Positions 1-64,000 of a stretch of 64,000 bases of DNA are shown piece by piece. Made by a program: the position numbers and the translations under genes. The first letter of the stretch is position 1; every line of letters begins with the position of its first letter. Origin of the DNA: Pectobacterium wasabiae CFBP 3304 (lineage in GTDB: Bacteria; Pseudomonadota; Gammaproteobacteria; Enterobacterales; Enterobacteriaceae); assembly GCF_001742185.1 (NCBI RefSeq), contig NZ_CP015750.1:4154001-4218000 (forward strand), written 5' to 3'. A model generated the notes under the pieces. It worked only from the letters and a program-made list of their open reading frames with translations. It ran no database searches and had not been told where the DNA came from.

Positions 1-1000
1 TCGGCTGCTTATTCACATGGAAACCACCCTGTTTGAGCAGGTGGCGTACCGGTGTCCCCAATCGTGCCCACACATTACCAGGCTGACGCAAGGCTTCACC
101 GGTCAGCGTTACCACACGCTCGGTGAGCGGCTCGCCGTCGATCACCGCGCGTTTTATGGCGAACGCCGTGCCGACGTTTTGCATTAACACGCCAATTGTG
201 GCGGAGTGTTTACCGAATGGGACTTCTTTGCCGGTCAAAATTTTGGTGAGCTGCTTGGCACCACCTGATGGATACTTAGTGGGGATGACACGCAACTGCA
301 TGTCACTGCGTTTGCCCAAGGCTAGACGCAGGGCGCTGATGGCTTCCGGCTTGTTATCTTCGATTCCGATCAGAATACGTTTCGGCTGCAACAGGAACGA
401 CAGGATCTCGACGCCCTGAATAATCTCCTCGGCACATTCCTGCATGAGTCGATCGTCGGCGGTGATGTAGGGTTCACATTCTGCGCCGTTGATAATCAGG
501 GTTTCAATCCCGCGCATCCCGCCTTGTAATTTGGCGGCGGTCGGGAAGCCTGCACCACCCAAACCCGCAATGCCCGCCTGATGCAGGTGGGCAAGCAGGG
601 TATCGGCACTCTGCGCACGGTAATCCGCATAGGTCTGGCGCTCGCACCAGCGATCTTCGCCATCCGGCACGATAATGATACTGAGTTCGGTCAGGCCAGA
701 AGGATGCGCCGTGGTGTGCTGGCGGATCGCGTTCACCGTTCCCGATGTCGGTGCATGGACGGGCAGTGTACGGCCTTTTCCCCGCGTCAGCGGCTGGCCG
801 CGCAGCACCTTCTCACCGACACTGACACAGATTTCGCCTTCCGGCCCGAGATGCTGCTTGAGCGGAATAATGAACTGTTCTGGTAACGGAATCTGGCGCA
901 GTGGCGTCTGGCTGGACTGCGTCTTCATTTCTGGCGGATGAATACCTCCGTCGAAATCCCAGATCCTGTCTTTTCTAAAGGCGGAAAACAGCTTAAGCAT
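1..1000 (-). CDS. rsxC: RsxC/RnfC, electron transport complex subunit C (3' part outside window)
   Basis: N-terminal ~333 residues of the peripheral NADH/FMN/Fe-S subunit of the Rsx (Rnf) membrane complex, which in E. coli keeps SoxR reduced. The reading frame starts at the ATG on the minus strand at 1000, overlaps the end of rsxB by 8 bp and runs off the window edge. Visible hallmarks are the start [19 protein letters not shown], a biotinyl-like segment with VHAPTSGTV, the glycine-rich [13 protein letters not shown] stretch and [16 protein letters not shown], all typical of RnfC. The two C-terminal 4Fe-4S motifs would lie beyond position 1. Co-transcribed with rsxA and rsxB. Confidence 0.95.
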
Positions 1001-1571
1001 GTCGTTCTACTTGAATAACGCGTACTGGAATCGTATCGAGATCCCATTTCCAGTTAGCGGGAGTCGGAGCGATGGGACGTAATTCGATACAGTCCGTAGG
1101 GCAAGGGGAAACGCAGAGATCGCAACCGGTGCATAAATCGCTGACGACGGTGTGTACCGCTTTGGTACTGCCGATGATGGCATCAACCGGGCACGCCTGA
1201 ATACACTTGGTACAACCGATGCAGTTGCTCTCATCGATCCAGGCAACATGACGCGCGGGAGCTTGGATCTCAGCATCGCCTTCCAACGGCTGCGGGTCAA
1301 TGTTGAGCTTTTCAGCCAGCTTCAGCATCATCGCTTCGCCGCCGGGGCCGCATTTATTAATACTTTCGCCATTCAGCGCGACCGCTTCGGCGTAAGGGCG
1401 ACAGCCGGGATAGCCGCACTGGCCGCACTGACTTTGTGGCAGCATCGCTTCCACTTCTTCCACGATCGGATCGTTTTCAACTTCAAAACGACGTGAGGCG
1501 TAGCCAAGCACCAAACCGAATGCCAGCGCGAGTGCGCTTAATGCCGCAATAGCGATCCAGATAGCGGTCAT
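993..1571 (-). CDS. rsxB: RsxB/RnfB, electron transport complex Fe-S subunit B
   Basis: 192-residue iron-sulfur subunit of the Rsx/Rnf complex. An N-terminal membrane anchor (about residues 3-25) is followed by a 4Fe-4S-domain cluster motif with Cys 49, 52, 57 and 74, and by two ferredoxin-type motifs (Cys 117/120/123/127 and 147/150/153/157). All expected cysteines are present. Its start codon overlaps the rsxA stop by one base and its end overlaps rsxC, so the three genes are translationally coupled. Length equals the E. coli protein. Confidence 0.97.
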
Positions 1572-2152
1572 CAGAATTTCACCAATCCGGTAAAGCCCAT
1601 AAATGCCAGCGACATCAGGCCCGCGGTGATCAGCGCGATAGAAGAGCCTCGGAACGGTGCGGGAATGTCCGACACGGCGAGGCGCTCGCGGATGGCGGCG
1701 AAGAGCACCATCACCAGTGAGAAGCCCGCAGCACCGCCGAAACCATAAATCGTTGATTGCAGGAAACCGTGTGACAGGTTGATGTTGAGCAAGACAACGC
1801 CAAGCACGGCACAGTTGGTAGTGATCAGCGGCAGGAAAATCCCCAGCAGACGATATAGCTCAGGGCTGACTTTGCGCACGAACATCTCGGAGAACTGCAC
1901 CACCACGGCGAGCACCAGAATAAAAGCCATGGTGCGTAAATAGAGAATATCGAGCGGAACGAGGATAAATTCGTTGACCAGCCAGGAAAACATGGAGCCT
2001 AGCGTCATCACAAACGTGGTCGCCATGCCCATGCCAATCGCCGTCTCCAGCTTTTTGGACACGCCCATAAAAGGGCACAGCCCAAGAAACTTCACTAAGA
2101 CGAAATTATTTACCAGAAGGATGCTAACAAAGAGCAATGCGTATTCGGTCAT
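1571..2152 (-). CDS. rsxA: RsxA/RnfA, electron transport complex membrane subunit A
   Basis: 193-residue integral membrane subunit of the Rsx/Rnf complex, with about six hydrophobic helices. The chosen start gives [20 protein letters not shown], the conserved N-terminus of the family. An in-frame ATG 50 codons upstream is rejected because that extension is hydrophilic and unlike any RnfA. The conserved [18 protein letters not shown] segment and the TNCAVLG segment are present. First gene of the operon; the E. coli neighbour ydgK is absent and cnu lies directly upstream. Confidence 0.96.
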
Positions 2153-2378
2153 TACGGTGCCTACAAAACAAAACCGGACTATTATCAGGTATTGTTGGGG
2201 TTTCGACAACATACCCAAAGTAGGGTTATCGCCGTCCTCTTCAAGGAGCGGAAGGTCAGGTTCTCTGAATAAGAGAAATGCCGGGCTATCAAACAGCAAC
2301 ATGTGGTGCGTTCTGAGCCATAGCCCGGAAGGAAATTATTGCATAATTATTCTTTTTTTCGCAGATAACAATTTATCG

Positions 2379-2594
2379 CTACAGCACATAACGCCAGACG
2401 GATTTTGGCACGCAGCCGACATCGAATAAGCGCCCGCCGGAGGCTAATTCAGCCCGGCGGTGATCGGCAGCACGATACATGTTGATGATTTCCTGACTAT
2501 CTGTCAGAGAGTAATTGAGGTGATCAAAGAGTTTTTCCAGACTTTCTGTTGAGCTGACTTTTCTGAATTTGAGCAAATAGTCATGAACGGTCAT
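2379..2594 (-). CDS. cnu: Cnu (YdgT), Hha-family nucleoid-associated protein
   Basis: 71-residue Hha/YmoA-family protein that partners H-NS/StpA to silence AT-rich genes and was described as an oriC-binding factor in E. coli. The sequence starts [20 protein letters not shown] and ends with [19 protein letters not shown], differing from E. coli Cnu at only a few positions. The central [11 protein letters not shown] helix, characteristic of the family, is intact. It lies upstream of rsxA in the same orientation, as in E. coli. Confidence 0.96.
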
Positions 2595-2857
2595 GGTGAA
2601 TTGGTCTAATAGTTATGTGGTTGAGATGACTAAGTATATTCAAGCAAGAAAGTCTGTCCAGAGGGTGATGTAAAAAGTACGCTTATTTTTCAATAACAAA
2701 CGAGTGGAAATAAAAAATAACGGATTGACAGAAAAATAAGGCGGCTTTTAAGGCTACGGGGAATGGCCTATCGGAGCGTCGGAACGATTAATGCCTATAA
2801 AGGAGCAGATTGTGTACGGATGAAAGATCCATAGACAATCTGCTCCGATGCGTGAAA
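2595..2857. other. Intergenic region between araA and cnu
   Basis: 263 bp that would hold the cnu promoter (minus strand) and the end of the araBA transcript. No araD reading frame or remnant is visible. The only structured element is the hairpin at 2802-2846. Confidence 0.6.
2802..2846 (-). terminator. Hairpin downstream of araBA
   Basis: Perfect 12-bp inverted repeat (ggagcagattgt / acaatctgctcc) with a 21-nt loop, 12 bp past the araA stop. The minus-strand U-run after it (ctttatag) is weak, so it may be a processing or protective hairpin rather than a strong intrinsic terminator. Confidence 0.55.
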
Positions 2858-4363
2858 TTAACGGCTACAAAGTTTGTAATACACCTCGTTCCAGCGTAGC
2901 GCATCTTTGAACTCGTGGAGTCGGGTTTCGTTGTCGATCACCAGCAGTTCAATGTTTTGCATCTCTGCGTAGAGCCGCATGTGGTCGAGATCCAACGCCT
3001 GACTAAAGACGGTATGATGCGCACCACCCGCCAGGATCCAAGCTTCGGCCGCCACTTCCAGCGACGGTTGCGCTTTCCAGATGGCGCGAGCAACCGGCAA
3101 TTTTGGCAATGGACGTGGCTGCTCGATGGTATCGACCAGATTAACCAACATTCTGAAACGGTCGCCCATGTCGATCACGCTGGCGTTGAGAGACGGTCCG
3201 GCTGGCGTGGAGAAAATCAAACGGGCGGGGTCGGCTTTTCCACCAATGCCAAGGTGCTGCGCATCCAGAATCGGCTTCTGCTCTTTCGCAATCGTCGGGC
3301 ACACTTCCAGCATGTGGGAACCAACGACCAGATCGTTACCATTCTGGAAGTTATAGGTGTAGTCCTCCATGAAGGATGTACCGCCCGACAAACCGCTGGC
3401 CATCACTTTCATGATGCGCAGCAGCGCGGCGGTTTTCCAGTCGCCTTCACCGCCGAAACCGTATCCTTGCTGCATCAGGCGTTGTACTGCCAGACCCGGT
3501 AGTTGTTTCAAGCCGTACAGGTTTTCAAAATCGGTGGTGAACGCGTGATAGCCGCCTTGTTCCAGAAAGCGTTTCATCCCGAGTTCGATCTGGGCAGCAT
3601 CCAGTAGGTTTTGGCGGTTAGCCCCGCTGAGTTTCACGGCGTCTGTCAACTGATAGCTGGCTTCGTATTCTTCGACCAGCGCATCAATATCGCCTTTGGA
3701 GACGGCATCGACAACGGCGGTTAAATCGCCCAGCCCCCAGGCGCTGACGGAGTAACCGAACTGAATCTGTGCGCCGACTTTATCGCCTTCGGTGACGGCG
3801 ACTTCACGCATGTTGTCGCCAAAGCGCGCGACCTTCAACTGTTTGCTTTCCTGAAGCGCGGCTGCAACTCGCATCCATTTACCGATGCGGGCATGGGCAT
3901 TCTTATCCTGCCAGTGACCAACCACCACCTGATGCGCCTGCCGCATCCGGGCACCGATGAAGCCAAATTCACGCCCGCCGTGTGCCGTCTGATTCAGATT
4001 CATGAAATCCATGTCCATGGTATCCCACGGCACTTCGGCATTGAACTGGGTATGGAATTGCAGCAGCGGTTTGCTGAGCACGCTCAGGCCGCCAATCCAC
4101 ATTTTTGCCGGAGAGAAGGTATGCAGCCAGGTTAGCAGGCCGATGCAGTTATCCTGATAGTTGGCATCACGACACAGTGCCAGAATTTCATCCGGTGTTT
4201 TCACCAGCGGCTTCAGCACCAACTTAACCGGCAGATTGGCCTGTTGATTTAAACCCGCGACGACGTTTTCCGCGTTCTCTTTTACCTGACGTAACGTTTC
4301 CGGCCCATAGAGATGCTGGCTACCGATGACGAACCAGACTTCAAGCTGCTTAAAATGATCCAT
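2858..4363 (-). CDS. araA: L-arabinose isomerase
   Basis: 501-residue cytoplasmic enzyme converting L-arabinose to L-ribulose (E. coli AraA is 500). The N-terminus [20 protein letters not shown] and the C-terminal half with [13 protein letters not shown] are diagnostic. The metal/active-site glutamates lie in [14 protein letters not shown] and [10 protein letters not shown], and the histidines in GSHMLEVCP and GAHHT. Second gene of araBA, 35 bp after araB. Arabinose use also needs ribulose-5-phosphate 4-epimerase, whose gene araD is not found here. Confidence 0.98.
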
Positions 4364-4398
4364 GATGACTCCTGTACGTGATCCCCCGAGGGATAAAA

Positions 4399-6084
4399 TT
4401 AGTTTTTTGCCGTAGACGTTGGGCTATAAGCCGGTTCCGCGAGGTGGCACCACTGCTGATAGCGTTCATAAAGCTGCTGATAACGTGCGACGCGCTGGCT
4501 GTCTGGCATTAAGGTGCGCTCTATGCCGCTGGCCATATGCTGTTGTGCGGTTGGGATATCGCCGTGAACGCCAGCGGCGACGGCGGCAAAGATCGCCGCG
4601 CCGAGCGCACAGCACTGATCGGACGCGACGATCTGCAAGGGACGATTCATTACGTCGGTACACACCTGCATGATGACGGGAGATTTCCGCGCGATGCCGC
4701 CCAGTGCCAGCACGTTCTCGACAGGAACGCCCTGATCTTCAAAGCATTCCATAATCGCGCGTGCGCCAAAGGCGGTAGCGGCAATGAAACCGCCAAATAG
4801 CGTAGGGGCATCGGTGCCCAGATTCAGATCGGTAATCACACCTTTTAAGCGCTGGTTGGCGAACGGCGTTCTGCGGCCGTTAAACCAGTCCAGCACGATA
4901 GGCAGGTGATCCAGCGAGGGGTTTTCCGCCCAGTTATGGGTGAGTCGCTCCAGCAGCTTGGCTTCCATCGCCTGCAGTGACGTTTTGAGTTCAGGATGAT
5001 CTTTTGCCGCTTCCTGTAACGACCAGCCCAGCAGCCTACCAAACCAGGCGTACATATCGCCGAAGGCGGACTGCCCAGCTTCGAGGCCGATATAGCCGGG
5101 GACGACGCTGCCATCGACTTGTCCACAGATCCCAGCGATGGTGCGGTCGGCAATGCGTTCTTCGTCGGCGATCAGAATATCGCAGGTGGAGGTACCAATT
5201 ACTTTGACCAGCGTATAAGGCTGTGCGCCCGCGCCGACGGTGCCGACGTGGCAGTCAAACGCGCCACCCGCAAGGATGACGGTTTCAGGAATACCGAGCC
5301 GCTGTGCCCACTCGGCGGTAATGGTGCCGACCGGCTGTTCGGCGGTCCAGGTATCGGTAAACAGCGGGTACTGCAATGTCTCGGTCAGGCAGGGATCGAG
5401 CGCGTGTAGAAAATCTTTCGGCGGTAGTCCACCCCAGCTCGGGTGCCAGAGTGATTTATGTCCGGCGCTGCATCGGCCACGACGAATATCGGCAGGCGCT
5501 TGCGTACCGGAAAGCAGGGCGGGTACCCAGTCGCACAGTTCTATCCAGGAAACGGCCGCCTGACGCACTGCCGCATCTTCACGCGAGACATGCAGGATTT
5601 TGGCCCAGAACCATTCGGATGAGTAAACGCCACCGATATAGCGGGTGTAATCGGGGAACTGACCGCTGCGGCACAATGCATTAATGGCATCCGCTTCTTC
5701 TATTGCCGTGTGATCTTTCCACAGCACGAACATCGCATTGGGGTTGTTAGCAAACTCGGGACGCAGCGCCAGTATCTGGCCTTGTTCATCAATCGGCGCG
5801 GGCGTTGACCCGGTTGAATCCACGCCAATACCGATGATGCTCTGCCGTTGTTCGTTCGTCAGACGGGAAACCACCACCTTAATCGCCTGTTCCAGCGATT
5901 CGATATAGTCCAGCGGGTGGTGTCGGAACTGGTTGTTGGCAGGCTGACAATATTTACCCTCACGCCAGCGAGGGTAGTAGACCACTTCTGTTTCCAGCTC
6001 TTTCCCGCTTTGGCAGTCAACGGCTAAGGCGCGTACCGAATCACTGCCGAAGTCGAGACCAATCGTAATAGCGCCCGCGCTCAT
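4399..6084 (-). CDS. araB: Ribulokinase
   Basis: 561-residue FGGY-family sugar kinase phosphorylating L-ribulose (E. coli AraB is 566). The N-terminal phosphate-binding motif [16 protein letters not shown], the substrate segment [22 protein letters not shown] and the C-terminal ATP-binding [14 protein letters not shown] are all present. First gene of the araBA transcript, divergent from araFGH; the region 6085-6458 is shared control DNA. Start chosen at [13 protein letters not shown], which keeps the motif about eight residues from the N-terminus as in the family. Confidence 0.98.
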
Positions 6085-6458
6085 GCTTTGCTCCTCATTA
6101 ATCCCAGATCGTTGGTGTTTACGATAGGCAGGGATAACGAGAGGCGGTTAGGAGCGGTTAGCTGGAAGTATGTATTTTTCTGTCACTAGCAGCCATTTTG
6201 TGAAGCCGGTCAAAGGTTAATGATTGGTTAAATTTGCTAAATGTATGCACAAACCTGTCATTGTTCCGGACTGTGATAGCGCTCTATATTCTCACCGGTA
6301 ATAACGGCTAAAACATAAAGCGTCTGAATGCTACTGAGTAAAGGAATCGCGCTAAGCCTGTGTTTTTCCTTTATCCAGACCGGAAATACCCTTACCAGGA
6401 ACTCGAACTCGCTTCAGCGTCGCTGGCGAATGAAAAGATAATTACACCGGAGAACATC
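6085..6458. promoter_or_regulatory. Divergent araBA / araFGH control region with candidate CRP site
   Basis: 374 bp between divergent arabinose transcripts. A good CRP match, TGTGAAGCCGGTCAAA, lies at 6199-6214 (TGTGA-N6-TCAAA, one mismatch to consensus). In E. coli both ara promoters require AraC plus CRP, so AraC half-sites are expected here, but none could be called with certainty. The araF ribosome-binding site ccggaga lies 6 bp before the ATG. Confidence 0.6.
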
Positions 6459-7442
6459 ATGCATAAATTCACTAAGGCGCTGGCAGCAATCGGGTTAGCC
6501 GCCGTTATGTCACAATCAGCTATGGCAGAGAACTTAAAGCTGGGGTTTTTGGTTAAGCAGCCGGAAGAACCCTGGTTCCAGACCGAATGGAAATTCGCTG
6601 ATAAGGCAGGAAAAGATCTCGGTTTTGATGTGATAAAAATTGCGGTGCCTGATGGGGAAAAAACCCTGAACGCGATTGATAGCCTGGCGGCCAGTGGGGC
6701 GAAAGGGTTTGTTATCTGTACCCCAGACCCGAAATTGGGGCCGGCCATTATTGCCAAAGCACGTAGCTACAATCTTAAGGTTATTGCGGTTGACGACCAG
6801 TTCGTGAATGCCAAAGGCCAACCGATGGACACGGTGCCGTTGGTGATGATGGCAGCCACCAAAATTGGCGAGCGTCAGGGGCAGGAACTGTATAAAGAGA
6901 TGAACAACCGTGGCTGGAAAGTGGATGAAACGGCGGTGATGGCGATTACGGCTGATGAGCTGGACACCGCGCGTCGCCGTACCTCTGGCTCCATGGATGC
7001 GCTGAAAGTTGCTGGCTTCCCTGAAAAACAGATCTATCGAGTACCGACCAAATCCAACGATATCCCCGGTGCGTTTGACGCTGCTAACTCCATGCTGGTT
7101 CAGCATCCTGGCGTGAAAAACTGGCTGATTATCGGTATGAACGACAACACCGTACTGGGTGGCGTTCGTGCGACGGAAGGACAGGGCTTTAAAGCGGCTA
7201 ACGTCATTGGTATCGGTATCAACGGCGTGGATGCGGTGAGCGAACTGTCTAAAGGTCAGGCAACGGGCTTCTTTGGCTCACTGCTGCCAAGTCCGGATAT
7301 TCACGGTTATAAGAGTATCCAGATGCTGAATGACTGGGTCACCAAAGGCGTCGAACCGGAGAAATTCACCGAAGTGACCGACGTGGTGCTGATCACTCGT
7401 GACAACTTTAAGGTCGAACTGGAGAAAAAAGGCCTGATGTAA
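6459..7442 (+). CDS. araF: L-arabinose ABC transporter periplasmic binding protein
   Basis: 327-residue periplasmic receptor for L-arabinose. The Sec signal peptide MHKFTKALAAIGLAAVMSQS ends at AMA-EN and is practically identical to E. coli AraF. The open frame extends 33 codons upstream, but ATG 6459 gives the signal peptide and has a ribosome-binding site. The type-I periplasmic-binding-protein fold is evident from GFLVKQPEEPWFQTEW and GMNDNTVLGGVRATEGQGF. First gene of araFGH; a hairpin after its stop probably sets a high AraF:AraGH ratio. Confidence 0.97.
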   Translation: MHKFTKALAAIGLAAVMSQSAMAENLKLGFLVKQPEEPWFQTEWKFADKAGKDLGFDVIKIAVPDGEKTLNAIDSLAASGAKGFVICTPDPKLGPAIIAKARSYNLKVIAVDDQFVNAKGQPMDTVPLVMMAATKIGERQGQELYKEMNNRGWKVDETAVMAITADELDTARRRTSGSMDALKVAGFPEKQIYRVPTKSNDIPGAFDAANSMLVQHPGVKNWLIIGMNDNTVLGGVRATEGQGFKAANVIGIGINGVDAVSELSKGQATGFFGSLLPSPDIHGYKSIQMLNDWVTKGVEPEKFTEVTDVVLITRDNFKVELEKKGLM

Positions 7443-7464
7443 TCACGCCTGATTTCGTAAAGAC

Positions 7465-7508
7465 GCGGATAACGCCGGCCAGCATGACGCTGGTCGAGGT
7501 TATCCGCG
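7465..7508 (+). promoter_or_regulatory. Hairpin between araF and araG
   Basis: Ten-bp stem cgcggataac / gttatccgcg enclosing a second stem gccagc / gctggt, without a U-run. Such structures after binding-protein genes typically stabilise the upstream mRNA or attenuate downstream expression; that function is inferred. Confidence 0.6.
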
Positions 7509-7538
7509 CTCTACCTGCATCGTTATGAGGAAACAGAC

Positions 7539-9062
7539 ATGACAGCACAGTCACCCTATTTGTCGTTTCATGGGATTGGTAAAGAATTTCCCGGTGTTAA
7601 GGCGCTTTCGGATATCAGCTTTTCCTGCCATGCCGGCCAAATCCATGCATTGATGGGGGAAAACGGGGCGGGCAAGTCGACGCTGTTAAAAATCCTGAGC
7701 GGCAACTATGCACCGTCAGCGGGCGAAATCCACATTCAGGGTAAGCCTGTGCAGTTTAGTAATACGATGGATGCCCTGAATGCGGGTGTTGCCATCATTT
7801 ATCAGGAACTGCATTTGGTGCCGGAAATGACGGTCGCCGAGAACATCTATCTGGGCCAACTGCCGCATAAATACGGCATGGTGAATTATTCGCTGTTGCG
7901 CTATGAAGCCAAACTGCAATTACAGCATCTGGGATTGGATATCGATCCTGATACTCCGCTGAAATACCTGTCGATCGGGCAGTGGCAAATGGTGGAAATC
8001 GCCAAGGCATTGGCGCGTAATGCCAAGATTATCGCTTTTGATGAACCGACCAGCTCGCTGTCTGCCCGTGAAATCGAGCAACTCTTTCGCGTAATTACGG
8101 AATTGCGCAGTGAAGGCCGGATCATTTTGTACGTTTCACACCGGATGGAAGAAATTTTTGCACTGAGCGATGCCATTACCGTGTTTAAAGATGGCCGCTA
8201 TGTGCGCACGTTTGACGATATGCAGCAGGTGAACCATGAATCGCTGGTACAGGCGATGGTAGGGCGTAACTTGGGGGATATCTATGGCTACGCGCCGCGT
8301 CCGCACGGCGAAGAACGTTTGACGCTGAAAGACGTAAAAGCGCCGGGCGTGAAATCTACGATTTCCCTGAACGTGAAGCAGGGGGAAATTGTCGGGCTAT
8401 TTGGTCTGGTGGGTGCAGGGCGCAGCGAACTGATGAAAGGGCTGTTTGGCGCGACCAAAATCACCAGCGGTCAGGTGCTGCTGGATGGGAAACCGCTGGT
8501 GGTGAATTCCCCCATTGATGCTATTCGCCAAGGTGTGATGCTCTGTCCTGAGGATCGCAAGGCGGACGGTATTATTCCGGTACACTCGGTGCGAGACAAC
8601 ATCAATATCAGTGCAAGACGTAAGAGCCTGAAAGCTGGATTTATTATTAATAATCAGTGGGAAGTGGATAACGCCTTGCAGCGCATTGGCGCGTTGAATA
8701 TCAAAACGCCATCCGCTGAACAACTGATTATGAATCTTTCCGGCGGAAACCAGCAGAAAGCCATTCTTGGCCGCTGGCTGTCAGAAGAGATGAAAGTCAT
8801 TTTGCTCGATGAGCCCACGCGCGGCATCGATGTCGGTGCGAAGCACGAAATTTATCATGTTATCTATGAACTAGCGAATCAGGGGATCGCGGTGCTATTT
8901 GCCTCCAGCGATTTACCAGAAGTGCTTGGACTGGCCGATCGGATTATCGTCATGCGTGAAGGCGCCATCTCCGGTGAACTGCGGCATGGCGATGCCACGG
9001 AGCAGAAAGTGCTCAGTCTGGCTATGTTACGAACCCCCGATATCGAATCTGCGGTTGCCTGA
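7539..9062 (+). CDS. araG: L-arabinose ABC transporter ATP-binding protein
   Basis: 507-residue tandem ABC ATPase of the sugar class (E. coli AraG is 504). The first domain has Walker [10 protein letters not shown], signature LSIGQWQ and Walker [13 protein letters not shown]. The second domain has the degenerate Walker [10 protein letters not shown] usual for this family, signature LSGGNQQKA and Walker [13 protein letters not shown]. It pairs with AraH at the inner membrane and is preceded by a clear gaggaaac ribosome-binding site. Confidence 0.97.
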
Positions 9063-9080
9063 CCGCGAAGGAGCAAAATA

Positions 9081-10067
9081 ATGTCAACGGTTACGTCTGC
9101 AACCTCAGAAAAGAAGAAAAATGGCATGGGAATGTCCCGCATTTGGGATAACTACGGCATGCTGGTGGTTTTTGCCGTGCTGTTTCTTGGCTGTGCGATT
9201 TTTGTCCCCAACTTTGCCTCATTTATCAACATGAAAGGGTTGGGGTTAGCGATCTCCATGTCCGGCATGGTGGCCTGCGGGATGCTGTTCTGCCTGGCCT
9301 CTGGTGATTTTGATCTGTCGGTAGCTTCGATTATCGCCTGCGCTGGGGTTGCGACGGCGGTGGTGATTAATATCAGTGAAAGCCTGTGGATCGGCGTCGG
9401 TGCCGGGCTGCTGCTGGGTGTGGCGTTTGGTTTGCTTAACGGTTTCGTGATTGCCCGCTTGAAGATCAACGCGCTGATTACAACATTGGCGACGATGCAG
9501 ATTGCGCGTGGCCTGGCGTACATCATTTCCGATGGTAAAGCGGTAGGGATTGAAGATGAGCGCTTCTTTGAACTGGGCTATGCCAACTGGCTGGGTTTGC
9601 CTGCGCCAATCTGGATCACCATCGGCTGTATGATCCTGTTTGGCCTGTTGCTGAACAAAACCACGTTTGGCCGCAATACGCTGGCGATTGGGGGTAATGA
9701 AGAGGCTGCGCGTTTGGCCGGCGTGCCGGTTGTACGTACCAAGATCATCATTTTCGCCTTATCCGGTCTGGTCTCCGCCGCGGCAGGGATCATTCTGGCC
9801 TCGCGCATGACCAGCGGCCAGCCGATGACGTCCATCGGTTATGAACTGATCGTTATTTCCGCCTGTGTGCTGGGCGGCGTATCGCTAAAAGGCGGGATCG
9901 GTAAAATTTCTTATGTGGTGGCCGGCGTGCTGATTCTAGGTACGGTAGAGAACGCGATGAACCTGCTAAACATCTCTCCGTTCTCTCAGTATGTGGTGCG
10001 TGGTCTGATTCTGCTGGCGGCGGTTATCTTCGACCGCTACAAACAACTGGCGAAGAAAACGGTATAA
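9081..10067 (+). CDS. araH: L-arabinose ABC transporter permease
   Basis: 328-residue integral membrane permease of the RbsC/AraH family, with repeated hydrophobic helices and the conserved GxNxEAARLxGV segment ([14 protein letters not shown]) that contacts the ATPase. It follows araG by 18 bp with ribosome-binding site gaaggag. Completes the AraFGH high-affinity arabinose importer. Confidence 0.96.
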
Positions 10068-10075
10068 ATGCCCAT

Positions 10076-10101
10076 GCGGCAGGCGAGTCACACGCTGCCG
10101 C
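10076..10101 (+). promoter_or_regulatory. Hairpin between araH and araC
   Basis: Inverted repeat gcggcag / ctgccgc with a 12-nt loop between araH and araC, without a U-tract. It may separate the araFGH message from araC or act as a processing site. Confidence 0.45.
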
Positions 10102-10134
10102 GTCCTATCATTACTAGCGTATACCGGAGGCCTG

Positions 10135-11067
10135 ATGTATCACCGTATGGCGCATGAGTCTCAGCCTAATCCACTGTTGCCGGGATATTCGTTCAACGCT
10201 TACCTCGTTGCAGGTCTGACGCCGATTCTGGCAGAAGGGCCACTCGATTTCTTTATCGATCGCCCTGACGGCATGAAAGGCTACATCATCAATCTCACCA
10301 TGAAAGGACAGGGTCAGATTTTTGATGGTGATGAAACTTTTTTCTGTAATCCCGGCGATCTACTGTTGTTTCCGCCGAAATCGACGCATTTTTATGGGCG
10401 TTCACCGAGCAGCGACTGCTGGTATCACCGCTGGGTCTATTTCCGACCCCGCGCCTATTGGGCAGACTGGCTGGAGTGGCACACCAAAAGTAGCGGGATT
10501 GGGCGCATGAGTTTGCCGAATAATCAACTGCTGCTGGAATTCGACAGGCTGTTTGCCAATATCGAGCAGACGCAGCGTTCCGGGCGACGCTTCTCAGAAG
10601 AACTGGGTATGAATCTGCTGGAACGGTTGTTGCTCAGAGCGATGGAAGAAGATCCACAGAGCCCACAGAAGATCATGGACCCGCGCGTGATAGAAGCCTG
10701 CCAGTTCATTACCAGCAATCTGGCCGGAGAGCTGCGTATTGACGAAGTGGCGCGGCACGTTTGCCTATCGCCGTCACGGCTGGCACATTTGTTCCGCGAA
10801 CAGGTCGGTATTAACATTTTGCGCTGGCGTGAAGATCAGCGCGTGATCCGCGCCAAGCTGTTATTGCAGACGACGCAGGAATCCATCGCCAATATTGGTC
10901 GCGTAGTGGGGTATGACGATCAGCTCTATTTCTCACGCGTGTTCCGCAAGCGGGTCGGCGTTAGCCCCAGCGATTTTCGTCGCCGCAGCAGCGAAATTAA
11001 TTATCCTGCAGCCAAAACGCTGCCCGTCGCGTGGGGAGAGCAGATACCTCATGCTGTGAGCGGTTAA
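10135..11067 (+). CDS. araC: AraC, arabinose-responsive transcriptional regulator
   Basis: 310-residue activator/repressor of the ara genes. The N-terminal arm and cupin domain contain [19 protein letters not shown] and [14 protein letters not shown], matching E. coli AraC. The C-terminal double helix-turn-helix has [16 protein letters not shown] and the recognition helix region [18 protein letters not shown] 10135 is favoured because an optimal cggagg ribosome-binding site ends 5 bp before it. Unlike E. coli, araC follows araFGH in the same direction instead of diverging from araBAD. Confidence 0.96.
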
Positions 11068-11183
11068 CGAACATAAAAACGCGCTAGATTCCCCTGGCGG
11101 CGATCCCTCTCTGCAATCTAGCGGGTGACGGGTATATACTGAATGAGAAATCACAAAGTCAAAATACGCTAAGGGGAATCGTC

Positions 11184-12230
11184 ATGAGTGAGACCGTTCG
11201 TGTTGGGCTACTGGGCTACGGTTATGCCAGTAAGACGTTCCACGCGCCGTTAATTGCAGGTACGGCAGGGATGGAGCTGGTGGCCGTGTCCAGCAGCAAT
11301 GCTGAAAAAGTGCATGCGGATTGGGCTAATTTACGGGTTGAGAAAGATCCGCAGGCGTTGTTTAACGATCCCGATATTGACCTCATTGTTATCCCTACCC
11401 CTAATGACACGCACTTCCCGCTGGCGAAACTGGCGCTGGAAGCAGGCAAGCATGTCGTCGTCGATAAACCTTTTACCGTGACGTTGTCACACGCATACGA
11501 GCTGGGCGCGATTGCCGAGCGTGTCGGAAAAATGCTTTCTGTTTTCCATAACCGCCGTTGGGATAGCGACTTTCTGACGTTGAAACAGCTACTGTCAGCG
11601 GGAACGCTGGGAAATGTGGTGTATATGGAATCGCATTTCGATCGTTTCCGCCCCGAGGTTCGCCAACGCTGGCGCGAAGACGGCAGTGAAGGTAGTGGGA
11701 TTTGGTACGATCTTGGGCCGCACTTGCTGGATCAAGCTCTGGATCTGTTTGGCTTGCCGGTGGCAATTCAGGTAGATATGGCACGGTTGAGGCCTGGGAG
11801 TAAGGCAATAGATTATTTCCACGCGACGCTGATTTATCCGCAGCGCCGGGTGGTGTTGCATGCCAGTATGCTGGCGGCGGCAGCCTCCGCACGTTATACC
11901 GTGCATGGCACGCGCGGCAGTTTTGTAAAATATGATCTCGACCCACAGGAAGATCGTCTGAAAGCAGGTGAACGTCCGCCGCTAGCTGATTGGGGGCAGG
12001 ATAAGCGTGATGGCGTGCTGACGCTGTCTCGCGATGGCATCACGGCAGAGCAAACTATTACAACGATCCCAGGTAACTATCCGGCGTACTACGCGGCAAT
12101 ACGTGATGCGCTGCTGGGCAAAGGCGAAAACCCTGTCAGCGTGCATCAGGCCATTCAGGTGATGGAACTGATCGAGCTGGGATTGCTCTCCTATGAGCAG
12201 AAAAAAGCTGTTACGCTGAAAAATAGCTAG
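11184..12230 (+). CDS. ydgJ: YdgJ-type Gfo/Idh/MocA family oxidoreductase
   Basis: 348-residue NAD(P)-dependent oxidoreductase of the Gfo/Idh/MocA family. The N-terminal Rossmann fold has GLLGYGYASKTFHAPLI, and the family's catalytic-lysine motif appears as VVVDKPFTVT. The C-terminal alpha/beta domain includes GIWYDLGPHLLDQALDLFG, with the His/Asp of the active site. Length and order match E. coli YdgJ (346), which also lies near add. The substrate is unknown. The ribosome-binding site aagggga precedes the ATG. Confidence 0.92.
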   Translation: MSETVRVGLLGYGYASKTFHAPLIAGTAGMELVAVSSSNAEKVHADWANLRVEKDPQALFNDPDIDLIVIPTPNDTHFPLAKLALEAGKHVVVDKPFTVTLSHAYELGAIAERVGKMLSVFHNRRWDSDFLTLKQLLSAGTLGNVVYMESHFDRFRPEVRQRWREDGSEGSGIWYDLGPHLLDQALDLFGLPVAIQVDMARLRPGSKAIDYFHATLIYPQRRVVLHASMLAAAASARYTVHGTRGSFVKYDLDPQEDRLKAGERPPLADWGQDKRDGVLTLSRDGITAEQTITTIPGNYPAYYAAIRDALLGKGENPVSVHQAIQVMELIELGLLSYEQKKAVTLKNS

Positions 12231-12271
12231 ATTTACTGCGTTTTATTCCAGATAGTTAACGGTTTGTTTAA

Positions 12272-12295
12272 ACGGGCGATCTTAGGATCGCCCGT
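12272..12295 (+). terminator. Intrinsic terminator after ydgJ
   Basis: Perfect 10-bp stem acgggcgatc / gatcgcccgt with a TTAG tetraloop, 42 bp after the stop, followed by a short T-rich stretch (attgtta). Confidence 0.75.
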
Positions 12296-12347
12296 ATTGT
12301 TAGGGTGTTAATTGGGCTGATAACAGGCTAGGGGAAAGGTGTCAGGC

Positions 12348-13340
12348 ATGGGGTGGTTACAACGGTTACGCATTGATAAGTTTTTATTGGTTTTGATTTT
12401 GGTCGTGGTGACGGCGTCGATTCTTCCTGCTGAAGGCACCGTGAAGGTTTTCTTTGAGTACCTGACAACGGCGGCGATTGCTCTGTTGTTCTTTATGCAC
12501 GGTGCGAAGCTCTCACGTGAAGCGATTACTACCGGAATGGGGCACTGGCGTTTGCATTTAGTGGTGTTTGCCAGCACGTTTATTTTATTTCCGCTGCTGG
12601 GAATGGGCATGAGTCTGCTGTCACCGATTGTGCTGACGCCAACTTTATACCTCGGTTTCCTCTATCTGTGCGCGCTACCGGCGACGGTGCAGTCGGCGAT
12701 AGCATATACCTCCATGGCTGGTGGTAATGTGGCAGCGGCAATCTGTAGTGCGTCTGCATCCAGCATTTTGGGTGTGTTCCTCTCGCCGATTCTGGTCGGT
12801 TTACTGATGCAAACGCAGGGGGGCGAAACGGATACGCTGCATGCTATTGGTTCCATCATCATGCAATTGATGGTGCCTTTCGTCATTGGGCATTTGTCTC
12901 GTCCATTGATTGCCAAGTGGGTCGAACGCCACCGTAAACTGATTAATATTACTGACCGGTCATCGATTCTTTTGGTGGTGTATGTCGCCTTTAGTGAGGC
13001 AGTGGTTGAGGGCATTTGGGGACAGATCAACGGCTGGTCGCTGCTGGCTGTGGTTGGTTGTTCGATGGTGCTGTTAACCATTGTGCTGGTGGTGAATACG
13101 CTGGCTGCGCGCAAGTTGGGCTTTAATACCGCGGATGAAATCACCATTGTCTTCTGTGGGTCGAAAAAGAGCCTGGCGAATGGGATTCCGATGGCAAACG
13201 TGCTGTTTCCTGCGGCCGCTGTTGGCGCGATGGTGCTGCCGTTAATGATCTTCCATCAAATTCAATTGATGGTGTGCGCCGCGCTGGCACAGCGTTATGC
13301 CAAACGGCTAACTAAAGAACAAGATACGTCTCATCAGTAA
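12348..13340 (+). CDS. YfeH-like transporter of the bile acid:sodium symporter superfamily
   Basis: About 330-residue inner-membrane protein with nine or ten hydrophobic segments, of the SBF-like (YfeH) branch of the BASS superfamily. Family-like segments include LCALPATVQSAIAYTSMAGGNVAAAICSASASS (12670-12768) and IVFCGSKKSLANGIPM, the crossover regions that bind sodium in characterised members. ATG 12348 is taken as start; an in-frame GTG at 12339 is possible because the purine-rich sequence could serve either. The substrate is not predictable. Single gene flanked by hairpins. Confidence 0.85.
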   Translation: MGWLQRLRIDKFLLVLILVVVTASILPAEGTVKVFFEYLTTAAIALLFFMHGAKLSREAITTGMGHWRLHLVVFASTFILFPLLGMGMSLLSPIVLTPTLYLGFLYLCALPATVQSAIAYTSMAGGNVAAAICSASASSILGVFLSPILVGLLMQTQGGETDTLHAIGSIIMQLMVPFVIGHLSRPLIAKWVERHRKLINITDRSSILLVVYVAFSEAVVEGIWGQINGWSLLAVVGCSMVLLTIVLVVNTLAARKLGFNTADEITIVFCGSKKSLANGIPMANVLFPAAAVGAMVLPLMIFHQIQLMVCAALAQRYAKRLTKEQDTSHQ

Positions 13341-13614
13341 GATATTATCGATCCCTCGCGATATAAAGCGAGGGGCGTAAAAATCAGCCGTGGAAGTAAT
13401 TACACGTGGATAACGCCTGATACTCAGCGCTGTTTTCGCTCGGTGCGGACAATCCCTTGACCGGCAGACGCCGGATCACGCTGACTTCAACGCGCTGACA
13501 CCAAAGAGGGATGCAGCATAATCGAGGCAGAAATCTGCTTAACAACATGCCTGAAACTGTTCAGACAAACCGAACCGGTTCTAAGACTTTTGCTGGTCCT
13601 ACAGGAGTCCGTTT
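13341..13614. other. Intergenic region
   Basis: 274 bp. It begins with a hairpin at 13353-13374 (ccctcgc / gcgaggg) that lacks a U-tract. The rest is GC-rich and may hold the small minus-strand frame described at 13384-13548. The ribosome-binding site of the downstream gene (caggag) lies at its right end. Confidence 0.5.
13384..13548 (-). CDS. Possible 54-residue small ORF or gene remnant
   Basis: ATG-initiated minus-strand frame of 54 codons in an otherwise gene-free gap. The product is rich in Arg and Cys and contains VSVIRRLPVKGLSAPSE, faintly reminiscent of the RYPVKGLS motif at the start of MOSC-type domains. No convincing ribosome-binding site precedes the ATG. It may be a decayed piece of a larger gene or chance; not assigned a function. 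Confidence 0.2.
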   Translation of the reverse strand: MLLSRFLPRLCCIPLWCQRVEVSVIRRLPVKGLSAPSENSAEYQALSTCNYFHG

Positions 13615-14676
13615 GTGATTCGATACACCCTCATATTCCTTATGGCCGTAGGCATTAGCAGCGTCAACGCCGCTGAAGACGTCCCCTTGGATCTTGACAT
13701 CAAGGACTGGATTATTGGCTGTGATAACACACGAGAATGCACTGCCATCGGTGCCGTCCCAGTACGCGACGACGTCGGTATCCTGACTTTCAGCCTACGT
13801 GTAACGCGTAAAGCCGGCCCGCAGGGCGCCTTGCGGATAGGCGTGTTTAGCTACAACGCCACCCGTGGCCAACCAACGCTCGATGGCAAACCGATAAAAA
13901 ATCGATTTGGGCCTGGCGAACTGAAAGAAGGCGATGTCCCCGAGGTTTTCGCGCTGACCGGAACAGACGCTAAGTCCCTGATCGAAGAATTGCGTAACGG
14001 GTATGAATTGATATTGCCCATCGAGGGCGGTACCTCCGTCGCCTCGCTGAACGGGATGAGCGCGTCTCTTTTGTTGATGGATTCGGTTCAGGGGCGGGTT
14101 GGCACACAGGACGCATTGATCGCCAAGGGGCAAGTGCCTGGTAGCAGTGTGCCGCAACCGCCTGCCGTACCGCCGTTGCCGAATGGGTATACACCCGCTG
14201 CCCTGACCCAGGGAAGGGCAAAAGAGATAGCGGATGCGGTGATTGTTGCAACTCGTAAGGATTGGCAGACGGATTTGGTTGAAGGCATTCCGCCAAAAGC
14301 AGAAACATTCGCTTTGAGCGAAGATCAAGCGCTGGTAATCATCGAAACGGGCTGTGGGGCATACAACTGTGCCTACCGTATTTATCAGACCCCCTTGAAC
14401 CACCCTGAACAAGCGCGTCCGGCGCAGATTGCCGAGGTGCCACGTCTGCCGTATATGCTGCCCCATGGTTATGTCGAATTTAACCCTGCCACTGGTGAGC
14501 TGAGCAGCTATACGCTTGCGATGGGTATGGGAGGCTGTGGCACCTCGCTGCGCTGGCGCTATAACGGCAATAGTTTCACGCTACTGCGTGCAGCCCAAAT
14601 GAACGTTTGTATGGGACTGGATCAGGCCTATTGGCCAGTTCTGTGGCGTACTGAGCTAAGCCCCGGAGGGCAATGA
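13615..14676 (+). CDS. DUF1176 exported protein
   Basis: 353-residue predicted periplasmic protein of the DUF1176 family, of unknown function. It starts at GTG 13615 with ribosome-binding site caggag 7 bp upstream, and has a short signal peptide ending near SSVNA-AED. A proline-rich linker (SSVPQPPAVPPLPNGYTP) separates the N- and C-terminal halves. The C-terminal half carries conserved cysteines (ETGCGAYNC, GGCGTSLRW, NVCMG) likely to form disulfides. Monocistronic, with hairpins downstream. Confidence 0.8.
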   Translation: MIRYTLIFLMAVGISSVNAAEDVPLDLDIKDWIIGCDNTRECTAIGAVPVRDDVGILTFSLRVTRKAGPQGALRIGVFSYNATRGQPTLDGKPIKNRFGPGELKEGDVPEVFALTGTDAKSLIEELRNGYELILPIEGGTSVASLNGMSASLLLMDSVQGRVGTQDALIAKGQVPGSSVPQPPAVPPLPNGYTPAALTQGRAKEIADAVIVATRKDWQTDLVEGIPPKAETFALSEDQALVIIETGCGAYNCAYRIYQTPLNHPEQARPAQIAEVPRLPYMLPHGYVEFNPATGELSSYTLAMGMGGCGTSLRWRYNGNSFTLLRAAQMNVCMGLDQAYWPVLWRTELSPGGQ

Positions 14677-14684
14677 AAAACCTG

Positions 14685-14741
14685 AGCCAGGTGGCTTAAG
14701 TCCGCCTGGCTAGCCGAATGAGCGCGAGTATGCCATTCGGC
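14685..14741 (+). terminator. Paired hairpins after the DUF1176 gene
   Basis: Two adjacent stem-loops: agccaggtgg / ccgcctggct (14685-14711, one wobble) and gccgaatg / cattcggc (14713-14741). The second is followed by the T-rich cttctgtttcc and is the likelier terminator. Confidence 0.65.
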
Positions 14742-14959
14742 CTTCTGTTTCCGTATGATTGAGCTTTAGCCCTCTCGCACGGCCTGGGATGTCGTCATCT
14801 GTAACTATTTAGAAATGGTTTAAATAATCTATTACAGTGATAGTTTCAAAAGTGTATCACTTTCTCGATCTGGTACGTTATAACAATGCTGGCTCATCGA
14901 CATTCGTTGTCGAGAGCAGGGCACAGTTGATGATAATGAGTCTTTGAGATCGAGGGAAT

Positions 14960-15418
14960 ATGTTAAAAAAAACGGTGTTAACTTTAGCAATGCTAGGGAC
15001 GTTGGCTTCTGCATCTGTGCAGGCAGCTCAGCATGTGGATTGTGTGAAAACCGATCAAAAACAGATTGCATCGTTATTTGACCGCTGGAATGCCTCGTTG
15101 CAAACCGGTGATGCGAAGAAAGTTGATAAAAATTATGCATCAGATGCTGTGCTGTTACCGACATTATCGGGTAAACCGCGCACGAATGACGCGGAGCGTA
15201 TTGATTACTTCGAGCATTTTCTAGCGAAAAAGCCAGTTGGGAAAATTGACACCCGCACGATCCGTCTTGGCTGTAATGACGCCGTTGACACCGGAACCTA
15301 CACTTTCACATTCGGTGATGGAAGTGAAGCCAAGGCGCGCTTTACTTACACCTACATCTGGGACGGAAAACAGTGGTTGATCAGCTCACACCATTCGTCG
15401 GCAACGCCGAAGGATTGA
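14960..15418 (+). CDS. SgcJ/EcaC-family (SnoaL-like) exported protein
   Basis: 152-residue secreted protein. The signal peptide MLKKTVLTLAMLGTLASASV is cleaved near VQA-AQ, followed by a single NTF2-like/SnoaL-type domain. The typical DUF4440 N-terminal helix IASLFDRWNASLQTGDAKKVDKNY (15067-15138) and C-terminal RFTYTYIWDGKQWLISSHHSS identify the SgcJ/EcaC family. Two cysteines, near the mature N-terminus and in RLGCND, could pair in the periplasm. The biochemical role is unknown. Stands alone with its own terminator. Confidence 0.85.
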   Translation: MLKKTVLTLAMLGTLASASVQAAQHVDCVKTDQKQIASLFDRWNASLQTGDAKKVDKNYASDAVLLPTLSGKPRTNDAERIDYFEHFLAKKPVGKIDTRTIRLGCNDAVDTGTYTFTFGDGSEAKARFTYTYIWDGKQWLISSHHSSATPKD

Positions 15419-15444
15419 GTCATCTACTGTAATAAATTCGAACC

Positions 15445-15470
15445 AAACGGCTAACGAGAGTTAGCCGTTT
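15445..15470 (+). terminator. Strong intrinsic terminator
   Basis: Perfect 11-bp stem aaacggctaac / gttagccgttt with loop gaga and a following T run; the A-rich left arm could let it serve the convergent add transcript too. Confidence 0.9.
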
Positions 15471-15518
15471 TTTGTATGCGGTAGACAGAAGTGACTGCAT
15501 GACATGAGGTTACTGTTA

Positions 15519-16532
15519 TCAGGCAGAACCGCGTTTGCGCAGAACCTTTTCGCGCAACTGCTGCTTTTCCTGCTCGCTGATAAACGCAATGTTCAGGCCA
15601 TTTTCCTGCGCTTTACGGGTTTCAACCGCCGTCAGGCCAGCAAGAGGGGCTGCAACTTCATACTCATGGCGGATTTCAATGCCTTGAACCGCAGGGTCGT
15701 CTGTGTTGATGGTGGCTGGAATGCCGTAACGCAGGAAGTGGATCAACGGATGTTTATCCAGTGATTCTACTGTACTGGTTTGGATGTTGGAGGTCAGACA
15801 GGATTCAATACCAATTCCATTCTCTGCCATGTGCGTCATCAAATGAGGATCGATAATCGCAGTAACGCCATGCCCGATGCGCTCTGCGCCCAGATGATTA
15901 ATCGCCTGCCAAATACTTTCCGGCCCGGCGGCTTCCCCTGCGTGAACGGTGATGTGCCAGCCAGCATCGCGGGCTTGTTGGAAGTGAGAAGTAAACAGCG
16001 CACCTGGGTGCCCCAGTTCATCACCTGCCAGATCGAGTGCCACGATGCGATCGCGTTGGGATAACAACGCATCCAGTTCTTGCTGGCAGGCCTCGGTGCC
16101 GAATGTCCGGCTCATAATACCAATCAGGCGAATGTCGGTATCGAAATCACGACTGCCTGCGGTAATACCGTCGATCACCGCTTCAACAACGCCGGCAATC
16201 GGCAGCTTATGATTCATCGCCATATAGTAGGGAGAGAAGCGCAGCTCGGCGTAGTCCAGCCCGGCTTTCATGGCGTCTTCAACATTCTCGTAAGCGACAC
16301 GGCGACAGGCGTCTAGCGAACCGAGCACGGCCACACCCCAGTCGAGCTTTTGTAAAAAGCTCAATAAGTCTGGCTCGTTTTTAGTGATCTGAACATGAGG
16401 GCGAAGAGCCTCAAGATCGTTGGCTGGTAACGCAATATTGAACTGGCGTCCGAGTTCCAGGATACTCTGGGCACGGATATTGCCATCCAAATGGCGGTGG
16501 ATGTCCGTCAATGGCAGGAGTGAATCAATCAT
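15519..16532 (-). CDS. add: Adenosine deaminase
   Basis: 337-residue purine salvage enzyme deaminating adenosine and deoxyadenosine to inosine (E. coli Add is 333). The zinc ligands are visible in HRHLDGN (residues 12-18), HVHAGEA-type IHVHAGEA rendered here as [10 protein letters not shown], and INTDDPAV. The catalytic Glu lies in HAGEA and the conserved SCLTSN loop is present. Monocistronic, convergent with the SgcJ-family gene; the neighbourhood (ydgJ, ydgA, manA) equals the E. coli map. Confidence 0.97.
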
Positions 16533-16653
16533 AATGTTATTATCTGATTACTGTTTTTCGTGCGACAAAGTATAAAAAGAAATCGTGGTAAATAGCTAAT
16601 TGTTACCGCTAAAACTCAAGCATTTTGGACGATCGTTGCGCAATATCCCTTCG

Positions 16654-17631
16654 TTATTGTCTTTTTTGTCCTGTTATAGGGGCGTTCAACGTAGGGATAG
16701 CCCGGATATAGATGAGTTCGCTGAGTAACTCCACCAACGTTTGGCTGACAATCACGGCCGGAAGTAGCGGCAACGCCCCCGGTATTGCCAACGCCAACGG
16801 CAGAATAACCAACGAATTACGCGTACTGGCGCTAAACGCCACCGCTCGCCCGCTGGCTGAATCCAACCGGAACACGCGTCCAGTGAACCAACCGAGCAAC
16901 GGTGCCAACAGTGCAAAAAGCAGATAAAACGGCACGACGAGTAAAACCGAAGCCCAGGTGGCGCGTAACGGTGGAATGACCGCCGCCACCACGATAAACA
17001 GCACCAATGCGGTAGCCGGAACAGGCAGGTAGCCCAATACCTCCGTCAATGTCGCTATCGTAAGCTGACGTGGCGCGAGCCATTGCAGAAGGGCCGCTAG
17101 CGCTAAAGGCACGACAATCAGCCAGATAAATGCATCGATAAAGGGGGCGAAGACGATAAGCCCTGCGGCATCATGGCCGAGAAATAGCGTCAGGTAGAAG
17201 GGCAACGCCAGCATTTGCAGCATCAATAGTATGGGTGTAGCGGCCAACAGGCGGGTGGCATCGGCGCGCCCCAGATGCGCGAATGTCACCACGTAGTCAA
17301 TACAGGGTGCGAGTAACACCAATAGAATGCCCAGTTTCAACAGCGGTTCAGCAGGGAGAAAGGGTAACATCACCGCGACCAGCAAAGGGATCACGATGAA
17401 ATTGGCAACGATCAGTGCGCCGATGAATCTCACCTGGGTGAGGCTTTTTCCGATCGTGGTCAGCGGAACTTGCAGGAACGTGACAAACAGCATTAGCGCC
17501 AGCGCGGGATTAATCACGACATCCAACTGTTCCGTTTCTGGTAGCACTAGGGCGGCTGTCACCGCCGCTATCACGGCAAAAAAATAGATCGCGACCTGAT
17601 GGGCCTCCATGAAGGATTTCAACGCGGGCAT
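16654..17631 (-). CDS. Arsenite-permease-like (ACR3/BASS superfamily) membrane transporter
   Basis: 325-residue protein with ten hydrophobic segments, related to the ACR3 arsenical permeases and to bile-acid:sodium symporters. The ACR3-like motif LLLAPCIDYVVTFAHLGRADATRL keeps the Cys that binds arsenite in characterised ACR3 proteins. The later crossover segment is VAFSASTRNSLVILPLALAIPG (16790-16855 on the minus strand). No arsR or arsC lies next to it, so a role in arsenic efflux is only suggested. Downstream of ydgA in the same direction but separated by a terminator. Confidence 0.8.
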   Translation of the reverse strand: MPALKSFMEAHQVAIYFFAVIAAVTAALVLPETEQLDVVINPALALMLFVTFLQVPLTTIGKSLTQVRFIGALIVANFIVIPLLVAVMLPFLPAEPLLKLGILLVLLAPCIDYVVTFAHLGRADATRLLAATPILLMLQMLALPFYLTLFLGHDAAGLIVFAPFIDAFIWLIVVPLALAALLQWLAPRQLTIATLTEVLGYLPVPATALVLFIVVAAVIPPLRATWASVLLVVPFYLLFALLAPLLGWFTGRVFRLDSASGRAVAFSASTRNSLVILPLALAIPGALPLLPAVIVSQTLVELLSELIYIRAIPTLNAPITGQKRQ

Positions 17632-17673
17632 GATGTTGTCTCAATATCAAGCAGAAGAGGTAGGACAGAAAAA

Positions 17674-17699
17674 CGGTGGCTGCAAGGGCGGCCACCGTG
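17674..17699 (-). terminator. Intrinsic terminator after ydgA
   Basis: Stem acggtggc / gccaccgt followed on the minus strand by a T run (gtttttctg), 33 bp after the ydgA stop. Confidence 0.8.
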
Positions 17700-17731
17700 T
17701 GTTTTAGCGCGTCAGACTACCGAGTACTGGC

Positions 17732-19282
17732 TTATTGTACCGGTGGCGTAACGGGTTCTTCTTGTGCCCCAGGCTGAGATTCTTCACCTTCTTCCGTGGG
17801 AACGGAGAAATAAGGTGCGATGAAGTCAGCTAGCGGTATTTTATTACCGTTGAAATCAATTTGACCGTCAGCGTAATGCAGTGAGCTGGTAATGGCATTG
17901 TCCTTTGTGACGCTCAACTGGTTCATTTGGCCAATATCCGCCATCATCTTAGCTTGCTGCTGCGCCATTTCTGTCGCCTGCTTTTGCTCTTTATCGTTCG
18001 TTGGTTTCGGCCCTGCTTGTATCATTAACTCTGCCAGCACCTCCAGCGGGACATTCAACTTCGCATCGAGTTTTTTGACCGACTGACGAATAATTTTTTC
18101 TTCATCCGATACCGCCGCGTCAATGGTTTTATCTGTGCTCTGCAACGGATCGGTTAAATCCAGCGCTAGCGTGAACGTCCCTTCGCCCTTGCTGTTTTTC
18201 CAACTGATCGGAGAGATTTCAATGCTCGGATTGCCTTTCAGCAACTGTGGCAGATATTGCAGAATAGACATGGTAACGTCGCGCTGGTAAGCATCGGGAT
18301 CCATCGTGCTCTGGTCTTGCAACAGTTTCTGTATTCTTGCCTGATAGGCGGTAAGGAATTGTTTCGTGCCTTCGCCATCAAGCTGTGAAATAGACATGTT
18401 CACGTTACCCGAGCCCAGATTGCGGTCGCCGATGATTAATGATCCCAGCGTTACGGCCATTTTTCCAGTCAGATTCTTGTCATCTTCCGTCGCGCTGCTT
18501 TGCAGAGCGAAGTCGTTGAGTTTAACGGGCTCGCCACCTTCTACGGTAAACGTCATGGATTTAAGGGATAGGGCACCATCGCCTAAATCAAGGTCGAATT
18601 TGCCTTTCTGATTGGTCCCTTTGATGGAGAAATCGGTGACATCAACATTTTCTGTCTGGCCCCAGGCATTTTTCCTTTCCATCTTCACGCTGCTGATAGT
18701 GGTATCTATCTTGCTGCTGCGCAGGTCGTGCCCGATATCGAGTAAGATATCCGCACCGCTGAAGGAAAATTTCTGTTCTGGCGTTTGATGGTCGATCGGC
18801 ACCAGCGTAATGAGTGACTGTGTATCACCGCTGTAAGCAACGCGGGTTTCGGCTGTAAAGAATGGCTTATCTTTAGTCAGTTCAAACCAGGCTTTGACGG
18901 CGGGCGTATTGGCCAACTCGGTATGGACAGAACCCATCGCTGGTGCAAAGTTGAACTTCTTGAGCTGTGCCAGCGGGAACGGGCCATGAAAGACGGTTTC
19001 GTTGAAGACCAACTCTTCACCAGGCGCAAGGAACTGAGTGCCTTTTGCTGTGCCATCGCTCTGTAATACATAGGCTAGCGTGCTGCTGAATACGCCGCCC
19101 TGATAGTCGCGATAAACGACTTTCAACCCTGCATTTGGGTAGGCTTGCTTAATCTGCGTATTCAACGTATCGGTAAAACCATCAATCTGCTGAGCCAACT
19201 GCTTGCCGGTGTACCAGGATGCGCCAGTCCAGATGGCACCCAGAGCAACAATAACGCCTACGGCGACTAATGACTTCTTCAT
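17732..19282 (-). CDS. ydgA: YdgA family protein (DUF945)
   Basis: 516-residue protein of the YdgA/DUF945 family (E. coli YdgA is 502). It has an N-terminal signal anchor (residues 4-24), the conserved start MKKSLVAVGVIVALG and the motif YPNAGLKVVYRDYQGGVFSS, then a long periplasmic beta-rich repeat region. The C-terminal tail is acidic and proline-rich (TEEGEESQPGAQEEPVTPP), longer than usual. The family has been reported as inner-membrane or periplasmic without settled function. Adjacent to manA, as in E. coli. Confidence 0.93.
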   Translation of the reverse strand: MKKSLVAVGVIVALGAIWTGASWYTGKQLAQQIDGFTDTLNTQIKQAYPNAGLKVVYRDYQGGVFSSTLAYVLQSDGTAKGTQFLAPGEELVFNETVFHGPFPLAQLKKFNFAPAMGSVHTELANTPAVKAWFELTKDKPFFTAETRVAYSGDTQSLITLVPIDHQTPEQKFSFSGADILLDIGHDLRSSKIDTTISSVKMERKNAWGQTENVDVTDFSIKGTNQKGKFDLDLGDGALSLKSMTFTVEGGEPVKLNDFALQSSATEDDKNLTGKMAVTLGSLIIGDRNLGSGNVNMSISQLDGEGTKQFLTAYQARIQKLLQDQSTMDPDAYQRDVTMSILQYLPQLLKGNPSIEISPISWKNSKGEGTFTLALDLTDPLQSTDKTIDAAVSDEEKIIRQSVKKLDAKLNVPLEVLAELMIQAGPKPTNDKEQKQATEMAQQQAKMMADIGQMNQLSVTKDNAITSSLHYADGQIDFNGNKIPLADFIAPYFSVPTEEGEESQPGAQEEPVTPPVQ

Positions 19283-19401
19283 TTTTATTCATCCTTTGGT
19301 AAAAAAATGCGCGTTTTCAACGCGACACGCTGATAGTTTTTAATGTGATACACGAGTAATTTTCAACGCTATACACGTGTAACAACAGTGTACGGAATGC
19401 G

Positions 19402-20574
19402 TTATCGGTTAAATACGCGAGCGAGACGCCCTTGTCCCTCAACCGTTATCGGTGACTCACTAGCGGAAATAAAGCAGGATTCTCCTGGACGTAGCGAGAG
19501 TCGCTGCTCGTTTTTTTGCAGGACGGCATGGCCGTCAACACAAAATATAATCGCGGCACTGTTTTGGCTGAGCGTTTGCGGACCCGGGTTCAGTTCGTGC
19601 AGCGAAAAAGCAAAATCATCAACAGGAATAGGGAAACTCAGTTCATTACCCTGTCGGTGCGGCGTAGTCAGTAATTGATTTGCGGGCTTGGCTTCAAATA
19701 CCACATTTTCCAGCAGCTCTGGAATATCAATGTATTTCGGCGTTAGCCCCGCACGCAGCACGTTATCCGAGTTAGCCATGACTTCTAATGCCACGCCTTT
19801 CAGATAGGCATGCGGCGTTTGAGCAAACAGGAACATGGCTTCGCCGGGTTGAAGTGTAATCACATTCAGCAACAGCGGGGAAAACAACCCACTGTCATCG
19901 GAATAATAGTGGGTAATCGCGCGGATGGTGGACCAGGGTTCGCCATTTTGGCTGTTTAGCGCGGCTTTCAATACGCCGAGCGCGCGTGATTTTTGCTCAC
20001 CTTCCATACTCAGTAGATTGGTGAACAGCATGGCGAGGTTTTTCGCGTCAGGCTGTTGTAAAAATGCAGTGATTGACGGGTGCGCACTGGCAACTGGCTC
20101 CAGTAGGTGCACAATTTCAGATAATTCTCGGAATCCGTTCATGGCTTGAAAGGGGGTTAAGGCATAAACCAATTCCGGTTTGTGATTGGCATCTTTGTAA
20201 TTTCTTTCGGCCGCATCCAGTGCGATACCCGCTGCATTCTCTTTCGCAAAGCCTTGTTCTGCCGCTGATTTATTCGGGTGAACCTGAATAGAAAGCGGCT
20301 GTTCTGCGCATAAGACTTTAAACAAAAAAGGTAATTCGCCAAAATGTTGCGTAACCGTTGCGCCAAGATGAGTTATGGCGTCTTCGGCAATGACGTCGTG
20401 CAGGTTTCGGGCATTGCCTTTTTCATCAATAACCGCCGAGCTACTTTTGGGATGCGCCCCCATCCATAGTTCTGCCATCGGTAAATTATTAGGATTATCA
20501 ATGCCGTATAGCTCAGTTAAGGCATGTTTGCTGCCCCAGGCATAGTGCTGGACGCAATTACGCATTTTTTGCAT
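19402..20574 (-). CDS. manA: Mannose-6-phosphate isomerase, class I
   Basis: 390-residue zinc enzyme interconverting mannose-6-P and fructose-6-P (E. coli ManA is 391). The N-terminus MQKMRNCVQHYAWGSKHALTE and the zinc/substrate motifs FLFKVLCAEQPLSIQVHPNK (Gln/His ligands) and HKPELVYALTPF are intact. The C-terminal cupin motif is FAQTPHAYLKGVALEVMANSDNVLRAGLTPKYID (19740-19840). Divergent from fumC; the class I fumarase gene fumA found between them in E. coli is missing. Confidence 0.97.
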   Translation of the reverse strand: MQKMRNCVQHYAWGSKHALTELYGIDNPNNLPMAELWMGAHPKSSSAVIDEKGNARNLHDVIAEDAITHLGATVTQHFGELPFLFKVLCAEQPLSIQVHPNKSAAEQGFAKENAAGIALDAAERNYKDANHKPELVYALTPFQAMNGFRELSEIVHLLEPVASAHPSITAFLQQPDAKNLAMLFTNLLSMEGEQKSRALGVLKAALNSQNGEPWSTIRAITHYYSDDSGLFSPLLLNVITLQPGEAMFLFAQTPHAYLKGVALEVMANSDNVLRAGLTPKYIDIPELLENVVFEAKPANQLLTTPHRQGNELSFPIPVDDFAFSLHELNPGPQTLSQNSAAIIFCVDGHAVLQKNEQRLSLRPGESCFISASESPITVEGQGRLARVFNR

Positions 20575-20812
20575 GTCGGCTCTCTGCTATTACATTAATT
20601 GTTAATTTTTGTGATATTGGCTGCTAACTACTTGAATGATTATGAATACACTGCATCTTCTTTGCTTCATGGTAATGTTTTATGTAGCGTGATGCCAGAC
20701 CGTGTTAGTAGACACAATAAGTGTTATAGGCCAGCCAGTGTTGTCAGAATAGGCCCAGCGATGTGATTCGATGTCTTCTACTATTTGAATCTGTGTTTAA
20801 GGAGGAAAGGTA

Positions 20813-22210
20813 ATGAGCACGACGCGTAGTGAAAAAGACTCAATGGGGCCAATCGATGTTCCTGCGGAACGTTTATGGGGAGCACAAACGCAACGGTCAC
20901 TGGAACATTTCCGTATTTCTGAAGAAAAAATGCCGCGCGCGCTGATTTATGCGCTGGCGCAAACCAAGCGTGCGGCGGCCCGCGTCAACATGGATCTCAC
21001 GCTTCTGCCAGCCGATCGCGGAAATGCGATTATTCAGGCAGCGGACGAAGTGTTGGCAGGAAAACATGCGGGAGAATTCCCGTTAGCGATCTGGCAGACG
21101 GGGTCTGGCACGCAAAGTAATATGAATATGAACGAGGTGTTGGCTAACCGTGCCAGTGAGCTACTGGGAGGAGAACGTGGCAATAATCGGTTGGTTCATC
21201 CAAATGATGATGTCAACAAAAGTCAGAGTTCTAACGATGTGTTCCCGACGGCGATGCATGTGGCGGCCGTGGTTGCGATCAACGAATATCTGATTCCTGA
21301 ATTGAAGGCATTGCACGCGACGCTAGCATCAAAGGCTGAGCAATTTAAGGATATCGTCAAAATCGGTCGTACACATTTACAGGATGCCACTCCGCTGACG
21401 CTAGGGCAGGAAATCTCCGGCTGGGCAGCGATGTTGCAGCATAACCTGAAGCATATCGAAAACAGCGTGCCGCATATTTGCGAGTTGGCACTGGGCGGTA
21501 CCGCTGTTGGAACGGGGTTGAACACGCATCCTGAATATGCGGTGCGTGTGGCAGAGGAACTGGCGCAATTAACCGGTCAGCCATTCGTAACCTCGCCGAA
21601 TAAATTCGAAGCGCTGGCGACCTGTGATGCACTGGTTCATGGACATGGTGCCTTAAAGGGGCTGGCGGCATCGCTAATGAAGATTGCCAACGATGTGCGC
21701 TGGCTGGCTTCTGGTCCGCGCTGCGGCATCGGTGAACTGAGTATTCCTGAAAACGAACCAGGCAGCTCCATCATGCCGGGTAAGGTCAATCCGACTCAGT
21801 GTGAAGCGCTGACAATGCTGTGTTGCCAGGTGATGGGTAATGACGTCGCCGTGAATATTGGCGGGGCTTCCGGTAACTTTGAGTTAAACGTGTACCGCCC
21901 AATGGTGATTCATAACTTCCTGCAATCGATTCGCCTGTTGGCTGATGGCATGAAGAGCTTTGATGAGCACTGTGCGGTAGGGATTGAACCGAATCGCGAT
22001 CGCATCAATCAACTGCTGAACGAATCGCTGATGCTGGTGACTGCGCTGAACACGCATATCGGCTATGACAAAGCAGCCGAAATTGCTAAAAAAGCGCATA
22101 AAGAAGGCCTGACGCTGAAGGCGGCTGCGCTCAAATTAAGCTATCTGACAGAAGCTCAGTTTGATGAGTGGGTCCGACCGGAAGAGATGGTCGGTAGCCT
22201 GAAAAACTAA
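20813..22210 (+). CDS. fumC: Class II fumarate hydratase
   Basis: 465-residue iron-independent fumarase of the TCA cycle (E. coli FumC is 467). The fumarate-lyase signature [13 protein letters not shown], with the catalytic Ser in the mobile SS loop, is present, as are [21 protein letters not shown] and [16 protein letters not shown]. The strong ribosome-binding site aaggagg precedes ATG 20813. In E. coli fumC is SoxRS-controlled; no SoxS box is claimed here. Confidence 0.98.
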
Positions 22211-22238
22211 TGGCGCTGTAGTTAGCGTGTTATCACGT

Positions 22239-22264
22239 AGCCTGCCGATATCTATCCGCAGGCT
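22239..22264 (+). terminator. Terminator between fumC and tus
   Basis: Stem agcctgc / gcaggct with a 12-nt loop followed by tttttcttttt. Located between convergent genes, 28 bp after fumC and 9 bp past the tus stop. Confidence 0.85.
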
Positions 22265-22273
22265 TTTTCTTTT

Positions 22274-23209
22274 TCATTCAGGCGCATCGGTATACAGATG
22301 CAAACGTGGAATAAGCAGGCGAAGTTCGGCCGCTTTCGGTTTGTGCTTGTGTTTGATGTTGTTGGCATCGTAAGGATTCAATTCGCCGATAACTGGCACA
22401 TCGCCTCCAGATTCCTGCTGACAAAGCACGAGCAGGGGAGACGGGCAGGGATGCTGAACCTGTTTCTGTTGCTCGGGATACCACACGCGTGCGATGGGCT
22501 GCACTTTCACCGGACGTTTTATCTTCAGGACTGCATCTTCCGGCAATTGCAATACGGCATCCATTTCCTGTTCTACATGCTCAAGCCATTGCGCTTTGGT
22601 ATACGGTGTCGCATTTTTTGCTGCGTTCAGGCTTTTGGTCAATTTCTCCAGCAGCTCCCCTCGCGCCATATTCTTGATAATGTGCTTATTTGCCCAGCCA
22701 AATCGGACTGATGCCGGATTTGTTATTAGCGTCAACGAGCGGTAAGCGCTAAGCGTGATCAGCCCTTTCAGATGTGTGTGGACGAACTCAAAGCGCTGTT
22801 CCGGTTCTAGCCCTGATTCAACGGTAATAATCTGTTCCAACTCCTTTTTAAGTGCATTAATTTCCGCGATGAGCGACTGTGCTTGCTGATATTGTGCGGC
22901 GTTGACGGAAAAGCAGAGCGCTCCCGGTAAACGAATGGCACTTTTGCTGCTGAGCGTTTCCGGATAATGGTGAATGAACAGACGCTGAAAATGCGCTAGC
23001 CCTTTATCTCTAGCCTTCAGTCCAACGTCCTGTGTGACGGCTATGTGTTCGATAGGATTATGCTCCGTTCCTTTTTCCACATTGGGAAGGGAGTAGACGC
23101 GGCCCGCCAGCAGTCGATACGCAGAGAATTGCTGCTGCATCACGGCAAGCTTGGTTTCTAACGTTTGAAAACAGAGGTTCATGCGTTCGATTAGCGCGTA
23201 GCGATTCAT
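22274..23209 (-). CDS. tus: Tus, DNA replication terminus site-binding protein
   Basis: 311-residue replication fork-arrest protein (E. coli Tus is 309) that binds Ter sites as a monomer and blocks DnaB helicase from one side. The DNA-contacting stretch FGWANKHIIKNMARGE, the basic strand LKIKRPVKVQPIARVWY and the C-terminal LRLLIPRLHLYTDAP are highly conserved. The start is 13 bp from a consensus Ter site, so autorepression as in E. coli is expected. Confidence 0.97.
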   Translation of the reverse strand: MNRYALIERMNLCFQTLETKLAVMQQQFSAYRLLAGRVYSLPNVEKGTEHNPIEHIAVTQDVGLKARDKGLAHFQRLFIHHYPETLSSKSAIRLPGALCFSVNAAQYQQAQSLIAEINALKKELEQIITVESGLEPEQRFEFVHTHLKGLITLSAYRSLTLITNPASVRFGWANKHIIKNMARGELLEKLTKSLNAAKNATPYTKAQWLEHVEQEMDAVLQLPEDAVLKIKRPVKVQPIARVWYPEQQKQVQHPCPSPLLVLCQQESGGDVPVIGELNPYDANNIKHKHKPKAAELRLLIPRLHLYTDAPE

Positions 23210-23221
23210 TTATAACTTCAT

Positions 23222-23240
23222 TTTAGTTACAACATACTTA
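23222..23240 (-). promoter_or_regulatory. Ter replication arrest site
   Basis: The minus strand reads TAAGTATGTTGTAACTAAA, identical over 19 bp to the core of E. coli TerB, directly upstream of tus. The GC(6)-equivalent pair is at 23237, so the non-permissive face points to higher coordinates. Forks arriving from the dif side should be stopped, while forks from the rsx side should pass. Confidence 0.93.
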
Positions 23241-23377
23241 ACTTTATACTTATAAACGTACACTTCAGCAATGGTAATTGTGATTATTTTCAGTCAAGGC
23301 TGGTGGGAGAATCGAAAGGGTAAGGAGGGCAACGCGGAGTTTACCCTGATTCAGATAAACTCCGATAATAAAGAGGT

Positions 23378-24645
23378 TTAAAGGCGGTGTTTCAGTATCA
23401 GGCTGACTACCAATGCGAAAAATAAGAGCGTTGCGAGGAACACAGTAATGCCCATCCAGCCGAATGAGTACCAGAAGAATCCCCCAGCGTGCCAGCGAGA
23501 CTCGATCCCAGATAGTAAGAAAAGAGATACATGGATGAAGCCTGACCCTTGGCGCGCCGTGCCCGTTGGCCAATCCAACTGCTGGCAACCGAGTGGGCGG
23601 CGAAGAAGCCCGCAGTAAAAAGCATCATCCCACCAAAAATAGCGAATAGCGGACTCAGCGCCGTCATTCCTAATCCCATCAGCATCAGAAGGATTGCAAT
23701 ACTTAGCACCGGGCCGCGTCCGTAGCGGGGCGTTAACGCGCCAGCTTTTGGTGAACTGTAACTTCCGGTGAGATAGACCACGGAAAGTAAACCAACCACC
23801 GCCTGACTGAGTAAATACGGTGGAGCCAGCAGGCGATACCCAATGTAGTTAAACAAGGTAACAAATGCACCCATCAGCAAAAATCCCTCAAGGAACAGCA
23901 GCGGCAAACCCGCATCACGCCAATGTAGTTTGCTATTTAGCAGCAACGTTTTCGGGCGCAGTGAACCGGGGCGGAAATGGCGTGATTCCGGCAGAATTCG
24001 CCAGAACGTTATCGCTGCAATGAGCGCCAGTACACCGATTGCACCGATGGCAACCCGCCACGGGAAATAGTCCGTTAATACGCCGCTGACCAAACGCCCG
24101 CTCATCCCGCCGATCGAATTGCCGCTGATATATAGCCCCATCGAAAATGCCAATACACTGGGGTGAATTTCCTCACTCAGGTAACTCATGGCGACGGCCG
24201 CGACGCCGCTTAGCGACAGGCCGATCATTGCCCGCATGATCAATACGCCGTTCCAACTGGTCATAAATGCGCAAATCACGGTACAGAGCGCAGCCAGCAT
24301 CAAGGATACCACCATCACATTCTTACGACCGATCGTGTCGGAGAGGGGCCCGGTGAACAGCAGCCCAAAAGCCAGCATCACCGTTGAGACGGAAAGTGAC
24401 AAACTGCTGGTTGCTGGCGAAATACCAAAATCCTGAGATAACACCGGCAATAGCGGTTGTACGCAATACAGCAGGGCGAACGTTGCTAATCCAGCCGAAA
24501 ACAGCGCCAACGTGACACGCATAAATTGTGGTGTACCACGTGTGATATAGGGGGTTTTACCAGAAGATTTCGGGACGATATCATCCGCATCATCGGCCGC
24601 AGAAATAGGCCAATCGCTTGGTGCCGAAGATGGCAGGTTACTCAC
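23378..24645 (-). pseudogene. ynfM: YnfM-type MFS transporter with one-base frameshift
   Basis: Major facilitator transporter that would be about 422 residues with 12 helices (E. coli YnfM is 417), here read in two frames. The first frame runs from 24645 to about 23486, ending in the conserved YLFSYYLGSSLAGTLG. The conserved continuation GGFFWYSFGWMGITVFLATL lies in another frame ending at 23378. Adding one base to the run of five C at 23481-23485 restores the full C-terminus, including the last helix. Either a homopolymer sequencing error or a recent inactivation. Without correction the product ends in an unrelated tail at 23407. MFS motif GPLSDTIGRKNVM is intact; divergent from its probable regulator ynfL. 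Confidence 0.85.
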
Positions 24646-24758
24646 AATAATTCCTTACCGGAAAAGGTAAATCAGGCGTAAACAACAATGAAGCGATCAT
24701 AGAAGAGTGATATTATTTTGTATAATATATTAATAATCATGATTGATATGTTTAAAGT

Positions 24759-25655
24759 ATGAATATCGAACTACGTCACCTTCGCTACTTTATTGCCGTC
24801 GCCGAAGAGCTGCATTTCGGGCGCGCCGCAGAAAGATTGCGCATTTCACAGCCGCCGCTGAGCCAACAGATTCAAATTCTGGAAGAGCAGGTGGGTGCGA
24901 AACTTTTAGCGCGCAACAACCGGAATGTTCAGCTCACCCCGGCGGGTACGATGTTCCTGAAAGAGGCCTGGTCGATCATCAGCCAGGTGGATCAGGCGGC
25001 GGAGCGGGCATCCCGTATCCAACGCGGCGAGATTGGCGAATTAACGATCGGCTTTACGTCGTCTGCGCCGTTTATCAAAAAGATTTCCAGCAGCTTGCTG
25101 CGTTTTCGCCAAACATACCCAGAAGTGCATATTCAGATGATGGAGCTCAACACCAAACAGCAAATTGAACCGCTGCTGAACGGTAAGCTCGATATTGGCA
25201 TCATGCGCAATAACCCGCTGCCGGATACGTTGAATCATCAGTTGCTGTTGCGTGAACCGTTAATCGCCGTGGTGCAGGAATCCCATCCGTTAGTGCAACA
25301 GGCCGCAGGGCATGCAATTAACATCACACAGTTGGCGAATGAGCCGTTCGTTTTCTTCTCTCGCGCGGTCGGAACTGCACTGTATGACGATACACTGACG
25401 TTGCTGAAACGCTATGGCATCAGCCCCTACATCACGCAAGAAGTTGGTGAGGCGATGACCATCGTCGGATTGGTATCAGCAGGGTTGGGTGTGTCCATTT
25501 TGCCTGCGTCATTCTTGCGTATTCGGGTCGATGGGGTGAAATATTTACTGCTGGAAGAGGACGATGCCACGACGGAAGTTTGGTTGGTTACGGCACGACA
25601 TCATCCGCAAAGTGCAGCGGCTAACATGCTGATGTCGCTAATGCTGGGCGGATAA
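24759..25655 (+). CDS. ynfL: YnfL-type LysR transcriptional regulator
   Basis: 298-residue LysR-family regulator. The N-terminal winged helix-turn-helix runs NIELRHLRYFIAVAEELHF, then RAAERLRISQPPLSQQIQILEEQVG (24828-24902), with a C-terminal periplasmic-binding-like effector domain. It diverges from ynfM across a 113-bp AT-rich spacer, the classical layout for a LysR gene controlling its neighbour. Same pair as E. coli ynfL-ynfM. The effector is unknown. Confidence 0.93.
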   Translation: MNIELRHLRYFIAVAEELHFGRAAERLRISQPPLSQQIQILEEQVGAKLLARNNRNVQLTPAGTMFLKEAWSIISQVDQAAERASRIQRGEIGELTIGFTSSAPFIKKISSSLLRFRQTYPEVHIQMMELNTKQQIEPLLNGKLDIGIMRNNPLPDTLNHQLLLREPLIAVVQESHPLVQQAAGHAINITQLANEPFVFFSRAVGTALYDDTLTLLKRYGISPYITQEVGEAMTIVGLVSAGLGVSILPASFLRIRVDGVKYLLLEEDDATTEVWLVTARHHPQSAAANMLMSLMLGG

Positions 25656-25836
25656 TAGTTAAAATATGCGCGCTAAATCACATAACGAATCAAATATTTG
25701 ACGAGTTTAGTGAAAAGCCCCACCATACCCGCAGTTTTTTTATTTTGCAGCGTGAAAAATAGTTATGCCGCGATAATAAAGATAAATTTTTCAATAGCAG
25801 TGCCCGTTATAATGCGAATGAGTAGGAGCCAGGTTT

Positions 25837-27054
25837 GTGATTGCCGACGGTCAACCAGGACACATCGATCAAATCAAACAAATTAATGCCGGTGCAGTCT
25901 ATCGGCTGATCGATAAGTACGGCCCGATATCACGTATCGAACTGTCCAAACGCGCTCAGCTCGCGCCCGCCAGTATTACCAAAATCGTCCGTGAACTGCT
26001 GGAAGCTCATCTGGTACAGGAAACTGAATATCAGGATGTCGGTAGCAGAGGGCGTCCCGCTATAGGCCTGATCTTGGATACCCAAGCCTGGCACTATCTT
26101 TCTGCACGCATCAGCCACAATACCCTGTTATTGGCACTGCGCGATCTCAGCAGTAAGCTGGTTGTGGAGGAGGTGATTCCGCTTCCCGCAGAAATCGCGC
26201 AGCCACTGCTTGACCGCATTCTGAATGAAATCGATCAGTTTTTTATTCGACACCAAAAACGGTTGGAGCGATTAACCGCAATCGCGATTACCGCACCAGG
26301 CATGATTGATGCGAGCAAGGGCGTTATTCACCGGATGCCGTTTTATGACGTTGAGGAAATGGCGATTGGTCCGGCACTGGAACAGCGCACGGGGTTGCCG
26401 GTGTATTTGCAGCATGATATCTGTGCCTGGACAATGGCCGAAGCGCTATATGGCGCATCACGTGATTGCCAAAACGTCGTTCAGGTGGTGATCGATCATA
26501 ACGTCGGCGCAGGGATCATTACCGGTGGGCGTATCCTGCATGCGGGAAGCAGAAATCTGGTCGAAATAGGGCACACGCAGGTCGATCCCTATGGCAAGCG
26601 TTGTTATTGCGGGAATCACGGTTGTCTGGAAACGGTCGCCAGCACGGAAAACATGCTGGAACTGGCGCAGCAACGCATGAATACCTCCATGAGTTCGCTT
26701 CTGCACGGTTCACCGCTCAGCGTTGAGAATCTGTGTGATGCTGCGCTCAATGGCGATCAGTTAGCCAAAGATATCATTAACGATGTGGGTAATAATGTGG
26801 GCCGCATTGTCGCCATCATGGTGAATCTCTTCAATCCCGATAAAATCCTGGTTGGTTCCCCCCTGAATAAAGCAGCCAGCATTTTGCATCCCGCTATTTT
26901 AGGCTGTATTCAACAACAGTCATTCCCGCCCTATAGCCACAACATCCAGGTGGAGGCGACCCAGTTCTACAATCAGGGTACGATGCCCGGTGCCGCACTG
27001 GTGAAAGATGCGCTCTACAATGGATCGCTGTTAGTTAAATTGTTGCAGGGATAA
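25837..27054 (+). CDS. mlc: Mlc, ROK-family global sugar repressor
   Basis: 405-residue repressor of PTS glucose/mannose genes, sequestered at the membrane by dephosphorylated PtsG (E. coli Mlc is 406). An N-terminal helix-turn-helix (SRIELSKRAQLAPASITKIV) is followed by the ROK kinase-like domain. The zinc-binding motif CYCGNHGCLE, preceded by EIGHTQVDPYGKR, is intact, as is VIDHNVGAGIITGG. GTG 25837 is the start, with ribosome-binding site taggag about 9 bp upstream. The chromosomal position between ynfL and the bioD-like gene matches E. coli. Confidence 0.96.
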   Translation: MIADGQPGHIDQIKQINAGAVYRLIDKYGPISRIELSKRAQLAPASITKIVRELLEAHLVQETEYQDVGSRGRPAIGLILDTQAWHYLSARISHNTLLLALRDLSSKLVVEEVIPLPAEIAQPLLDRILNEIDQFFIRHQKRLERLTAIAITAPGMIDASKGVIHRMPFYDVEEMAIGPALEQRTGLPVYLQHDICAWTMAEALYGASRDCQNVVQVVIDHNVGAGIITGGRILHAGSRNLVEIGHTQVDPYGKRCYCGNHGCLETVASTENMLELAQQRMNTSMSSLLHGSPLSVENLCDAALNGDQLAKDIINDVGNNVGRIVAIMVNLFNPDKILVGSPLNKAASILHPAILGCIQQQSFPPYSHNIQVEATQFYNQGTMPGAALVKDALYNGSLLVKLLQG

Positions 27055-27186
27055 CCATAAAGGTGTAGAGCAACAAAACATTGCGCTAACGCAAACCGCC
27101 AGAATGAGGCATAGCCTAGACTTTCACGCTTGGAAAGCATTTAGCTGTGCTTGTTTTGTTGTATTTAGGTGGTCTGGAGTTATCCC

Positions 27187-27852
27187 ATGTTGAAACGTAT
27201 TTTTGTCACTGGTACTGATACCGCTGTTGGCAAAACGGTGGTATCCAAGGCGCTACTGCAAAAACTGGCGCTGGCAGGTAAGTCGGTTGCGGGCTATAAA
27301 CCGATAGCAAAAGGGTGCGAAGAGACGGAAGCGGGTTTGCGTAATAAAGATGCACTGTTGCTACAAGCGGCCTCTACGCTGGAATTGCCCTATAACATGG
27401 TTAACCCCATTGCACTGCGAGAGGATGAAATCAGCGCCAGTGATGAAGCGATTGATTACTGTACGATGACGCAAGGTCTACGCCACATGAGCGAGACCGC
27501 GGATATCGTGGTGGTTGAAGGCACCGGTGGGTGGCGAACCGTTATGAACGATCTGCGGCCATATTCCGAATGGGTGGTACAGGAACAACTGCCTGTTGTG
27601 CTGGTTGTCGGCATTAAGCTGGGCTGCATCAGCCATGCGCTGCTAACGGCACAGGCGATTATCAATGATGGTTTACCGTTGGTTGGCTGGGTCGCTAACC
27701 GTATTAACCCCGGCCTGGCGAATTATGCAGAGATTATTCATGTTCTGCGCAAAAAAATTCCGGCACCGCAACTGGGCGAATTACCTTACTTACCCCGCGC
27801 TGAGCAGCGGGATCTCTCGTCTTATATCGATCTTTCTGCCGTCAGCAATTAG
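27187..27852 (+). CDS. bioD: Dethiobiotin synthetase paralog (YnfK/BioD2)
   Basis: 221-residue ATP-dependent synthetase of the BioD family. The P-loop GTDTAVGKT is near the N-terminus, with a Lys in AGYKPIAKG and the acidic GTGGWRT motif replacing the usual GAGGWL-like segment. ATG 27187 is chosen because tctggag lies 8 bp upstream; a GTG six codons earlier is the alternative. It is not in a bio operon and sits after mlc, as E. coli ynfK does, so it is probably the second, non-operonic copy. Activity on diaminopelargonate is likely but not certain. Confidence 0.88.
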   Translation: MLKRIFVTGTDTAVGKTVVSKALLQKLALAGKSVAGYKPIAKGCEETEAGLRNKDALLLQAASTLELPYNMVNPIALREDEISASDEAIDYCTMTQGLRHMSETADIVVVEGTGGWRTVMNDLRPYSEWVVQEQLPVVLVVGIKLGCISHALLTAQAIINDGLPLVGWVANRINPGLANYAEIIHVLRKKIPAPQLGELPYLPRAEQRDLSSYIDLSAVSN

Positions 27853-27867
27853 TTTCTCTCATTTTCT

Positions 27868-27888
27868 ATTCCCGCATCCTGCGGGAAT
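27868..27888 (+). terminator. Terminator after bioD-like gene
   Basis: Perfect 8-bp stem attcccgc / gcgggaat with a five-base loop and a modest downstream T-rich stretch (aaattttct). Confidence 0.6.
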
Positions 27889-27953
27889 AAATTTTCTCCG
27901 CCATGCCACCTGTTATACTCACAGGCAGTTTTTCTTCTTATCCTGAAAATATA

Positions 27954-29441
27954 ATGAAAACAGAGAATAACCAGAACCCAACACCTGTCCCACATCGCCA
28001 TTGGATTTTAATTGCCTGTATGCTGGCCATGTTCACGGCCGCGATTGAGGTGACCATTGTCGCCACGGCGTTGCCCACCATCATCGCTGATTTAGGTGGG
28101 TTTTCCCTATTAGGTTGGGTTTTTGCGGGTTATTTGCTGACACAGTCGATCAGTATTCCGATTTATGGCCGGTTGGCCGATCTGTATGGTCGTAAAAAGG
28201 TTTTCTTCTTCGGCATGATTGTGTTTCTGCTGGGATCGATACTGTGCGGGTTCTCCACGCAGATGGGCTGGTTAATTGTCTTCCGCACCTTGCAAGGGCT
28301 AGGTGCAGGTGCGATTACGCCGATCGCATTCACCATTGTTGCCGATGTTTATAGTTCAACCGAACGCCCGAAAATACAGGGCTATCTATCCAGCGTGTGG
28401 GGCGTTTCCGCTATTATCGGTCCGTTGCTGGGGGCATTTATCGTGCAACATTTCAACTGGGCGCTGGTTTTCTGGGTGAATGTGCCGATTGGGCTATTTT
28501 CGATCTTCTTGCTGGCTCGTTATCTACCGACGATCAATGCCGTGCGACAACATAAGTTGGACTGGATGGGCGCATTCTATCTAGTCGTGTCCGTCGCCAG
28601 TCTGCTGATGGCGTTGCTACAGGCAGAGGTGTTCGGTTACTGGGTTATCCCGCTGCTTGCAGTCTCCGTTGTGGGTAGCATCTTGCTGATTCGGCAGGAA
28701 AAACGCACGCCAGAGCCGTTGTTTCCACTGGCGTTGTGGCGCAATCGGGTCATTATCGCCGGTAACCTCGGGGGATTAGTTGTCGGCGCGGCTATGATGG
28801 GCGTGAGCGCTTTTTTACCGACGTTCATTCAAGGGGTAATGGGCAGAACCCCGCTAGAGGCAGGCAGCATATTGGCGATGATGTCGATTGGCTGGCCGCT
28901 GGCCAGCACGCTGAGCGGGCGCTTAATGCTGTGGACATCGTACCGATTTACGGCGATGTGCGGCGGTATTGTGCTGCTTATTGGTAGCTTGACGCTGTTA
29001 ACCGTTCAACCAGACAGCAATCTTATGTGGGCACGGCTCGCGGCATTTTTGATCGGTTCGGGAATGGGGCTAAGCAGCACTACCTTTCTGGTTTCGATAC
29101 AAAACTCAGTGGACTACTCTATTCGCGGTATTGCGACAGCCTCCGCCATGTTTACTCGCATGCTGGGATCGGCATTGGGGACGGCAATTCTTGGCGCTAC
29201 GTTGAACATCAATCTGCACTGGCGATTGCCGGAAGTGAGCGATCCGCTTCAAACGCTCATGGACCCAGCCAAACGCATTTTGCTGAGCGTAAACCAGCTC
29301 GATACGCTGGCATCGCAGGTCGCTTCGTCAATCCATGGCGTATTCATCGTTTCCGCGCTCATCGCGGCTATTACGCTGCTTTCCGCTAGAATGATCCCCG
29401 CGAATCAGCGGCCAGGACATATCGAAAGCGGAAAAAAATAA
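27954..29441 (+). CDS. DHA2-type (14-helix) MFS drug transporter
   Basis: 495-residue major facilitator with 14 predicted helices, resembling EmrB/QacA-type exporters. Motif A-like GRLADLYGRKKVFF follows helix 2, motif C-like VWGVSAIIGPLLGAFI lies in helix 5, and the N-terminal antiporter motif is LDxT-related (AAIEVTIVATALPTI). ATG 27954 gives a short hydrophilic tail before helix 1; the frame is open to an ATG at 27903. Monocistronic, with a strong terminator. Substrate not predictable. Confidence 0.88.
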   Translation: MKTENNQNPTPVPHRHWILIACMLAMFTAAIEVTIVATALPTIIADLGGFSLLGWVFAGYLLTQSISIPIYGRLADLYGRKKVFFFGMIVFLLGSILCGFSTQMGWLIVFRTLQGLGAGAITPIAFTIVADVYSSTERPKIQGYLSSVWGVSAIIGPLLGAFIVQHFNWALVFWVNVPIGLFSIFLLARYLPTINAVRQHKLDWMGAFYLVVSVASLLMALLQAEVFGYWVIPLLAVSVVGSILLIRQEKRTPEPLFPLALWRNRVIIAGNLGGLVVGAAMMGVSAFLPTFIQGVMGRTPLEAGSILAMMSIGWPLASTLSGRLMLWTSYRFTAMCGGIVLLIGSLTLLTVQPDSNLMWARLAAFLIGSGMGLSSTTFLVSIQNSVDYSIRGIATASAMFTRMLGSALGTAILGATLNINLHWRLPEVSDPLQTLMDPAKRILLSVNQLDTLASQVASSIHGVFIVSALIAAITLLSARMIPANQRPGHIESGKK

Positions 29442-29450
29442 CGACAAAAG

Positions 29451-29472
29451 AAAAGGCGCGCAAGCGCCTTTT
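29451..29472 (+). terminator. Bidirectional intrinsic terminator
   Basis: Perfect 9-bp stem aaaaggcgc / gcgcctttt with loop gcaa between convergent genes; the A and T runs in the stem suit both directions. Confidence 0.9.
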
Positions 29473-29490
29473 GACTATCCAGTGGAAGGG

Positions 29491-29790
29491 TTATGGCGTG
29501 GTTGTCGGCTGGCCTTCTGCTGGCGCAGGCATACTTTCCGTATTGACGTCACCCTCGGCATGACGGGTGTAAACAATTTTGTGCGAATCACTTTCGCAGT
29601 GACCGACCACCTGACCACCGGCCTGATTCACCTGATCGTTCGGGACAATATCCAGCGTAAAACCAGATTCAGGCACGCCATTGGCGATGATTTTCTGGGC
29701 AATATCCGCTTTTACGCTCTCGCAAGATGCTTGTGCAACCAACGGAGCGACCAAGAGTAACGCGGCACCAAAAATGACGGTTTTTTTCAT
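29491..29790 (-). CDS. DUF1161 small exported protein
   Basis: 99-residue periplasmic protein with signal peptide MKKTVIFGAALLLVAPLVAQA cleaved before SCES. The DUF1161 pattern is clear: ASCESVKADIAQKIIANGV, FTLDIVPND and VVGHCESDSHKIVY, with the two mature cysteines likely disulfide-bonded. The tail is Pro/Thr-rich. Function unknown. Convergent with the MFS gene. Confidence 0.88.
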   Translation of the reverse strand: MKKTVIFGAALLLVAPLVAQASCESVKADIAQKIIANGVPESGFTLDIVPNDQVNQAGGQVVGHCESDSHKIVYTRHAEGDVNTESMPAPAEGQPTTTP

Positions 29791-29883
29791 CTTTTGATCC
29801 TTTGCTCTGAAAAAAGTCTCTTTGAGTATATCAAACGATGAAGATAACGCGAAAATGCCAAGGAATCAGGCCATCAATGATGA

Positions 29884-30501
29884 TTAAACACAGGGCCCCG
29901 TAGCACAGCCATACATCATAAACAGCGGGAAAAGGATAACGGCTGGAATCATGAGGGGGGCAAGCAACACCTCTTTACCGGAGTTATCGCTGCTGTTGAT
30001 AACTACAGGAATAGGCTGCGGTAAACGTCCCTTGTCTGTCGGGCTGACCAGTGAACCTTCTTTCTTACTGAATGTGCCGTTAGCGCTAAACGTAACTTCG
30101 CCTTTTCCCATCGTTGTGGGAATGTGTGCGGAGAAGAGTTCGCGTAAATCAACTTCCTGCTCTTTGGTCAATCGGCGAGTATCAATTACGTTTTTATACC
30201 TTGCGTAGACTTGACCGTTACGGAGAGAAAAATCGACCCTCACGCCAAGGATGATGTCTTTGTAATCACGATAAAACGCGTAATAGTCCTGATATTCTTT
30301 TTGCGCTTTTGCGTCGGGGAAGGTGTAAATGTAGGTATTGGACTCAGCAATAATCGTTCCGCGATCGTTGGTAATATTCGTGATGTTATCCGTCTCTGGG
30401 TACGTGCTGGCGCACGAACTGATCAGTAAACACATGATGAACACGCCCCACCGTTTGATGTGAAAAGAGCGTAAAAATAATCGTGCTAAATCCATATTCA
30501 T
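29884..30501 (-). CDS. Predicted lipoprotein, unknown family
   Basis: About 205-residue protein with an N-terminal hydrophobic segment ending in the lipobox LLISSC, so lipid attachment at Cys is predicted. The middle is hydrophilic and Tyr-rich (TYIYTFPDAKAQKEYQDYYAFYRDYKD, 30255-30335). A C-terminal hydrophobic segment (LLAPLMIPAVILFPLFMMYG) precedes CATGPCV. ATG 30501 has ggag 9 bp upstream; an ATG five codons earlier is also open. No family recognised. Confidence 0.7.
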   Translation of the reverse strand: MNMDLARLFLRSFHIKRWGVFIMCLLISSCASTYPETDNITNITNDRGTIIAESNTYIYTFPDAKAQKEYQDYYAFYRDYKDIILGVRVDFSLRNGQVYARYKNVIDTRRLTKEQEVDLRELFSAHIPTTMGKGEVTFSANGTFSKKEGSLVSPTDKGRLPQPIPVVINSSDNSGKEVLLAPLMIPAVILFPLFMMYGCATGPCV

Positions 30502-30625
30502 CCTGATGCACTCCATTTTGGATAAAAACGCGCGTTGCTACGATATAGCGATAATCGTCGAACTTAACGGTGACGTCATCCTAGGATGCGAATTAATGCG
30601 TGGCAATACGAAGAGAAAAGAGGAA

Positions 30626-30647
30626 ACCCACGCCAGAAGGCGTGGGT
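30626..30647 (-). terminator. Terminator after ynfB
   Basis: Perfect 9-bp stem acccacgcc / ggcgtgggt; on the minus strand it is followed by ttcctctttt. Confidence 0.8.
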
Positions 30648-30653
30648 AAAGGA

Positions 30654-31004
30654 TCATGGGGCAACCGGGCGGCCAGTACGACGATCGAGGCAGCGATCGG
30701 TCGTGTTTTCCCAGTAAGCATTAACGTTATAGCTGGCGTTACATTTTTCACGTCCATCAATAGCTTTTTCAGTTTTATCGAATTCTTTCTCAACTCGATT
30801 GTTCACTTTATTACGCAGGGAGCGGGTTGAATCCCATTGCTCTTTACTTTGACGCGCCGCTTCTTTCGACAACGCGCTGTCGCCAGAATCGACAATGATA
30901 TGACGCGTATCAGCCAGTGCAGCAGGCTGCCAGGCTGCAGAAACGATAACCAGAGAAAGCGGGATAAAGGCCCGAATCAAAGAGGAAAAAGAGTAGTGGT
31001 TCAT
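30654..31004 (-). CDS. ynfB: YnfB (DUF1283/UPF0482) exported protein
   Basis: 116-residue periplasmic protein with a signal peptide of about 31 residues. The mature part matches E. coli YnfB closely: HIIVDSGDSALSKEAA, KEQWDSTRSLRNKVN, REKCNASYNVNAYWENTT and CLDRRTGRPV. The two conserved cysteines probably form a disulfide. No function is established for the family. Confidence 0.93.
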   Translation of the reverse strand: MNHYSFSSLIRAFIPLSLVIVSAAWQPAALADTRHIIVDSGDSALSKEAARQSKEQWDSTRSLRNKVNNRVEKEFDKTEKAIDGREKCNASYNVNAYWENTTDRCLDRRTGRPVAP

Positions 31005-31218
31005 GTTTCACCTTGACTGAACGAATGATAAAAACCAACGCCGATGCCGCAGAACGATAACGCACACACGGCAAAGCGATAGACAACAAAGGGCGACTGG
31101 CGTTCCCTGTAACCTTCGCGCATCGTGCAAAACAAAAGGCTACCTATAACAAGAAGTATACATCCTTCGCTTCAACGGCACTATAACCGCGCTGCATTGT
31201 GCTAGAAGGGAAGAGAAA

Positions 31219-31245
31219 AGGGCATGAAACTTGCGTCCATGCCCT
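31219..31245 (-). terminator. Terminator after ydfG
   Basis: Stem agggcatg / catgccct with an 11-nt loop followed on the minus strand by ttttctctt, 25 bp past the ydfG stop. Confidence 0.8.
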
Positions 31246-31269
31246 GAGTTGTCCTGCAATTGGTGGCGA

Positions 31270-32019
31270 TCAACCTTCGCGATGTACGCTTAAACCGGCG
31301 AAAGATTGGCTAACCGGCATCATTTCCAGCGTGTTGATATTGACGTGCGCAGGCAGGGTGGCAACCCAGAAAACCGCCTCAGACACATCTTCGGCCGTCA
31401 GCGGTGTGGTGTTGTCATAGGTTTTACTAACTTTTTCATCGTTACCTTTGAAGCGCACGGCCGAGAACTCGGTTCCACCGACCAGACCGGGTTCGATGTT
31501 CGTCACGCGGATTCGGGTGCCAGACAGATCGGCCCGTAATCCCAGGCTGAACTGCTGAACGAACGCTTTGCTGGCACCGTACACGTTACCGCCAGCATAA
31601 GGCCAGTTTCCCGCAGTGGAGCCAATGTTGATGACGTGACCGATATTGCGCGCCACCATATCAGGCAGCAGCGCACGCGTCATAAACACCAGCCCCTTGT
31701 TATTGGTATCGATCATATTTTCCCAATCGTCTACCGAGGCTTTATGTGCAGGTTCCAGACCCAACGCCAGACCCGCATTGTTCACCAGCACATCAATCGC
31801 TCGCCATTCAACAGGTAGAGAGGCAACAGCCTGTTCAATCGCCTGACGATCGCGCACGTCTAATTTTAACGTATACAACGCATCGCCCAATTCCGACTTC
31901 AGTGCATCCAGACGTTCCTGACGGCGGCCTGTCGCGATCACTTTATGGCCCGCACTAATAAATTTACGGGTAATTGACTCACCAAACCCAGCGGTTGCAC
32001 CAGTAACAAAAATAATCAT
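31270..32019 (-). CDS. ydfG: YdfG, NADP-dependent 3-hydroxy acid / malonic semialdehyde dehydrogenase
   Basis: 249-residue short-chain dehydrogenase (E. coli YdfG is 248), known to oxidise L-allo-threonine, serine and 3-hydroxy acids and to reduce malonic semialdehyde. The NADP site TGATAGFGES, the RR of GRRQERLDAL, NNAGLALG, catalytic Ser in NIGSTAG and Tyr-Lys in YGASK are all present. The C-terminus HVNINTLEMMPVSQSFAGL is diagnostic of YdfG. Monocistronic. Confidence 0.96.
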   Translation of the reverse strand: MIIFVTGATAGFGESITRKFISAGHKVIATGRRQERLDALKSELGDALYTLKLDVRDRQAIEQAVASLPVEWRAIDVLVNNAGLALGLEPAHKASVDDWENMIDTNNKGLVFMTRALLPDMVARNIGHVINIGSTAGNWPYAGGNVYGASKAFVQQFSLGLRADLSGTRIRVTNIEPGLVGGTEFSAVRFKGNDEKVSKTYDNTTPLTAEDVSEAVFWVATLPAHVNINTLEMMPVSQSFAGLSVHREG

Positions 32020-32254
32020 GCTCTTTTCTCCCTGACCGTTTTCATGTTCTGCTTGTGCCTGATATCAATATAAATAATGAAAGGCATAAGTTCATTTAGC
32101 CGCGCAATTCCCCGTGGGTCAAGCGTTACTCCGGTTTCAACGAGGTGGTGCCCCTCAGAGAGAGGGGCTGAAATCGAATTTCGATCGAGAGATACAGGCT
32201 TAGGAGATAGGATACCGCGCTATAGCGGTGCGACAAAACCGGTATGGCGGAGAG

Positions 32255-33442
32255 TTAAATCCAGTTCTTGTTACGGAATTCGCGCATGGTATCCGCGACC
32301 CACTGCATTTCCTGCGGCGTACCTAACGAGATGCGGCACCAGTTATCTGCCGGAGGAAACGCGCGACCGATCAGCACGCCTGCGTCTGCCATATGTTTTT
32401 GGTAATCCTTAAGCGGGACGACTAACTGGTGGAAAACAAAATTTCCTTCAGACGGCAAGTACGGCAGCTTTAGGTCATCTAACGCTTTCAGCAGGATTTG
32501 ACGCGACACGTCATTACTCTTTTTGCTGTAGGTGATAAATGCCTGATCGTCCATCGACGCCAATGCGGCATCCACGCCGCTGAAGTTGATTTTCTCACCC
32601 GCGACATACCGTCCCAGCAACGCAATGACGTTGGGATGTGCGACAGCGTATCCCACGCGCATACCGGCCATGGCATGTATTTTAGAGAACGTTTTCAGCA
32701 GAATAATGTTCTCTGCGCCTTGGGTAATCATCGGCGAAATAGAGCGAAAATGTGGGTCATTGACGAACTCAGCGTAAGCCTCATCGACGATAAACATCGT
32801 ATTAGCCGGCTTGCTGGCAATCCACGGTTCAATTAAATCCGCAGGCGTAATCGAGCCCGTCGGGTTGTTGGGGTTGACCAGATAAACGATGGAGGGGCCA
32901 GAGTAACCCGCAACGGCGGCTTTTAGCCCTTCAATATCGAATGCCCAATTGTCGAGCATTTTAACTTTAGTGACTTTAATTCCGGCAATGTTGGCAAAGT
33001 GTTCGCCGTCGCCGTAGGTTAATTCAGGGATCACCAACTGTGCATCCAGTGATGCATAGGCTTCAATCGCTGCCCGTATGCCTTCGGACGATCCCGCCGT
33101 CAGTAAAATAGACGGAGCTTCCACCTGATGATGTGCCGCCAGTTTATTACCAAGCATCAAAATTTCATTTTTTGCGTAGCGGTTGGCTTTCACGACGGCA
33201 TCACGTGCAGCGATTTGTGCCTTGGGCGACATACCCAGTGGATTTTCATTAAAATTAATACGGATTGGGTTATCGGGCGACGGTGCGGTAAATGCTGCAC
33301 TTTTAGGCTGAGTTTCGGCAAAAACCCGCGCACTTAACCCTGTTGTTAGCGCAGCCGTCCCCAGCAGTGCGCCAGAAAGTTTTAATAATGCTCTGCGTCT
33401 CGGGTTTAATACGTCGCTTTCATTGATTAAAAAATTCATCAA
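32255..33442 (-). CDS. Tat-exported PLP-dependent aminotransferase (HisC-like)
   Basis: 395-residue fold-type I aminotransferase resembling histidinol-phosphate aminotransferase but preceded by a twin-arginine leader (NPRRRALLKLSGALLG at residues 13-28, ending near FAE). The catalytic core is complete: substrate Asn/Glu in NFNENPLGMSP, PLP contacts in TAGSSEGIR, NPNNPTGS and DEAYAEF, PLP lysine in KTFSKIHAMAGMRVGYA, and a C-terminal arginine in NWCRISLG. The expected location is the periplasm, unusual for a transaminase. No his genes are nearby. Substrate unknown. Confidence 0.87.
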   Translation of the reverse strand: MMNFLINESDVLNPRRRALLKLSGALLGTAALTTGLSARVFAETQPKSAAFTAPSPDNPIRINFNENPLGMSPKAQIAARDAVVKANRYAKNEILMLGNKLAAHHQVEAPSILLTAGSSEGIRAAIEAYASLDAQLVIPELTYGDGEHFANIAGIKVTKVKMLDNWAFDIEGLKAAVAGYSGPSIVYLVNPNNPTGSITPADLIEPWIASKPANTMFIVDEAYAEFVNDPHFRSISPMITQGAENIILLKTFSKIHAMAGMRVGYAVAHPNVIALLGRYVAGEKINFSGVDAALASMDDQAFITYSKKSNDVSRQILLKALDDLKLPYLPSEGNFVFHQLVVPLKDYQKHMADAGVLIGRAFPPADNWCRISLGTPQEMQWVADTMREFRNKNWI

Positions 33443-33833
33443 AACACTCTCCTTAGTTACATAATGGCAGGAGAGCTAAAGCATAAAGCGCGCCAGTTTT
33501 CTTAATTGCTCGTTCTCTAATGTATTGTCAAATCGATGAAATAATATTTTATTACGTCAAGTTTCCCCGTATAGCGGGAGATTTCACCTTTTCTTGCATA
33601 CCGATTAAAGGTAAAAAAAATTGATTTATTCATCTGGTAACTAAATCAAATGATATGAGTTACTTATGCAAGAGATCCATCATGACGCATGAAATGATGC
33701 ATCATGATGCGCTTGCCCTATGAGATAGCGATCGAGCCATGCTTTCTGACTATTGGCTTCTATCTAATCACTCAGAATGTGCAGAGGTGATTCGGAATGC
33801 TGGCGACCGAAAAAGCGGTTTACGAAGCGAGGA
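33443..33833. other. Intergenic region with overlapping palindromes
   Basis: 391 bp, AT-rich near the aminotransferase start. At 33678-33711 there is a cluster of catcatg / atgatgc elements forming overlapping 12-bp palindromes (atgatgcatcat at 33694-33705 and gcatcatgatgc at 33699-33710). These look like possible regulator half-sites, but no binding protein can be assigned. Confidence 0.4.
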
Positions 33834-34796
33834 TTAGCGAACGCTACTTTTATCCTGAAACGTTTTACGCCAGTCGGTCGGACTAACGCTAAAACGCTGT
33901 TTAAACTGTTGACGAAATGTCACTACTGACTGAAACCCCACACTATCTGCGATCGTTTCGATTGAGTGAGATGTCGATTCCAGTAATACCTGGCTATGGC
34001 GAAGCCGTTCTGCCTTTAACCAGTCGCTGATCGTCATGCCCGTGGCACGGAAGAAGTGCCGGGTAAATGTTCTGCGACTCATCTGAACGCGGCTCGCCAA
34101 TGCATCCAAAGAGTGGGGAGAGTGTAGGTGCGTGCGTAGATAATCCAGCAATTGATTGATTTTGCTATCTCGCGTATTTTCCGGCACCGGATGCTCAATA
34201 AATTGAGCCTGACCGCCTTCTCGGTAAGGCTGAATAACCAGACGCCGGGCGGCACGGTTCGCGATAGCGCTGCCGCAATGTTGCCGTACCAGATAAAGGC
34301 AGCAGTCAATGGCCGCTACTGTTCCCGCAGACGTTATCAGATGTCCATCTTCGACATAGAGCGCGTTGGTATCCAACTGCACATTAAGAAAACGGGTGAT
34401 AAAATCCTGCTCAAATGCCCAGTGTGTCGAGGCGCGGCGGCCATCCAACAGTCCGGCGTAAGCTAACACATAGGTGCCCAGGCATAATCCGGCGATCTGT
34501 GCTTTACGGGCTTCGGCAATGCGTAATGCATCCAGAAGCTGTACAGAAGGGCGCGTATCTGGATGATTCCAGTAGGGAACCACGATCAAATCGGCTTTTT
34601 CCAATGCAGAAAATCCGTGCTCAACGTTGATGGAAAACCCGTATTCAGAGGCAACCATGCCCGGTTTTTCAGCACAGAAAAAAAGCGAAAACTGTTTTTC
34701 TTCATAGAGCATGTCGCTGAAAACCATACTCGGTATCGACAAATGAAACGGGCTAAAATTTTCGCAGACAACCACCGCGACGGTTAGCACAGCCAT
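33834..34796 (-). CDS. GlxA-family transcriptional regulator (DJ-1/PfpI-like + AraC HTH)
   Basis: 320-residue regulator with an N-terminal class-I glutamine amidotransferase-like domain (residues 1-180) and a C-terminal AraC-type domain. The nucleophile-elbow analogue AGLCLGTYVLAYAGLLDG keeps a Cys, and THWAFEQDF follows. The AraC domain has LASRVQMSRRTFTRHFFRATG and DSVGFQSVVTFRQQFKQRFSVSP (33872-33940). Such proteins often control amine, betaine or aldehyde metabolism. It is 44 bp downstream of the metallo-hydrolase gene in the same direction, so the two may form an operon. Confidence 0.88.
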   Translation of the reverse strand: MAVLTVAVVVCENFSPFHLSIPSMVFSDMLYEEKQFSLFFCAEKPGMVASEYGFSINVEHGFSALEKADLIVVPYWNHPDTRPSVQLLDALRIAEARKAQIAGLCLGTYVLAYAGLLDGRRASTHWAFEQDFITRFLNVQLDTNALYVEDGHLITSAGTVAAIDCCLYLVRQHCGSAIANRAARRLVIQPYREGGQAQFIEHPVPENTRDSKINQLLDYLRTHLHSPHSLDALASRVQMSRRTFTRHFFRATGMTISDWLKAERLRHSQVLLESTSHSIETIADSVGFQSVVTFRQQFKQRFSVSPTDWRKTFQDKSSVR

Positions 34797-34840
34797 AATA
34801 GCCCTCGTTAAAGATCGCTATGTTCCGGTTATTATCCGAT

Positions 34841-35617
34841 TCAGAATTGCACGCTTTCGCCATCATTTGGTACGTGCGCAACGGACTGAAGCTTTTCTTC
34901 ACGCAGATAGTCTCGTAGTTCGACGCGGCTCAGAAGACAATGATTCACCGCTTCCATGTGTGTGGCGACTATTGCCGCGTTAGGCACTAGCTGATGTACA
35001 CGCCGAACATCCTCTTTTCTCATGATAATAGAACCTAAACCGGGTATGGTGGCATTACCGATATTCAACGCTACCACATCAGGTGTGTGATGTGTCAGTG
35101 CATCAATAACATGCTGATTCCAGACGGTATCGCCAGCCAGATAAAACGTCTTCTCATTAGCATGTCGGAAGATGATACCGCAAACTTCTCCTAGCCGTTC
35201 CGCCAGTTGTGGATTGGCATAAGTTTCGTCAGACCCATGCTGACCAGACGTCTTTATCAGCGTGATCCCGCCATATTCAGTCTGCTCACCCAGTACTCGT
35301 ACCGAGGTAAACCCTGCGCGACGAATGAGGTCAGCATCTTGCGTATTTTGGCTGAAAATTGGCATTGTTTTCGGGATAGCGTCAATTGCCACATCGTCCC
35401 AATGGTCAAGGTGCGTATGCGTCACAATCACGGCATCAACATCCAGAATCGCAGCCAGAGGCAAGGGAAGGTCGACCAGTGGATTTCGCAGATGATCGTT
35501 TGCTGTCCCGGGAAAGCCGGGATAAGCCGCCTTTGGTGCCAACATCGGATCAATCAAAAATGTTTTCCCGCCAAATTCCAATTGTAATGTCGCATTACGA
35601 ATCTGCGTTATTTTCAT
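34841..35617 (-). CDS. Metallo-beta-lactamase-fold hydrolase (UlaG-like)
   Basis: 258-residue cytoplasmic hydrolase. The metal-binding motif is THTHLDHWD (about residues 66-74). Further ligand segments are TSGQHGSDE, FYLAGDTVWN and the C-terminal ATHMEAVNHC. The start MKITQIRNATLQLEFGGKTFLIDPML is typical of the UlaG/L-ascorbate-lactonase-like group (COG2220). Substrate not predictable. Same strand as, and upstream of, the GlxA-type regulator. Confidence 0.85.
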   Translation of the reverse strand: MKITQIRNATLQLEFGGKTFLIDPMLAPKAAYPGFPGTANDHLRNPLVDLPLPLAAILDVDAVIVTHTHLDHWDDVAIDAIPKTMPIFSQNTQDADLIRRAGFTSVRVLGEQTEYGGITLIKTSGQHGSDETYANPQLAERLGEVCGIIFRHANEKTFYLAGDTVWNQHVIDALTHHTPDVVALNIGNATIPGLGSIIMRKEDVRRVHQLVPNAAIVATHMEAVNHCLLSRVELRDYLREEKLQSVAHVPNDGESVQF

Positions 35618-35797
35618 CTTATTGCTCTCTATCCAGTTAACTGGCGTCGTTACGCGCCAAACAAGGACAGTATAAGAATCTGGCAGATCGCTAACAGTGG
35701 CCTGAATGACACACTTCGATGAGTTTAGGCCAATTTATCTAAAGCGATTGCTTATTATCGGGCGGAGCTATCCTATTGCTGTCTTCATGCACACTAG

Positions 35798-35859
35798 CTA
35801 TCTTAACTAACTGGCTATCTTAACTAACTGGCTATCTTAACTAACTGGCTATCTTAACC
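35798..35859 (+). repeat. 17-bp tandem repeat upstream of pptA
   Basis: Three perfect copies of ctatcttaactaactgg (35798-35814, 35815-35831, 35832-35848) plus an 11-bp partial copy, ending 34 bp before the pptA start. The length suggests slippage-prone DNA between promoter and ribosome-binding site. Confidence 0.95.
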
Positions 35860-35893
35860 AACGTGCTGTTTCATCACTGAAAAGGACCATCCT

Positions 35894-36124
35894 ATGCCCC
35901 ATATTGATGTCAAACACTTCCCAAGAGACCTGTCTGAAGAAGAGAAGAAAGTCATCGCAGAAGATCTCGCCGCGGTCCTAAAGAAGCACTTCGGTTCTTC
36001 TAACGATTCGCTTTCTGTTGCATTCAACGAAATTCAGCCAGAACGCTGGAAGGACGAGGTTTATGATCCGATCATCAAACCGCAGTTGGATACGCTGGCG
36101 AAAAAACCAGGATATTCGTATTAA
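35894..36124 (+). CDS. pptA: PptA-like 4-oxalocrotonate tautomerase family protein
   Basis: 76-residue tautomerase. The catalytic Pro-1 follows the initiator Met (MPHIDVKHFPRDL). The pattern through FNEIQPERWKDEVYDPII and the C-terminal LAKKPGYSY matches E. coli PptA/YdcE. Members show ketonization of phenylpyruvate-type enols in vitro, but the physiological role is uncertain. Ribosome-binding site aaagga precedes the ATG. Convergent with ddc; a weak hairpin at 36140-36164 (ccgataa / ttatcgg) lies between. Confidence 0.9.
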   Translation: MPHIDVKHFPRDLSEEEKKVIAEDLAAVLKKHFGSSNDSLSVAFNEIQPERWKDEVYDPIIKPQLDTLAKKPGYSY

Positions 36125-36191
36125 GAAAGCAACAAAAATCCGATAACACATTGAGTATTATCGGCTTTCATAGCCCGGTAAAGCAGGGGCG

Positions 36192-37703
36192 TTACGCTGT
36201 CAGCAGTTGCTGGGCAGTGCTTTCAACCAAAGTCAGCAGGACTTTGACATCATCCAAATTGACCGTTGGGTTCAATAACGTCAGCTTCAGGCAGGTAATA
36301 CCGTTAAACTCGGTGACCCCGACGTTGGCACGTCCTGACTCCAGTAGTGCATCGCCAATGCGTTGGTTAAGCAGTGCAACCGTTGCATCGTCCGCTGTCG
36401 CCGATTGCTGTGGACGAGAGCGGAAAAGAACGCTTGCCAGTTGTGGCTGCATAACTAATTCCAGCGAGGCGTGTTCATCCACATACTGTGCAACGTGCTG
36501 TGCCAGCGTAACACCGTGATCGATGATCGCCGCATACTGCTGTTGGCCTAACGCTTCCAGACCCATCCACAGTTTCAGCGCATCAAAACGACGCGTTGTC
36601 TGCAATGACTTCGACACCAGATTCGGCACGCCTTGGGCTTCATCGAACTCAGAGTTCAGGTAAGCCGCCTGATAACGCATCAGCTCATAGTGGCGAGCTT
36701 CTTTCAGCAAGAATGCGCCACAACTGATGGTCTGGAAGAACTGTTTGTGGAAATCCAACGTAATGGAATCCACTAACTCAATGCCGTCCAGATAATCACG
36801 ATACTTCTCGGACAGCAGCAATGCGCCCCCCCAAGCTGCATCGACGTGTACCCAAATCTGGTGTTCCGCAGCCAGTGTTGCAATCGCCCGCAGAGGGTCG
36901 ATTGCACCTGCGTCAGTCGTACCCGCTGTCGCGACAATCGCCAGAATCTGCTCACCGTTCGCTTTGGCCAGCGCTACTTTCTCTGCTAAATCGTTCAGAT
37001 CCATCCGCGCGAAACGGTCGGTTTTCACCAGCGTGACACATTGGTAACCCAAACCCAGTAAAGCCATGTTCTTTTGCACCGAGAAATGGGCATTTTCAGA
37101 ACAGAACACTTTAATTTTCTTCAGGTTACCAACCAATCCATCTTGCTGGATCGAATGTCCCTGACGGGCGAAGAAGGCATCACGCGCCAACATTAGCCCC
37201 ATCAGATTGCTCTGGGTGCCACCGCTGGTGAACACGCCAGCATCACCAGACTGATAGCCAACCTGAGTACGCAGCCATTCAATCAGTTTCATCTCAATGA
37301 TGGTCGCTGACGGGCTTTGATCCCAGGAGTCCATGCTCTGGTTGGTGGCGTTAATCAACACTTCAGCCGCCTGGCTGACCACCAAACTCGGGCAGTGCAG
37401 GTGAGCAACGCACTGCGGATGATGTACCGACAGGCTGTCTTTCAAAAAGTACTCAATCGCACGCTCGATAGCGGCCTGGTTACCCAGGCCCTGAGGATTA
37501 AAATCCAGCGTGATGCGTTCACGCAGTTCGGCAACCGTTTTTCCCTGATACATCTCGGGCTGTTGCAGCCACTGCATAACAGCTTGGCTACTTTGCGTAA
37601 TCGCTTCCTGATAGGCTTCGATACTCTGCGTAGAAGAAGCCAGAATCGGATTGATTTTTGTTTCCACTGCTTCTTTTTCCACTAATTGAGACATCGTGGT
37701 CAT
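36192..37703 (-). CDS. ddc: L-2,4-diaminobutyrate decarboxylase
   Basis: About 503-residue PLP-dependent group II decarboxylase converting L-2,4-diaminobutyrate to 1,3-diaminopropane. The PLP lysine lies in LDFHKQFFQ (about residue 320). VDAAWGGALL carries the Asp that binds the pyridine nitrogen, and FTSGGTQSNL the phosphate site. ATG 37703 is chosen because gtggag precedes it; GTG 37712 and ATG 37694 are alternatives. It follows dat immediately, the same pair described in Acinetobacter and Vibrio. Confidence 0.93.
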   Translation of the reverse strand: MTTMSQLVEKEAVETKINPILASSTQSIEAYQEAITQSSQAVMQWLQQPEMYQGKTVAELRERITLDFNPQGLGNQAAIERAIEYFLKDSLSVHHPQCVAHLHCPSLVVSQAAEVLINATNQSMDSWDQSPSATIIEMKLIEWLRTQVGYQSGDAGVFTSGGTQSNLMGLMLARDAFFARQGHSIQQDGLVGNLKKIKVFCSENAHFSVQKNMALLGLGYQCVTLVKTDRFARMDLNDLAEKVALAKANGEQILAIVATAGTTDAGAIDPLRAIATLAAEHQIWVHVDAAWGGALLLSEKYRDYLDGIELVDSITLDFHKQFFQTISCGAFLLKEARHYELMRYQAAYLNSEFDEAQGVPNLVSKSLQTTRRFDALKLWMGLEALGQQQYAAIIDHGVTLAQHVAQYVDEHASLELVMQPQLASVLFRSRPQQSATADDATVALLNQRIGDALLESGRANVGVTEFNGITCLKLTLLNPTVNLDDVKVLLTLVESTAQQLLTA

Positions 37704-37712
37704 TCGCTCCAC

Positions 37713-39095
37713 TCAGACTGGCTTCACGCCAGCAGAAAGCAGGGCGTTTTCAAATTTATCCAGGAAGATTTCCAATTCAGCATTGCTGATCAGCAGGGAT
37801 GGCAACAGACGCAAAACGCAACCATTACGGCCACCGCGCTCCAGAATCAGACCCGCTTCAAAGCATTTTTTCTGCAACAGGGCAGACAGATCGCCATCAG
37901 CCGGGTAGCAACCCATGTGATCCTGTGCTTCGTCAGGCTTAACCATCTCAATCCCGATCATCAAGCCCAGACCGCGAATGTGCCCCATCACTGGATAACG
38001 TCTTTGCAGCTCAGCCAGTTTGGCTTTCAGCCATTCGCCTTGCTCAGCGACCTTATCTGCCACCTGATTGTCTTTGAGGTGCATCAGCGTTGTCAGGCCC
38101 GTGGCCATTGCCAGTTGGTTGCCGCGGAAAGTACCGGTATGGTGACCCGGAGCCCAGGCATCGAACTGCTTCTTGATACCCAGTACCGCTAATGGTAAGC
38201 CGCCGCCGACCGCTTTGGACATCACGATGATATCTGGCTCAATGCCCGCGTGTTCAAAGGCGAAGAATTTACCGGTACGAGCAAAGCCCGCCTGAACTTC
38301 GTCGATGATCAGCAGAATGCCATGTTCCTGCGTCACTTTACGGATGCGCTGCAACCACTCGGCAGGTGCCGGATTAACGCCGCCTTCACCCTGAACGGCT
38401 TCCAGAATGACCGCAGCCGGTTTGCGTACGCCACTTTCAACGTCGTTGATCAGATTTTCAAAATAGTAAGTTAATGCTTTAACGCCAGCGTCACCGCCAA
38501 TGCCCAGCGGGCAGCGGTACTGATGCGGATAAGGCATAAACTGCACTTCAGGCATCATGCCGTCGACCGCTTCTTTCGGTGACAGGTTTCCGGTTACCGA
38601 CAGCGCGCCGTGCGTCATCCCGTGGTAGCCACCGGAGAAGCTGATTACACCAGAGCGGCCAGTGTATTTTTTTGCCAGTTTCAGTGCTGCTTCAACCGCA
38701 TCGGCACCAGAAGGGCCAGTAAACTGGAGGCAGTACTCTTTGCCCTGACCAGGCAATAAAGAAAGCAGATATTCGGAGAACTGATCTTTCAACGGTGTTG
38801 TCAGATCAAGTGTATGTAACGGCAAGCCGCTAGTAATGACACGTTGGATGCTTTGCAGCACGTCAGGATGGTTATGACCAAGCGCGAGCGTACCTGCGCC
38901 AGCCAGACAATCAAGATATTGATTATTCTCAACATCGGTGATCCACACGCCTTCAGCTTTCGCAATTGCCAGAGGCAATTTGCGTGGATAACTCCTCACG
39001 TTCGATTCAAATTCAGCTTGTCTTGCCAAATAGGTTTCATTGTTTCCGTTTAATGAATTCGCACCTAAACTGTCAATACGGACTTTATCCGTCAT
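37713..39095 (-). CDS. dat: L-2,4-diaminobutyrate:2-ketoglutarate aminotransferase
   Basis: 460-residue class III aminotransferase that makes L-2,4-diaminobutyrate from aspartate semialdehyde and glutamate. [38 protein letters not shown] (38883-38995), [18 protein letters not shown] and the PLP lysine K294 in [14 protein letters not shown] are near-identical to characterised Dat. taggag lies upstream of two consecutive ATGs (39098 and 39095); the long N-terminal extension open to 39203 is unlike the family. With ddc it forms a two-gene operon producing 1,3-diaminopropane, a polyamine or siderophore precursor. Confidence 0.94.
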
Positions 39096-39098
39096 CAT

Positions 39099-39504
39099 AT
39101 CTCTCCTACAACCGTGTGCTCGCTGGCAATCACAGTTGAATAAATGAATTAAACACGTAACTACTATAAGAAAAACGCGGCCAATATAGGGTTTTTCAGT
39201 CACCGACTCAATGATTTATTTCGTTTCGAAACCTTTATTTTTTCACATTAAAATCAACACGTTGAATGATTAATTACTAATCATGATGGCATGCTTATCT
39301 TACATGCTTATTAAATAAGCAAAAAAAATCCTTCTACAGCAGAATTTTTGAGCTGAAAAGATGGTAACAAATGGAGTAAATAGCACTTTTAGCGAGAGAA
39401 AACAGAATGGAAACCGTAGGCGAGGGGAAATGTGATGCTGCTTTACATGTTGTTTTCAGCCCTTATATAACTGATGCAGAGGTTTTGAATTCCTCTGCAA
39501 CCTG
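39099..39504. other. Intergenic region between dat and digH
   Basis: 406 bp, AT-rich, presumably holding the dat promoter (minus strand). A hairpin gcagagg / cctctgc lies at about 39477-39499, 6 bp beyond the digH stop, without a U-tract. No further gene seen. Confidence 0.5.
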
Positions 39505-40800
39505 TTAAATCGGATTCCAGCGGTTTCTAAGATAATTAACCGCTTCCTGAGTTTGTGGCTGATTAAGGTAGTTCTCTCTGAACAGAATCGTGCCATTAAT
39601 GTGTGGTGTAGATTCATTCAAATCGAGCTGCTTTTTCAACTCTGGCACACCGCCTTTGATCATCCAATCCGGCTCATTCTTTGATGGTTCACCCACCTTA
39701 TACAAGGCAACGCCAATATAGAGGCGCGTGCTCGTGGGTTTCACCACATCGGCCCACCATTTTGCCAATACATCGTAGCGAGCGGCGTCACGCGCGAAAG
39801 GCCAGTACAGTTGTGGGGCAATATAATCCAGCAGTCCTTGTTGCACCCACTGGCGGGTATCAGCATAGGCTTCATCATAGGCAGCCGCACCTCGTGTATC
39901 GGAACCCGCTACATCGTGTGACCGGTTGCGCCATACGCCCGCGGGGCTGACGCCGAATTCAACCTCGGGTTTCAACTGCTTGATGGTGCGCGAAACCTGC
40001 TCGATTAGTTGCTGAGTGTTGTGTCGCCGCCAGTCTGCTTTTGAGCTAAATCCCAGACCATATCTTCTAAAGGTTTCACTATCGTTGAGAGCAGAACCCG
40101 ATGATTCAGCGTAGAAATAGTCATCAAACTGCACACCGTCAATAGCGTAATGTGACACGACTTCAGCCACGATACTGGTGATCCAGTTTCGTGCTTCTGG
40201 GATGCCAGGATCGAGTACAAAGCGATCGCCAGCGGTACGGACCCAATCACGGTGCAACACAAACACGCTGGCTGGATTCTGCGACAATGTTCGGTTTAAC
40301 TCCATCACAGTTCCGGGTTTGGTATTGACGGATATGCGATAGGGATTAAACCAGGCATGGACTTTCATGCCGCGTTTGTGCGCTTCATCAAGCATGAACT
40401 GAAGCGGATCGTAACCAGGTGCTTCACCAATATTGCCAGTCAGCATATCTGACCAAGGCAATATTTTAGAGAGCCAAAGCGCAGTACCATCCGGTTTAAC
40501 CTGAAAAAATACGGTATTGATACCGAGGCTTTGCAATTTATCCAGCTTGCCTTTCAACGCTTCCTGCTGCTGAGTCATACGGATGGCAGGGCTGCTAGCA
40601 TTGACTGACGCCACTGGCGGCCAGTCGAGGCGGGAAACGGTCGCCAGCCAGACTCCACGTACCGGTTCCTGACTTTGCTGAGGAGTGGCTGGGAGTGGCT
40701 GTTTAACCGGAGGAATAGGGGTAACAAGTGAACTCGGCGGCTTGGACGCGCAACTAACGAGTAGAAGCGCAGCAGCAATAAGTACGACTGGCTTTTTCAC
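39505..40800 (-). CDS. digH: DigH (YddW), divisome-associated glycosyl hydrolase lipoprotein
   Basis: 431-residue outer-membrane lipoprotein of the GHL10/DUF187 family. The signal peptide ends in lipobox LLVSC (Cys17), followed by a proline-rich linker (PIPPVKQPLPATPQQ) and a TIM-barrel hydrolase domain. Marker segments are EPVRGVWLATVSRLDWPP, VHAWFNPYRIS, and GVQFDDYFY with the likely catalytic Asp. E. coli DigH cleaves denuded peptidoglycan at the septum. The VF530-family gene lies 5 bp upstream and may be co-transcribed. Confidence 0.93.
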   Translation of the reverse strand: MKKPVVLIAAALLLVSCASKPPSSLVTPIPPVKQPLPATPQQSQEPVRGVWLATVSRLDWPPVASVNASSPAIRMTQQQEALKGKLDKLQSLGINTVFFQVKPDGTALWLSKILPWSDMLTGNIGEAPGYDPLQFMLDEAHKRGMKVHAWFNPYRISVNTKPGTVMELNRTLSQNPASVFVLHRDWVRTAGDRFVLDPGIPEARNWITSIVAEVVSHYAIDGVQFDDYFYAESSGSALNDSETFRRYGLGFSSKADWRRHNTQQLIEQVSRTIKQLKPEVEFGVSPAGVWRNRSHDVAGSDTRGAAAYDEAYADTRQWVQQGLLDYIAPQLYWPFARDAARYDVLAKWWADVVKPTSTRLYIGVALYKVGEPSKNEPDWMIKGGVPELKKQLDLNESTPHINGTILFRENYLNQPQTQEAVNYLRNRWNPI

Positions 40801-40805
40801 GTGAG

Positions 40806-41093
40806 TTAACTCTTATTTTTGCGGCTATTAGCCCATGGATCAACAACGCCATCATCTAGTTTTGCGGGCGCGGCCTCATTCAGAGAATCAAGATACAGCG
40901 CTTCGACCTCAGCGCGAGCCCACGGTGTTCGGCGTAGAAATTTTAAACTGGACTTCACGCTTGGATCGTTTTTAAAGCAATTGATGTTGATCTGTCTACC
41001 TAGCTCAACCCAGCCAAAACGGGCAACCAGCGCATTAACTTGCATTTCAAGTGTCACGCCATGTAAAGGGTCTTTAGAAATATGTGTAGCCAT
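40806..41093 (-). CDS. VF530 family DNA-binding-fold protein (DUF2132)
   Basis: 95-residue protein matching the VF530/DUF2132 family: [56 protein letters not shown] (40900-41000) and LYLDSL. The Vibrio fischeri homologue has a solved helical structure, but the function is unknown. Ends 5 bp before digH, same strand. Confidence 0.92.
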
Positions 41094-41657
41094 GTAGTAG
41101 AAGTCCGGTAATTTCAGATTTTAACACAGGAAGGTTACAAGAAAGCTGGGCGAGCGGCAATGTTATGCGACGGTGTGAGGATGACAATATTGGTAACAAT
41201 ACGCAGGATTACATGCATTATAATATTAAAACCAGACTATCGTAATGGATATTAAATATCAGATCGTTCAACGTGAATTGAGTTTCTTTCATATGTTCTA
41301 CTATTTTAGAAATTACTTAGATAAAAATAATAAATTAAGGTTTCTTTGAAAAAAAAGAATAAATCTAGCAGAACTATCAACGAAAACATTAAGACCATTC
41401 TCAATAAAAAAAGGCCATATCGTTTTTTTGATTGAGGTTCTACATATAGAACTTAATGCTTGCCATTTCATTAGCAATCATTTAAACCAGATGACGAAAT
41501 GTTGTTGGTTATTATTTTACAGAACATTTCAGCTCACATGGAGCGATTGATATCACTTTTGTCAGGCAGTGCTTTCTACATTACAAAAGTCACTGACAAT
41601 AAGTGATTCATGAATAATAAAACCACATAAAATAACCGTAAAGAGAGGGATGGAATA
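41094..41657. other. Long AT-rich intergenic region upstream of the Gly-rich cluster
   Basis: 564 bp with markedly lower GC than its neighbours and no credible reading frame. It contains poly-A and poly-T runs and must include the promoter of the Gly-rich genes; their first ribosome-binding site (agagaggga) sits at 41642-41650. AT-richness suggests H-NS-type silencing and horizontal origin. Confidence 0.6.
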
Positions 41658-41981
41658 ATGAAGTTAACACCGATAATAGCCTTTTTAGGATTATTCAGTA
41701 TCGCAAGTGTACATGCCAACAACGATACATCCCACAATGTTACTCATGACAAAACCGATTTATTGACATTGGTCAGTAATGGAGATGCGTCAGGGGGAGC
41801 CGGTGGGAATGGTGGCAGTGGGAATAATTCGCCAGGTGGAAAGGGCGGTGATGGTGGTAATAACAGCAATAGTGGGAATGGGAACGGTAACGGAAATAAC
41901 AACGGAACAGGAAATGGCAGCGGTAGCGGAAACAGCACGGGGGGGAATAGCGGTAGTAAAGGAGGGAAAAACTCAGCTTAA
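41658..41981 (+). CDS. Exported Gly/Asn/Ser-rich repeat protein 1
   Basis: 107-residue protein with a signal peptide (MKLTPIIAFLGLFSIASVHA-NN) and a short ordinary segment to about residue 42. The rest, to the C-terminus, is low complexity and almost entirely Gly, Asn and Ser: [19 protein letters not shown], then many GN, GNG and GSG units. The glycine spacing of three per turn is that expected of polyglycine-II helices. First of three tandem genes of this kind. Good ribosome-binding site. No homologue recognised; function unknown. Confidence 0.75.
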   Translation: MKLTPIIAFLGLFSIASVHANNDTSHNVTHDKTDLLTLVSNGDASGGAGGNGGSGNNSPGGKGGDGGNNSNSGNGNGNGNNNGTGNGSGSGNSTGGNSGSKGGKNSA

Positions 41982-41995
41982 CCTTTAATACTTAA

Positions 41996-42026
41996 AGGGT
42001 TACGAGCAATCTCACGCCGTAACCCT
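41996..42026 (+). terminator. Hairpin between Gly-rich genes 1 and 2
   Basis: Perfect 9-bp stem agggttacg / cgtaaccct with a 13-nt loop, without a U-tract; probably a partial terminator or mRNA-stabilising element that sets relative expression. Confidence 0.5.
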
Positions 42027-42053
42027 CGTCATATCCTTAATATTAGAGGTAAT

Positions 42054-42689
42054 ATGAAAAAAAAATTATTGTTATTACTAACAATTCCATTCGTATCATT
42101 CGCAACAGCTTCCCCTATCAATTTTATGGAGGCTCAATTTCAAGAAATTAGCGCTAATGGGGGAGCTGGAGGCAATGGGGGTTCTGGCGATAACTCTCCC
42201 GGAGGAAATGGTGGAAAGGGTGGAAAGGGAAGTAATGGTGGAAATGGCGGTAATGGTGGAAGTACGGACAATTCACCAGGGTGTAACGGTACGGATGGTA
42301 AAAATGGGACAAATGGAACAAATGGAACAAATGGGGAAAATGGAACAAATGGAAATTGTTTGAATTTTAAAGATATGAACCTCACGCCGATATCCAAAGG
42401 GGGGAACGGTGGAAATGGCGGTGCCGGAACTAATGCAGGAAATGGTGGCGACGGAGGTAATGCCGGTACAGGAAATAACTCACCGGGAGGAAATGGTGGG
42501 AATGGTGGAAAAAATGGGGCAGACGGCGGGAATGGCGGCCAAGGTGGAAATGGAAATAACTCGGCAGGAGGAAATGGAGGCCATGGCGGGAATGGGAATA
42601 ATGCAAATGGTGGCCCCGGCGGAACAGGAGGCAGCGGAAGCAATTCTCCTGGTGGCAACGGCGGTAATGGCGGAAATAACATTACATAA
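42054..42689 (+). CDS. Exported Gly/Asn-rich repeat protein 2
   Basis: 211-residue protein with a signal peptide ending near FATA-SP and a short linker to residue 34. Two long Gly-triplet blocks follow (about 35-95 and 120-211). The blocks are built of GGNGG/GGKGG units punctuated by NNSPGG-like turns that recur every 17-30 residues. Between them lies a collagen-like NGT repeat ([15 protein letters not shown]) flanked by the only two cysteines, which could close a disulfide loop. Ribosome-binding site agagg. No known family recognised. Confidence 0.8.
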
Positions 42690-42713
42690 TGAATCAACAC
42701 ATCGGTGACCTTT

Positions 42714-43073
42714 ATGAAAAACAAAATATTATCCGTGTCTTTATCCGGCATTCTCTGTTTTTCCGTATTAGCTTCGACGCCCATATCCAACTCAGCGTAT
42801 GCTCAAAATGGAGGCAATGGAGGTAATGCAACAGGACATGATAGTGGAGGAAATGGCGGTAATGCTGGCTCTGGTTCGAATGGAAATGGCGGGAATGGGG
42901 GGAAAGGCGGTGACAATGGGGGAAATGGCGGTAAGGGCGGGAGCGGTGCAGGAAGTGGAAATGGAGGCCGCGGCGGTGATGCCGGCTGGGGTGGCGGAGC
43001 CGGCGGGAAAGGAGGGAAAGGTGGAGATAATGGAGGGAAAAACGGAATGGATGGAATGAGTTCAGCCAGGTAA
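42714..43073 (+). CDS. Exported Gly-rich repeat protein 3
   Basis: About 119-residue protein starting MKNKILSVSLSGILCFSVLAS, with signal cleavage near AYA-QN. An uninterrupted Gly-triplet region follows (GGNGGNATGHDSGGNGGN, then [17 protein letters not shown]) with more Lys, Arg and Asp than the other two, ending in NGMDGMSSAR. ATG 42714 is preferred over an in-frame GTG at 42705; cggtga may serve as ribosome-binding site. It follows gene 2 by 24 bp, so co-transcription is likely. Confidence 0.72.
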   Translation: MKNKILSVSLSGILCFSVLASTPISNSAYAQNGGNGGNATGHDSGGNGGNAGSGSNGNGGNGGKGGDNGGNGGKGGSGAGSGNGGRGGDAGWGGGAGGKGGKGGDNGGKNGMDGMSSAR

Positions 43074-43389
43074 CACTCGACTGGCCCCATAGATCACCGG
43101 ACATTTCAGCGCTCTAAAAATAAGGGGGAGTCTGAGAGGCTAGGGGCCAGTGTTGAGCCGGGCTGGAAGATGTTTATTACCGACAACGGAATTAGCTCTC
43201 CCCCTCAGGCAATGTGAACGTATAGTTATCCTGCATATCGATATGCCCGTACATCAGTGGGGATAACTGAGCGATATTCTCACTCCAATATCTTCTCCAC
43301 TACCAGAATTCAGGGTGAAAAAAACATTTCTCATCATGGGGTTATTTAGCGCACAATTGATTAATTTATGATTCCAGGAAAACAGATTA
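43074..43389. other. Intergenic region after the Gly-rich cluster
   Basis: 316 bp without a supported gene. An imperfect long inverted repeat (agggggag near 43123 and ctccccct near 43198) is visible. The right end carries the ynbA leader. Nothing else identified. Confidence 0.5.
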
Positions 43390-43995
43390 ATGACGCTTTA
43401 TCAGGTAAAGCCTGCTTTTCAGGCGCTTTTGCGCCCATTCATGTTCTGGCTGCACAAATACCGCGTTACTGCTAACCACATCACGTTCGCGGCGATGGTT
43501 CTCTCTTTTATCACTGGCGCAGTGTTGATGATTTTCCCCCGTCCAAGTCTGTTTGTTCTGCTCCCCATTGTGCTGTTTGTGCGTATGGCGCTTAATGCGT
43601 TGGATGGCATGCTGGCACGCGAATGCAACCAAAAGTCGCGTCTCGGCGCCATTCTCAATGAGACCGGCGATGTGCTTTCCGATATCGCGCTCTACCTGCC
43701 TTTTATGCTGTTGCCATACAGCAATGCGCCGCTGGTTCTGGTCATGGTATTCTGTGCGGCAATGACCGAATTTTGTGGTGTGCTGGCGCAAACCATCAAT
43801 GGTGTACGCAGCTATGCCGGACCATTGGGAAAAAGTGACAGGGCGCTGGCATTCGGCGCTTGGGGACTGGCTCTGGCCATCTGGCCGCAGTTTGTGCAAT
43901 GGAATAATGTTGTCTGGGGGATAGCCACAGTATTGCTGCTGTGGACGATCATCAACCGTTGCCGTAGCGCATTATGTGATGAGGTGGCGAAATAA
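43390..43995 (+). CDS. ynbA: YnbA-like CDP-alcohol phosphatidyltransferase family protein
   Basis: 201-residue integral membrane protein of the CDP-alcohol phosphatidyltransferase family with five or six helices. The signature D-x2-DG-x2-AR-x8-G-x3-D-x3-D is recognisable as NALDGMLARECNQKSRLG followed by AILNETGD. The first and third aspartates are Asn, leaving only two of the four metal or base residues. Orthology to E. coli ynbA is supported by the adjacent ynbC and ynbD homologues, but ynbB (CDP-diglyceride synthase-like) is absent. Activity therefore needs testing. Confidence 0.9.
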   Translation: MTLYQVKPAFQALLRPFMFWLHKYRVTANHITFAAMVLSFITGAVLMIFPRPSLFVLLPIVLFVRMALNALDGMLARECNQKSRLGAILNETGDVLSDIALYLPFMLLPYSNAPLVLVMVFCAAMTEFCGVLAQTINGVRSYAGPLGKSDRALAFGAWGLALAIWPQFVQWNNVVWGIATVLLLWTIINRCRSALCDEVAK

Positions 43996-44054
43996 GGACG
44001 ATCTGAAGTGCCAATTGTTGGCGCTTTCGCAACAAACAACAGGAAATCATCCTA

Positions 44055-45815
44055 ATGATTAATACAAGGACGCCTGAAGAGCGGCAATTTTTAACCAGTG
44101 ACAGTACCGAGCTGTTTTATCGCTACTGGCCCGCAACGTCGGTAGGGGCAACGCCGAAAGTCATTGTCCTGTTCCACCGCGGACATGAACATTCTGGTCG
44201 TTTGCAACATATTGTCGATGAGCTGGCGATGCCGGACACGGCGTTCTACGCCTGGGATGCCCGTGGGCACGGGCGCTCGCCGGGCCAGCGCGGCTACAGT
44301 CCATCGCTGGCTCGCTCAGTTCAGGATGTGGACGAGTTTGTCCGTTTTGCTGCAACTGACAGTCAGGCCTCAATGGAAGATGTGGTGGTTGTGGCGCAAA
44401 GCGTTGGGGCAGTTTTGGCGGCAACCTGGGCGCATGATTACGCTCCGGCCATTCGTGGTCTGGTGCTGGCGTCACCGGCGTTTAAGGTCAAACTGTACGT
44501 ACCGTTTGCCCGTCCAGGGCTGGCATTGATGCACCGACTGCGCGGACTCTTTTTTGTTAACTCCTACGTGAAGGGTAAGTATCTGACCCACGACCCGGTG
44601 CGAGTGGCGAGTTTCAATCAGGATCCGCTAATTACCCGACCTATCGCGGTCAATATCCTGCTAGATCTCTACAAAACGGCAGAAAGAATTGTCAGCGATG
44701 CCAGCGCAATCACTTTGCCAGTGCAGATGTTGGTCTCCGGGGAGGATTACGTTGTACACCGCCAGCCGCAGATCGACTTCTACCAGCGGCTGCGCAACCC
44801 GCTAAAAGAGCTTCACGTGCTGCCGGGCTTTTATCACGATACGCTGGGGGAAAAAGAGAGACATCTGGCGTTCGATAAAATGCGTGAATTTATTGATACG
44901 CTCTATGCTCTGTCTCCTCAACGTTTCGACTACAGCAACGAAGATCGCTGGAGTCCGGGAGCGGATACCTGGCGGATGTTGAGTGGCGGGCCAGAACCTT
45001 ACTCATTGGACGATATCGCCTGGCGTGGCTTGCGCTATGGTATGAAGATGCTGGGGACGCAGTCCACCGGGGTTCGTCTGGGATTTGAAACGGGTTTTGA
45101 TTCCGGCAGTACGCTCGATTATGTCTATCGCAACCAACCGCAGGGTAGCAGCGCCCTGGGGCGTCTGATTGACAAACACTACCTCAACAGCGTGGGTTGG
45201 AAAGGGATCCGCCAACGTAAAATTCACCTGCAAATGTTGATTCAGCAGGCAGTTGCCAAACTTACAGAGCAGGGGGCAGCAGTGCGGGTGGTTGACGTTG
45301 CCGCTGGCCACGGACGCTACGTGCTCGATGCGCTGGAAAGTGAAACAGCGGTGGATGAAATTTTACTGCGAGATTACAGCGAATTAAATGTGGCGAGAGG
45401 CCAAGAGATGATTGCTTCTCGCACAATGGCGGCACCTGCGCGTTTTGAACGGGGTGATGCCTTTAACCGTGAAGAACTGGCCGCGCTTCAGCCTCGTCCG
45501 ACGCTGGGGATTGTCTCCGGACTGTACGAATTGTTCCCGGAAAATACGCTGGTGCGTAATTCGCTTGCCGGGCTGGCAGATGCCATTGAGCCGGGAGGCA
45601 TTCTGATCTACACCGGGCAACCCTGGCATCCGCAGCTAAAAACCATAGCCTGGTCGCTGACCAGCCATAAAGATGGCAAAGCGTGGGTGATGCGCGTGCG
45701 CACTCAAGACGAAATGGATGTTCTGGTGCGGGAGGCTGGGTTCGATAAATGTGCTCAACTGATAGATGAGTGGGGAATTTTCACCGTTTCAATGGCGGTA
45801 CGTCGCACATCATGA
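44055..45815 (+). CDS. ynbC: YnbC-like bifunctional alpha/beta hydrolase - SAM methyltransferase
   Basis: 586-residue fusion (E. coli YnbC is of similar length). Residues 1-300 form a serine hydrolase of monoglyceride-lipase type: nucleophile S116 in VVAQSVGAV, WDARGHGRSPGQRG, and a His in PGFYHDTLGEKE. Residues about 390-580 form a class I methyltransferase with the SAM loop VVDVAAGHGRYVLDAL near 413. The combination beside a phosphatidyltransferase and a phosphatase suggests remodelling of a lipid head group. Stop codon overlaps the ynbD start. Confidence 0.92.
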   Translation: MINTRTPEERQFLTSDSTELFYRYWPATSVGATPKVIVLFHRGHEHSGRLQHIVDELAMPDTAFYAWDARGHGRSPGQRGYSPSLARSVQDVDEFVRFAATDSQASMEDVVVVAQSVGAVLAATWAHDYAPAIRGLVLASPAFKVKLYVPFARPGLALMHRLRGLFFVNSYVKGKYLTHDPVRVASFNQDPLITRPIAVNILLDLYKTAERIVSDASAITLPVQMLVSGEDYVVHRQPQIDFYQRLRNPLKELHVLPGFYHDTLGEKERHLAFDKMREFIDTLYALSPQRFDYSNEDRWSPGADTWRMLSGGPEPYSLDDIAWRGLRYGMKMLGTQSTGVRLGFETGFDSGSTLDYVYRNQPQGSSALGRLIDKHYLNSVGWKGIRQRKIHLQMLIQQAVAKLTEQGAAVRVVDVAAGHGRYVLDALESETAVDEILLRDYSELNVARGQEMIASRTMAAPARFERGDAFNREELAALQPRPTLGIVSGLYELFPENTLVRNSLAGLADAIEPGGILIYTGQPWHPQLKTIAWSLTSHKDGKAWVMRVRTQDEMDVLVREAGFDKCAQLIDEWGIFTVSMAVRRTS

Positions 45816-47098
45816 CAACCCGACGTTCTGTTTACCAGCAAGGTATTGGCTGGCTGCTGCTGCTTGCTCCGTTTTTCTTTTTAACGTATGGGCAGGCTAA
45901 TCAGTTTACCGCCGATCGAGATAACATTGGCAGTCTGGTCTTTGAGTGGGAGCGGCACATTCCTTTTGTGCCGCTGACCATTATTCCTTACTGGAGTCTG
46001 GATCTGCTGTACGGCTTATCGCTATTCGTCTGTACAACGCTGGGTGAACAGCGACGACTGGTCTGCAAATTAGTGCTGGCTTCACTGACTGCCTGCGTTG
46101 GTTTCTTGTTATTTCCGCTGCAATTTACCTTCACCAGACCGGAGCTAACCGGTCTGGCCGGTTGGCTCTTTGGTCAGCTTGAACAGTTTGATTTACCGTA
46201 CAATCAGTCGCCGTCGTTGCATATTATTTTATGCTGGCTGCTGTGGCGGCACTTCCATCGTCATTTGAAAGGCAAATGGCAGACATTGAACGGCGCTTGG
46301 TTTTTGCTGATTGCCGTATCGGTTCTGACCACTTGGCAGCACCATTTTATTGATGTCATTACCGGACTGGCGGTTGGTATGGTTATCGACTGGGTGACTC
46401 CGGATCAGGGCCAATGGCGTTGGCGTATCGCCTCTGGTAAGCGTAAGGTCCTGGCCGTTCGCTATCTGTGTGGTGCACTGGCGTGTCTGACTGGAACATT
46501 TCTCACGCCCTGGCTGTGGTGGCCGACGTTGGCGCTGCTGATTGTGGCGCTGGCTTATGGCGCGCTAGGCGTTGAGGCGTTACAAAAAGATAGGGCGGGA
46601 AGGTTAACGCCCTCCGCCTGGTGGCTGCTGTTTCCTTGGCGGACGGGGATGATGCTCTCTATGCGTCACTATACCCGCCATTTACCAGCAGTCAGTCCGT
46701 TGGTTGATGGGATTTTTTTAGGGACGTATCCGCGAATGCCTCTGGAACAACAGGCGGTGCTGGATCTGACCAGTGAATTTCCCCGATCCCGTGCTTCACA
46801 AGGTGTTGCGTATTCCTGTACACCTATGCTGGATCTGGTTAATCCGGATGGTGACACGCTTCGTCAGGCCGTGGATACTCTGGAGACGCTGCGCATAAAA
46901 CATGGCAGCGTACTGGTTCACTGCGCGCTGGGGCTTTCACGCAGCGCACTGGTGGTTACAGCCTGGCTGTTGCAGTACTATCCGGAATTGACGCTGCCCC
47001 AAGCCGTTGAGCAAGTACGTAAAGCTCGTCATCAGGTTATTTTTACACCTGAACATATGGAATTGTTGGAGCGATGGAAAACAAAAGTCACGATATAA
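45812..47098 (+). CDS. ynbD: YnbD-like PAP2 - dual-specificity phosphatase membrane protein
   Basis: 428-residue membrane protein. The N-terminal part has six helices of PAP2-like phosphatase type, with NQSPSLHIIL and the His-containing WQHHFIDVITG. The C-terminal cytoplasmic domain carries the protein-tyrosine/dual-specificity phosphatase motif HCALGLSRSA (Cys near residue 370, a CX5R loop). ATG 45812 overlaps the ynbC stop (ATGA), so translation is coupled. Upstream in-frame starts within ynbC are rejected on that ground. Confidence 0.93.
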   Translation: MTTRRSVYQQGIGWLLLLAPFFFLTYGQANQFTADRDNIGSLVFEWERHIPFVPLTIIPYWSLDLLYGLSLFVCTTLGEQRRLVCKLVLASLTACVGFLLFPLQFTFTRPELTGLAGWLFGQLEQFDLPYNQSPSLHIILCWLLWRHFHRHLKGKWQTLNGAWFLLIAVSVLTTWQHHFIDVITGLAVGMVIDWVTPDQGQWRWRIASGKRKVLAVRYLCGALACLTGTFLTPWLWWPTLALLIVALAYGALGVEALQKDRAGRLTPSAWWLLFPWRTGMMLSMRHYTRHLPAVSPLVDGIFLGTYPRMPLEQQAVLDLTSEFPRSRASQGVAYSCTPMLDLVNPDGDTLRQAVDTLETLRIKHGSVLVHCALGLSRSALVVTAWLLQYYPELTLPQAVEQVRKARHQVIFTPEHMELLERWKTKVTI

Positions 47099-47484
47099 AA
47101 TGTAGGCCTGCTTTGCAGGCCTCCCTCATACAGCAAACACTGGCAAGTTGGCGGTTTTTTCTGCTTTTTTCCGCTCCCCCGTTCATGTGGGGGCTTTTCA
47201 TTGTTCCGATGAGTTTACCTGGTATTTTTATCGTATTTCTATGCGGTATAGTCTGGTTTGGTTGCTGGCGACTCTGGCTGGACGAACGCTATTTCAGATT
47301 TATAAGTGAAGAAAATAATGAGATCGCAGGAGAGGTACTCTATTTCATCTGGTGCCGAGAAAGGTTACAGCAGCGTGCATTTGCTGACCGTCAACGAGGA
47401 GCACTGAATCTTTTTCGGTATACAATGCGGTTCACGGGGATGTTGTGGGTCGTCTGGTTGATGGTGGGGCTGTGGGTTATGTAA
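47074..47484 (+). CDS. Small membrane protein at the end of the ynb operon
   Basis: 136-residue protein starting inside the last 25 bp of ynbD, with ttggag directly upstream, hence probably translationally coupled. Two closely spaced hydrophobic helices (about residues 28-65) are followed by a basic, Arg-rich cytoplasmic stretch and a final helix (MLWVVWLMVGLWVM). No family recognised; the context suggests an accessory subunit of the Ynb membrane enzymes. Confidence 0.65.
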   Translation: MENKSHDIKCRPALQASLIQQTLASWRFFLLFSAPPFMWGLFIVPMSLPGIFIVFLCGIVWFGCWRLWLDERYFRFISEENNEIAGEVLYFIWCRERLQQRAFADRQRGALNLFRYTMRFTGMLWVVWLMVGLWVM

Positions 47485-47497
47485 CTAAGTTCGAACA

Positions 47498-47557
47498 CTA
47501 CCACAGTAATGAACTAGCCAGAAGCATGGATGTAGCGGATTTTTTTGCAGTAAACAT
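47498..47557 (-). pseudogene. Possible truncated signal-peptide gene start
   Basis: Minus-strand frame with a near-perfect aaggag ribosome-binding site 6 bp before ATG 47557. It encodes MFTAKKSATSMLLASSLLW and then a stop at 47498. The sequence looks like the first half of a signal peptide, as though a gene for an exported protein was cut here when the region beside dif was rearranged. No continuation found in other frames. Confidence 0.35.
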
Positions 47558-47688
47558 GATGGACTCCTTACGAAAAGCTTCATGTTATTCCATCAATACT
47601 TTTTGAGAACCCGCATCAGGTTGATATGACCCATCTATTTCGTGGATAGATCGGGTTTGGCTATAGTGATGCGCAGTGCGTTTATCTT

Positions 47689-47716
47689 ATTTAACATAAT
47701 ATACATTATGCGAACC
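47689..47716 (-). other. dif: dif, XerCD chromosome dimer resolution site
   Basis: 28-bp site on the minus strand: XerC arm GGTTCGCATAA, 6-bp centre TGTATA, XerD arm TTATGTTAAAT. Only one base in the XerC arm (T for G at position 4) differs from E. coli dif. Serves FtsK/XerCD recombination and is the left boundary of the inovirus prophage. Confidence 0.97.
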
Positions 47717-47729
47717 AAAGGATAAACAG

Positions 47730-47834
47730 GCGGGAACTGGCCGTTCCACTGAGCAAATCCCCCCCACATACGTAAAACTCTTTTTCTGGCATCAGTAATC
47801 ATCCCTGTGGCTGCGAATTTGATAATAGTAAATT
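47730..47834. repeat. Direct repeat of dif-flanking sequence, left copy
   Basis: About 105 bp, 13 bp after dif, repeated at 54503-54604, which lies 13 bp after the right dif-like site. A 46-bp stretch (47781-47826 = 54551-54596) is identical and the rest differs by a few bases. It forms the last codons of the truncated secretin gene. Confidence 0.95.
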
Positions 47835-48650
47835 TTCCCACTCGGGCCAGCAGTTGCCTACCGAAAAAACTGCATTAGCCCCTGAACGGACTCTGAGTGT
47901 TGGCGCGGAAATGGTGGTAAATCGCGCGTCCGTTTTGAACAATTCTACCAACGCATTCATCGACCCCGAACTGATTTTCAGGAAATTTTCATATCCACGA
48001 GAATCAGATCCGCCAATCTGGAAACTCAATTTTGAATTCAGCAGGTTAGCCGCCAATTGCAATCCCGAGCCGTCACGGGAATTAGTCTGTATTTCATAAA
48101 CGTAGCCAGAAACAACAACTTCATCTGCCCGAATGTCGATTAGTGGCAGCGCCTCGCTAATACGCCTAATTTCAGCCCGCGTACCGTAAAATACCAACGA
48201 ATCTGGTGAGTTTTTATCAGTATCAGTAGATGAGGAATTGAATTTCCCACCCTCACCCGCCATCGGCGCTAGTTGGGCTGATAGGTACTGAACAGACCGA
48301 TAACGAGGCTGGTAGGTGTATGAAAATTGAGATATTTTTTTCTCGACCTGAACTGGTTTATAGAAAAAATCTGTCCCATTTTTGGATTTCGTCTCCACAC
48401 CGATGTCGGACATATACTCGATTAAAAATTTCCTAGCATCCTGTTCCGGCATCAATCGGAACGAGACTTTTTCAGGCATCGCGACCACGTCAGGCGACAA
48501 CCTGAACGGCTGTTTCAATACCTGAGCATAGAAAACAGACAGCGCATCGGGAACCGCGACAGATTTCAGCTCAAAATCAACACCAGAACCAGCCCCCGCC
48601 GCAAAACATTGAGTCGACAACGCCAGCACTATTGGTAAAACAATTTTCAT
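47799..48650 (-). CDS. Phage secretin pIV, truncated in the barrel domain
   Basis: 283 residues with signal peptide MKIVLPIVLALSTQCFA and N-domain typical of phage pIV/GspD secretins (ALSVFYAQVLKQPFRLSPDV, FLIEYMSDIGVETKSKNG). The secretin domain begins with ARFTTISAPTLRVRSGANAVFSVG but stops within a few residues, where sequence identical to the dif flank replaces it. Roughly 130 or more C-terminal residues that form the outer-membrane barrel are missing. The start overlaps the zot stop (ATGA). As it stands it cannot form an export channel; a host secretin such as OutD would be needed. Confidence 0.88.
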   Translation of the reverse strand: MKIVLPIVLALSTQCFAAGAGSGVDFELKSVAVPDALSVFYAQVLKQPFRLSPDVVAMPEKVSFRLMPEQDARKFLIEYMSDIGVETKSKNGTDFFYKPVQVEKKISQFSYTYQPRYRSVQYLSAQLAPMAGEGGKFNSSSTDTDKNSPDSLVFYGTRAEIRRISEALPLIDIRADEVVVSGYVYEIQTNSRDGSGLQLAANLLNSKLSFQIGGSDSRGYENFLKISSGSMNALVELFKTDARFTTISAPTLRVRSGANAVFSVGNCWPEWENLLLSNSQPQG

Positions 48651-49684
48651 TTAACGCTCCCTGACCATGTAGTTACGACCTCCCCGTCCAAAATCCCTGA
48701 AATGATCGAACCGTTAACAATAAACCCCACAGCCGGTTCAACTCGCTGGCGACCATCAGCACCTGAAAGAACGACAAACCGGCCGTTTTTATCATGGATC
48801 ATTCCACTGACACGCCATTGGGTTGAAATTTTCGGCGAGGCAACCGGTGCAGGTGCAGGAACGGCAGGATTTTGCGAGGGCTGGCTAGCTGTTCCCACAG
48901 GCTGATTTTGGTGAACGGGTGTTTTTTTATTCTCAGGATGGAAAAACCCCCACAAATACCAGCCCCCTAGTGACACCGTAATAACCAATATCGCGACAAC
49001 AATCAGCAGAGTGATGTTTGAAAAAATGCTCTGGCGTTTATCGACAACCTGTTCAGAACCGTTTCCGTCATATGACTGATATAGTGGGAAAATCTTTTTG
49101 TCATAGAAATAGTTTTTGACTGAGACCCTCTCAGATTTAGTCAATTTTGCGCCGCCGTAAATCTCCACCCTGTACGCAGACCGTAACCCCAAATTTTTCA
49201 ATTTGGTCATTTTGTAGGTCGTCTCAGTTCGGTCACGGATAAATCTGGGAAGATTGGCAATTGATTGATTTATAACGACTAGATCACAGGTCACGCCTGT
49301 TTCAGGGTGGGCGAAATGGCGGTGCTCGGCAATGAATGAGCGATGATTTTGGGGGACGGTTGAGTCGCTACCCCATATGCGCCACGCCTCATCTATACAG
49401 ATGAGGTCACCCGCCTGACAAAATGTATTTTTTCCATCGGTTTCAGCATTTTTATAGGGAAGAAATAACTCGCCCTGAGCCTGTTCATTGGAGACATGGA
49501 CAACCTCGCCCATATTTTCAGTTTTATGGTTTTTCCTGATGTGCTCATATATTTTCTCAGGATTCAGACCATAAACATTTGATACGACCCGCCGCCCCTG
49601 AGCCACGGCAGGAATTATTACAGACCTGACGACCTCAAATGATTTCCCACTGCCAGGCACACCCACGTAAGCTGAAATTGCCAT
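48647..49684 (-). CDS. zot: Zot-family assembly ATPase (pI)
   Basis: 345-residue inner-membrane ATPase for filamentous virion assembly/export. Walker A GVPGSGKS at residues 8-15, Walker B-like LICIDEAWRIWG, then VINQSI. A single membrane segment (ITLLIVVAILVITVSLGGWYL, about 215-235) is followed by a Pro-rich periplasmic tail. ATG 49684 puts the P-loop at the usual N-terminal position; a 36-codon upstream extension would overlap pVI. Lies between pVI and pIV as in Ff phages. Confidence 0.93.
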   Translation of the reverse strand: MAISAYVGVPGSGKSFEVVRSVIIPAVAQGRRVVSNVYGLNPEKIYEHIRKNHKTENMGEVVHVSNEQAQGELFLPYKNAETDGKNTFCQAGDLICIDEAWRIWGSDSTVPQNHRSFIAEHRHFAHPETGVTCDLVVINQSIANLPRFIRDRTETTYKMTKLKNLGLRSAYRVEIYGGAKLTKSERVSVKNYFYDKKIFPLYQSYDGNGSEQVVDKRQSIFSNITLLIVVAILVITVSLGGWYLWGFFHPENKKTPVHQNQPVGTASQPSQNPAVPAPAPVASPKISTQWRVSGMIHDKNGRFVVLSGADGRQRVEPAVGFIVNGSIISGILDGEVVTTWSGSVK

Positions 49685-49689
49685 ATTTA

Positions 49690-49968
49690 TTAGCCTATTA
49701 TCGGAATGCGGCGAATAATAAATCGCGCGATAATTGCGGAAACCATCATCGTGATTCCAGTCGGAACCTGAAATAAATTTAGAAAATACCACACCGCATC
49801 AGGTAGTTGACCGAATAACTCAATCAACGGGAGCGGAGATACATTTACCAATGACAACAAAACCGGTACGAACTCCTGAACGACAAAAAATAGAGCGAAC
49901 ATGATTCCGAATTTAACTACGACTCCGCGCAACAGAAACCCCAGCCCCGTATATAGTGCAGCCAGCAT
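49690..49968 (-). CDS. Minor coat protein pVI-like (DUF2523 type)
   Basis: 92-residue very hydrophobic protein with three membrane segments and a basic C-terminus (IIARFIIRRIPIIG). Small size and position between pIII and Zot identify it as the pVI-type minor coat protein that caps the virion together with pIII. Ends 6 bp before zot. Confidence 0.82.
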   Translation of the reverse strand: MLAALYTGLGFLLRGVVVKFGIMFALFFVVQEFVPVLLSLVNVSPLPLIELFGQLPDAVWYFLNLFQVPTGITMMVSAIIARFIIRRIPIIG

Positions 49969-49984
49969 ATTTATTCCTCCATTA

Positions 49985-51232
49985 TCAGGCAGACATCACG
50001 CGCCGAAATGCGGCAAATCCCCAGCAAATCAGGCAAAACAATTTTATGAGCTCGCGGTTTTTCTCAATTAATTCGCAATGCGAATCGACAATGAAATTTT
50101 TATCCCAGACGGAAAATTCAGCCACTGGGCACTGAACTGACCGCGAACCGATCGAAAAATTTTCCCATTCAGGAAATGCCCCAATTAGAGGCGCTAAAAT
50201 TGTTTTTCCGTCTGGCGGTGCATCCAATGTTGGTTGGACGACAGGCGGTTCTGGCTGCGGATTGGGTTCAGGATTCGGCTCCGGTTGCGGCTGGATTTCT
50301 GGTTGCAGGTCAGACCACGGGGTAGTCCATTCCGCCTGAGATGGATTGGGCCGACCAACGGCGGCAGCGGCATCGCGAATATCCTGCGCAGTGACCAGCG
50401 GCTGACTACTGGAAATCGAGATTCCCTGATAGTCGGGCTGGCTGGCCGTATCGAGCAGCAACGAATTTAAAACGTCAGCCATTTGCTGCGCGTTCAACGG
50501 TGTTTTTCTTGCGGTTTCCTGCTGGGCGGTCGTGATATCCGGCGATGTTGGGGTTATATTTTGGTCATAACTAGCATTTTTATGAACGGAAAAAATTTCT
50601 CCGAGCGAAACCATTTTGCCGCTGTAGGAAATATCATACCCAGCCTCATACTGGGTGAATCGACCATCGCCAGAGGGAGTGACTCGATTCATCCGGAGGG
50701 CCGCCCCGTAGGTGCATTGCGCACCGCTAGGACAATACAGGCCCCCACTGTCCGCACGAAATTTATAGGCCGACAAGACTAAATTTTCTGGATGATCTCC
50801 CGATAAAAACGGAGTTGTGCCGCCCTTGCCCGCACCGATATAAAATTTCCTGCCATTATCAACATTTTTTATGTCCGCACTGGACGAAATTCCCGCATTC
50901 GGGTCAGAACCAAAAATTTCATCCCCCACATTCAGCAGAATCTCCCCCAGCCCCGCCCACGACAGCGCGCCATTAGCCAACTGCCAGCGGGTTGGATTCG
51001 AGTATCCTGTGGCGAGTCTAGCAACTGATTGATTTACAGCAGCTTTTGTCGCATTGCTAAGAACCTGCCGTTCTGCCGCAGATACGGCCATCTGGGCTGC
51101 TCCCCGACTAATGGCCGACCTCAGTGCGAACCCGCCGATGGCTTCTGCCCCGACGACCAGCGCCGGAATCACGGCATGAGCTGTGGCACACAGAAACGCC
51201 GCCCCTGCTACTGCAAAAACAATTTTTTTCAT
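49985..51232 (-). CDS. Phage attachment protein pIII-like
   Basis: 415-residue virion tip protein. It has a signal peptide (MKKIVFAVAGAAFLCATAHA), a large N-terminal domain with a Cys pair (GLYCPSGAQCTYG), and a Pro/Glu-rich linker (QPEIQPQPEPNPEPNPQPE, about residues 312-332). A C-terminal domain with three cysteines ends in a hydrophobic anchor (LIKLFCLICWGFAAF) and RRVMSA. Its location after the coat gene and its domain layout match pIII; the receptor-binding part has no recognisable relative. Confidence 0.85.
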   Translation of the reverse strand: MKKIVFAVAGAAFLCATAHAVIPALVVGAEAIGGFALRSAISRGAAQMAVSAAERQVLSNATKAAVNQSVARLATGYSNPTRWQLANGALSWAGLGEILLNVGDEIFGSDPNAGISSSADIKNVDNGRKFYIGAGKGGTTPFLSGDHPENLVLSAYKFRADSGGLYCPSGAQCTYGAALRMNRVTPSGDGRFTQYEAGYDISYSGKMVSLGEIFSVHKNASYDQNITPTSPDITTAQQETARKTPLNAQQMADVLNSLLLDTASQPDYQGISISSSQPLVTAQDIRDAAAAVGRPNPSQAEWTTPWSDLQPEIQPQPEPNPEPNPQPEPPVVQPTLDAPPDGKTILAPLIGAFPEWENFSIGSRSVQCPVAEFSVWDKNFIVDSHCELIEKNRELIKLFCLICWGFAAFRRVMSA

Positions 51233-51310
51233 CTAGATGCCCCTCAGTCCGGTGATAACTGCCCATCCGCAGACCAACCCCCAGAGGAAAAAAATCATTT
51301 GCCAATCCAT
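51233..51310 (-). CDS. 25-residue phage membrane peptide
   Basis: ATG 51310 to TAG 51233, encoding MDWQMIFFLWGLVCGWAVI and six further residues. It is a single hydrophobic segment ending just before the pIII start and following the coat-gene terminator. It resembles virion-tip microproteins in size, but there is no equivalent in M13 between pVIII and pIII. The ribosome-binding site is weak. Confidence 0.5.
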   Translation of the reverse strand: MDWQMIFFLWGLVCGWAVITGLRGI

Positions 51311-51340
51311 TTTTCAACCCCATGAAAAATAATAAAAAAA

Positions 51341-51360
51341 TGGGAGGATTCCCCCTCCCA
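51341..51360 (-). terminator. Terminator after the major coat gene
   Basis: Stem tgggagg / cctccca followed on the minus strand by a run of seven T. A strong terminator directly after the major coat gene is a standard inovirus feature, keeping coat expression high relative to pIII. Confidence 0.9.
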
Positions 51361-51369
51361 GCGATAGAT

Positions 51370-51606
51370 TTATCGACCGCGAACGAGGTTCATGATCGTA
51401 GTCACCCCTTTGATGGCCAAATAGAGCCCCATCAATCCGGCGGCGATGGCCATAACAGCGGTGACAACCGCTGTAACGCTGAATCCCTCGGTCACGCCGG
51501 AAAAATCCAACGCCGCCGACGAGCCATCAGCAGCAAAAACCGCAGCCGGTGCCAGAATTGACGCTGTAGCTACAACAACAGATGCAAAAATTTTTTTCAA
51601 TTTCAT
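51370..51606 (-). CDS. Major coat protein pVIII-like
   Basis: 78-residue precoat. A 25-residue signal peptide (MKLKKIFASVVVATASILAP ends near VFA-AD) precedes a ~53-residue mature protein. The mature protein has an acidic N-terminus (ADGSSAALDFSG), one membrane helix (VTAVVTAVMAIAAGLMGLYLA) and a basic DNA-facing tail (NLVRGR). This is the textbook inovirus capsid design. Confidence 0.95.
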   Translation of the reverse strand: MKLKKIFASVVVATASILAPAAVFAADGSSAALDFSGVTEGFSVTAVVTAVMAIAAGLMGLYLAIKGVTTIMNLVRGR

Positions 51607-51657
51607 GATTTATTTCTCCAGATTAATTAATTGATAAAACACATTTTTTTGGCTTTT

Positions 51658-51777
51658 TTAGCCAAACCTCGCCAGTCGCAGCAGCAACCCACAGCAGTGG
51701 GATACCAACCACAGACCCAATACGCTATTGAACGCAAAAAAATAAAAATCAGAATTTTGCGTCCATAACTCACTCAC
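51658..51777 (-). CDS. 39-residue membrane protein, pIX-position
   Basis: Starts at GTG 51777 with an ideal acaggagg ribosome-binding site and overlaps the preceding 37-residue gene by 4 bp. The product has one hydrophobic helix (FYFFAFNSVLGLWLVSHCCG). Position just before the coat gene equals gene IX of Ff phages, whose product caps the first-emerging virion tip. Too short for family assignment by eye. Confidence 0.65.
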   Translation of the reverse strand: MSELWTQNSDFYFFAFNSVLGLWLVSHCCGLLLRLARFG

Positions 51778-51887
51778 GCATCCCTCCTGTAATCGGTGAG
51801 AACCGCGATAAAAAAACTCCTAAAAAAACGACAGGTTTTGTAGATGGCCACACCGAAAATCACGAAACAAAAAATCGCGTCTATCAT
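51774..51887 (-). CDS. 37-residue membrane protein, pVII-position
   Basis: ATG 51887 with ribosome-binding site aggggg, ending at TGA 51774 inside the start of the next small gene. It has one hydrophobic segment (AIFCFVIFGVAIY) followed by a basic stretch (KTCRFFRSFF). Directly downstream of pV, as gene VII is in Ff phages. Confidence 0.65.
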   Translation of the reverse strand: MIDAIFCFVIFGVAIYKTCRFFRSFFIAVLTDYRRDA

Positions 51888-51908
51888 CTGCCCCCCTAAA
51901 ACAGTTTT

Positions 51909-52226
51909 TTATTTCTGGTCTGGCAGCACGTCGATGGCGTCGGATTCCAACGTGACCTGAACCGCAGCCCCCGATTTACCTGTATAGGCATCCACCCAAA
52001 CCGGAACTAAAACGTTTTTTCCAATAAGCCGCTGAAATTTATCGAGAATTCCGGCGTCTACAAATTTTTTGGGGATTCGGACGGCGGTCTGAACCGACTG
52101 CTGACCGCCCCAGCCGTCTGGGCGCAGGTTCTCAACGCCTAGTTCATAAAACGAATAAGAACCAGAGGAATTGGTAAACTCGCGATTACGAGCGCCTAGA
52201 AATTTACCCTGCAATAACAAAGACAT
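51909..52226 (-). CDS. Single-stranded DNA-binding protein pV-like
   Basis: 105-residue protein starting MSLLLQGKFLGARNREFTNS with ribosome-binding site aggag 6 bp before the ATG; an ATG nine codons upstream is less well placed. The beta-rich OB-fold-like sequence with YSFYELGVENLRPDGWGG and NVLVPVWVDAYTGKSG resembles inovirus ssDNA-binding proteins that coat the genome before assembly. Position between the replication gene and the small coat genes supports the assignment. Confidence 0.8.
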   Translation of the reverse strand: MSLLLQGKFLGARNREFTNSSGSYSFYELGVENLRPDGWGGQQSVQTAVRIPKKFVDAGILDKFQRLIGKNVLVPVWVDAYTGKSGAAVQVTLESDAIDVLPDQK

Positions 52227-52230
52227 ATCT

Positions 52231-52506
52231 TCACTCCTGTAAAATTTGAACATTTATTGAACGCAGCCACGCGCACTTTTCCCCTGACGCTGGCCATAGA
52301 AAAATCGGAAATCTCGCCATCTGGCCCTGCTGTAATTCCAGCGGGAAACTCTGGAACATGGATTCAGAACAAAAAATAGACAGTTCTAGGCCATTTTCAG
52401 AGCCAACCCCCACCTCTACCAGCCCATCTGCGGCTGGCCGACAACCCAAATAAGCCCCGTCAACCCAAAAATCGAAATCAAAAAAAACACAATCAGAATC
52501 AGCCAT
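52231..52506 (-). CDS. Phage small acidic protein, unknown
   Basis: 91-residue acidic protein between the replication gene and pV; it starts 8 bp after the replication gene stop. It contains ADSDCVFFDFDFWVDGAYLGC and a C-terminal WPASGEKCAWLRSINVQIL. No family recognised. The position would fit a replication or packaging accessory protein. Confidence 0.6.
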   Translation of the reverse strand: MADSDCVFFDFDFWVDGAYLGCRPAADGLVEVGVGSENGLELSIFCSESMFQSFPLELQQGQMARFPIFLWPASGEKCAWLRSINVQILQE

Positions 52507-52513
52507 TTAACCC

Positions 52514-53512
52514 TCAAATCTGCAACGCGTCTCGATAAACAGAAATTTCCCCCGGTGTTAAATGCAGTTTTCCTCCCTCCCCAGCGGTCAGTAGCGCCAG
52601 CGCCGTTGGAGCATCAAAAAAATCGATTAAATCTCGGAGCGTTTTTCCGACAGCCCGTCTAGCCCAGGAAATTTTCGACTCTAGCGAGACGGAGGCTTTT
52701 TCCACCGGTGTACGGACAACAACTGGCTCGGTTGCAACCAGTGCGGCCGCAAATTTGTTGCAGCCAGCGAACGCCGCATCGACATCCAGCAAAAGATCGC
52801 TTGAAACCCGTTTCAGCTCCGCCTCGTGTCTAATCCACGGCGTCGCTGGGTCAGAAATTTTTTGTTCTGCATTTTTATCGTAGGTGCGCCAGTAGACCTG
52901 CGACGTACGGGACCCAACATAGACCGTCTCGCCGAGGGATTTCCTCTCACGTCGGGTCGTAATGATTTGGATTTGAGGAGCAACGCCCCGACCGGCATAG
53001 AACGCCCCAGCATCATAGGCATCAATAACGGACTGAGCGTCTGTTGAACCGGAATAATCGTCACAGGCAATGTCGAGCCTATTTAACCGATAGACCTGTA
53101 AAACCTCAGTGAGAAATTTATGCAAATCCCCAGCGGTCCGGTTCTCAAAAAATAATTTGCACCCGTGACCATTCAGATAGAGATAAAACGTATTTTCGTT
53201 GCCCCCGTGAGCCAAAACGCCACAATTCTGCTCGCCAGAGGAATCGAGAATCACGTGATGCTCTAGATAGCCCTGATAGCCACGGCCAGTGGCAGGCGAA
53301 AGATGCAAACCCAGAAATTTATTAACTAGCCCTACCAGCCGCTGTTCCAGCGCTGCGGTTTTTTGCAGTTGATGCAGATGCAGATCGCCAGATTCCGGCA
53401 TTTTGGGGAATTCTGACCACGGACAGATTTCACCGAAAAAATAATTGTCCATATATTTCAGGCTGGAAATTGGCGCAGAAAATGACAATGTGTCAACAAT
53501 AGTTTCAGCCAC
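52514..53512 (-). CDS. Phage replication initiation protein (Rep_trans / RstA-like, pII role)
   Basis: About 332-residue rolling-circle initiation factor. Motifs of the replication-initiation-factor family are visible: LNRLDIACDDYSG (RLD-x-x-DD type), SLGETVYVGSRTSQVYWRTYDKNAEQ and WIRHEAELK. GTG 53512, preceded by agaggtg, is favoured over ATG 53557, which lies within the upstream gene's coding region. Performs the job of Ff pII / CTX RstA: nicking and initiating plus-strand synthesis. Confidence 0.88.
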   Translation of the reverse strand: MAETIVDTLSFSAPISSLKYMDNYFFGEICPWSEFPKMPESGDLHLHQLQKTAALEQRLVGLVNKFLGLHLSPATGRGYQGYLEHHVILDSSGEQNCGVLAHGGNENTFYLYLNGHGCKLFFENRTAGDLHKFLTEVLQVYRLNRLDIACDDYSGSTDAQSVIDAYDAGAFYAGRGVAPQIQIITTRRERKSLGETVYVGSRTSQVYWRTYDKNAEQKISDPATPWIRHEAELKRVSSDLLLDVDAAFAGCNKFAAALVATEPVVVRTPVEKASVSLESKISWARRAVGKTLRDLIDFFDAPTALALLTAGEGGKLHLTPGEISVYRDALQI

Positions 53513-53792
53513 AAAATTCACCTCTAAAAAAGTTAAAACAAAAATTTTCCAGCTCATCGAAATTTTTACAACAATAATAAAAATTACCCGCCTTCAGATG
53601 AAATCCCTCACCATCGAACGACTCTATAATCAGGGGGAAATCGCCAGTGCAATATTCAGCAGGGGTGTTGTCTGGAATTACCCCCGTATTACTGGTACGG
53701 GGGTTTTCGGTGTCATATAAATACATAGGAGCCCCACAAAAATTCTCTGAGGCAATTTGATCAAAAAATGACGGACATGGCAAACAAGCCAT
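53505..53792 (-). CDS. Small phage protein upstream of the replication gene, unknown
   Basis: 95-residue frame overlapping the probable replication-gene start by 8 bp, suggesting coupling. Cys- and Phe-rich (NFYYCCKNFDELENFCFNFF). No family recognised; the ribosome-binding site is poor. Confidence 0.5.
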   Translation of the reverse strand: MACLPCPSFFDQIASENFCGAPMYLYDTENPRTSNTGVIPDNTPAEYCTGDFPLIIESFDGEGFHLKAGNFYYCCKNFDELENFCFNFFRGEFCG

Positions 53793-53959
53793 TTTAGAGA
53801 TGAAATTGAATGGGTTCTGACAGAAAAATACCGTTATTTTTCATTTAAAAACATAATGATATCGCGATATTTTATGCTGTAAGCGAACATGTTTTGCCTA
53901 TAAGGGATTTAACAGAAAAATTACAATTAGAATGGTAAAAAAACGATAAAACTCTGAAT

Positions 53960-54418
53960 TCAGTCAGCGGCGGAAGGGGTTATTTTTTTCGTAATTCCGC
54001 ATCTATCAGACAACCAAATCAGTGGGCACTCAACATCAAAGTCGAAATTTATCATAACTGGAACAGAAATCTCCTCTCCAACTATCAATCCAAAACTCTG
54101 AATATAATCCCAATCGGCGGCAGGAATCAAAATAGAGTATTTTCCCTCGCAATCAAAATTCATTTTTTTAATTACTAGCGAACCGATTTCACAATGCGGA
54201 TAAAACTCAACTTTCCGCAACTCCACAAAACGCCCTGTAATGTAAACATCACACACCACCAAAAGATTTTTTAAATTTGAATTACCCACATCAACCTCGC
54301 ACGAAAAATAAGCAAAACATATTTTCGACCGCAGAACGTCCCCGAAAAAAATTGACCATAATTTTTGATCTTTTGGATAATGGGGTAAGACGAGTTTCGC
54401 ATAATGCACGTTATGCAA
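53960..54418 (-). CDS. Phage protein of unknown function beside the attP hairpin
   Basis: Up to 152 residues. The first nine codons from ATG 54418 lie in the dif-like arm of the attP hairpin, so a later non-ATG start is possible. The product is beta-rich, with no hydrophobic helix (VEFYPHCEIGSLVIKKMNF, CPLIWLSDRCGITKK). At the attP-proximal end, where inoviruses place regulators or accessory genes, but no DNA-binding motif is visible. Confidence 0.5.
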   Translation of the reverse strand: MHNVHYAKLVLPHYPKDQKLWSIFFGDVLRSKICFAYFSCEVDVGNSNLKNLLVVCDVYITGRFVELRKVEFYPHCEIGSLVIKKMNFDCEGKYSILIPAADWDYIQSFGLIVGEEISVPVMINFDFDVECPLIWLSDRCGITKKITPSAAD

Positions 54419-54488
54419 AAGAATGCCCTGCGGGGGATTTATGTTCGCAGGGCATTCTTTTACATAACGTCGACAACATTATGCGAAC
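54394..54488. other. attP-type hairpin: two inverted dif-like sites
   Basis: Arm 1 (54394-54432) and arm 2 (54446-54488) are inverted copies around a 13-nt loop. Each carries a XerC-like box (GTTTCGCATAA; GGTTCGCATAA on the minus strand), a XerD-like box (TTATGCAAAAG; TTATGTAAAAG) and the shared stretch aatgccctgcg. The centres differ: 6 bp (TGCACG) in arm 1 and 11 bp in arm 2. This is the architecture by which CTX-type phage plus strands fold into a XerC substrate. Confidence 0.9.
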
Positions 54489-54502
54489 CTATAGAGATTC
54501 AA

Positions 54503-54604
54503 GCGGGAACTGACCGTTCAACTGAGCAAATCCCCGCATCCGCAAAACACTTTTTCTGGCATCAGTAATCATCCCTGTGGCTGCGAATTTGATAATGGTA
54601 AATT
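54503..54604. repeat. Direct repeat of dif-flanking sequence, right copy
   Basis: Second copy of the element at 47730-47834, again 13 bp beyond a dif-like XerC box. It presumably is the original chromosomal flank of dif. Confidence 0.95.
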
Positions 54605-54674
54605 CAGATGTCCGCATTATGATGTGAAAGACTTCCGCAGTGACCCTTTCATATTTTTTGCATGCGAACATCTG
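54605..54674. other. Second hairpin with degenerate dif-like boxes
   Basis: Outer stem cagatgtccgcat / atgcgaacatctg (one mismatch) and inner stem gaaag / ctttc. On the two strands each arm reads TGTcCGCAT or TGTTCGCAT and ends in TGAAAG, echoing the XerC and XerD boxes of the attP hairpin. Possibly the scar of another Xer-dependent element. Confidence 0.5.
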
Positions 54675-54689
54675 AACCTTACTCAGATG

Positions 54690-55133
54690 CTACTCACAAC
54701 CAAGAGCAGAGTCTTTATCACAGGCTAATTTTGACGACAAATCACTAAGGCGGTCAATACCAACGGACTTACAATCGTGAACAGATTCTTTTTTGGTCTT
54801 CAGATTCGTAACACTAACTCCACGACTTTCATTCTCATCTTCATAATTACTGAATATCGTGTATTTATATCCTGCATTTACAAACGACACGTTGAAGTAA
54901 TCAGTTTGAAATCGTGAATAATGACTGTATTTAAACCCTGAAAAATCATTACCTTTTGACTCATAGTTAAATTCACTTTTGCGATCTTTCGTTAAGGTGT
55001 ACTGGAGTACACCTTTGTCTTCATCTAATTTAATGGTTCCCTTTGCTGTATCGCATGAGAAATACTCATCATTTGCAAACGATGAACCGCATAGAAACAT
55101 TGCAACTAACACCACAAATTTATAATTATGCAT
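54690..55133 (-). CDS. Exported protein of unknown function
   Basis: 147-residue protein with signal peptide (MHNYKFVVLVAMFLCGSSFA-ND) and a mature hydrophilic, Tyr- and Asp/Glu-rich domain. The mature part has four cysteines (YFSCDTAK, HDCKSVG, LACDKD, LGCE) that could pair in the periplasm. It lies immediately outside the prophage on the dif-distal side and is AT-rich. No family recognised. Confidence 0.65.
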   Translation of the reverse strand: MHNYKFVVLVAMFLCGSSFANDEYFSCDTAKGTIKLDEDKGVLQYTLTKDRKSEFNYESKGNDFSGFKYSHYSRFQTDYFNVSFVNAGYKYTIFSNYEDENESRGVSVTNLKTKKESVHDCKSVGIDRLSDLSSKLACDKDSALGCE

Positions 55134-55440
55134 TATAATTTTTCTCCATTTTTAAATCATATCCTTTTTGACGCTTCCCGTTGTATCTTTTGGCGAATGA
55201 GAGCCAATCCTTAGAACATAGCGATTTCAGTAAAACACTGTCCGCCTCGATGAAGCTAACAAACACTTTTAATCCAGCCAACTACAGGAACGGCTCTGCC
55301 AGCAAAAGTACCGATCCTGCTATAAATTTATTAGGATTCCCCCTTAATAACTCACTCGGATTGTTCTTAATTATTTACTGCGCTATGCCATTTATTCTTA
55401 ATATCTCAAACAAATAAAAATATTAACGATGGAGCGAACA

Positions 55441-55641
55441 ATGACCTTCCCTAAACGTTATCCTTCAGAAGCGCTGCAAAATGCATTACAGCGTGAACTG
55501 ACGACTGCTCTTGTTAATACTTCGGCATTTGCTGGCAGTGCGTTGACTGGCACAATCCGCAACCCAAATAATATTAAGACCTCTGGGCAGTACATTATTG
55601 GCCTGATTCAGTCATTTTCCTTTACAGGAAGTAATTGGTAA
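55441..55641 (+). CDS. Small protein of unknown function
   Basis: 66-residue product from ATG 55441, with ggag 6 bp upstream (an ATG four codons earlier overlaps the ribosome-binding site). Short amphipathic N-terminus (FPKRYPSEALQNALQREL) and Ser/Thr-rich tail. It ends one base before the next gene, so the two are probably co-translated. No family recognised. Confidence 0.5.
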   Translation: MTFPKRYPSEALQNALQRELTTALVNTSAFAGSALTGTIRNPNNIKTSGQYIIGLIQSFSFTGSNW

Positions 55642-55642
55642 A

Positions 55643-56239
55643 ATGATGAAATATATAGTCAGAAGCCTTACGTTAAGTGCAGTTGTTGCTGATAAAATAA
55701 AAACAAACGATCCTGAACAGCTTGAAAAATTGAAAAATAGTTTAAAGTACAGGCTTGGGCTACCGGCTGGATGGCATATGATAGGGTTGCCGTTGATTGC
55801 CAGTATGATCTTGGCTGTCGTGAGCTTTGCCCTTCCCCAACCTTTCATCTGGTTAGCGATATTTAGCTGGCTGGATTTACCACAATACGCAGTTATGGCT
55901 GCTATTGTTCCTGCAGCATTTCTTTACAGTGCCATCACTATTATCGCGGTGGTGTTAATTTCGCGAGGTTTTTTAGCTGCGATAAAAATCTATCTGTTTA
56001 TGCTTTTTCTGACAGCTTTAGTCGCCATCATTTACTTCCTGTCGGCATTTGTGCCTGCGCTGTTTGGCGCTGAACGCAAACTGTGGTTTGTCATCAGTTC
56101 GCTTGTTGGATTGGTTTTTATTAGCTGTAGTATTAAATGCATTAATAGCGCCATGTTTTTAAGAACTAATGCATTATATTTACACAACAGAGTCTGGCGG
56201 AAGCAACTGAATATCCAGTGGCAGAAACATCTATTTTAA
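55643..56239 (+). CDS. Four-helix membrane protein of unknown function
   Basis: 198-residue protein with a hydrophilic N-terminal 50 residues (VVADKIKTNDPEQLEKLKNS), then four or more membrane helices and a basic C-terminus (RVWRKQLNIQWQKHLF). Starts one base after the preceding 66-codon gene. No family recognised; the pair could be a toxin/immunity or stress module, but nothing in the sequence proves this. Confidence 0.6.
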   Translation: MMKYIVRSLTLSAVVADKIKTNDPEQLEKLKNSLKYRLGLPAGWHMIGLPLIASMILAVVSFALPQPFIWLAIFSWLDLPQYAVMAAIVPAAFLYSAITIIAVVLISRGFLAAIKIYLFMLFLTALVAIIYFLSAFVPALFGAERKLWFVISSLVGLVFISCSIKCINSAMFLRTNALYLHNRVWRKQLNIQWQKHLF

Positions 56240-56369
56240 AGCGATAAAATAGCCCTATTCTACATTGGTGAATAATTTTCACCGAATGGTGCAGGTTATT
56301 GGGCATAGTGAAGAACTGAAAGGTTATTTATCATTTCGGCGTCTCTCTTAAAATGTAAAGGACGTCAAA

Positions 56370-56774
56370 ATGAAAAAAATAGAAGATATTATTATGCCTG
56401 TCACCAATAAGGCGTTATATGAGCGAAATCGTTACTCGGCAGCGATAAAGTCCAGTGGATTTCTTTTTGTTTCAGGCCAGGTCGGCTGTCGTGAAGATGG
56501 ATCCCCTGCCCCTGGGCTTGAGCAGGAGGTTCGCCTGGCTTTTGAAAACCTCAACAGTGTACTCTCCGCTGGAGGATGCTCTTTTGCCGATGTTGTTGAT
56601 GTCACTTTTTATCTGGTTTCACCTGAAGCTATCATTGAGACCATTTGGAAAGTGCTACCGGAATTTTGGGGGCCGGCACCCTGGCCGGCAGTAACCGCCG
56701 TCGGTGTCACCTGGCTTTCCGGCTTTCAGTTTGAAATAAAAGTGACTGCTCGCTTGCCGGATAACGCGCTTTAA
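56370..56774 (+). CDS. RidA family protein lacking the catalytic arginine
   Basis: About 126-134-residue YjgF/YER057c/UK114-family protein: SGFLFVSGQVGCREDGSPAPGLEQEVRLAFENLNSVL (56455-56565), then VVDVTFYLV and FEIKVTARLP. In E. coli RidA an Arg (position 105, PARSCVEVARLP) clamps the imine substrate; the aligned segment here, WPAVTAVGVTW, has Ala. It is therefore unlikely to be a classical 2-aminoacrylate deaminase. Its last 68 bp overlap the convergent LysR gene. Confidence 0.85.
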   Translation: MKKIEDIIMPVTNKALYERNRYSAAIKSSGFLFVSGQVGCREDGSPAPGLEQEVRLAFENLNSVLSAGGCSFADVVDVTFYLVSPEAIIETIWKVLPEFWGPAPWPAVTAVGVTWLSGFQFEIKVTARLPDNAL

Positions 56775-57660
56775 TCATATCGACCAGTGCCCGTAAACTT
56801 GCGGGCATATGCCGGTTTGCCGGGAAATAGAGGCTCAGCCCTGTAATTGACAGTGACCAAGGCTCAAGTACCACCAATAGTTCGCCGTGCCTCAACGCGG
56901 CATCAGCATGTACCTCTGCGACGTAGGCTATCCCCATTCCTCGCTTTGCCGCATCAATCATCATAGCCGGTGTGTTGAGCGTCAGCGTACCAGGGACATC
57001 CAGACAAATATCCTGGCCATGCTGGGAGAACTCCCAGCGAAAGCGTTTGCCACTAGGCAGCCGTTGACGAATACAATGATGGTGAGCCAGTTCTTCAGGC
57101 GTTTGTGGGGCTGGATGTGTTGCCAGATAGTCAGGTGACGCAACTGCTAAAAATCGAATGTCCTCACTCAGCCTGACGGCAATCATATCCATTGGAACAT
57201 CATCAGCTAAGCGAATTCCCGCATCAAATCCTTCAGCCACAATATCACTGAAAGTGCCATCAACCACTAAATCTAGCTCTACCAGTGGATAGCGTGCCTG
57301 ATATTCGCTGATAAATGTGCCGATCAATTGCGAGATACCTTCCTCTCCTCCGTTAATACGCAGTGTGCCGAGTACCTGACCCTGCGTATCCGCAACTTCG
57401 TGCAGCGCCTGTTCCAACCCGGTGATATGCGGGGAAATACGTTGTAATAACTGATGACCGGCTTCTGTTAACGCAATGCTGCGTGTGGTGCGGTGTAGTA
57501 GGCGAATTTGTAGTTGTGCTTCCAGATTTCGGATAGCGTGACTTAATGCAGAACGCGTGATGCCAGTAAAATCGGCCGCACGGCGAAAACTTTTTTGCTC
57601 GGCAATAGCTATAAATGCTTTTAAATCAGAGAATGTTGGGTTTTTTCTGTGAGATTTCAT
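56707..57660 (-). CDS. LysR-family transcriptional regulator
   Basis: 317-residue LysR regulator. The helix-turn-helix is in SFRRAADFTGITRSALSHAIRNLEAQLQIRLLHRTTRS (57480-57600). The C-terminal effector domain contains GTLRINGGEEGISQL, ADDVPMDMIAVRLSED and AKRGMGIAYVAEVH. Members of this subgroup regulate adjacent oxidoreductases or detoxification genes; here the partner may be the convergent RidA gene, whose 3' end it overlaps by 68 bp. Confidence 0.92.
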   Translation of the reverse strand: MKSHRKNPTFSDLKAFIAIAEQKSFRRAADFTGITRSALSHAIRNLEAQLQIRLLHRTTRSIALTEAGHQLLQRISPHITGLEQALHEVADTQGQVLGTLRINGGEEGISQLIGTFISEYQARYPLVELDLVVDGTFSDIVAEGFDAGIRLADDVPMDMIAVRLSEDIRFLAVASPDYLATHPAPQTPEELAHHHCIRQRLPSGKRFRWEFSQHGQDICLDVPGTLTLNTPAMMIDAAKRGMGIAYVAEVHADAALRHGELLVVLEPWSLSITGLSLYFPANRHMPASLRALVDMIKARYPASEQSLLFQTESRKAR

Positions 57661-57854
57661 ATTGTTATTGTGACCGATGAGTCATTAGTCTCAGGCGATA
57701 GTGCCTGAATGTGAAGACATTTTCTAGATACTCACTACGGATGGATTGAATAGAAAAACTCCCACGTCCTAATGAAGCCCCCCGTAATTTATCTGGGCCT
57801 CTGTGCGTTTTCCTCTACAATGTGTTTTCCAGCACGCTTATCAGGTCCATCCCC

Positions 57855-58121
57855 ATGCCCAGACTGACTCAGAAAGACATGACAGAAAGTGAACAACGTC
57901 AGCTTAAGACGTTACTCGATCAGGCGAGAAAAAAACAGGACCGCCCGCTGACCAACTCTGAAAGTAATCATATTAAAGACGATTACATCGATAAGCTGAT
58001 GAAGGAACGTGAAGCCGTGGCAAAACAAGCACGGGCAGAGAAGAAGAAAAATAAGTTTAAACCTGATTCATCAACAACGTATGAATGGTCCGCGAATACA
58101 AATTTACGAGGCCGTCGCTAA
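57855..58121 (+). CDS. yjbD: YjbD-like DUF3811 protein
   Basis: 88-residue basic, highly charged cytoplasmic protein. The sequence RLTQKDMTESEQRQLKTLL, LTNSESNHIKDDYIDKLM and the terminal YEWSANTNLRGRR match E. coli YjbD. ATG 57855 corresponds to the family start; the 11-codon extension is discarded. A strong terminator follows. Function unknown. Confidence 0.9.
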   Translation: MPRLTQKDMTESEQRQLKTLLDQARKKQDRPLTNSESNHIKDDYIDKLMKEREAVAKQARAEKKKNKFKPDSSTTYEWSANTNLRGRR

Positions 58122-58142
58122 CCACCCTGCACCGTTAGACGT

Positions 58143-58174
58143 GCTATCCGGCACCCATATGGTGGCCGGATAGC
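58143..58174 (+). terminator. Terminator after yjbD
   Basis: Perfect 9-bp stem gctatccgg / ccggatagc followed by tgtatttctttttta; its T run also fits yjbD transcription. Confidence 0.85.
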
Positions 58175-58186
58175 TGTATTTCTTTT

Positions 58187-60160
58187 TTACTTTAATAACG
58201 CATGGGGTAAAGCGTGCTGCTGTTCCAGGCGGAAATGTTCTATCGTTTGCGCCAATAGCATGGACTGATCTTCCAGTGAACTGGCTGCGGCAGACATCTG
58301 CTGTACCAGCGCGGAGTTTTGCTGCGTGACGCCATCCATTTCATTAACGGCAATCGTTACCTGACTGATGCCTTTCGCCTGCTCATCCGACGCGGTGACA
58401 ATCTCACCGATGATACTTTGTACTGAACTGACTGCATGCGTCATATCCTGCATGGTTTTACCCGCATCGTTTACCAGTTTAACGCCGCTTTCAACGCGCT
58501 GACTGGATTCCTCGATCAATGTGGCAATCTCTTTTACCGCACTGGCGCTGCGCTGTGCCAGATTGCGAACTTCCGATGCCACGACGGCGAATCCTCGCCC
58601 CTGCTCACCTGCTCGCGCCGCCTCAACCGCCGCGTTCAACGCCAGAATATTGGTCTGAAAAGCGATGCTGTTAATCATAGAGGTAATGTCGCCAATCTTC
58701 TTCGCACTATCATCAATCTGCGACATCGTCTGCACCACTTGGCTGACCAGCGATTCACCGCGCAGTGCGATCTTCGTGGCATTCTCTGTTAGCGTCGTGG
58801 CCTGATGGGCGTTGTTGGCATTGTGTTTCACCGTAGCAGTGATCTCTTCCATGCTCGCCGCCGTTTGCTCAAGCGCAGCAGCCTGCTGCTCAGTGCGCGA
58901 GGCAAGATTGAGGTTGCCACTGGCAATTTCCGCTGCACCTTGTCGCACGGAATCACTGGCATCTTTGATCTGCCCAACCACCTGGCGCAGTTGCGATTGC
59001 ATCGTATGCAGCGCGAAGAACAGGCTGCTGCGATCGTTGGCTTTCACGTCAATCACATTACTCAACCGTCCTTCCGCAACAGACAGCGCGATGGTTGCGG
59101 CTTCAAGTGGCTCACCACCAATCGGTTTAAGCACTTTACGGCTGAATACCCAGCCCAGCAGCGCGCTCACCAACAGAATGCTGATCGCCATCATGATCAC
59201 CGCGTTTATTAACTGGCGCTCAGACGCGGCCATTACCTGACTCACTGGCGCAACAATCCCGAGATACCACTTCTCCGTGCTGTTGCCGATGGTGACCGGC
59301 TGCCAGGTAACCAGCGCTTGTTCACCCAGAATCGCATCATCGTGCTGTACCACTGAAGAGGTGAAATTGTCCGTCGGCCCTTGCCAGGCTTTGCTCGTCA
59401 GAGATTTATCAGGATAAGAGATAACTTTACCCGCGCTGGATAACAGCATCGCGTATCCACCTCCTTCCCAAGGTTTAATCTGGTTAATTTTTTGCTGCAA
59501 TGACGCAAGAGAAATGTCGGAAGTGACGACGCCCCACAGTTTCCCCTGACTGACAATCGGTGCGGCGACTGACGTCAGCAGCGTTGGAACGCCGTTGTAA
59601 GCATAGGTGTAGGGTTCGATTAGCGTATCTTTCTGGCTCTTTTGCGGCAGCAGGTAGTAATCGCCCTGGCCGGGAGTCAGGTAAGAAAGCAGAGGATGCA
59701 TCGTGTAATTGCCAGCCTGATCGTGGTCAACAAACCAGGCATAGCGGCCTTTCGGTGCCTGACCCGGTTGATCGGCAAATTCAGCATCACGTCCGTCAAA
59801 AACGTTCTCTTCAAAAATAACTGAAACTGAGAGGTACTCTGGGTTATCCCTCAGAGCATATTCCATCATTTTATCGACCACAGCGCGGTCTTTAATGCCT
59901 GCGGATGGCAAAGCAATCAGCCCTTGCCCGAGGTTATGGGCCACATCACGAGCGTAGTTGAGTTCCTGTTGAATTCTCAGGGCTTCGCTTTGGGCGATTT
60001 GCTGTAAATAACGCTCGGCCAAAGATTTTTGTTCACTACTGGACTGCCAACTGAGTACGCCAATGGTGACAGCGAAACCGAGTGCGATGGTGAATGCGCC
60101 AGTTAACAATACCTGGGCGCGGGTGCTCATTGTCTTTTTTTGTATTAATTGCGTGGCCAT
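58187..60160 (-). CDS. Methyl-accepting chemotaxis protein with double-Cache sensor
   Basis: 657-residue chemoreceptor. TM1 is near residues 15-35. A periplasmic dCache-type ligand domain (about 38-280, with [17 protein letters not shown] and [14 protein letters not shown]) precedes TM2 near 295-315 and a HAMP region ([27 protein letters not shown]). The signalling hairpin tip is [21 protein letters not shown]. The C-terminus lacks a CheR/CheB-tethering NWETF-type pentapeptide. ATG 60160 follows an aggaga ribosome-binding site. Ligand unknown; dCache receptors often sense amino acids. Confidence 0.94.
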
Positions 60161-60328
60161 TATGGCTCTCCTGGTGTTGATCTTGATCGTAATCAACATT
60201 CCCTTGCAATGAGTTCCCTGCTATTTGTCTATCGGCGTTTTTTTTTTGAACTTTAGCGGCGCAGGAATGAACAAGGATAAGGGGCGGAGGCCAGCGATCG
60301 TCGGAGATCGTTTTTTTACGTCATAGAC

Positions 60329-60817
60329 TTAACCGCAGTCTGATGATGAGTCAGATTCCAGACTTTTGTGCATATTAAAACCGGTAATTTGGAATCCCTG
60401 TTTTTCATATAAAGCCTTGGCGACCGGGTTATTCGTCGCGACTCTCAGCCCGACTTCGCGAATACCTAACGCAGCGACGGCCACGTCCATCGCTGCCAAT
60501 GAGGCTTTACCAAAACCGCGCCCCCTCCATGCTGGCAGTAGGCTAAAATCAGATACCCAGGCAGAATTTCCGTTCAGAACCACCCACAAATAGCCGATGA
60601 TGACACCTTCGTTATTTAAAGACTGAATGGACCATAATTTATTGGCTGGCGTGTGGCTGCCCTGCGGTAGCGCAATATCGATAGATTGCGTGGCGATCGC
60701 CCTCGCCTTTTCGGCGTCATATCCTCGGGATTCTTGTAAATCCTGAGCATATTCAAGAATAAAGAACTGACGATAGTCGGGATAATCCGACTCATTCATA
60801 TCCGTTAAATTTACCAT
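60329..60817 (-). CDS. GNAT-family N-acetyltransferase
   Basis: 162-residue acetyltransferase. The acetyl-CoA-binding motif A is in FSLLPAWRGRGFGKASLAAMD (Q/R-x-x-G-x-G/A form RGRGFG). Motif B is VGLRVATNNPVAKALYEKQGFQITGFNMHKSL (60365-60460). Substrate unknown. Single gene; the ribosome-binding site is not strong. Confidence 0.9.
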   Translation of the reverse strand: MVNLTDMNESDYPDYRQFFILEYAQDLQESRGYDAEKARAIATQSIDIALPQGSHTPANKLWSIQSLNNEGVIIGYLWVVLNGNSAWVSDFSLLPAWRGRGFGKASLAAMDVAVAALGIREVGLRVATNNPVAKALYEKQGFQITGFNMHKSLESDSSSDCG

Positions 60818-60961
60818 TGCGTTAGCGTTCCCAGAGCAGAGTGACGGCCCGACTTACTGCTGTTATTCAGCATTGACAGCCATCACGTAATTTATTTTCA
60901 GCGTAATCAACATACTGGCACATATTGCGCGGTTCCGATAATACGGAGCCGCGCAAAAACG

Positions 60962-62158
60962 TCAGGATGGAGTTTCAGATGCCGGACTGACCGCACGATC
61001 GCGGGCAGAAGAAGAACAAATAAAGGCCAGAATAACCATGACAAGCACGGGTAACATTGCGATGCGCAACCCTGCAACCTCACCAAGAAAGCCTAATGCA
61101 GGCGGACCGACGAGAAAAGCAAAGTAACCCAATGTTGCGGCAATCGTGACGCGAACGGCGCTGTTTTCGCCACTTCCAGCGGCGGAAATTGTGAGCGGAA
61201 AGCCCAGCGATGCACCAATACCCCAGAAGATAACGGCGGCGGCAGCCAGCAGTGGAGCATCAGAGAAGATCACCAGCGTCAGCCCCAGCGCAGCGGAAGC
61301 GGCACTGAATCGGAGGACATTAACCCTACCGAAGCGATCGACAAAATATCCTCCAGCAAAACGACCCAACGTCATACCCGCCGTAAACCCGACATAAACC
61401 AACGTTCCTGTCGTGTGGCCGAAATTGTGGCCATCGATCATCAGTAACGGTAGCCAGTCGTTAGCAGAGCCTTCAGCAAGCGCCATCGCAAGAATAACCA
61501 CGCCAAGAATCAGCAGGCGACTGTCTTTAAGTTCGTTGAAAACCTGAGTTTTGTAATTTCCTTTATCTGCTTGATCAGAACTTGCCAGATCGCTCAGCCA
61601 CGGCATTTGGCGCATCAGCACAATTGCAGTGAGTGCTGACAGTGCAACGACCGCGACAAAATGCAGCGTCGTATTAACGCCGAATGCCGTCATCGCCATT
61701 CCTGCCAGTGCACCAACCAGCGTACCCAAGCTAAAGAAGCCATGCAGTGTTGTCATCAGGCTTTTCTTCAGATGTTGCTCAAACGCCGCGCCTTCAATGT
61801 TGATGGCGATATCAACCAGACCGACACCCGCACCGAAAATCAACAGTCCCATAAAGGCACTGGGCGTGCTCCGAATCGAAAGCGAAACGGTAAGTATAAG
61901 TAGCCCAAGCAGAAGCAGCAGAAATCCACCGGCCATGGTTTTACGAATGCCGAGGACGTTAATAACTTTACCTGCCCCCAATACACCGAGCATAGAACCG
62001 CATGAAAAACCGAACAGGATCATGCCCATGGTTTCCGTTGAAGCATTCAGAACATCACGCATCACAGGAGTCCGAGTCACCCAGGTTGCCCACGTAAAAC
62101 CGGGAATGAACATTAGCCCGAACAGTGCAAATTTATTGATAGCAGGTTTTGTGGTCAT
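60962..62158 (-). CDS. YbjJ-like MFS transporter
   Basis: 398-residue, 12-helix major facilitator of the YbjJ branch: INKFALFGLMFIPGFTWATWVTRTPVMRDVL (62050-62140), GAGVGLVDIAINIEGAAFEQ and GRFAGGYFVDRFGRVNVLRFS in the second half. E. coli ybjJ also lies beside a TetR-family gene (ybjK/rcdA). A perfect palindrome 22 bp upstream of the ATG is the likely operator through which the neighbouring TetR protein controls it. Confidence 0.9.
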   Translation of the reverse strand: MTTKPAINKFALFGLMFIPGFTWATWVTRTPVMRDVLNASTETMGMILFGFSCGSMLGVLGAGKVINVLGIRKTMAGGFLLLLLGLLILTVSLSIRSTPSAFMGLLIFGAGVGLVDIAINIEGAAFEQHLKKSLMTTLHGFFSLGTLVGALAGMAMTAFGVNTTLHFVAVVALSALTAIVLMRQMPWLSDLASSDQADKGNYKTQVFNELKDSRLLILGVVILAMALAEGSANDWLPLLMIDGHNFGHTTGTLVYVGFTAGMTLGRFAGGYFVDRFGRVNVLRFSAASAALGLTLVIFSDAPLLAAAAVIFWGIGASLGFPLTISAAGSGENSAVRVTIAATLGYFAFLVGPPALGFLGEVAGLRIAMLPVLVMVILAFICSSSARDRAVSPASETPS

Positions 62159-62180
62159 AGCTTTTGGCGTCTTTATTTAA

Positions 62181-62208
62181 AGTTATTCGTACATATGTAC
62201 GAATAACT
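62181..62208. promoter_or_regulatory. Perfect 28-bp palindrome, probable TetR-family operator
   Basis: Each half is AGTTATTCGTACAT; the two halves form an uninterrupted 28-bp dyad. It lies 23-50 bp upstream of the MFS start, overlapping where the promoter should be, and 88 bp beyond the stop of the TetR gene. Confidence 0.85.
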
Positions 62209-62295
62209 ATCGCACAGATATGCACCGCTTTGCACCTGTTTCATTACGTTCTTTTTTTCACGGGAAGAGGTTTGGCAAGATCGCGCCAGACGGTA

Positions 62296-62850
62296 TCAGG
62301 ATGTTAGTTTTATCACCGTATTGAGAATGTCTTCGCGGCTAACAGCTTCATTGTTGAGATAATTATGGATCGTGTACCCTTCAATCATTGCATCTAATGA
62401 GCACGCGGTCGCAATATTGAAATGGAGGTGGAGTGATTTTCTGCTGCGCGTCATCCACTCCTGCAATATCAGCCGATACTCTTCTTTCCGCGATGCCAAC
62501 GCATACAGTTCAAAGCTTAATGTTAGATGACGCGGTGTCGCCCAGATATCTCCACAAATCAGATCAACCACCGCTTCGCGCGCGCTCTCGATGTCTTTTG
62601 CCTGCGTGAGGCGGACGCGGAATGCGTGTGATATACCATCAACCATATAAACGAACGCGCTGTTCAGCAGTAATTCAATATTGCTATAGCGATAGGTCAG
62701 CGTCCCTGGCGACAACCCAGCCTGCTGCGCTATTTTTCGGTAGGTTGCCCCTCGAACGCCATGATCCAGAATGACCTCCAGTGCAGCCTCAAGAATTCTG
62801 TGCGGTGTATCTTTGCCATCATGCGTTACATCCTGTGATGGTGACGTCAT
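62296..62850 (-). CDS. TetR-family regulator (YbjK/RcdA-like)
   Basis: 184-residue repressor-type protein. The N-terminal TetR helix-turn-helix is HRILEAALEVILDHGVRGATYRKIAQQAGLSPGTLTYRYSNIELLL (62665-62800), where family members have YYFxxK/D. The ligand domain includes YALASRKEEYRLILQEWMTRS and LDAMIEGYTIHNYL, similar to E. coli RcdA. Upstream of, and co-oriented with, the MFS gene. Confidence 0.9.
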   Translation of the reverse strand: MTSPSQDVTHDGKDTPHRILEAALEVILDHGVRGATYRKIAQQAGLSPGTLTYRYSNIELLLNSAFVYMVDGISHAFRVRLTQAKDIESAREAVVDLICGDIWATPRHLTLSFELYALASRKEEYRLILQEWMTRSRKSLHLHFNIATACSLDAMIEGYTIHNYLNNEAVSREDILNTVIKLTS

Positions 62851-62904
62851 TCTGTTCCCCCTTAACTAGCAATCCTGACGATCATAACCTTTATAACGAA
62901 AAAA

Positions 62905-62935
62905 GCCGCCAGTGAGTTCAAACCTCACTGGCGGC
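62905..62935 (-). terminator. Strong terminator after cybC
   Basis: Perfect 12-bp stem gccgccagtgag / ctcactggcggc with a 7-nt loop and a minus-strand T run (ttttttcg), between cybC and the TetR gene. Confidence 0.95.
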
Positions 62936-62956
62936 TTATGGTAAACGAAAAGCGGC

Positions 62957-63352
62957 TTAGCCTCTCAATTTACTGTGATATTCACCTTTCAAGGTGTTGA
63001 TTTCTGCTAATGCCGCTTTGGCTTCGCTCAGCTTACCGGCATCCGCCAGAGCCTGAGCGCTATCGACTTTTTGCAAAATCTTATCCAGACCTTCCACATA
63101 GGCTTTTCTGTCTGGGCCATCAGCCGGCTGCTTGGCGAAATCAGGCGGCACTTGCGTTTTGGCGTTCACAACATGCTCACGGAATGTGCTCAGTGCGGTT
63201 TTCAACGCTGCGGCATCATCCGCTTTAGTGGCGGCAGTATAACTTTTTTGCATACCGCGCATGTCTTCCGACACGGTCGCATTTGCTAAAACAGGTGTCA
63301 GCAAACTACCGGCCAACAGCACAGAAAAACAGATCTTGGTCATTCTATTCAT
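62957..63352 (-). CDS. cybC: Cytochrome b562
   Basis: 131-residue periplasmic four-helix-bundle heme protein with a signal peptide of about 26 residues (MNRMTKICFSVLLAGSLLTP to ANA-T). The axial ligands are retained: a Met near the mature N-terminus (SEDMRGMQKSY, either Met) and the His near the C-terminus (GEYHSKLRG). Both align with Met7 and His102 of E. coli b562. The electron-transfer partner is unknown. Own terminator downstream. Confidence 0.93.
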   Translation of the reverse strand: MNRMTKICFSVLLAGSLLTPVLANATVSEDMRGMQKSYTAATKADDAAALKTALSTFREHVVNAKTQVPPDFAKQPADGPDRKAYVEGLDKILQKVDSAQALADAGKLSEAKAALAEINTLKGEYHSKLRG

Positions 63353-63565
63353 CTTGAACTCTCGCTTGTGTTCTACAGCACGACATACTCAGAGAATCTG
63401 ACCACCACAAGCTGGCCAGCCCAATATTTCTCTTGTTATTTATATTGCGTCCTACGCCACGACCAGATAAGCAGTAATGGCAATTCTGATTTTATGGTTA
63501 TTATCGTAAAAATGTTAAATTATTTTTAATCATTTCGCCTTTTTTGATTGGATAAATGTAAAAAA

Positions 63566-63589
63566 GCTCACCAGTATCATCTGGTAAGC
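63566..63589 (-). terminator. Terminator behind the OsmC remnant
   Basis: Stem gctcaccag / ctggtaagc (one mismatch) with a six-base loop, then a minus-strand T run (ttttttac). It still sits where the vanished gene's transcript would end. Confidence 0.8.
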
Positions 63590-63625
63590 CCTTTTATCGA
63601 CCTCATATGTCGTCACGCCCACTCG

Positions 63626-63800
63626 TTAGTTCAACTGATCGTCCAGCGTAATCTCGGCCTTAAGCACTGTTAACATGGGGCAACCTGCTTTCGCTTTTTG
63701 GATAGTCTTATCGAACGAGGCTCATCAATCTTCGCTAGTTTCACCATGCTGTGAAGCGCGATGTTGGAGCGTAAGCATGTAATCGTCATGCCCTTTAAAC
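63626..63800 (-). pseudogene. OsmC-family peroxiredoxin remnant
   Basis: On the minus strand one frame reads LHSMVKLAKIDEP and, after a one-base shift, the next reads FDKTIQKAKAGCPMLTVL then KAEITLDDQLN and stop (63626). This is the characteristic C-terminus of OsmC-like hydroperoxide reductases, including the conserved resolving Cys in AGCP. No upstream N-terminal half was found before the AT-rich region, so the gene is both truncated and frameshifted. Confidence 0.7.
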
Positions 63801-64000
63801 CGTAGAATATATTTGGCATAAACCCAAATCAATTATTCTATTCACATAATTATTTCAGCATACATAAATAAACCCGAGATATATTCACTGCTCTATTTTT
63901 TTAAGATAAAACCGATTTACCTATTTATACAAAACACCGATTATTGGTGCGCCAGAATAATGGGTTTTCAAAAAATGGATTTCCGTTTTGGCGTTGTTAT

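Follow-up and report, generated by a model that had tools for sequence, protein, structure and literature searches.

The three tandem genes at positions 41658 to 43073 of the window, the 64,000-nucleotide stretch of Pectobacterium wasabiae CFBP 3304 analyzed here, are real genes that are kept in a conserved order, co-inherited and held under purifying selection. Read from their sequences, they represent one operon type made up of four families, A to D, recognized at loci across Pantoea, Erwinia and the genome G250; the first gene of the window corresponds to A, the second to a fusion of B and C, and the third to D. This self-contained operon quite possibly encodes a matrix or surface structure that is exported, hydrophilic and built of several Gly-triplet subunits. 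The original prediction had proposed three exported genes forming one extracellular or envelope structure of polyglycine-II type; its observations were partly confirmed and its interpretation partly supported, and the system is larger and more widespread than it supposed.

Gene A (41658..41981, plus strand) is an ORF of 107 aa whose residues 1-20 resemble a signal peptide, probably cut after VHA, and whose mature part is rich in Gly and Asn, with a GGSGNNSPGGKGGDGGNN core followed by a GN-dipeptide tail. A spacer of 72 nt separates it from gene BC on the same strand (42054..42689; 211 aa, signal peptide-like residues 1-19), the first half of which is B-like and the second C-like, and 24 nt further lies gene D (42714..43073, plus strand), comprised of 119 aa from its ATG with signal peptide-like residues 1-30, or of 122 aa from an alternative GTG start 9 nt upstream. 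Each gene is preceded by a ribosome-binding-like site and opens with a hydrophobic, signal peptide-like N-terminus according to our hydropathy rule, in agreement with the three consecutive genes of 107, 211 and about 119 codons, each with its own signal peptide, that had been reported earlier. Also seen as described were NNSPGG-type breaks in genes A and BC and, in gene BC, an (NGT)n loop bounded by Cys77 and Cys102 (42282..42359, plus strand).

An AT-rich leader or control region (41094..41657, plus strand) separates gene A from a divergent VF530 family gene (40806..41093, minus strand), identified by Pfam and placed outside the unit. The 450 bp upstream of gene A have a GC content of 29%, bearing out the long AT-rich region that had been described, and the corresponding segments of 16 other loci have 27-37%. 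Downstream, a CDP-alcohol phosphatidyltransferase gene (43390..43995, plus strand), likewise outside the unit, heads a row of genes. Five flanking proteins were scanned with Pfam, namely VF530 and GHL10 on one side and the CDP-alcohol phosphatidyltransferase, a hydrolase/methyltransferase and a PAP2/phosphatase protein on the other, and none was a modification enzyme, protease or transporter, as had been stated. Proteins A, BC and D themselves have no Pfam family at E 0.001 and no match among the Pfam, NCBIfam or PHROGs models. A long Pro-rich antisense ORF at 42140-42790 is most likely a by-product of the Gly codons, since the low dN/dS of homologues in the sense frame marks the sense strand as the coding one.

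After likely cleavage, Gly accounts for 32% (A), 40% (BC) and 51% (D) of the residues, with Asn the next commonest, and the GRAVY values of the three chains lie between -1.15 and -1.26. The three-residue Gly periodicity originally ascribed to all three genes was examined by counting G..G pairs at lag 3 against 5000 composition shuffles, and it stands for two of them. Gene BC has 57 such pairs against 30.2 expected, a count reached by 0/5000 shuffles, and gene D has 31 against 21.8 (p 0.0004), whereas the 11 pairs of gene A do not exceed its shuffles (8.5 expected, p 0.16); here the pattern is triplet-like only where the Gly region begins, the remainder being a GN/GS dipeptide repeat. By our own parse, triplet runs number 3-9 in gene BC (3-5 in its C half), 3 and 8 in gene D, and 3-4 in gene A. 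The 3-5-triplet runs of the C half of gene BC alternate with breaks of 1-4 residues, several of the NNSP type, that shift the register. Hydrophobic residues at X after GG are scarce (1/8 in A, 2/29 in BC, 1/17 in D and 0-2 in every homologue listed). Across the proteins listed, the Gly parts carry net charges anywhere from +5 to -14, which indicates that no single surface chemistry is kept and argues against a cationic antimicrobial.

A further 27 loci were read for this operon type. With the window included, 21 of the 28 are A-B-C-D, three are A-BC-D and four are disrupted; the loci are not independent in that many come from conspecific strains and two pairs (L024/L025 and L031/L082) each from a single strain. 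Locus L067 was counted as A-B-C-D with its C gene, missed by the motif filter, supplied from a separate reading, and L023 as A-BC-D with its BC likewise so taken. The B+C fusion is found in the window, in L023 (G250) and in L035 (P. ananatis PA13); B and C are separate in the other Pantoea and in Erwinia. In Pantoea and Erwinia, the B proteins have an NG-rich loop flanked by Cys, similar to the NGT loop of gene BC, plus His-rich stretches. The Gly-triplet domain of gene D aligns colinearly with the D proteins of G250, Pantoea, Erwinia rhapontici (L064) and the genera g189 and g235, both of which have two-gene forms, and ends in a conserved GGxxGxxG-type C-terminus. Conservation of the NNSP-type breaks, the loop positions and the D C-terminus extends residue by residue across genera. 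Flanking genes differ by lineage, the settings including the chromosome, megaplasmids with the replicon rep_cluster_1232 and smaller plasmids, and strains of one species have their site in common. Among the disrupted loci, L024 has A and B intact with C and D joined as an open fusion, L082 has a frame change in C/D, and in L086 and L087 none of A-D was recognized, a 35-codon C-like scrap being left. The C gene differs in length among strains. Public C/D alleles apparently frame-changed inside the repeat (P0007, P0008, P0009, P0012, P0013 and P0017) may reflect sequencing error, decay or phase variation.

Public plasmid records extend this picture. Two contigs of P. alfalfae (G289), NZ_CP082297 and NZ_CP082293, carry the cluster, a 2,501-base query taken from one contig being 100% identical to the former. 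As a DNA query, the P. alfalfae cluster matched 218 plasmid records, 47 from Pantoea and 163 from Salmonella; the two Salmonella matches listed lie in autotransporter-repeat genes and cover 7% of the query. The window cluster matched 31 plasmid records, all from Pantoea, with a query coverage of 29% for the best of them. Among the Pantoea matches listed (27/47 and 20/31 for the two queries), the annotation beneath the match was "hypothetical protein", the exceptions being a neighboring DsbA-family gene (H1) and two matches without a feature. In the records of L084, L085, L092 and L093 a minus-strand ORF is annotated over D, and Pantoea records often give A, C and D as shorter than the ORFs read. 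Of six proteins retrieved in an initial protein search, four (P0001-P0004) have the second half of gene BC in common and start with an apparent out-of-frame tail of another Gly-rich gene. Further ORFs were seen near some clusters. Two Gly-rich ORFs with signal-like starts lie on the minus strand at 8871-9940 of L034, one of them opposing an annotated plus-strand hypothetical gene; a fifth exported-looking ORF, rich in Gly, Asp and Ser, follows D in the P. alfalfae plasmid cluster (L025, 4987-5313); and a 49-codon ORF like the tail of B (L030, 5527-5676; G250, C26) is apparently the remnant of a second cluster.

Distribution of the cluster is patchy. When 394 genomes of the order were searched by profile, five matched, namely the window genome, G250, G289, G189 and G211. 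Tandem clusters of the A-B-C-D type are present in G250 and G289; the weak matches of G189 and G211 were different or unrecognizable on reading, and these two were rejected as order-level carriers. At the level of the (broad) family, 392 genomes yielded 13 matches to the D profile with E 1e-4 or better, and stretches read from 12 of these (G594 left out) contain signal peptide-like Gly-triplet genes of the A-D type in nine, including the window genome; G680, G675 and G739 were rejected, as no A-D-type genes appeared on reading and the match of G680 was a different protein. At class level, three of 369 genomes matched: the window genome, G878 and G820, the last rejected as a contig-edge match without a Gly-triplet ORF. 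Our Gly filter gave no comparable gene in G189, G675, G739 or G820. In G878 (L080, 4194-10027), three tandem signal peptide-like Gly-triplet genes lie between two paralogous DUF3857/transglutaminase-like proteins, the second of which is followed by a fourth, lipoprotein-like Gly gene; a cross-linking connection with the transglutaminase-like proteins is possible. Scans of genome contigs with the D profile gave 588 pattern stretches, 0 of which were confirmed by tblastn, probably due to low-complexity filtering, and with the A profile 4/86 were confirmed. There was no match in E. coli genomes or in a tblastn search of a Salmonella relative against plasmids, and short DNA matches of 41-102 bases were seen in G014, G006 and G012.

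Within the window's own genus, the intact cluster is present in one of 25 species genomes. The second profile match in the genus, G019, was rejected as another small exported family. That separate exported-looking family, seen in G019 (L022) and in G211 (L013), has 88-92 aa, a short Gly-rich stretch and a conserved tail, GRAGCPGGTDPDxxGxFYLPGTKxQCNPG. The close relative G001 has lost the cluster: its downstream flank is kept at 94-96% identity and its upstream flank, with the leader and the start of A, at 86%; its A is alike for 51 codons and then unrelated to its end; and about 1.5 kb of the window is absent, save for a scrap of some 20-40 bases matching gene BC.

Constraint on the intact copies was assessed from codon alignments by NG86, with pairwise medians taken in groups of 4 and of 8-9 loci whose median dS was 0.28-0.89. 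For A, the median dN/dS of the Gly part was 0.028 in the group of 4 loci and 0.047 in that of 8-9; the corresponding pairs of values were 0.085 and 0.184 in B, 0.035 and 0.159 in C, and 0.042 and 0.062 in D. Medians of the N-terminal part lay between 0.165 and 0.50. The Gly part lies below the N-terminal part in seven of eight comparisons, the exception being B in the larger group (0.165 for the N-terminal part against 0.184). Pairs with dS <=0.02 or saturated were dropped (of the 120 A pairs of the all-loci set, for example, 57 remained), and the medians with all loci pooled (A 0.065, B 0.163, C 0.114, D 0.062) therefore lean on the closer pairs. Alignment of the repeats is a possible source of error in these ratios, the four-locus group being nearly gapless in A, B and D. 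The Gly parts are under strong purifying selection, which implies that intact copies are not drifting. The A and D genes also diverge together, their DNA distances over 14 loci having a Spearman correlation of 0.71 that 0/2000 label permutations equalled. Drift of the repeats with frame disruptions in close relatives had been named as an outcome that would refute the proposal; the result is mixed, as losses and apparent frame changes do occur, yet constraint on the intact copies is clear. A gene order shared with other genera despite differing flanks, the purifying selection and the A/D co-divergence together uphold the claim of one exported multi-gene system.

Between genes A and BC lies a hairpin, AGGGTTACG-13 nt-CGTAACCCT (41996..42026, plus strand), 27 nt before gene BC and without a terminator-type T run (z -6.2, 0/300 shuffles). 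A hairpin occurs between A and the next gene in 14/14 loci tested; its stem measures 6-11 bp and lies 15-27 nt from the start codon that follows. Scored for each locus with 300 dinucleotide shuffles, z was -2.2 to -6.2, and for 14 controls taken immediately upstream of A (200 shuffles each) it was -2.2 to +1.3, the weakest hairpin (-2.2, L032) equaling the lowest control (-2.2, L036). The window stem differs from that of L023 and L035 (GGCCTG/CAGGCC) and from those of Pantoea and Erwinia, which are ACGCGG/CCGCGT, GGTCGCC/GGCGGCC or GCTGCCACA/TGTGGCAGC; in L031 the longest-stem routine chose another helix, and the fold shows the ACGCGG/CCGCGT stem as well. Across these loci, the place and pairing of the hairpin are kept and its sequence is not, with stems near identical within a lineage, so that the loci amount to about five independent cases. 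Folds after A in the g189/g235 loci have z of -2.3 (L059), -1.8 (L061), -2.7 (L062) and -1.9 (L063), and L080 of G878 has no hairpin and no room for one. The hairpin loci comprise the window, L023, L025, L031-L038, L059, L061-L064, L066 and L067. No intrinsic terminator was found in 41094-43400, nothing from Rfam in 41000-43500, and a promoter-like scan was no better than shuffles (5 against 5.5). On the simplest reading, the hairpin would stabilize the mRNA or act as a partial attenuator, with A as the main product, its position after A suggesting that A is made in excess. In clostridia, stoichiometry is described as being set by stem-loops that follow certain genes of an operon at their 3' end (PMC8219983, PMC4423207). 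The clostridial cellulosome operons with selective RNA processing and stabilization share the hairpin after a chosen gene; they differ in that their hairpin sets subunit ratios, whereas here such a role is proposed, and in their proteins and phylum.

Structure prediction did not bear out the claim that the chains form polyglycine-II (PGII) bundles. AlphaFold gave no confident fold for gene BC (mean pLDDT 46.8, pTM 0.23; 14 homologue rows) or gene D (mean pLDDT 44.7, pTM 0.30; 12 homologue rows). A PDB sequence search with gene BC alone returned no match, and no solved PGII protein was found; searches with the C and D profiles returned four and two matches, all low-complexity or linker. A PGII fold is plausible and the most attractive candidate, unconfirmed by these models. 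Springtail bundles are reported to have a signal peptide and 3-4 GX1X2 repeats split by loops of 3-6 residues, with X2 alternating between hydrophobic and hydrophilic from helix to helix to create an ice face (PMC10235112). The present proteins resemble these collembolan (snow-flea) PPII-bundle antifreeze proteins in an exported-looking nature, in GXX/GGX runs with short loops and in the Cys pair that some possess, and the C half of gene BC comes near them with runs of 3-5 triplets and breaks of 1-4 residues, partly shorter than the springtail loops. Unlike them, they belong to a multi-gene bacterial operon, find no match in PDB sequence searches and have almost only polar X residues without a hydrophobic ice face, the point on which the earlier likeness to snow-flea protein fails. 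The mycobacterial PE_PGRS proteins are also bacterial and exported and carry GGA/GGN triplets proposed to form PGII sandwiches and linked to immunomodulation (PMC10216338); the proteins described here lack a PE domain (Pfam), are small, stand-alone tandem products of Gram-negative hosts, and gave no confident AlphaFold model. The T-even-type tail-fiber adhesin of Salmonella phage S16 places Gly-rich PGII helices at its host-recognition tip (PMC8409303), whereas here no phage gene was recognized among the five flanks scanned and no PHROGs family was matched.

The reading favored here is that of an exported multi-subunit Gly-triplet matrix or surface structure, to which we assign a likelihood somewhat short of even. 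It draws on the three tandem signal peptide-like ORFs, the gene set and order shared by other genera, the low dN/dS of the Gly parts, the A/D co-divergence, the hairpin in all 14 A-to-B spaces, the triplet runs and breaks of the C half near the springtail pattern, and the G878 cluster beside transglutaminase-like proteins. Against it stand the lack of a confident AlphaFold model and of overall triplet periodicity in gene A; the absence of the cluster from most relatives searched, its loss in G001 and the frame-changed alleles; the varying charge of the Gly part; and a weakest hairpin z that touches the control, with G878 having no hairpin. All A, BC and D proteins would be exported by Sec, and the hairpin would stabilize or attenuate the transcript such that A becomes the major component, with BC and D as minor components that perhaps nucleate or anchor the structure. 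The mature chains would form short extended helices of 3-4 triplets turned by NNSP-type loops, packed with Gly inside and Asn, Asp, Ser and Lys outside. Backbone hydrogen bonds could join such chains into a hydrated sheet, fiber or matrix at the cell surface or in the extracellular space, with a likely role in plant- or insect-associated life as an attachment, biofilm or water-holding coat.

Hydrophilins are defined by more than 6% Gly and high hydrophilicity, and the composition of these proteins agrees with that definition. The chains might then be exported, disordered, hydrophilin-like Gly/Asn polymers that act as a water-binding hydrogel or a guard against drying without a defined fold. 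Low AlphaFold confidence would suit such chains, as would Pantoea carriers from leaf, seed and soil among others; yet breaks, loop positions and the D C-terminus conserved by residue, with dN/dS down to 0.03, are tighter than a composition-only function predicts, and several distinct subunits come in fixed order, making this account rather unlikely. An improbable alternative is that the proteins are secreted to interact with a plant or insect host, whether as effectors or as surface antigens of the PE_PGRS kind. The Sec-type start, patchy presence, carriers that include plant-associated Pantoea and Erwinia records, and the immunomodulatory ties of PGRS triplets (PMC10216338) speak for it, but Pfam recognized no PE or other known domain, the literature searched gave no host phenotype, and carriers also come from flour, ditch water and soil.

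An unmodified multi-peptide bacteriocin or interbacterial toxin would account for tandem small exported proteins that are patchy and often plasmid-borne. It is nevertheless quite improbable and was rejected, as charge is not conserved and no immunity, export or processing gene was recognized among the five window flanks (Pfam) or in the annotation of eight Pantoea loci, where a small unknown immunity protein might go unrecognized; for L023-L025 and L058-L063 this check covered a list of the ORFs, outside the Pfam scan. Class II microcins likewise differ in that no dedicated exporter or immunity gene was recognized in the cluster here. Ice-binding or antifreeze proteins like those of springtails would share the signal peptide-like start, the short GXX runs with short loops, and a Cys pair in B and gene BC; with X polar nearly throughout and no alternating ice face, this possibility is very improbable and was also rejected. 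Non-functional repeat drift, in which slippage-prone Gly codon arrays stay open by chance, could explain the loss in G001, the apparently frame-changed alleles, the disrupted loci and the variable length of the C gene. It is largely refuted by the selection test, given the low dN/dS at dS of about 0.3-0.9, and sits poorly with the fixed gene order, the A/D co-divergence and a hairpin kept in place, so that it is hardly credible.

Beyond the favored multi-subunit matrix, a bolder and unlikely version may be entertained, in which the operon specifies an undescribed bacterial extracellular polymer, a heteromeric PGII fiber or sheet of several Gly-triplet subunits encoded by one traveling operon, with a subunit ratio set by the hairpin, and overlooked through miscalled low-complexity genes. 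A search of the open-licence PMC literature found no paper describing the A-D genes, and in the records read these are called hypothetical, truncated or placed under an antisense call, a blind spot of annotation. The Gly-triplet proteins of PGII type known so far comprise antifreeze proteins, the tips of phage adhesins and surface antigens of mycobacteria. With a stand-alone, conserved and selected operon of this kind, plant-associated Enterobacterales would offer a new natural test bed for how heteromeric PGII assemblies form, and Pantoea, Erwinia and the genus of the window would gain a candidate for an unrecognized surface structure.
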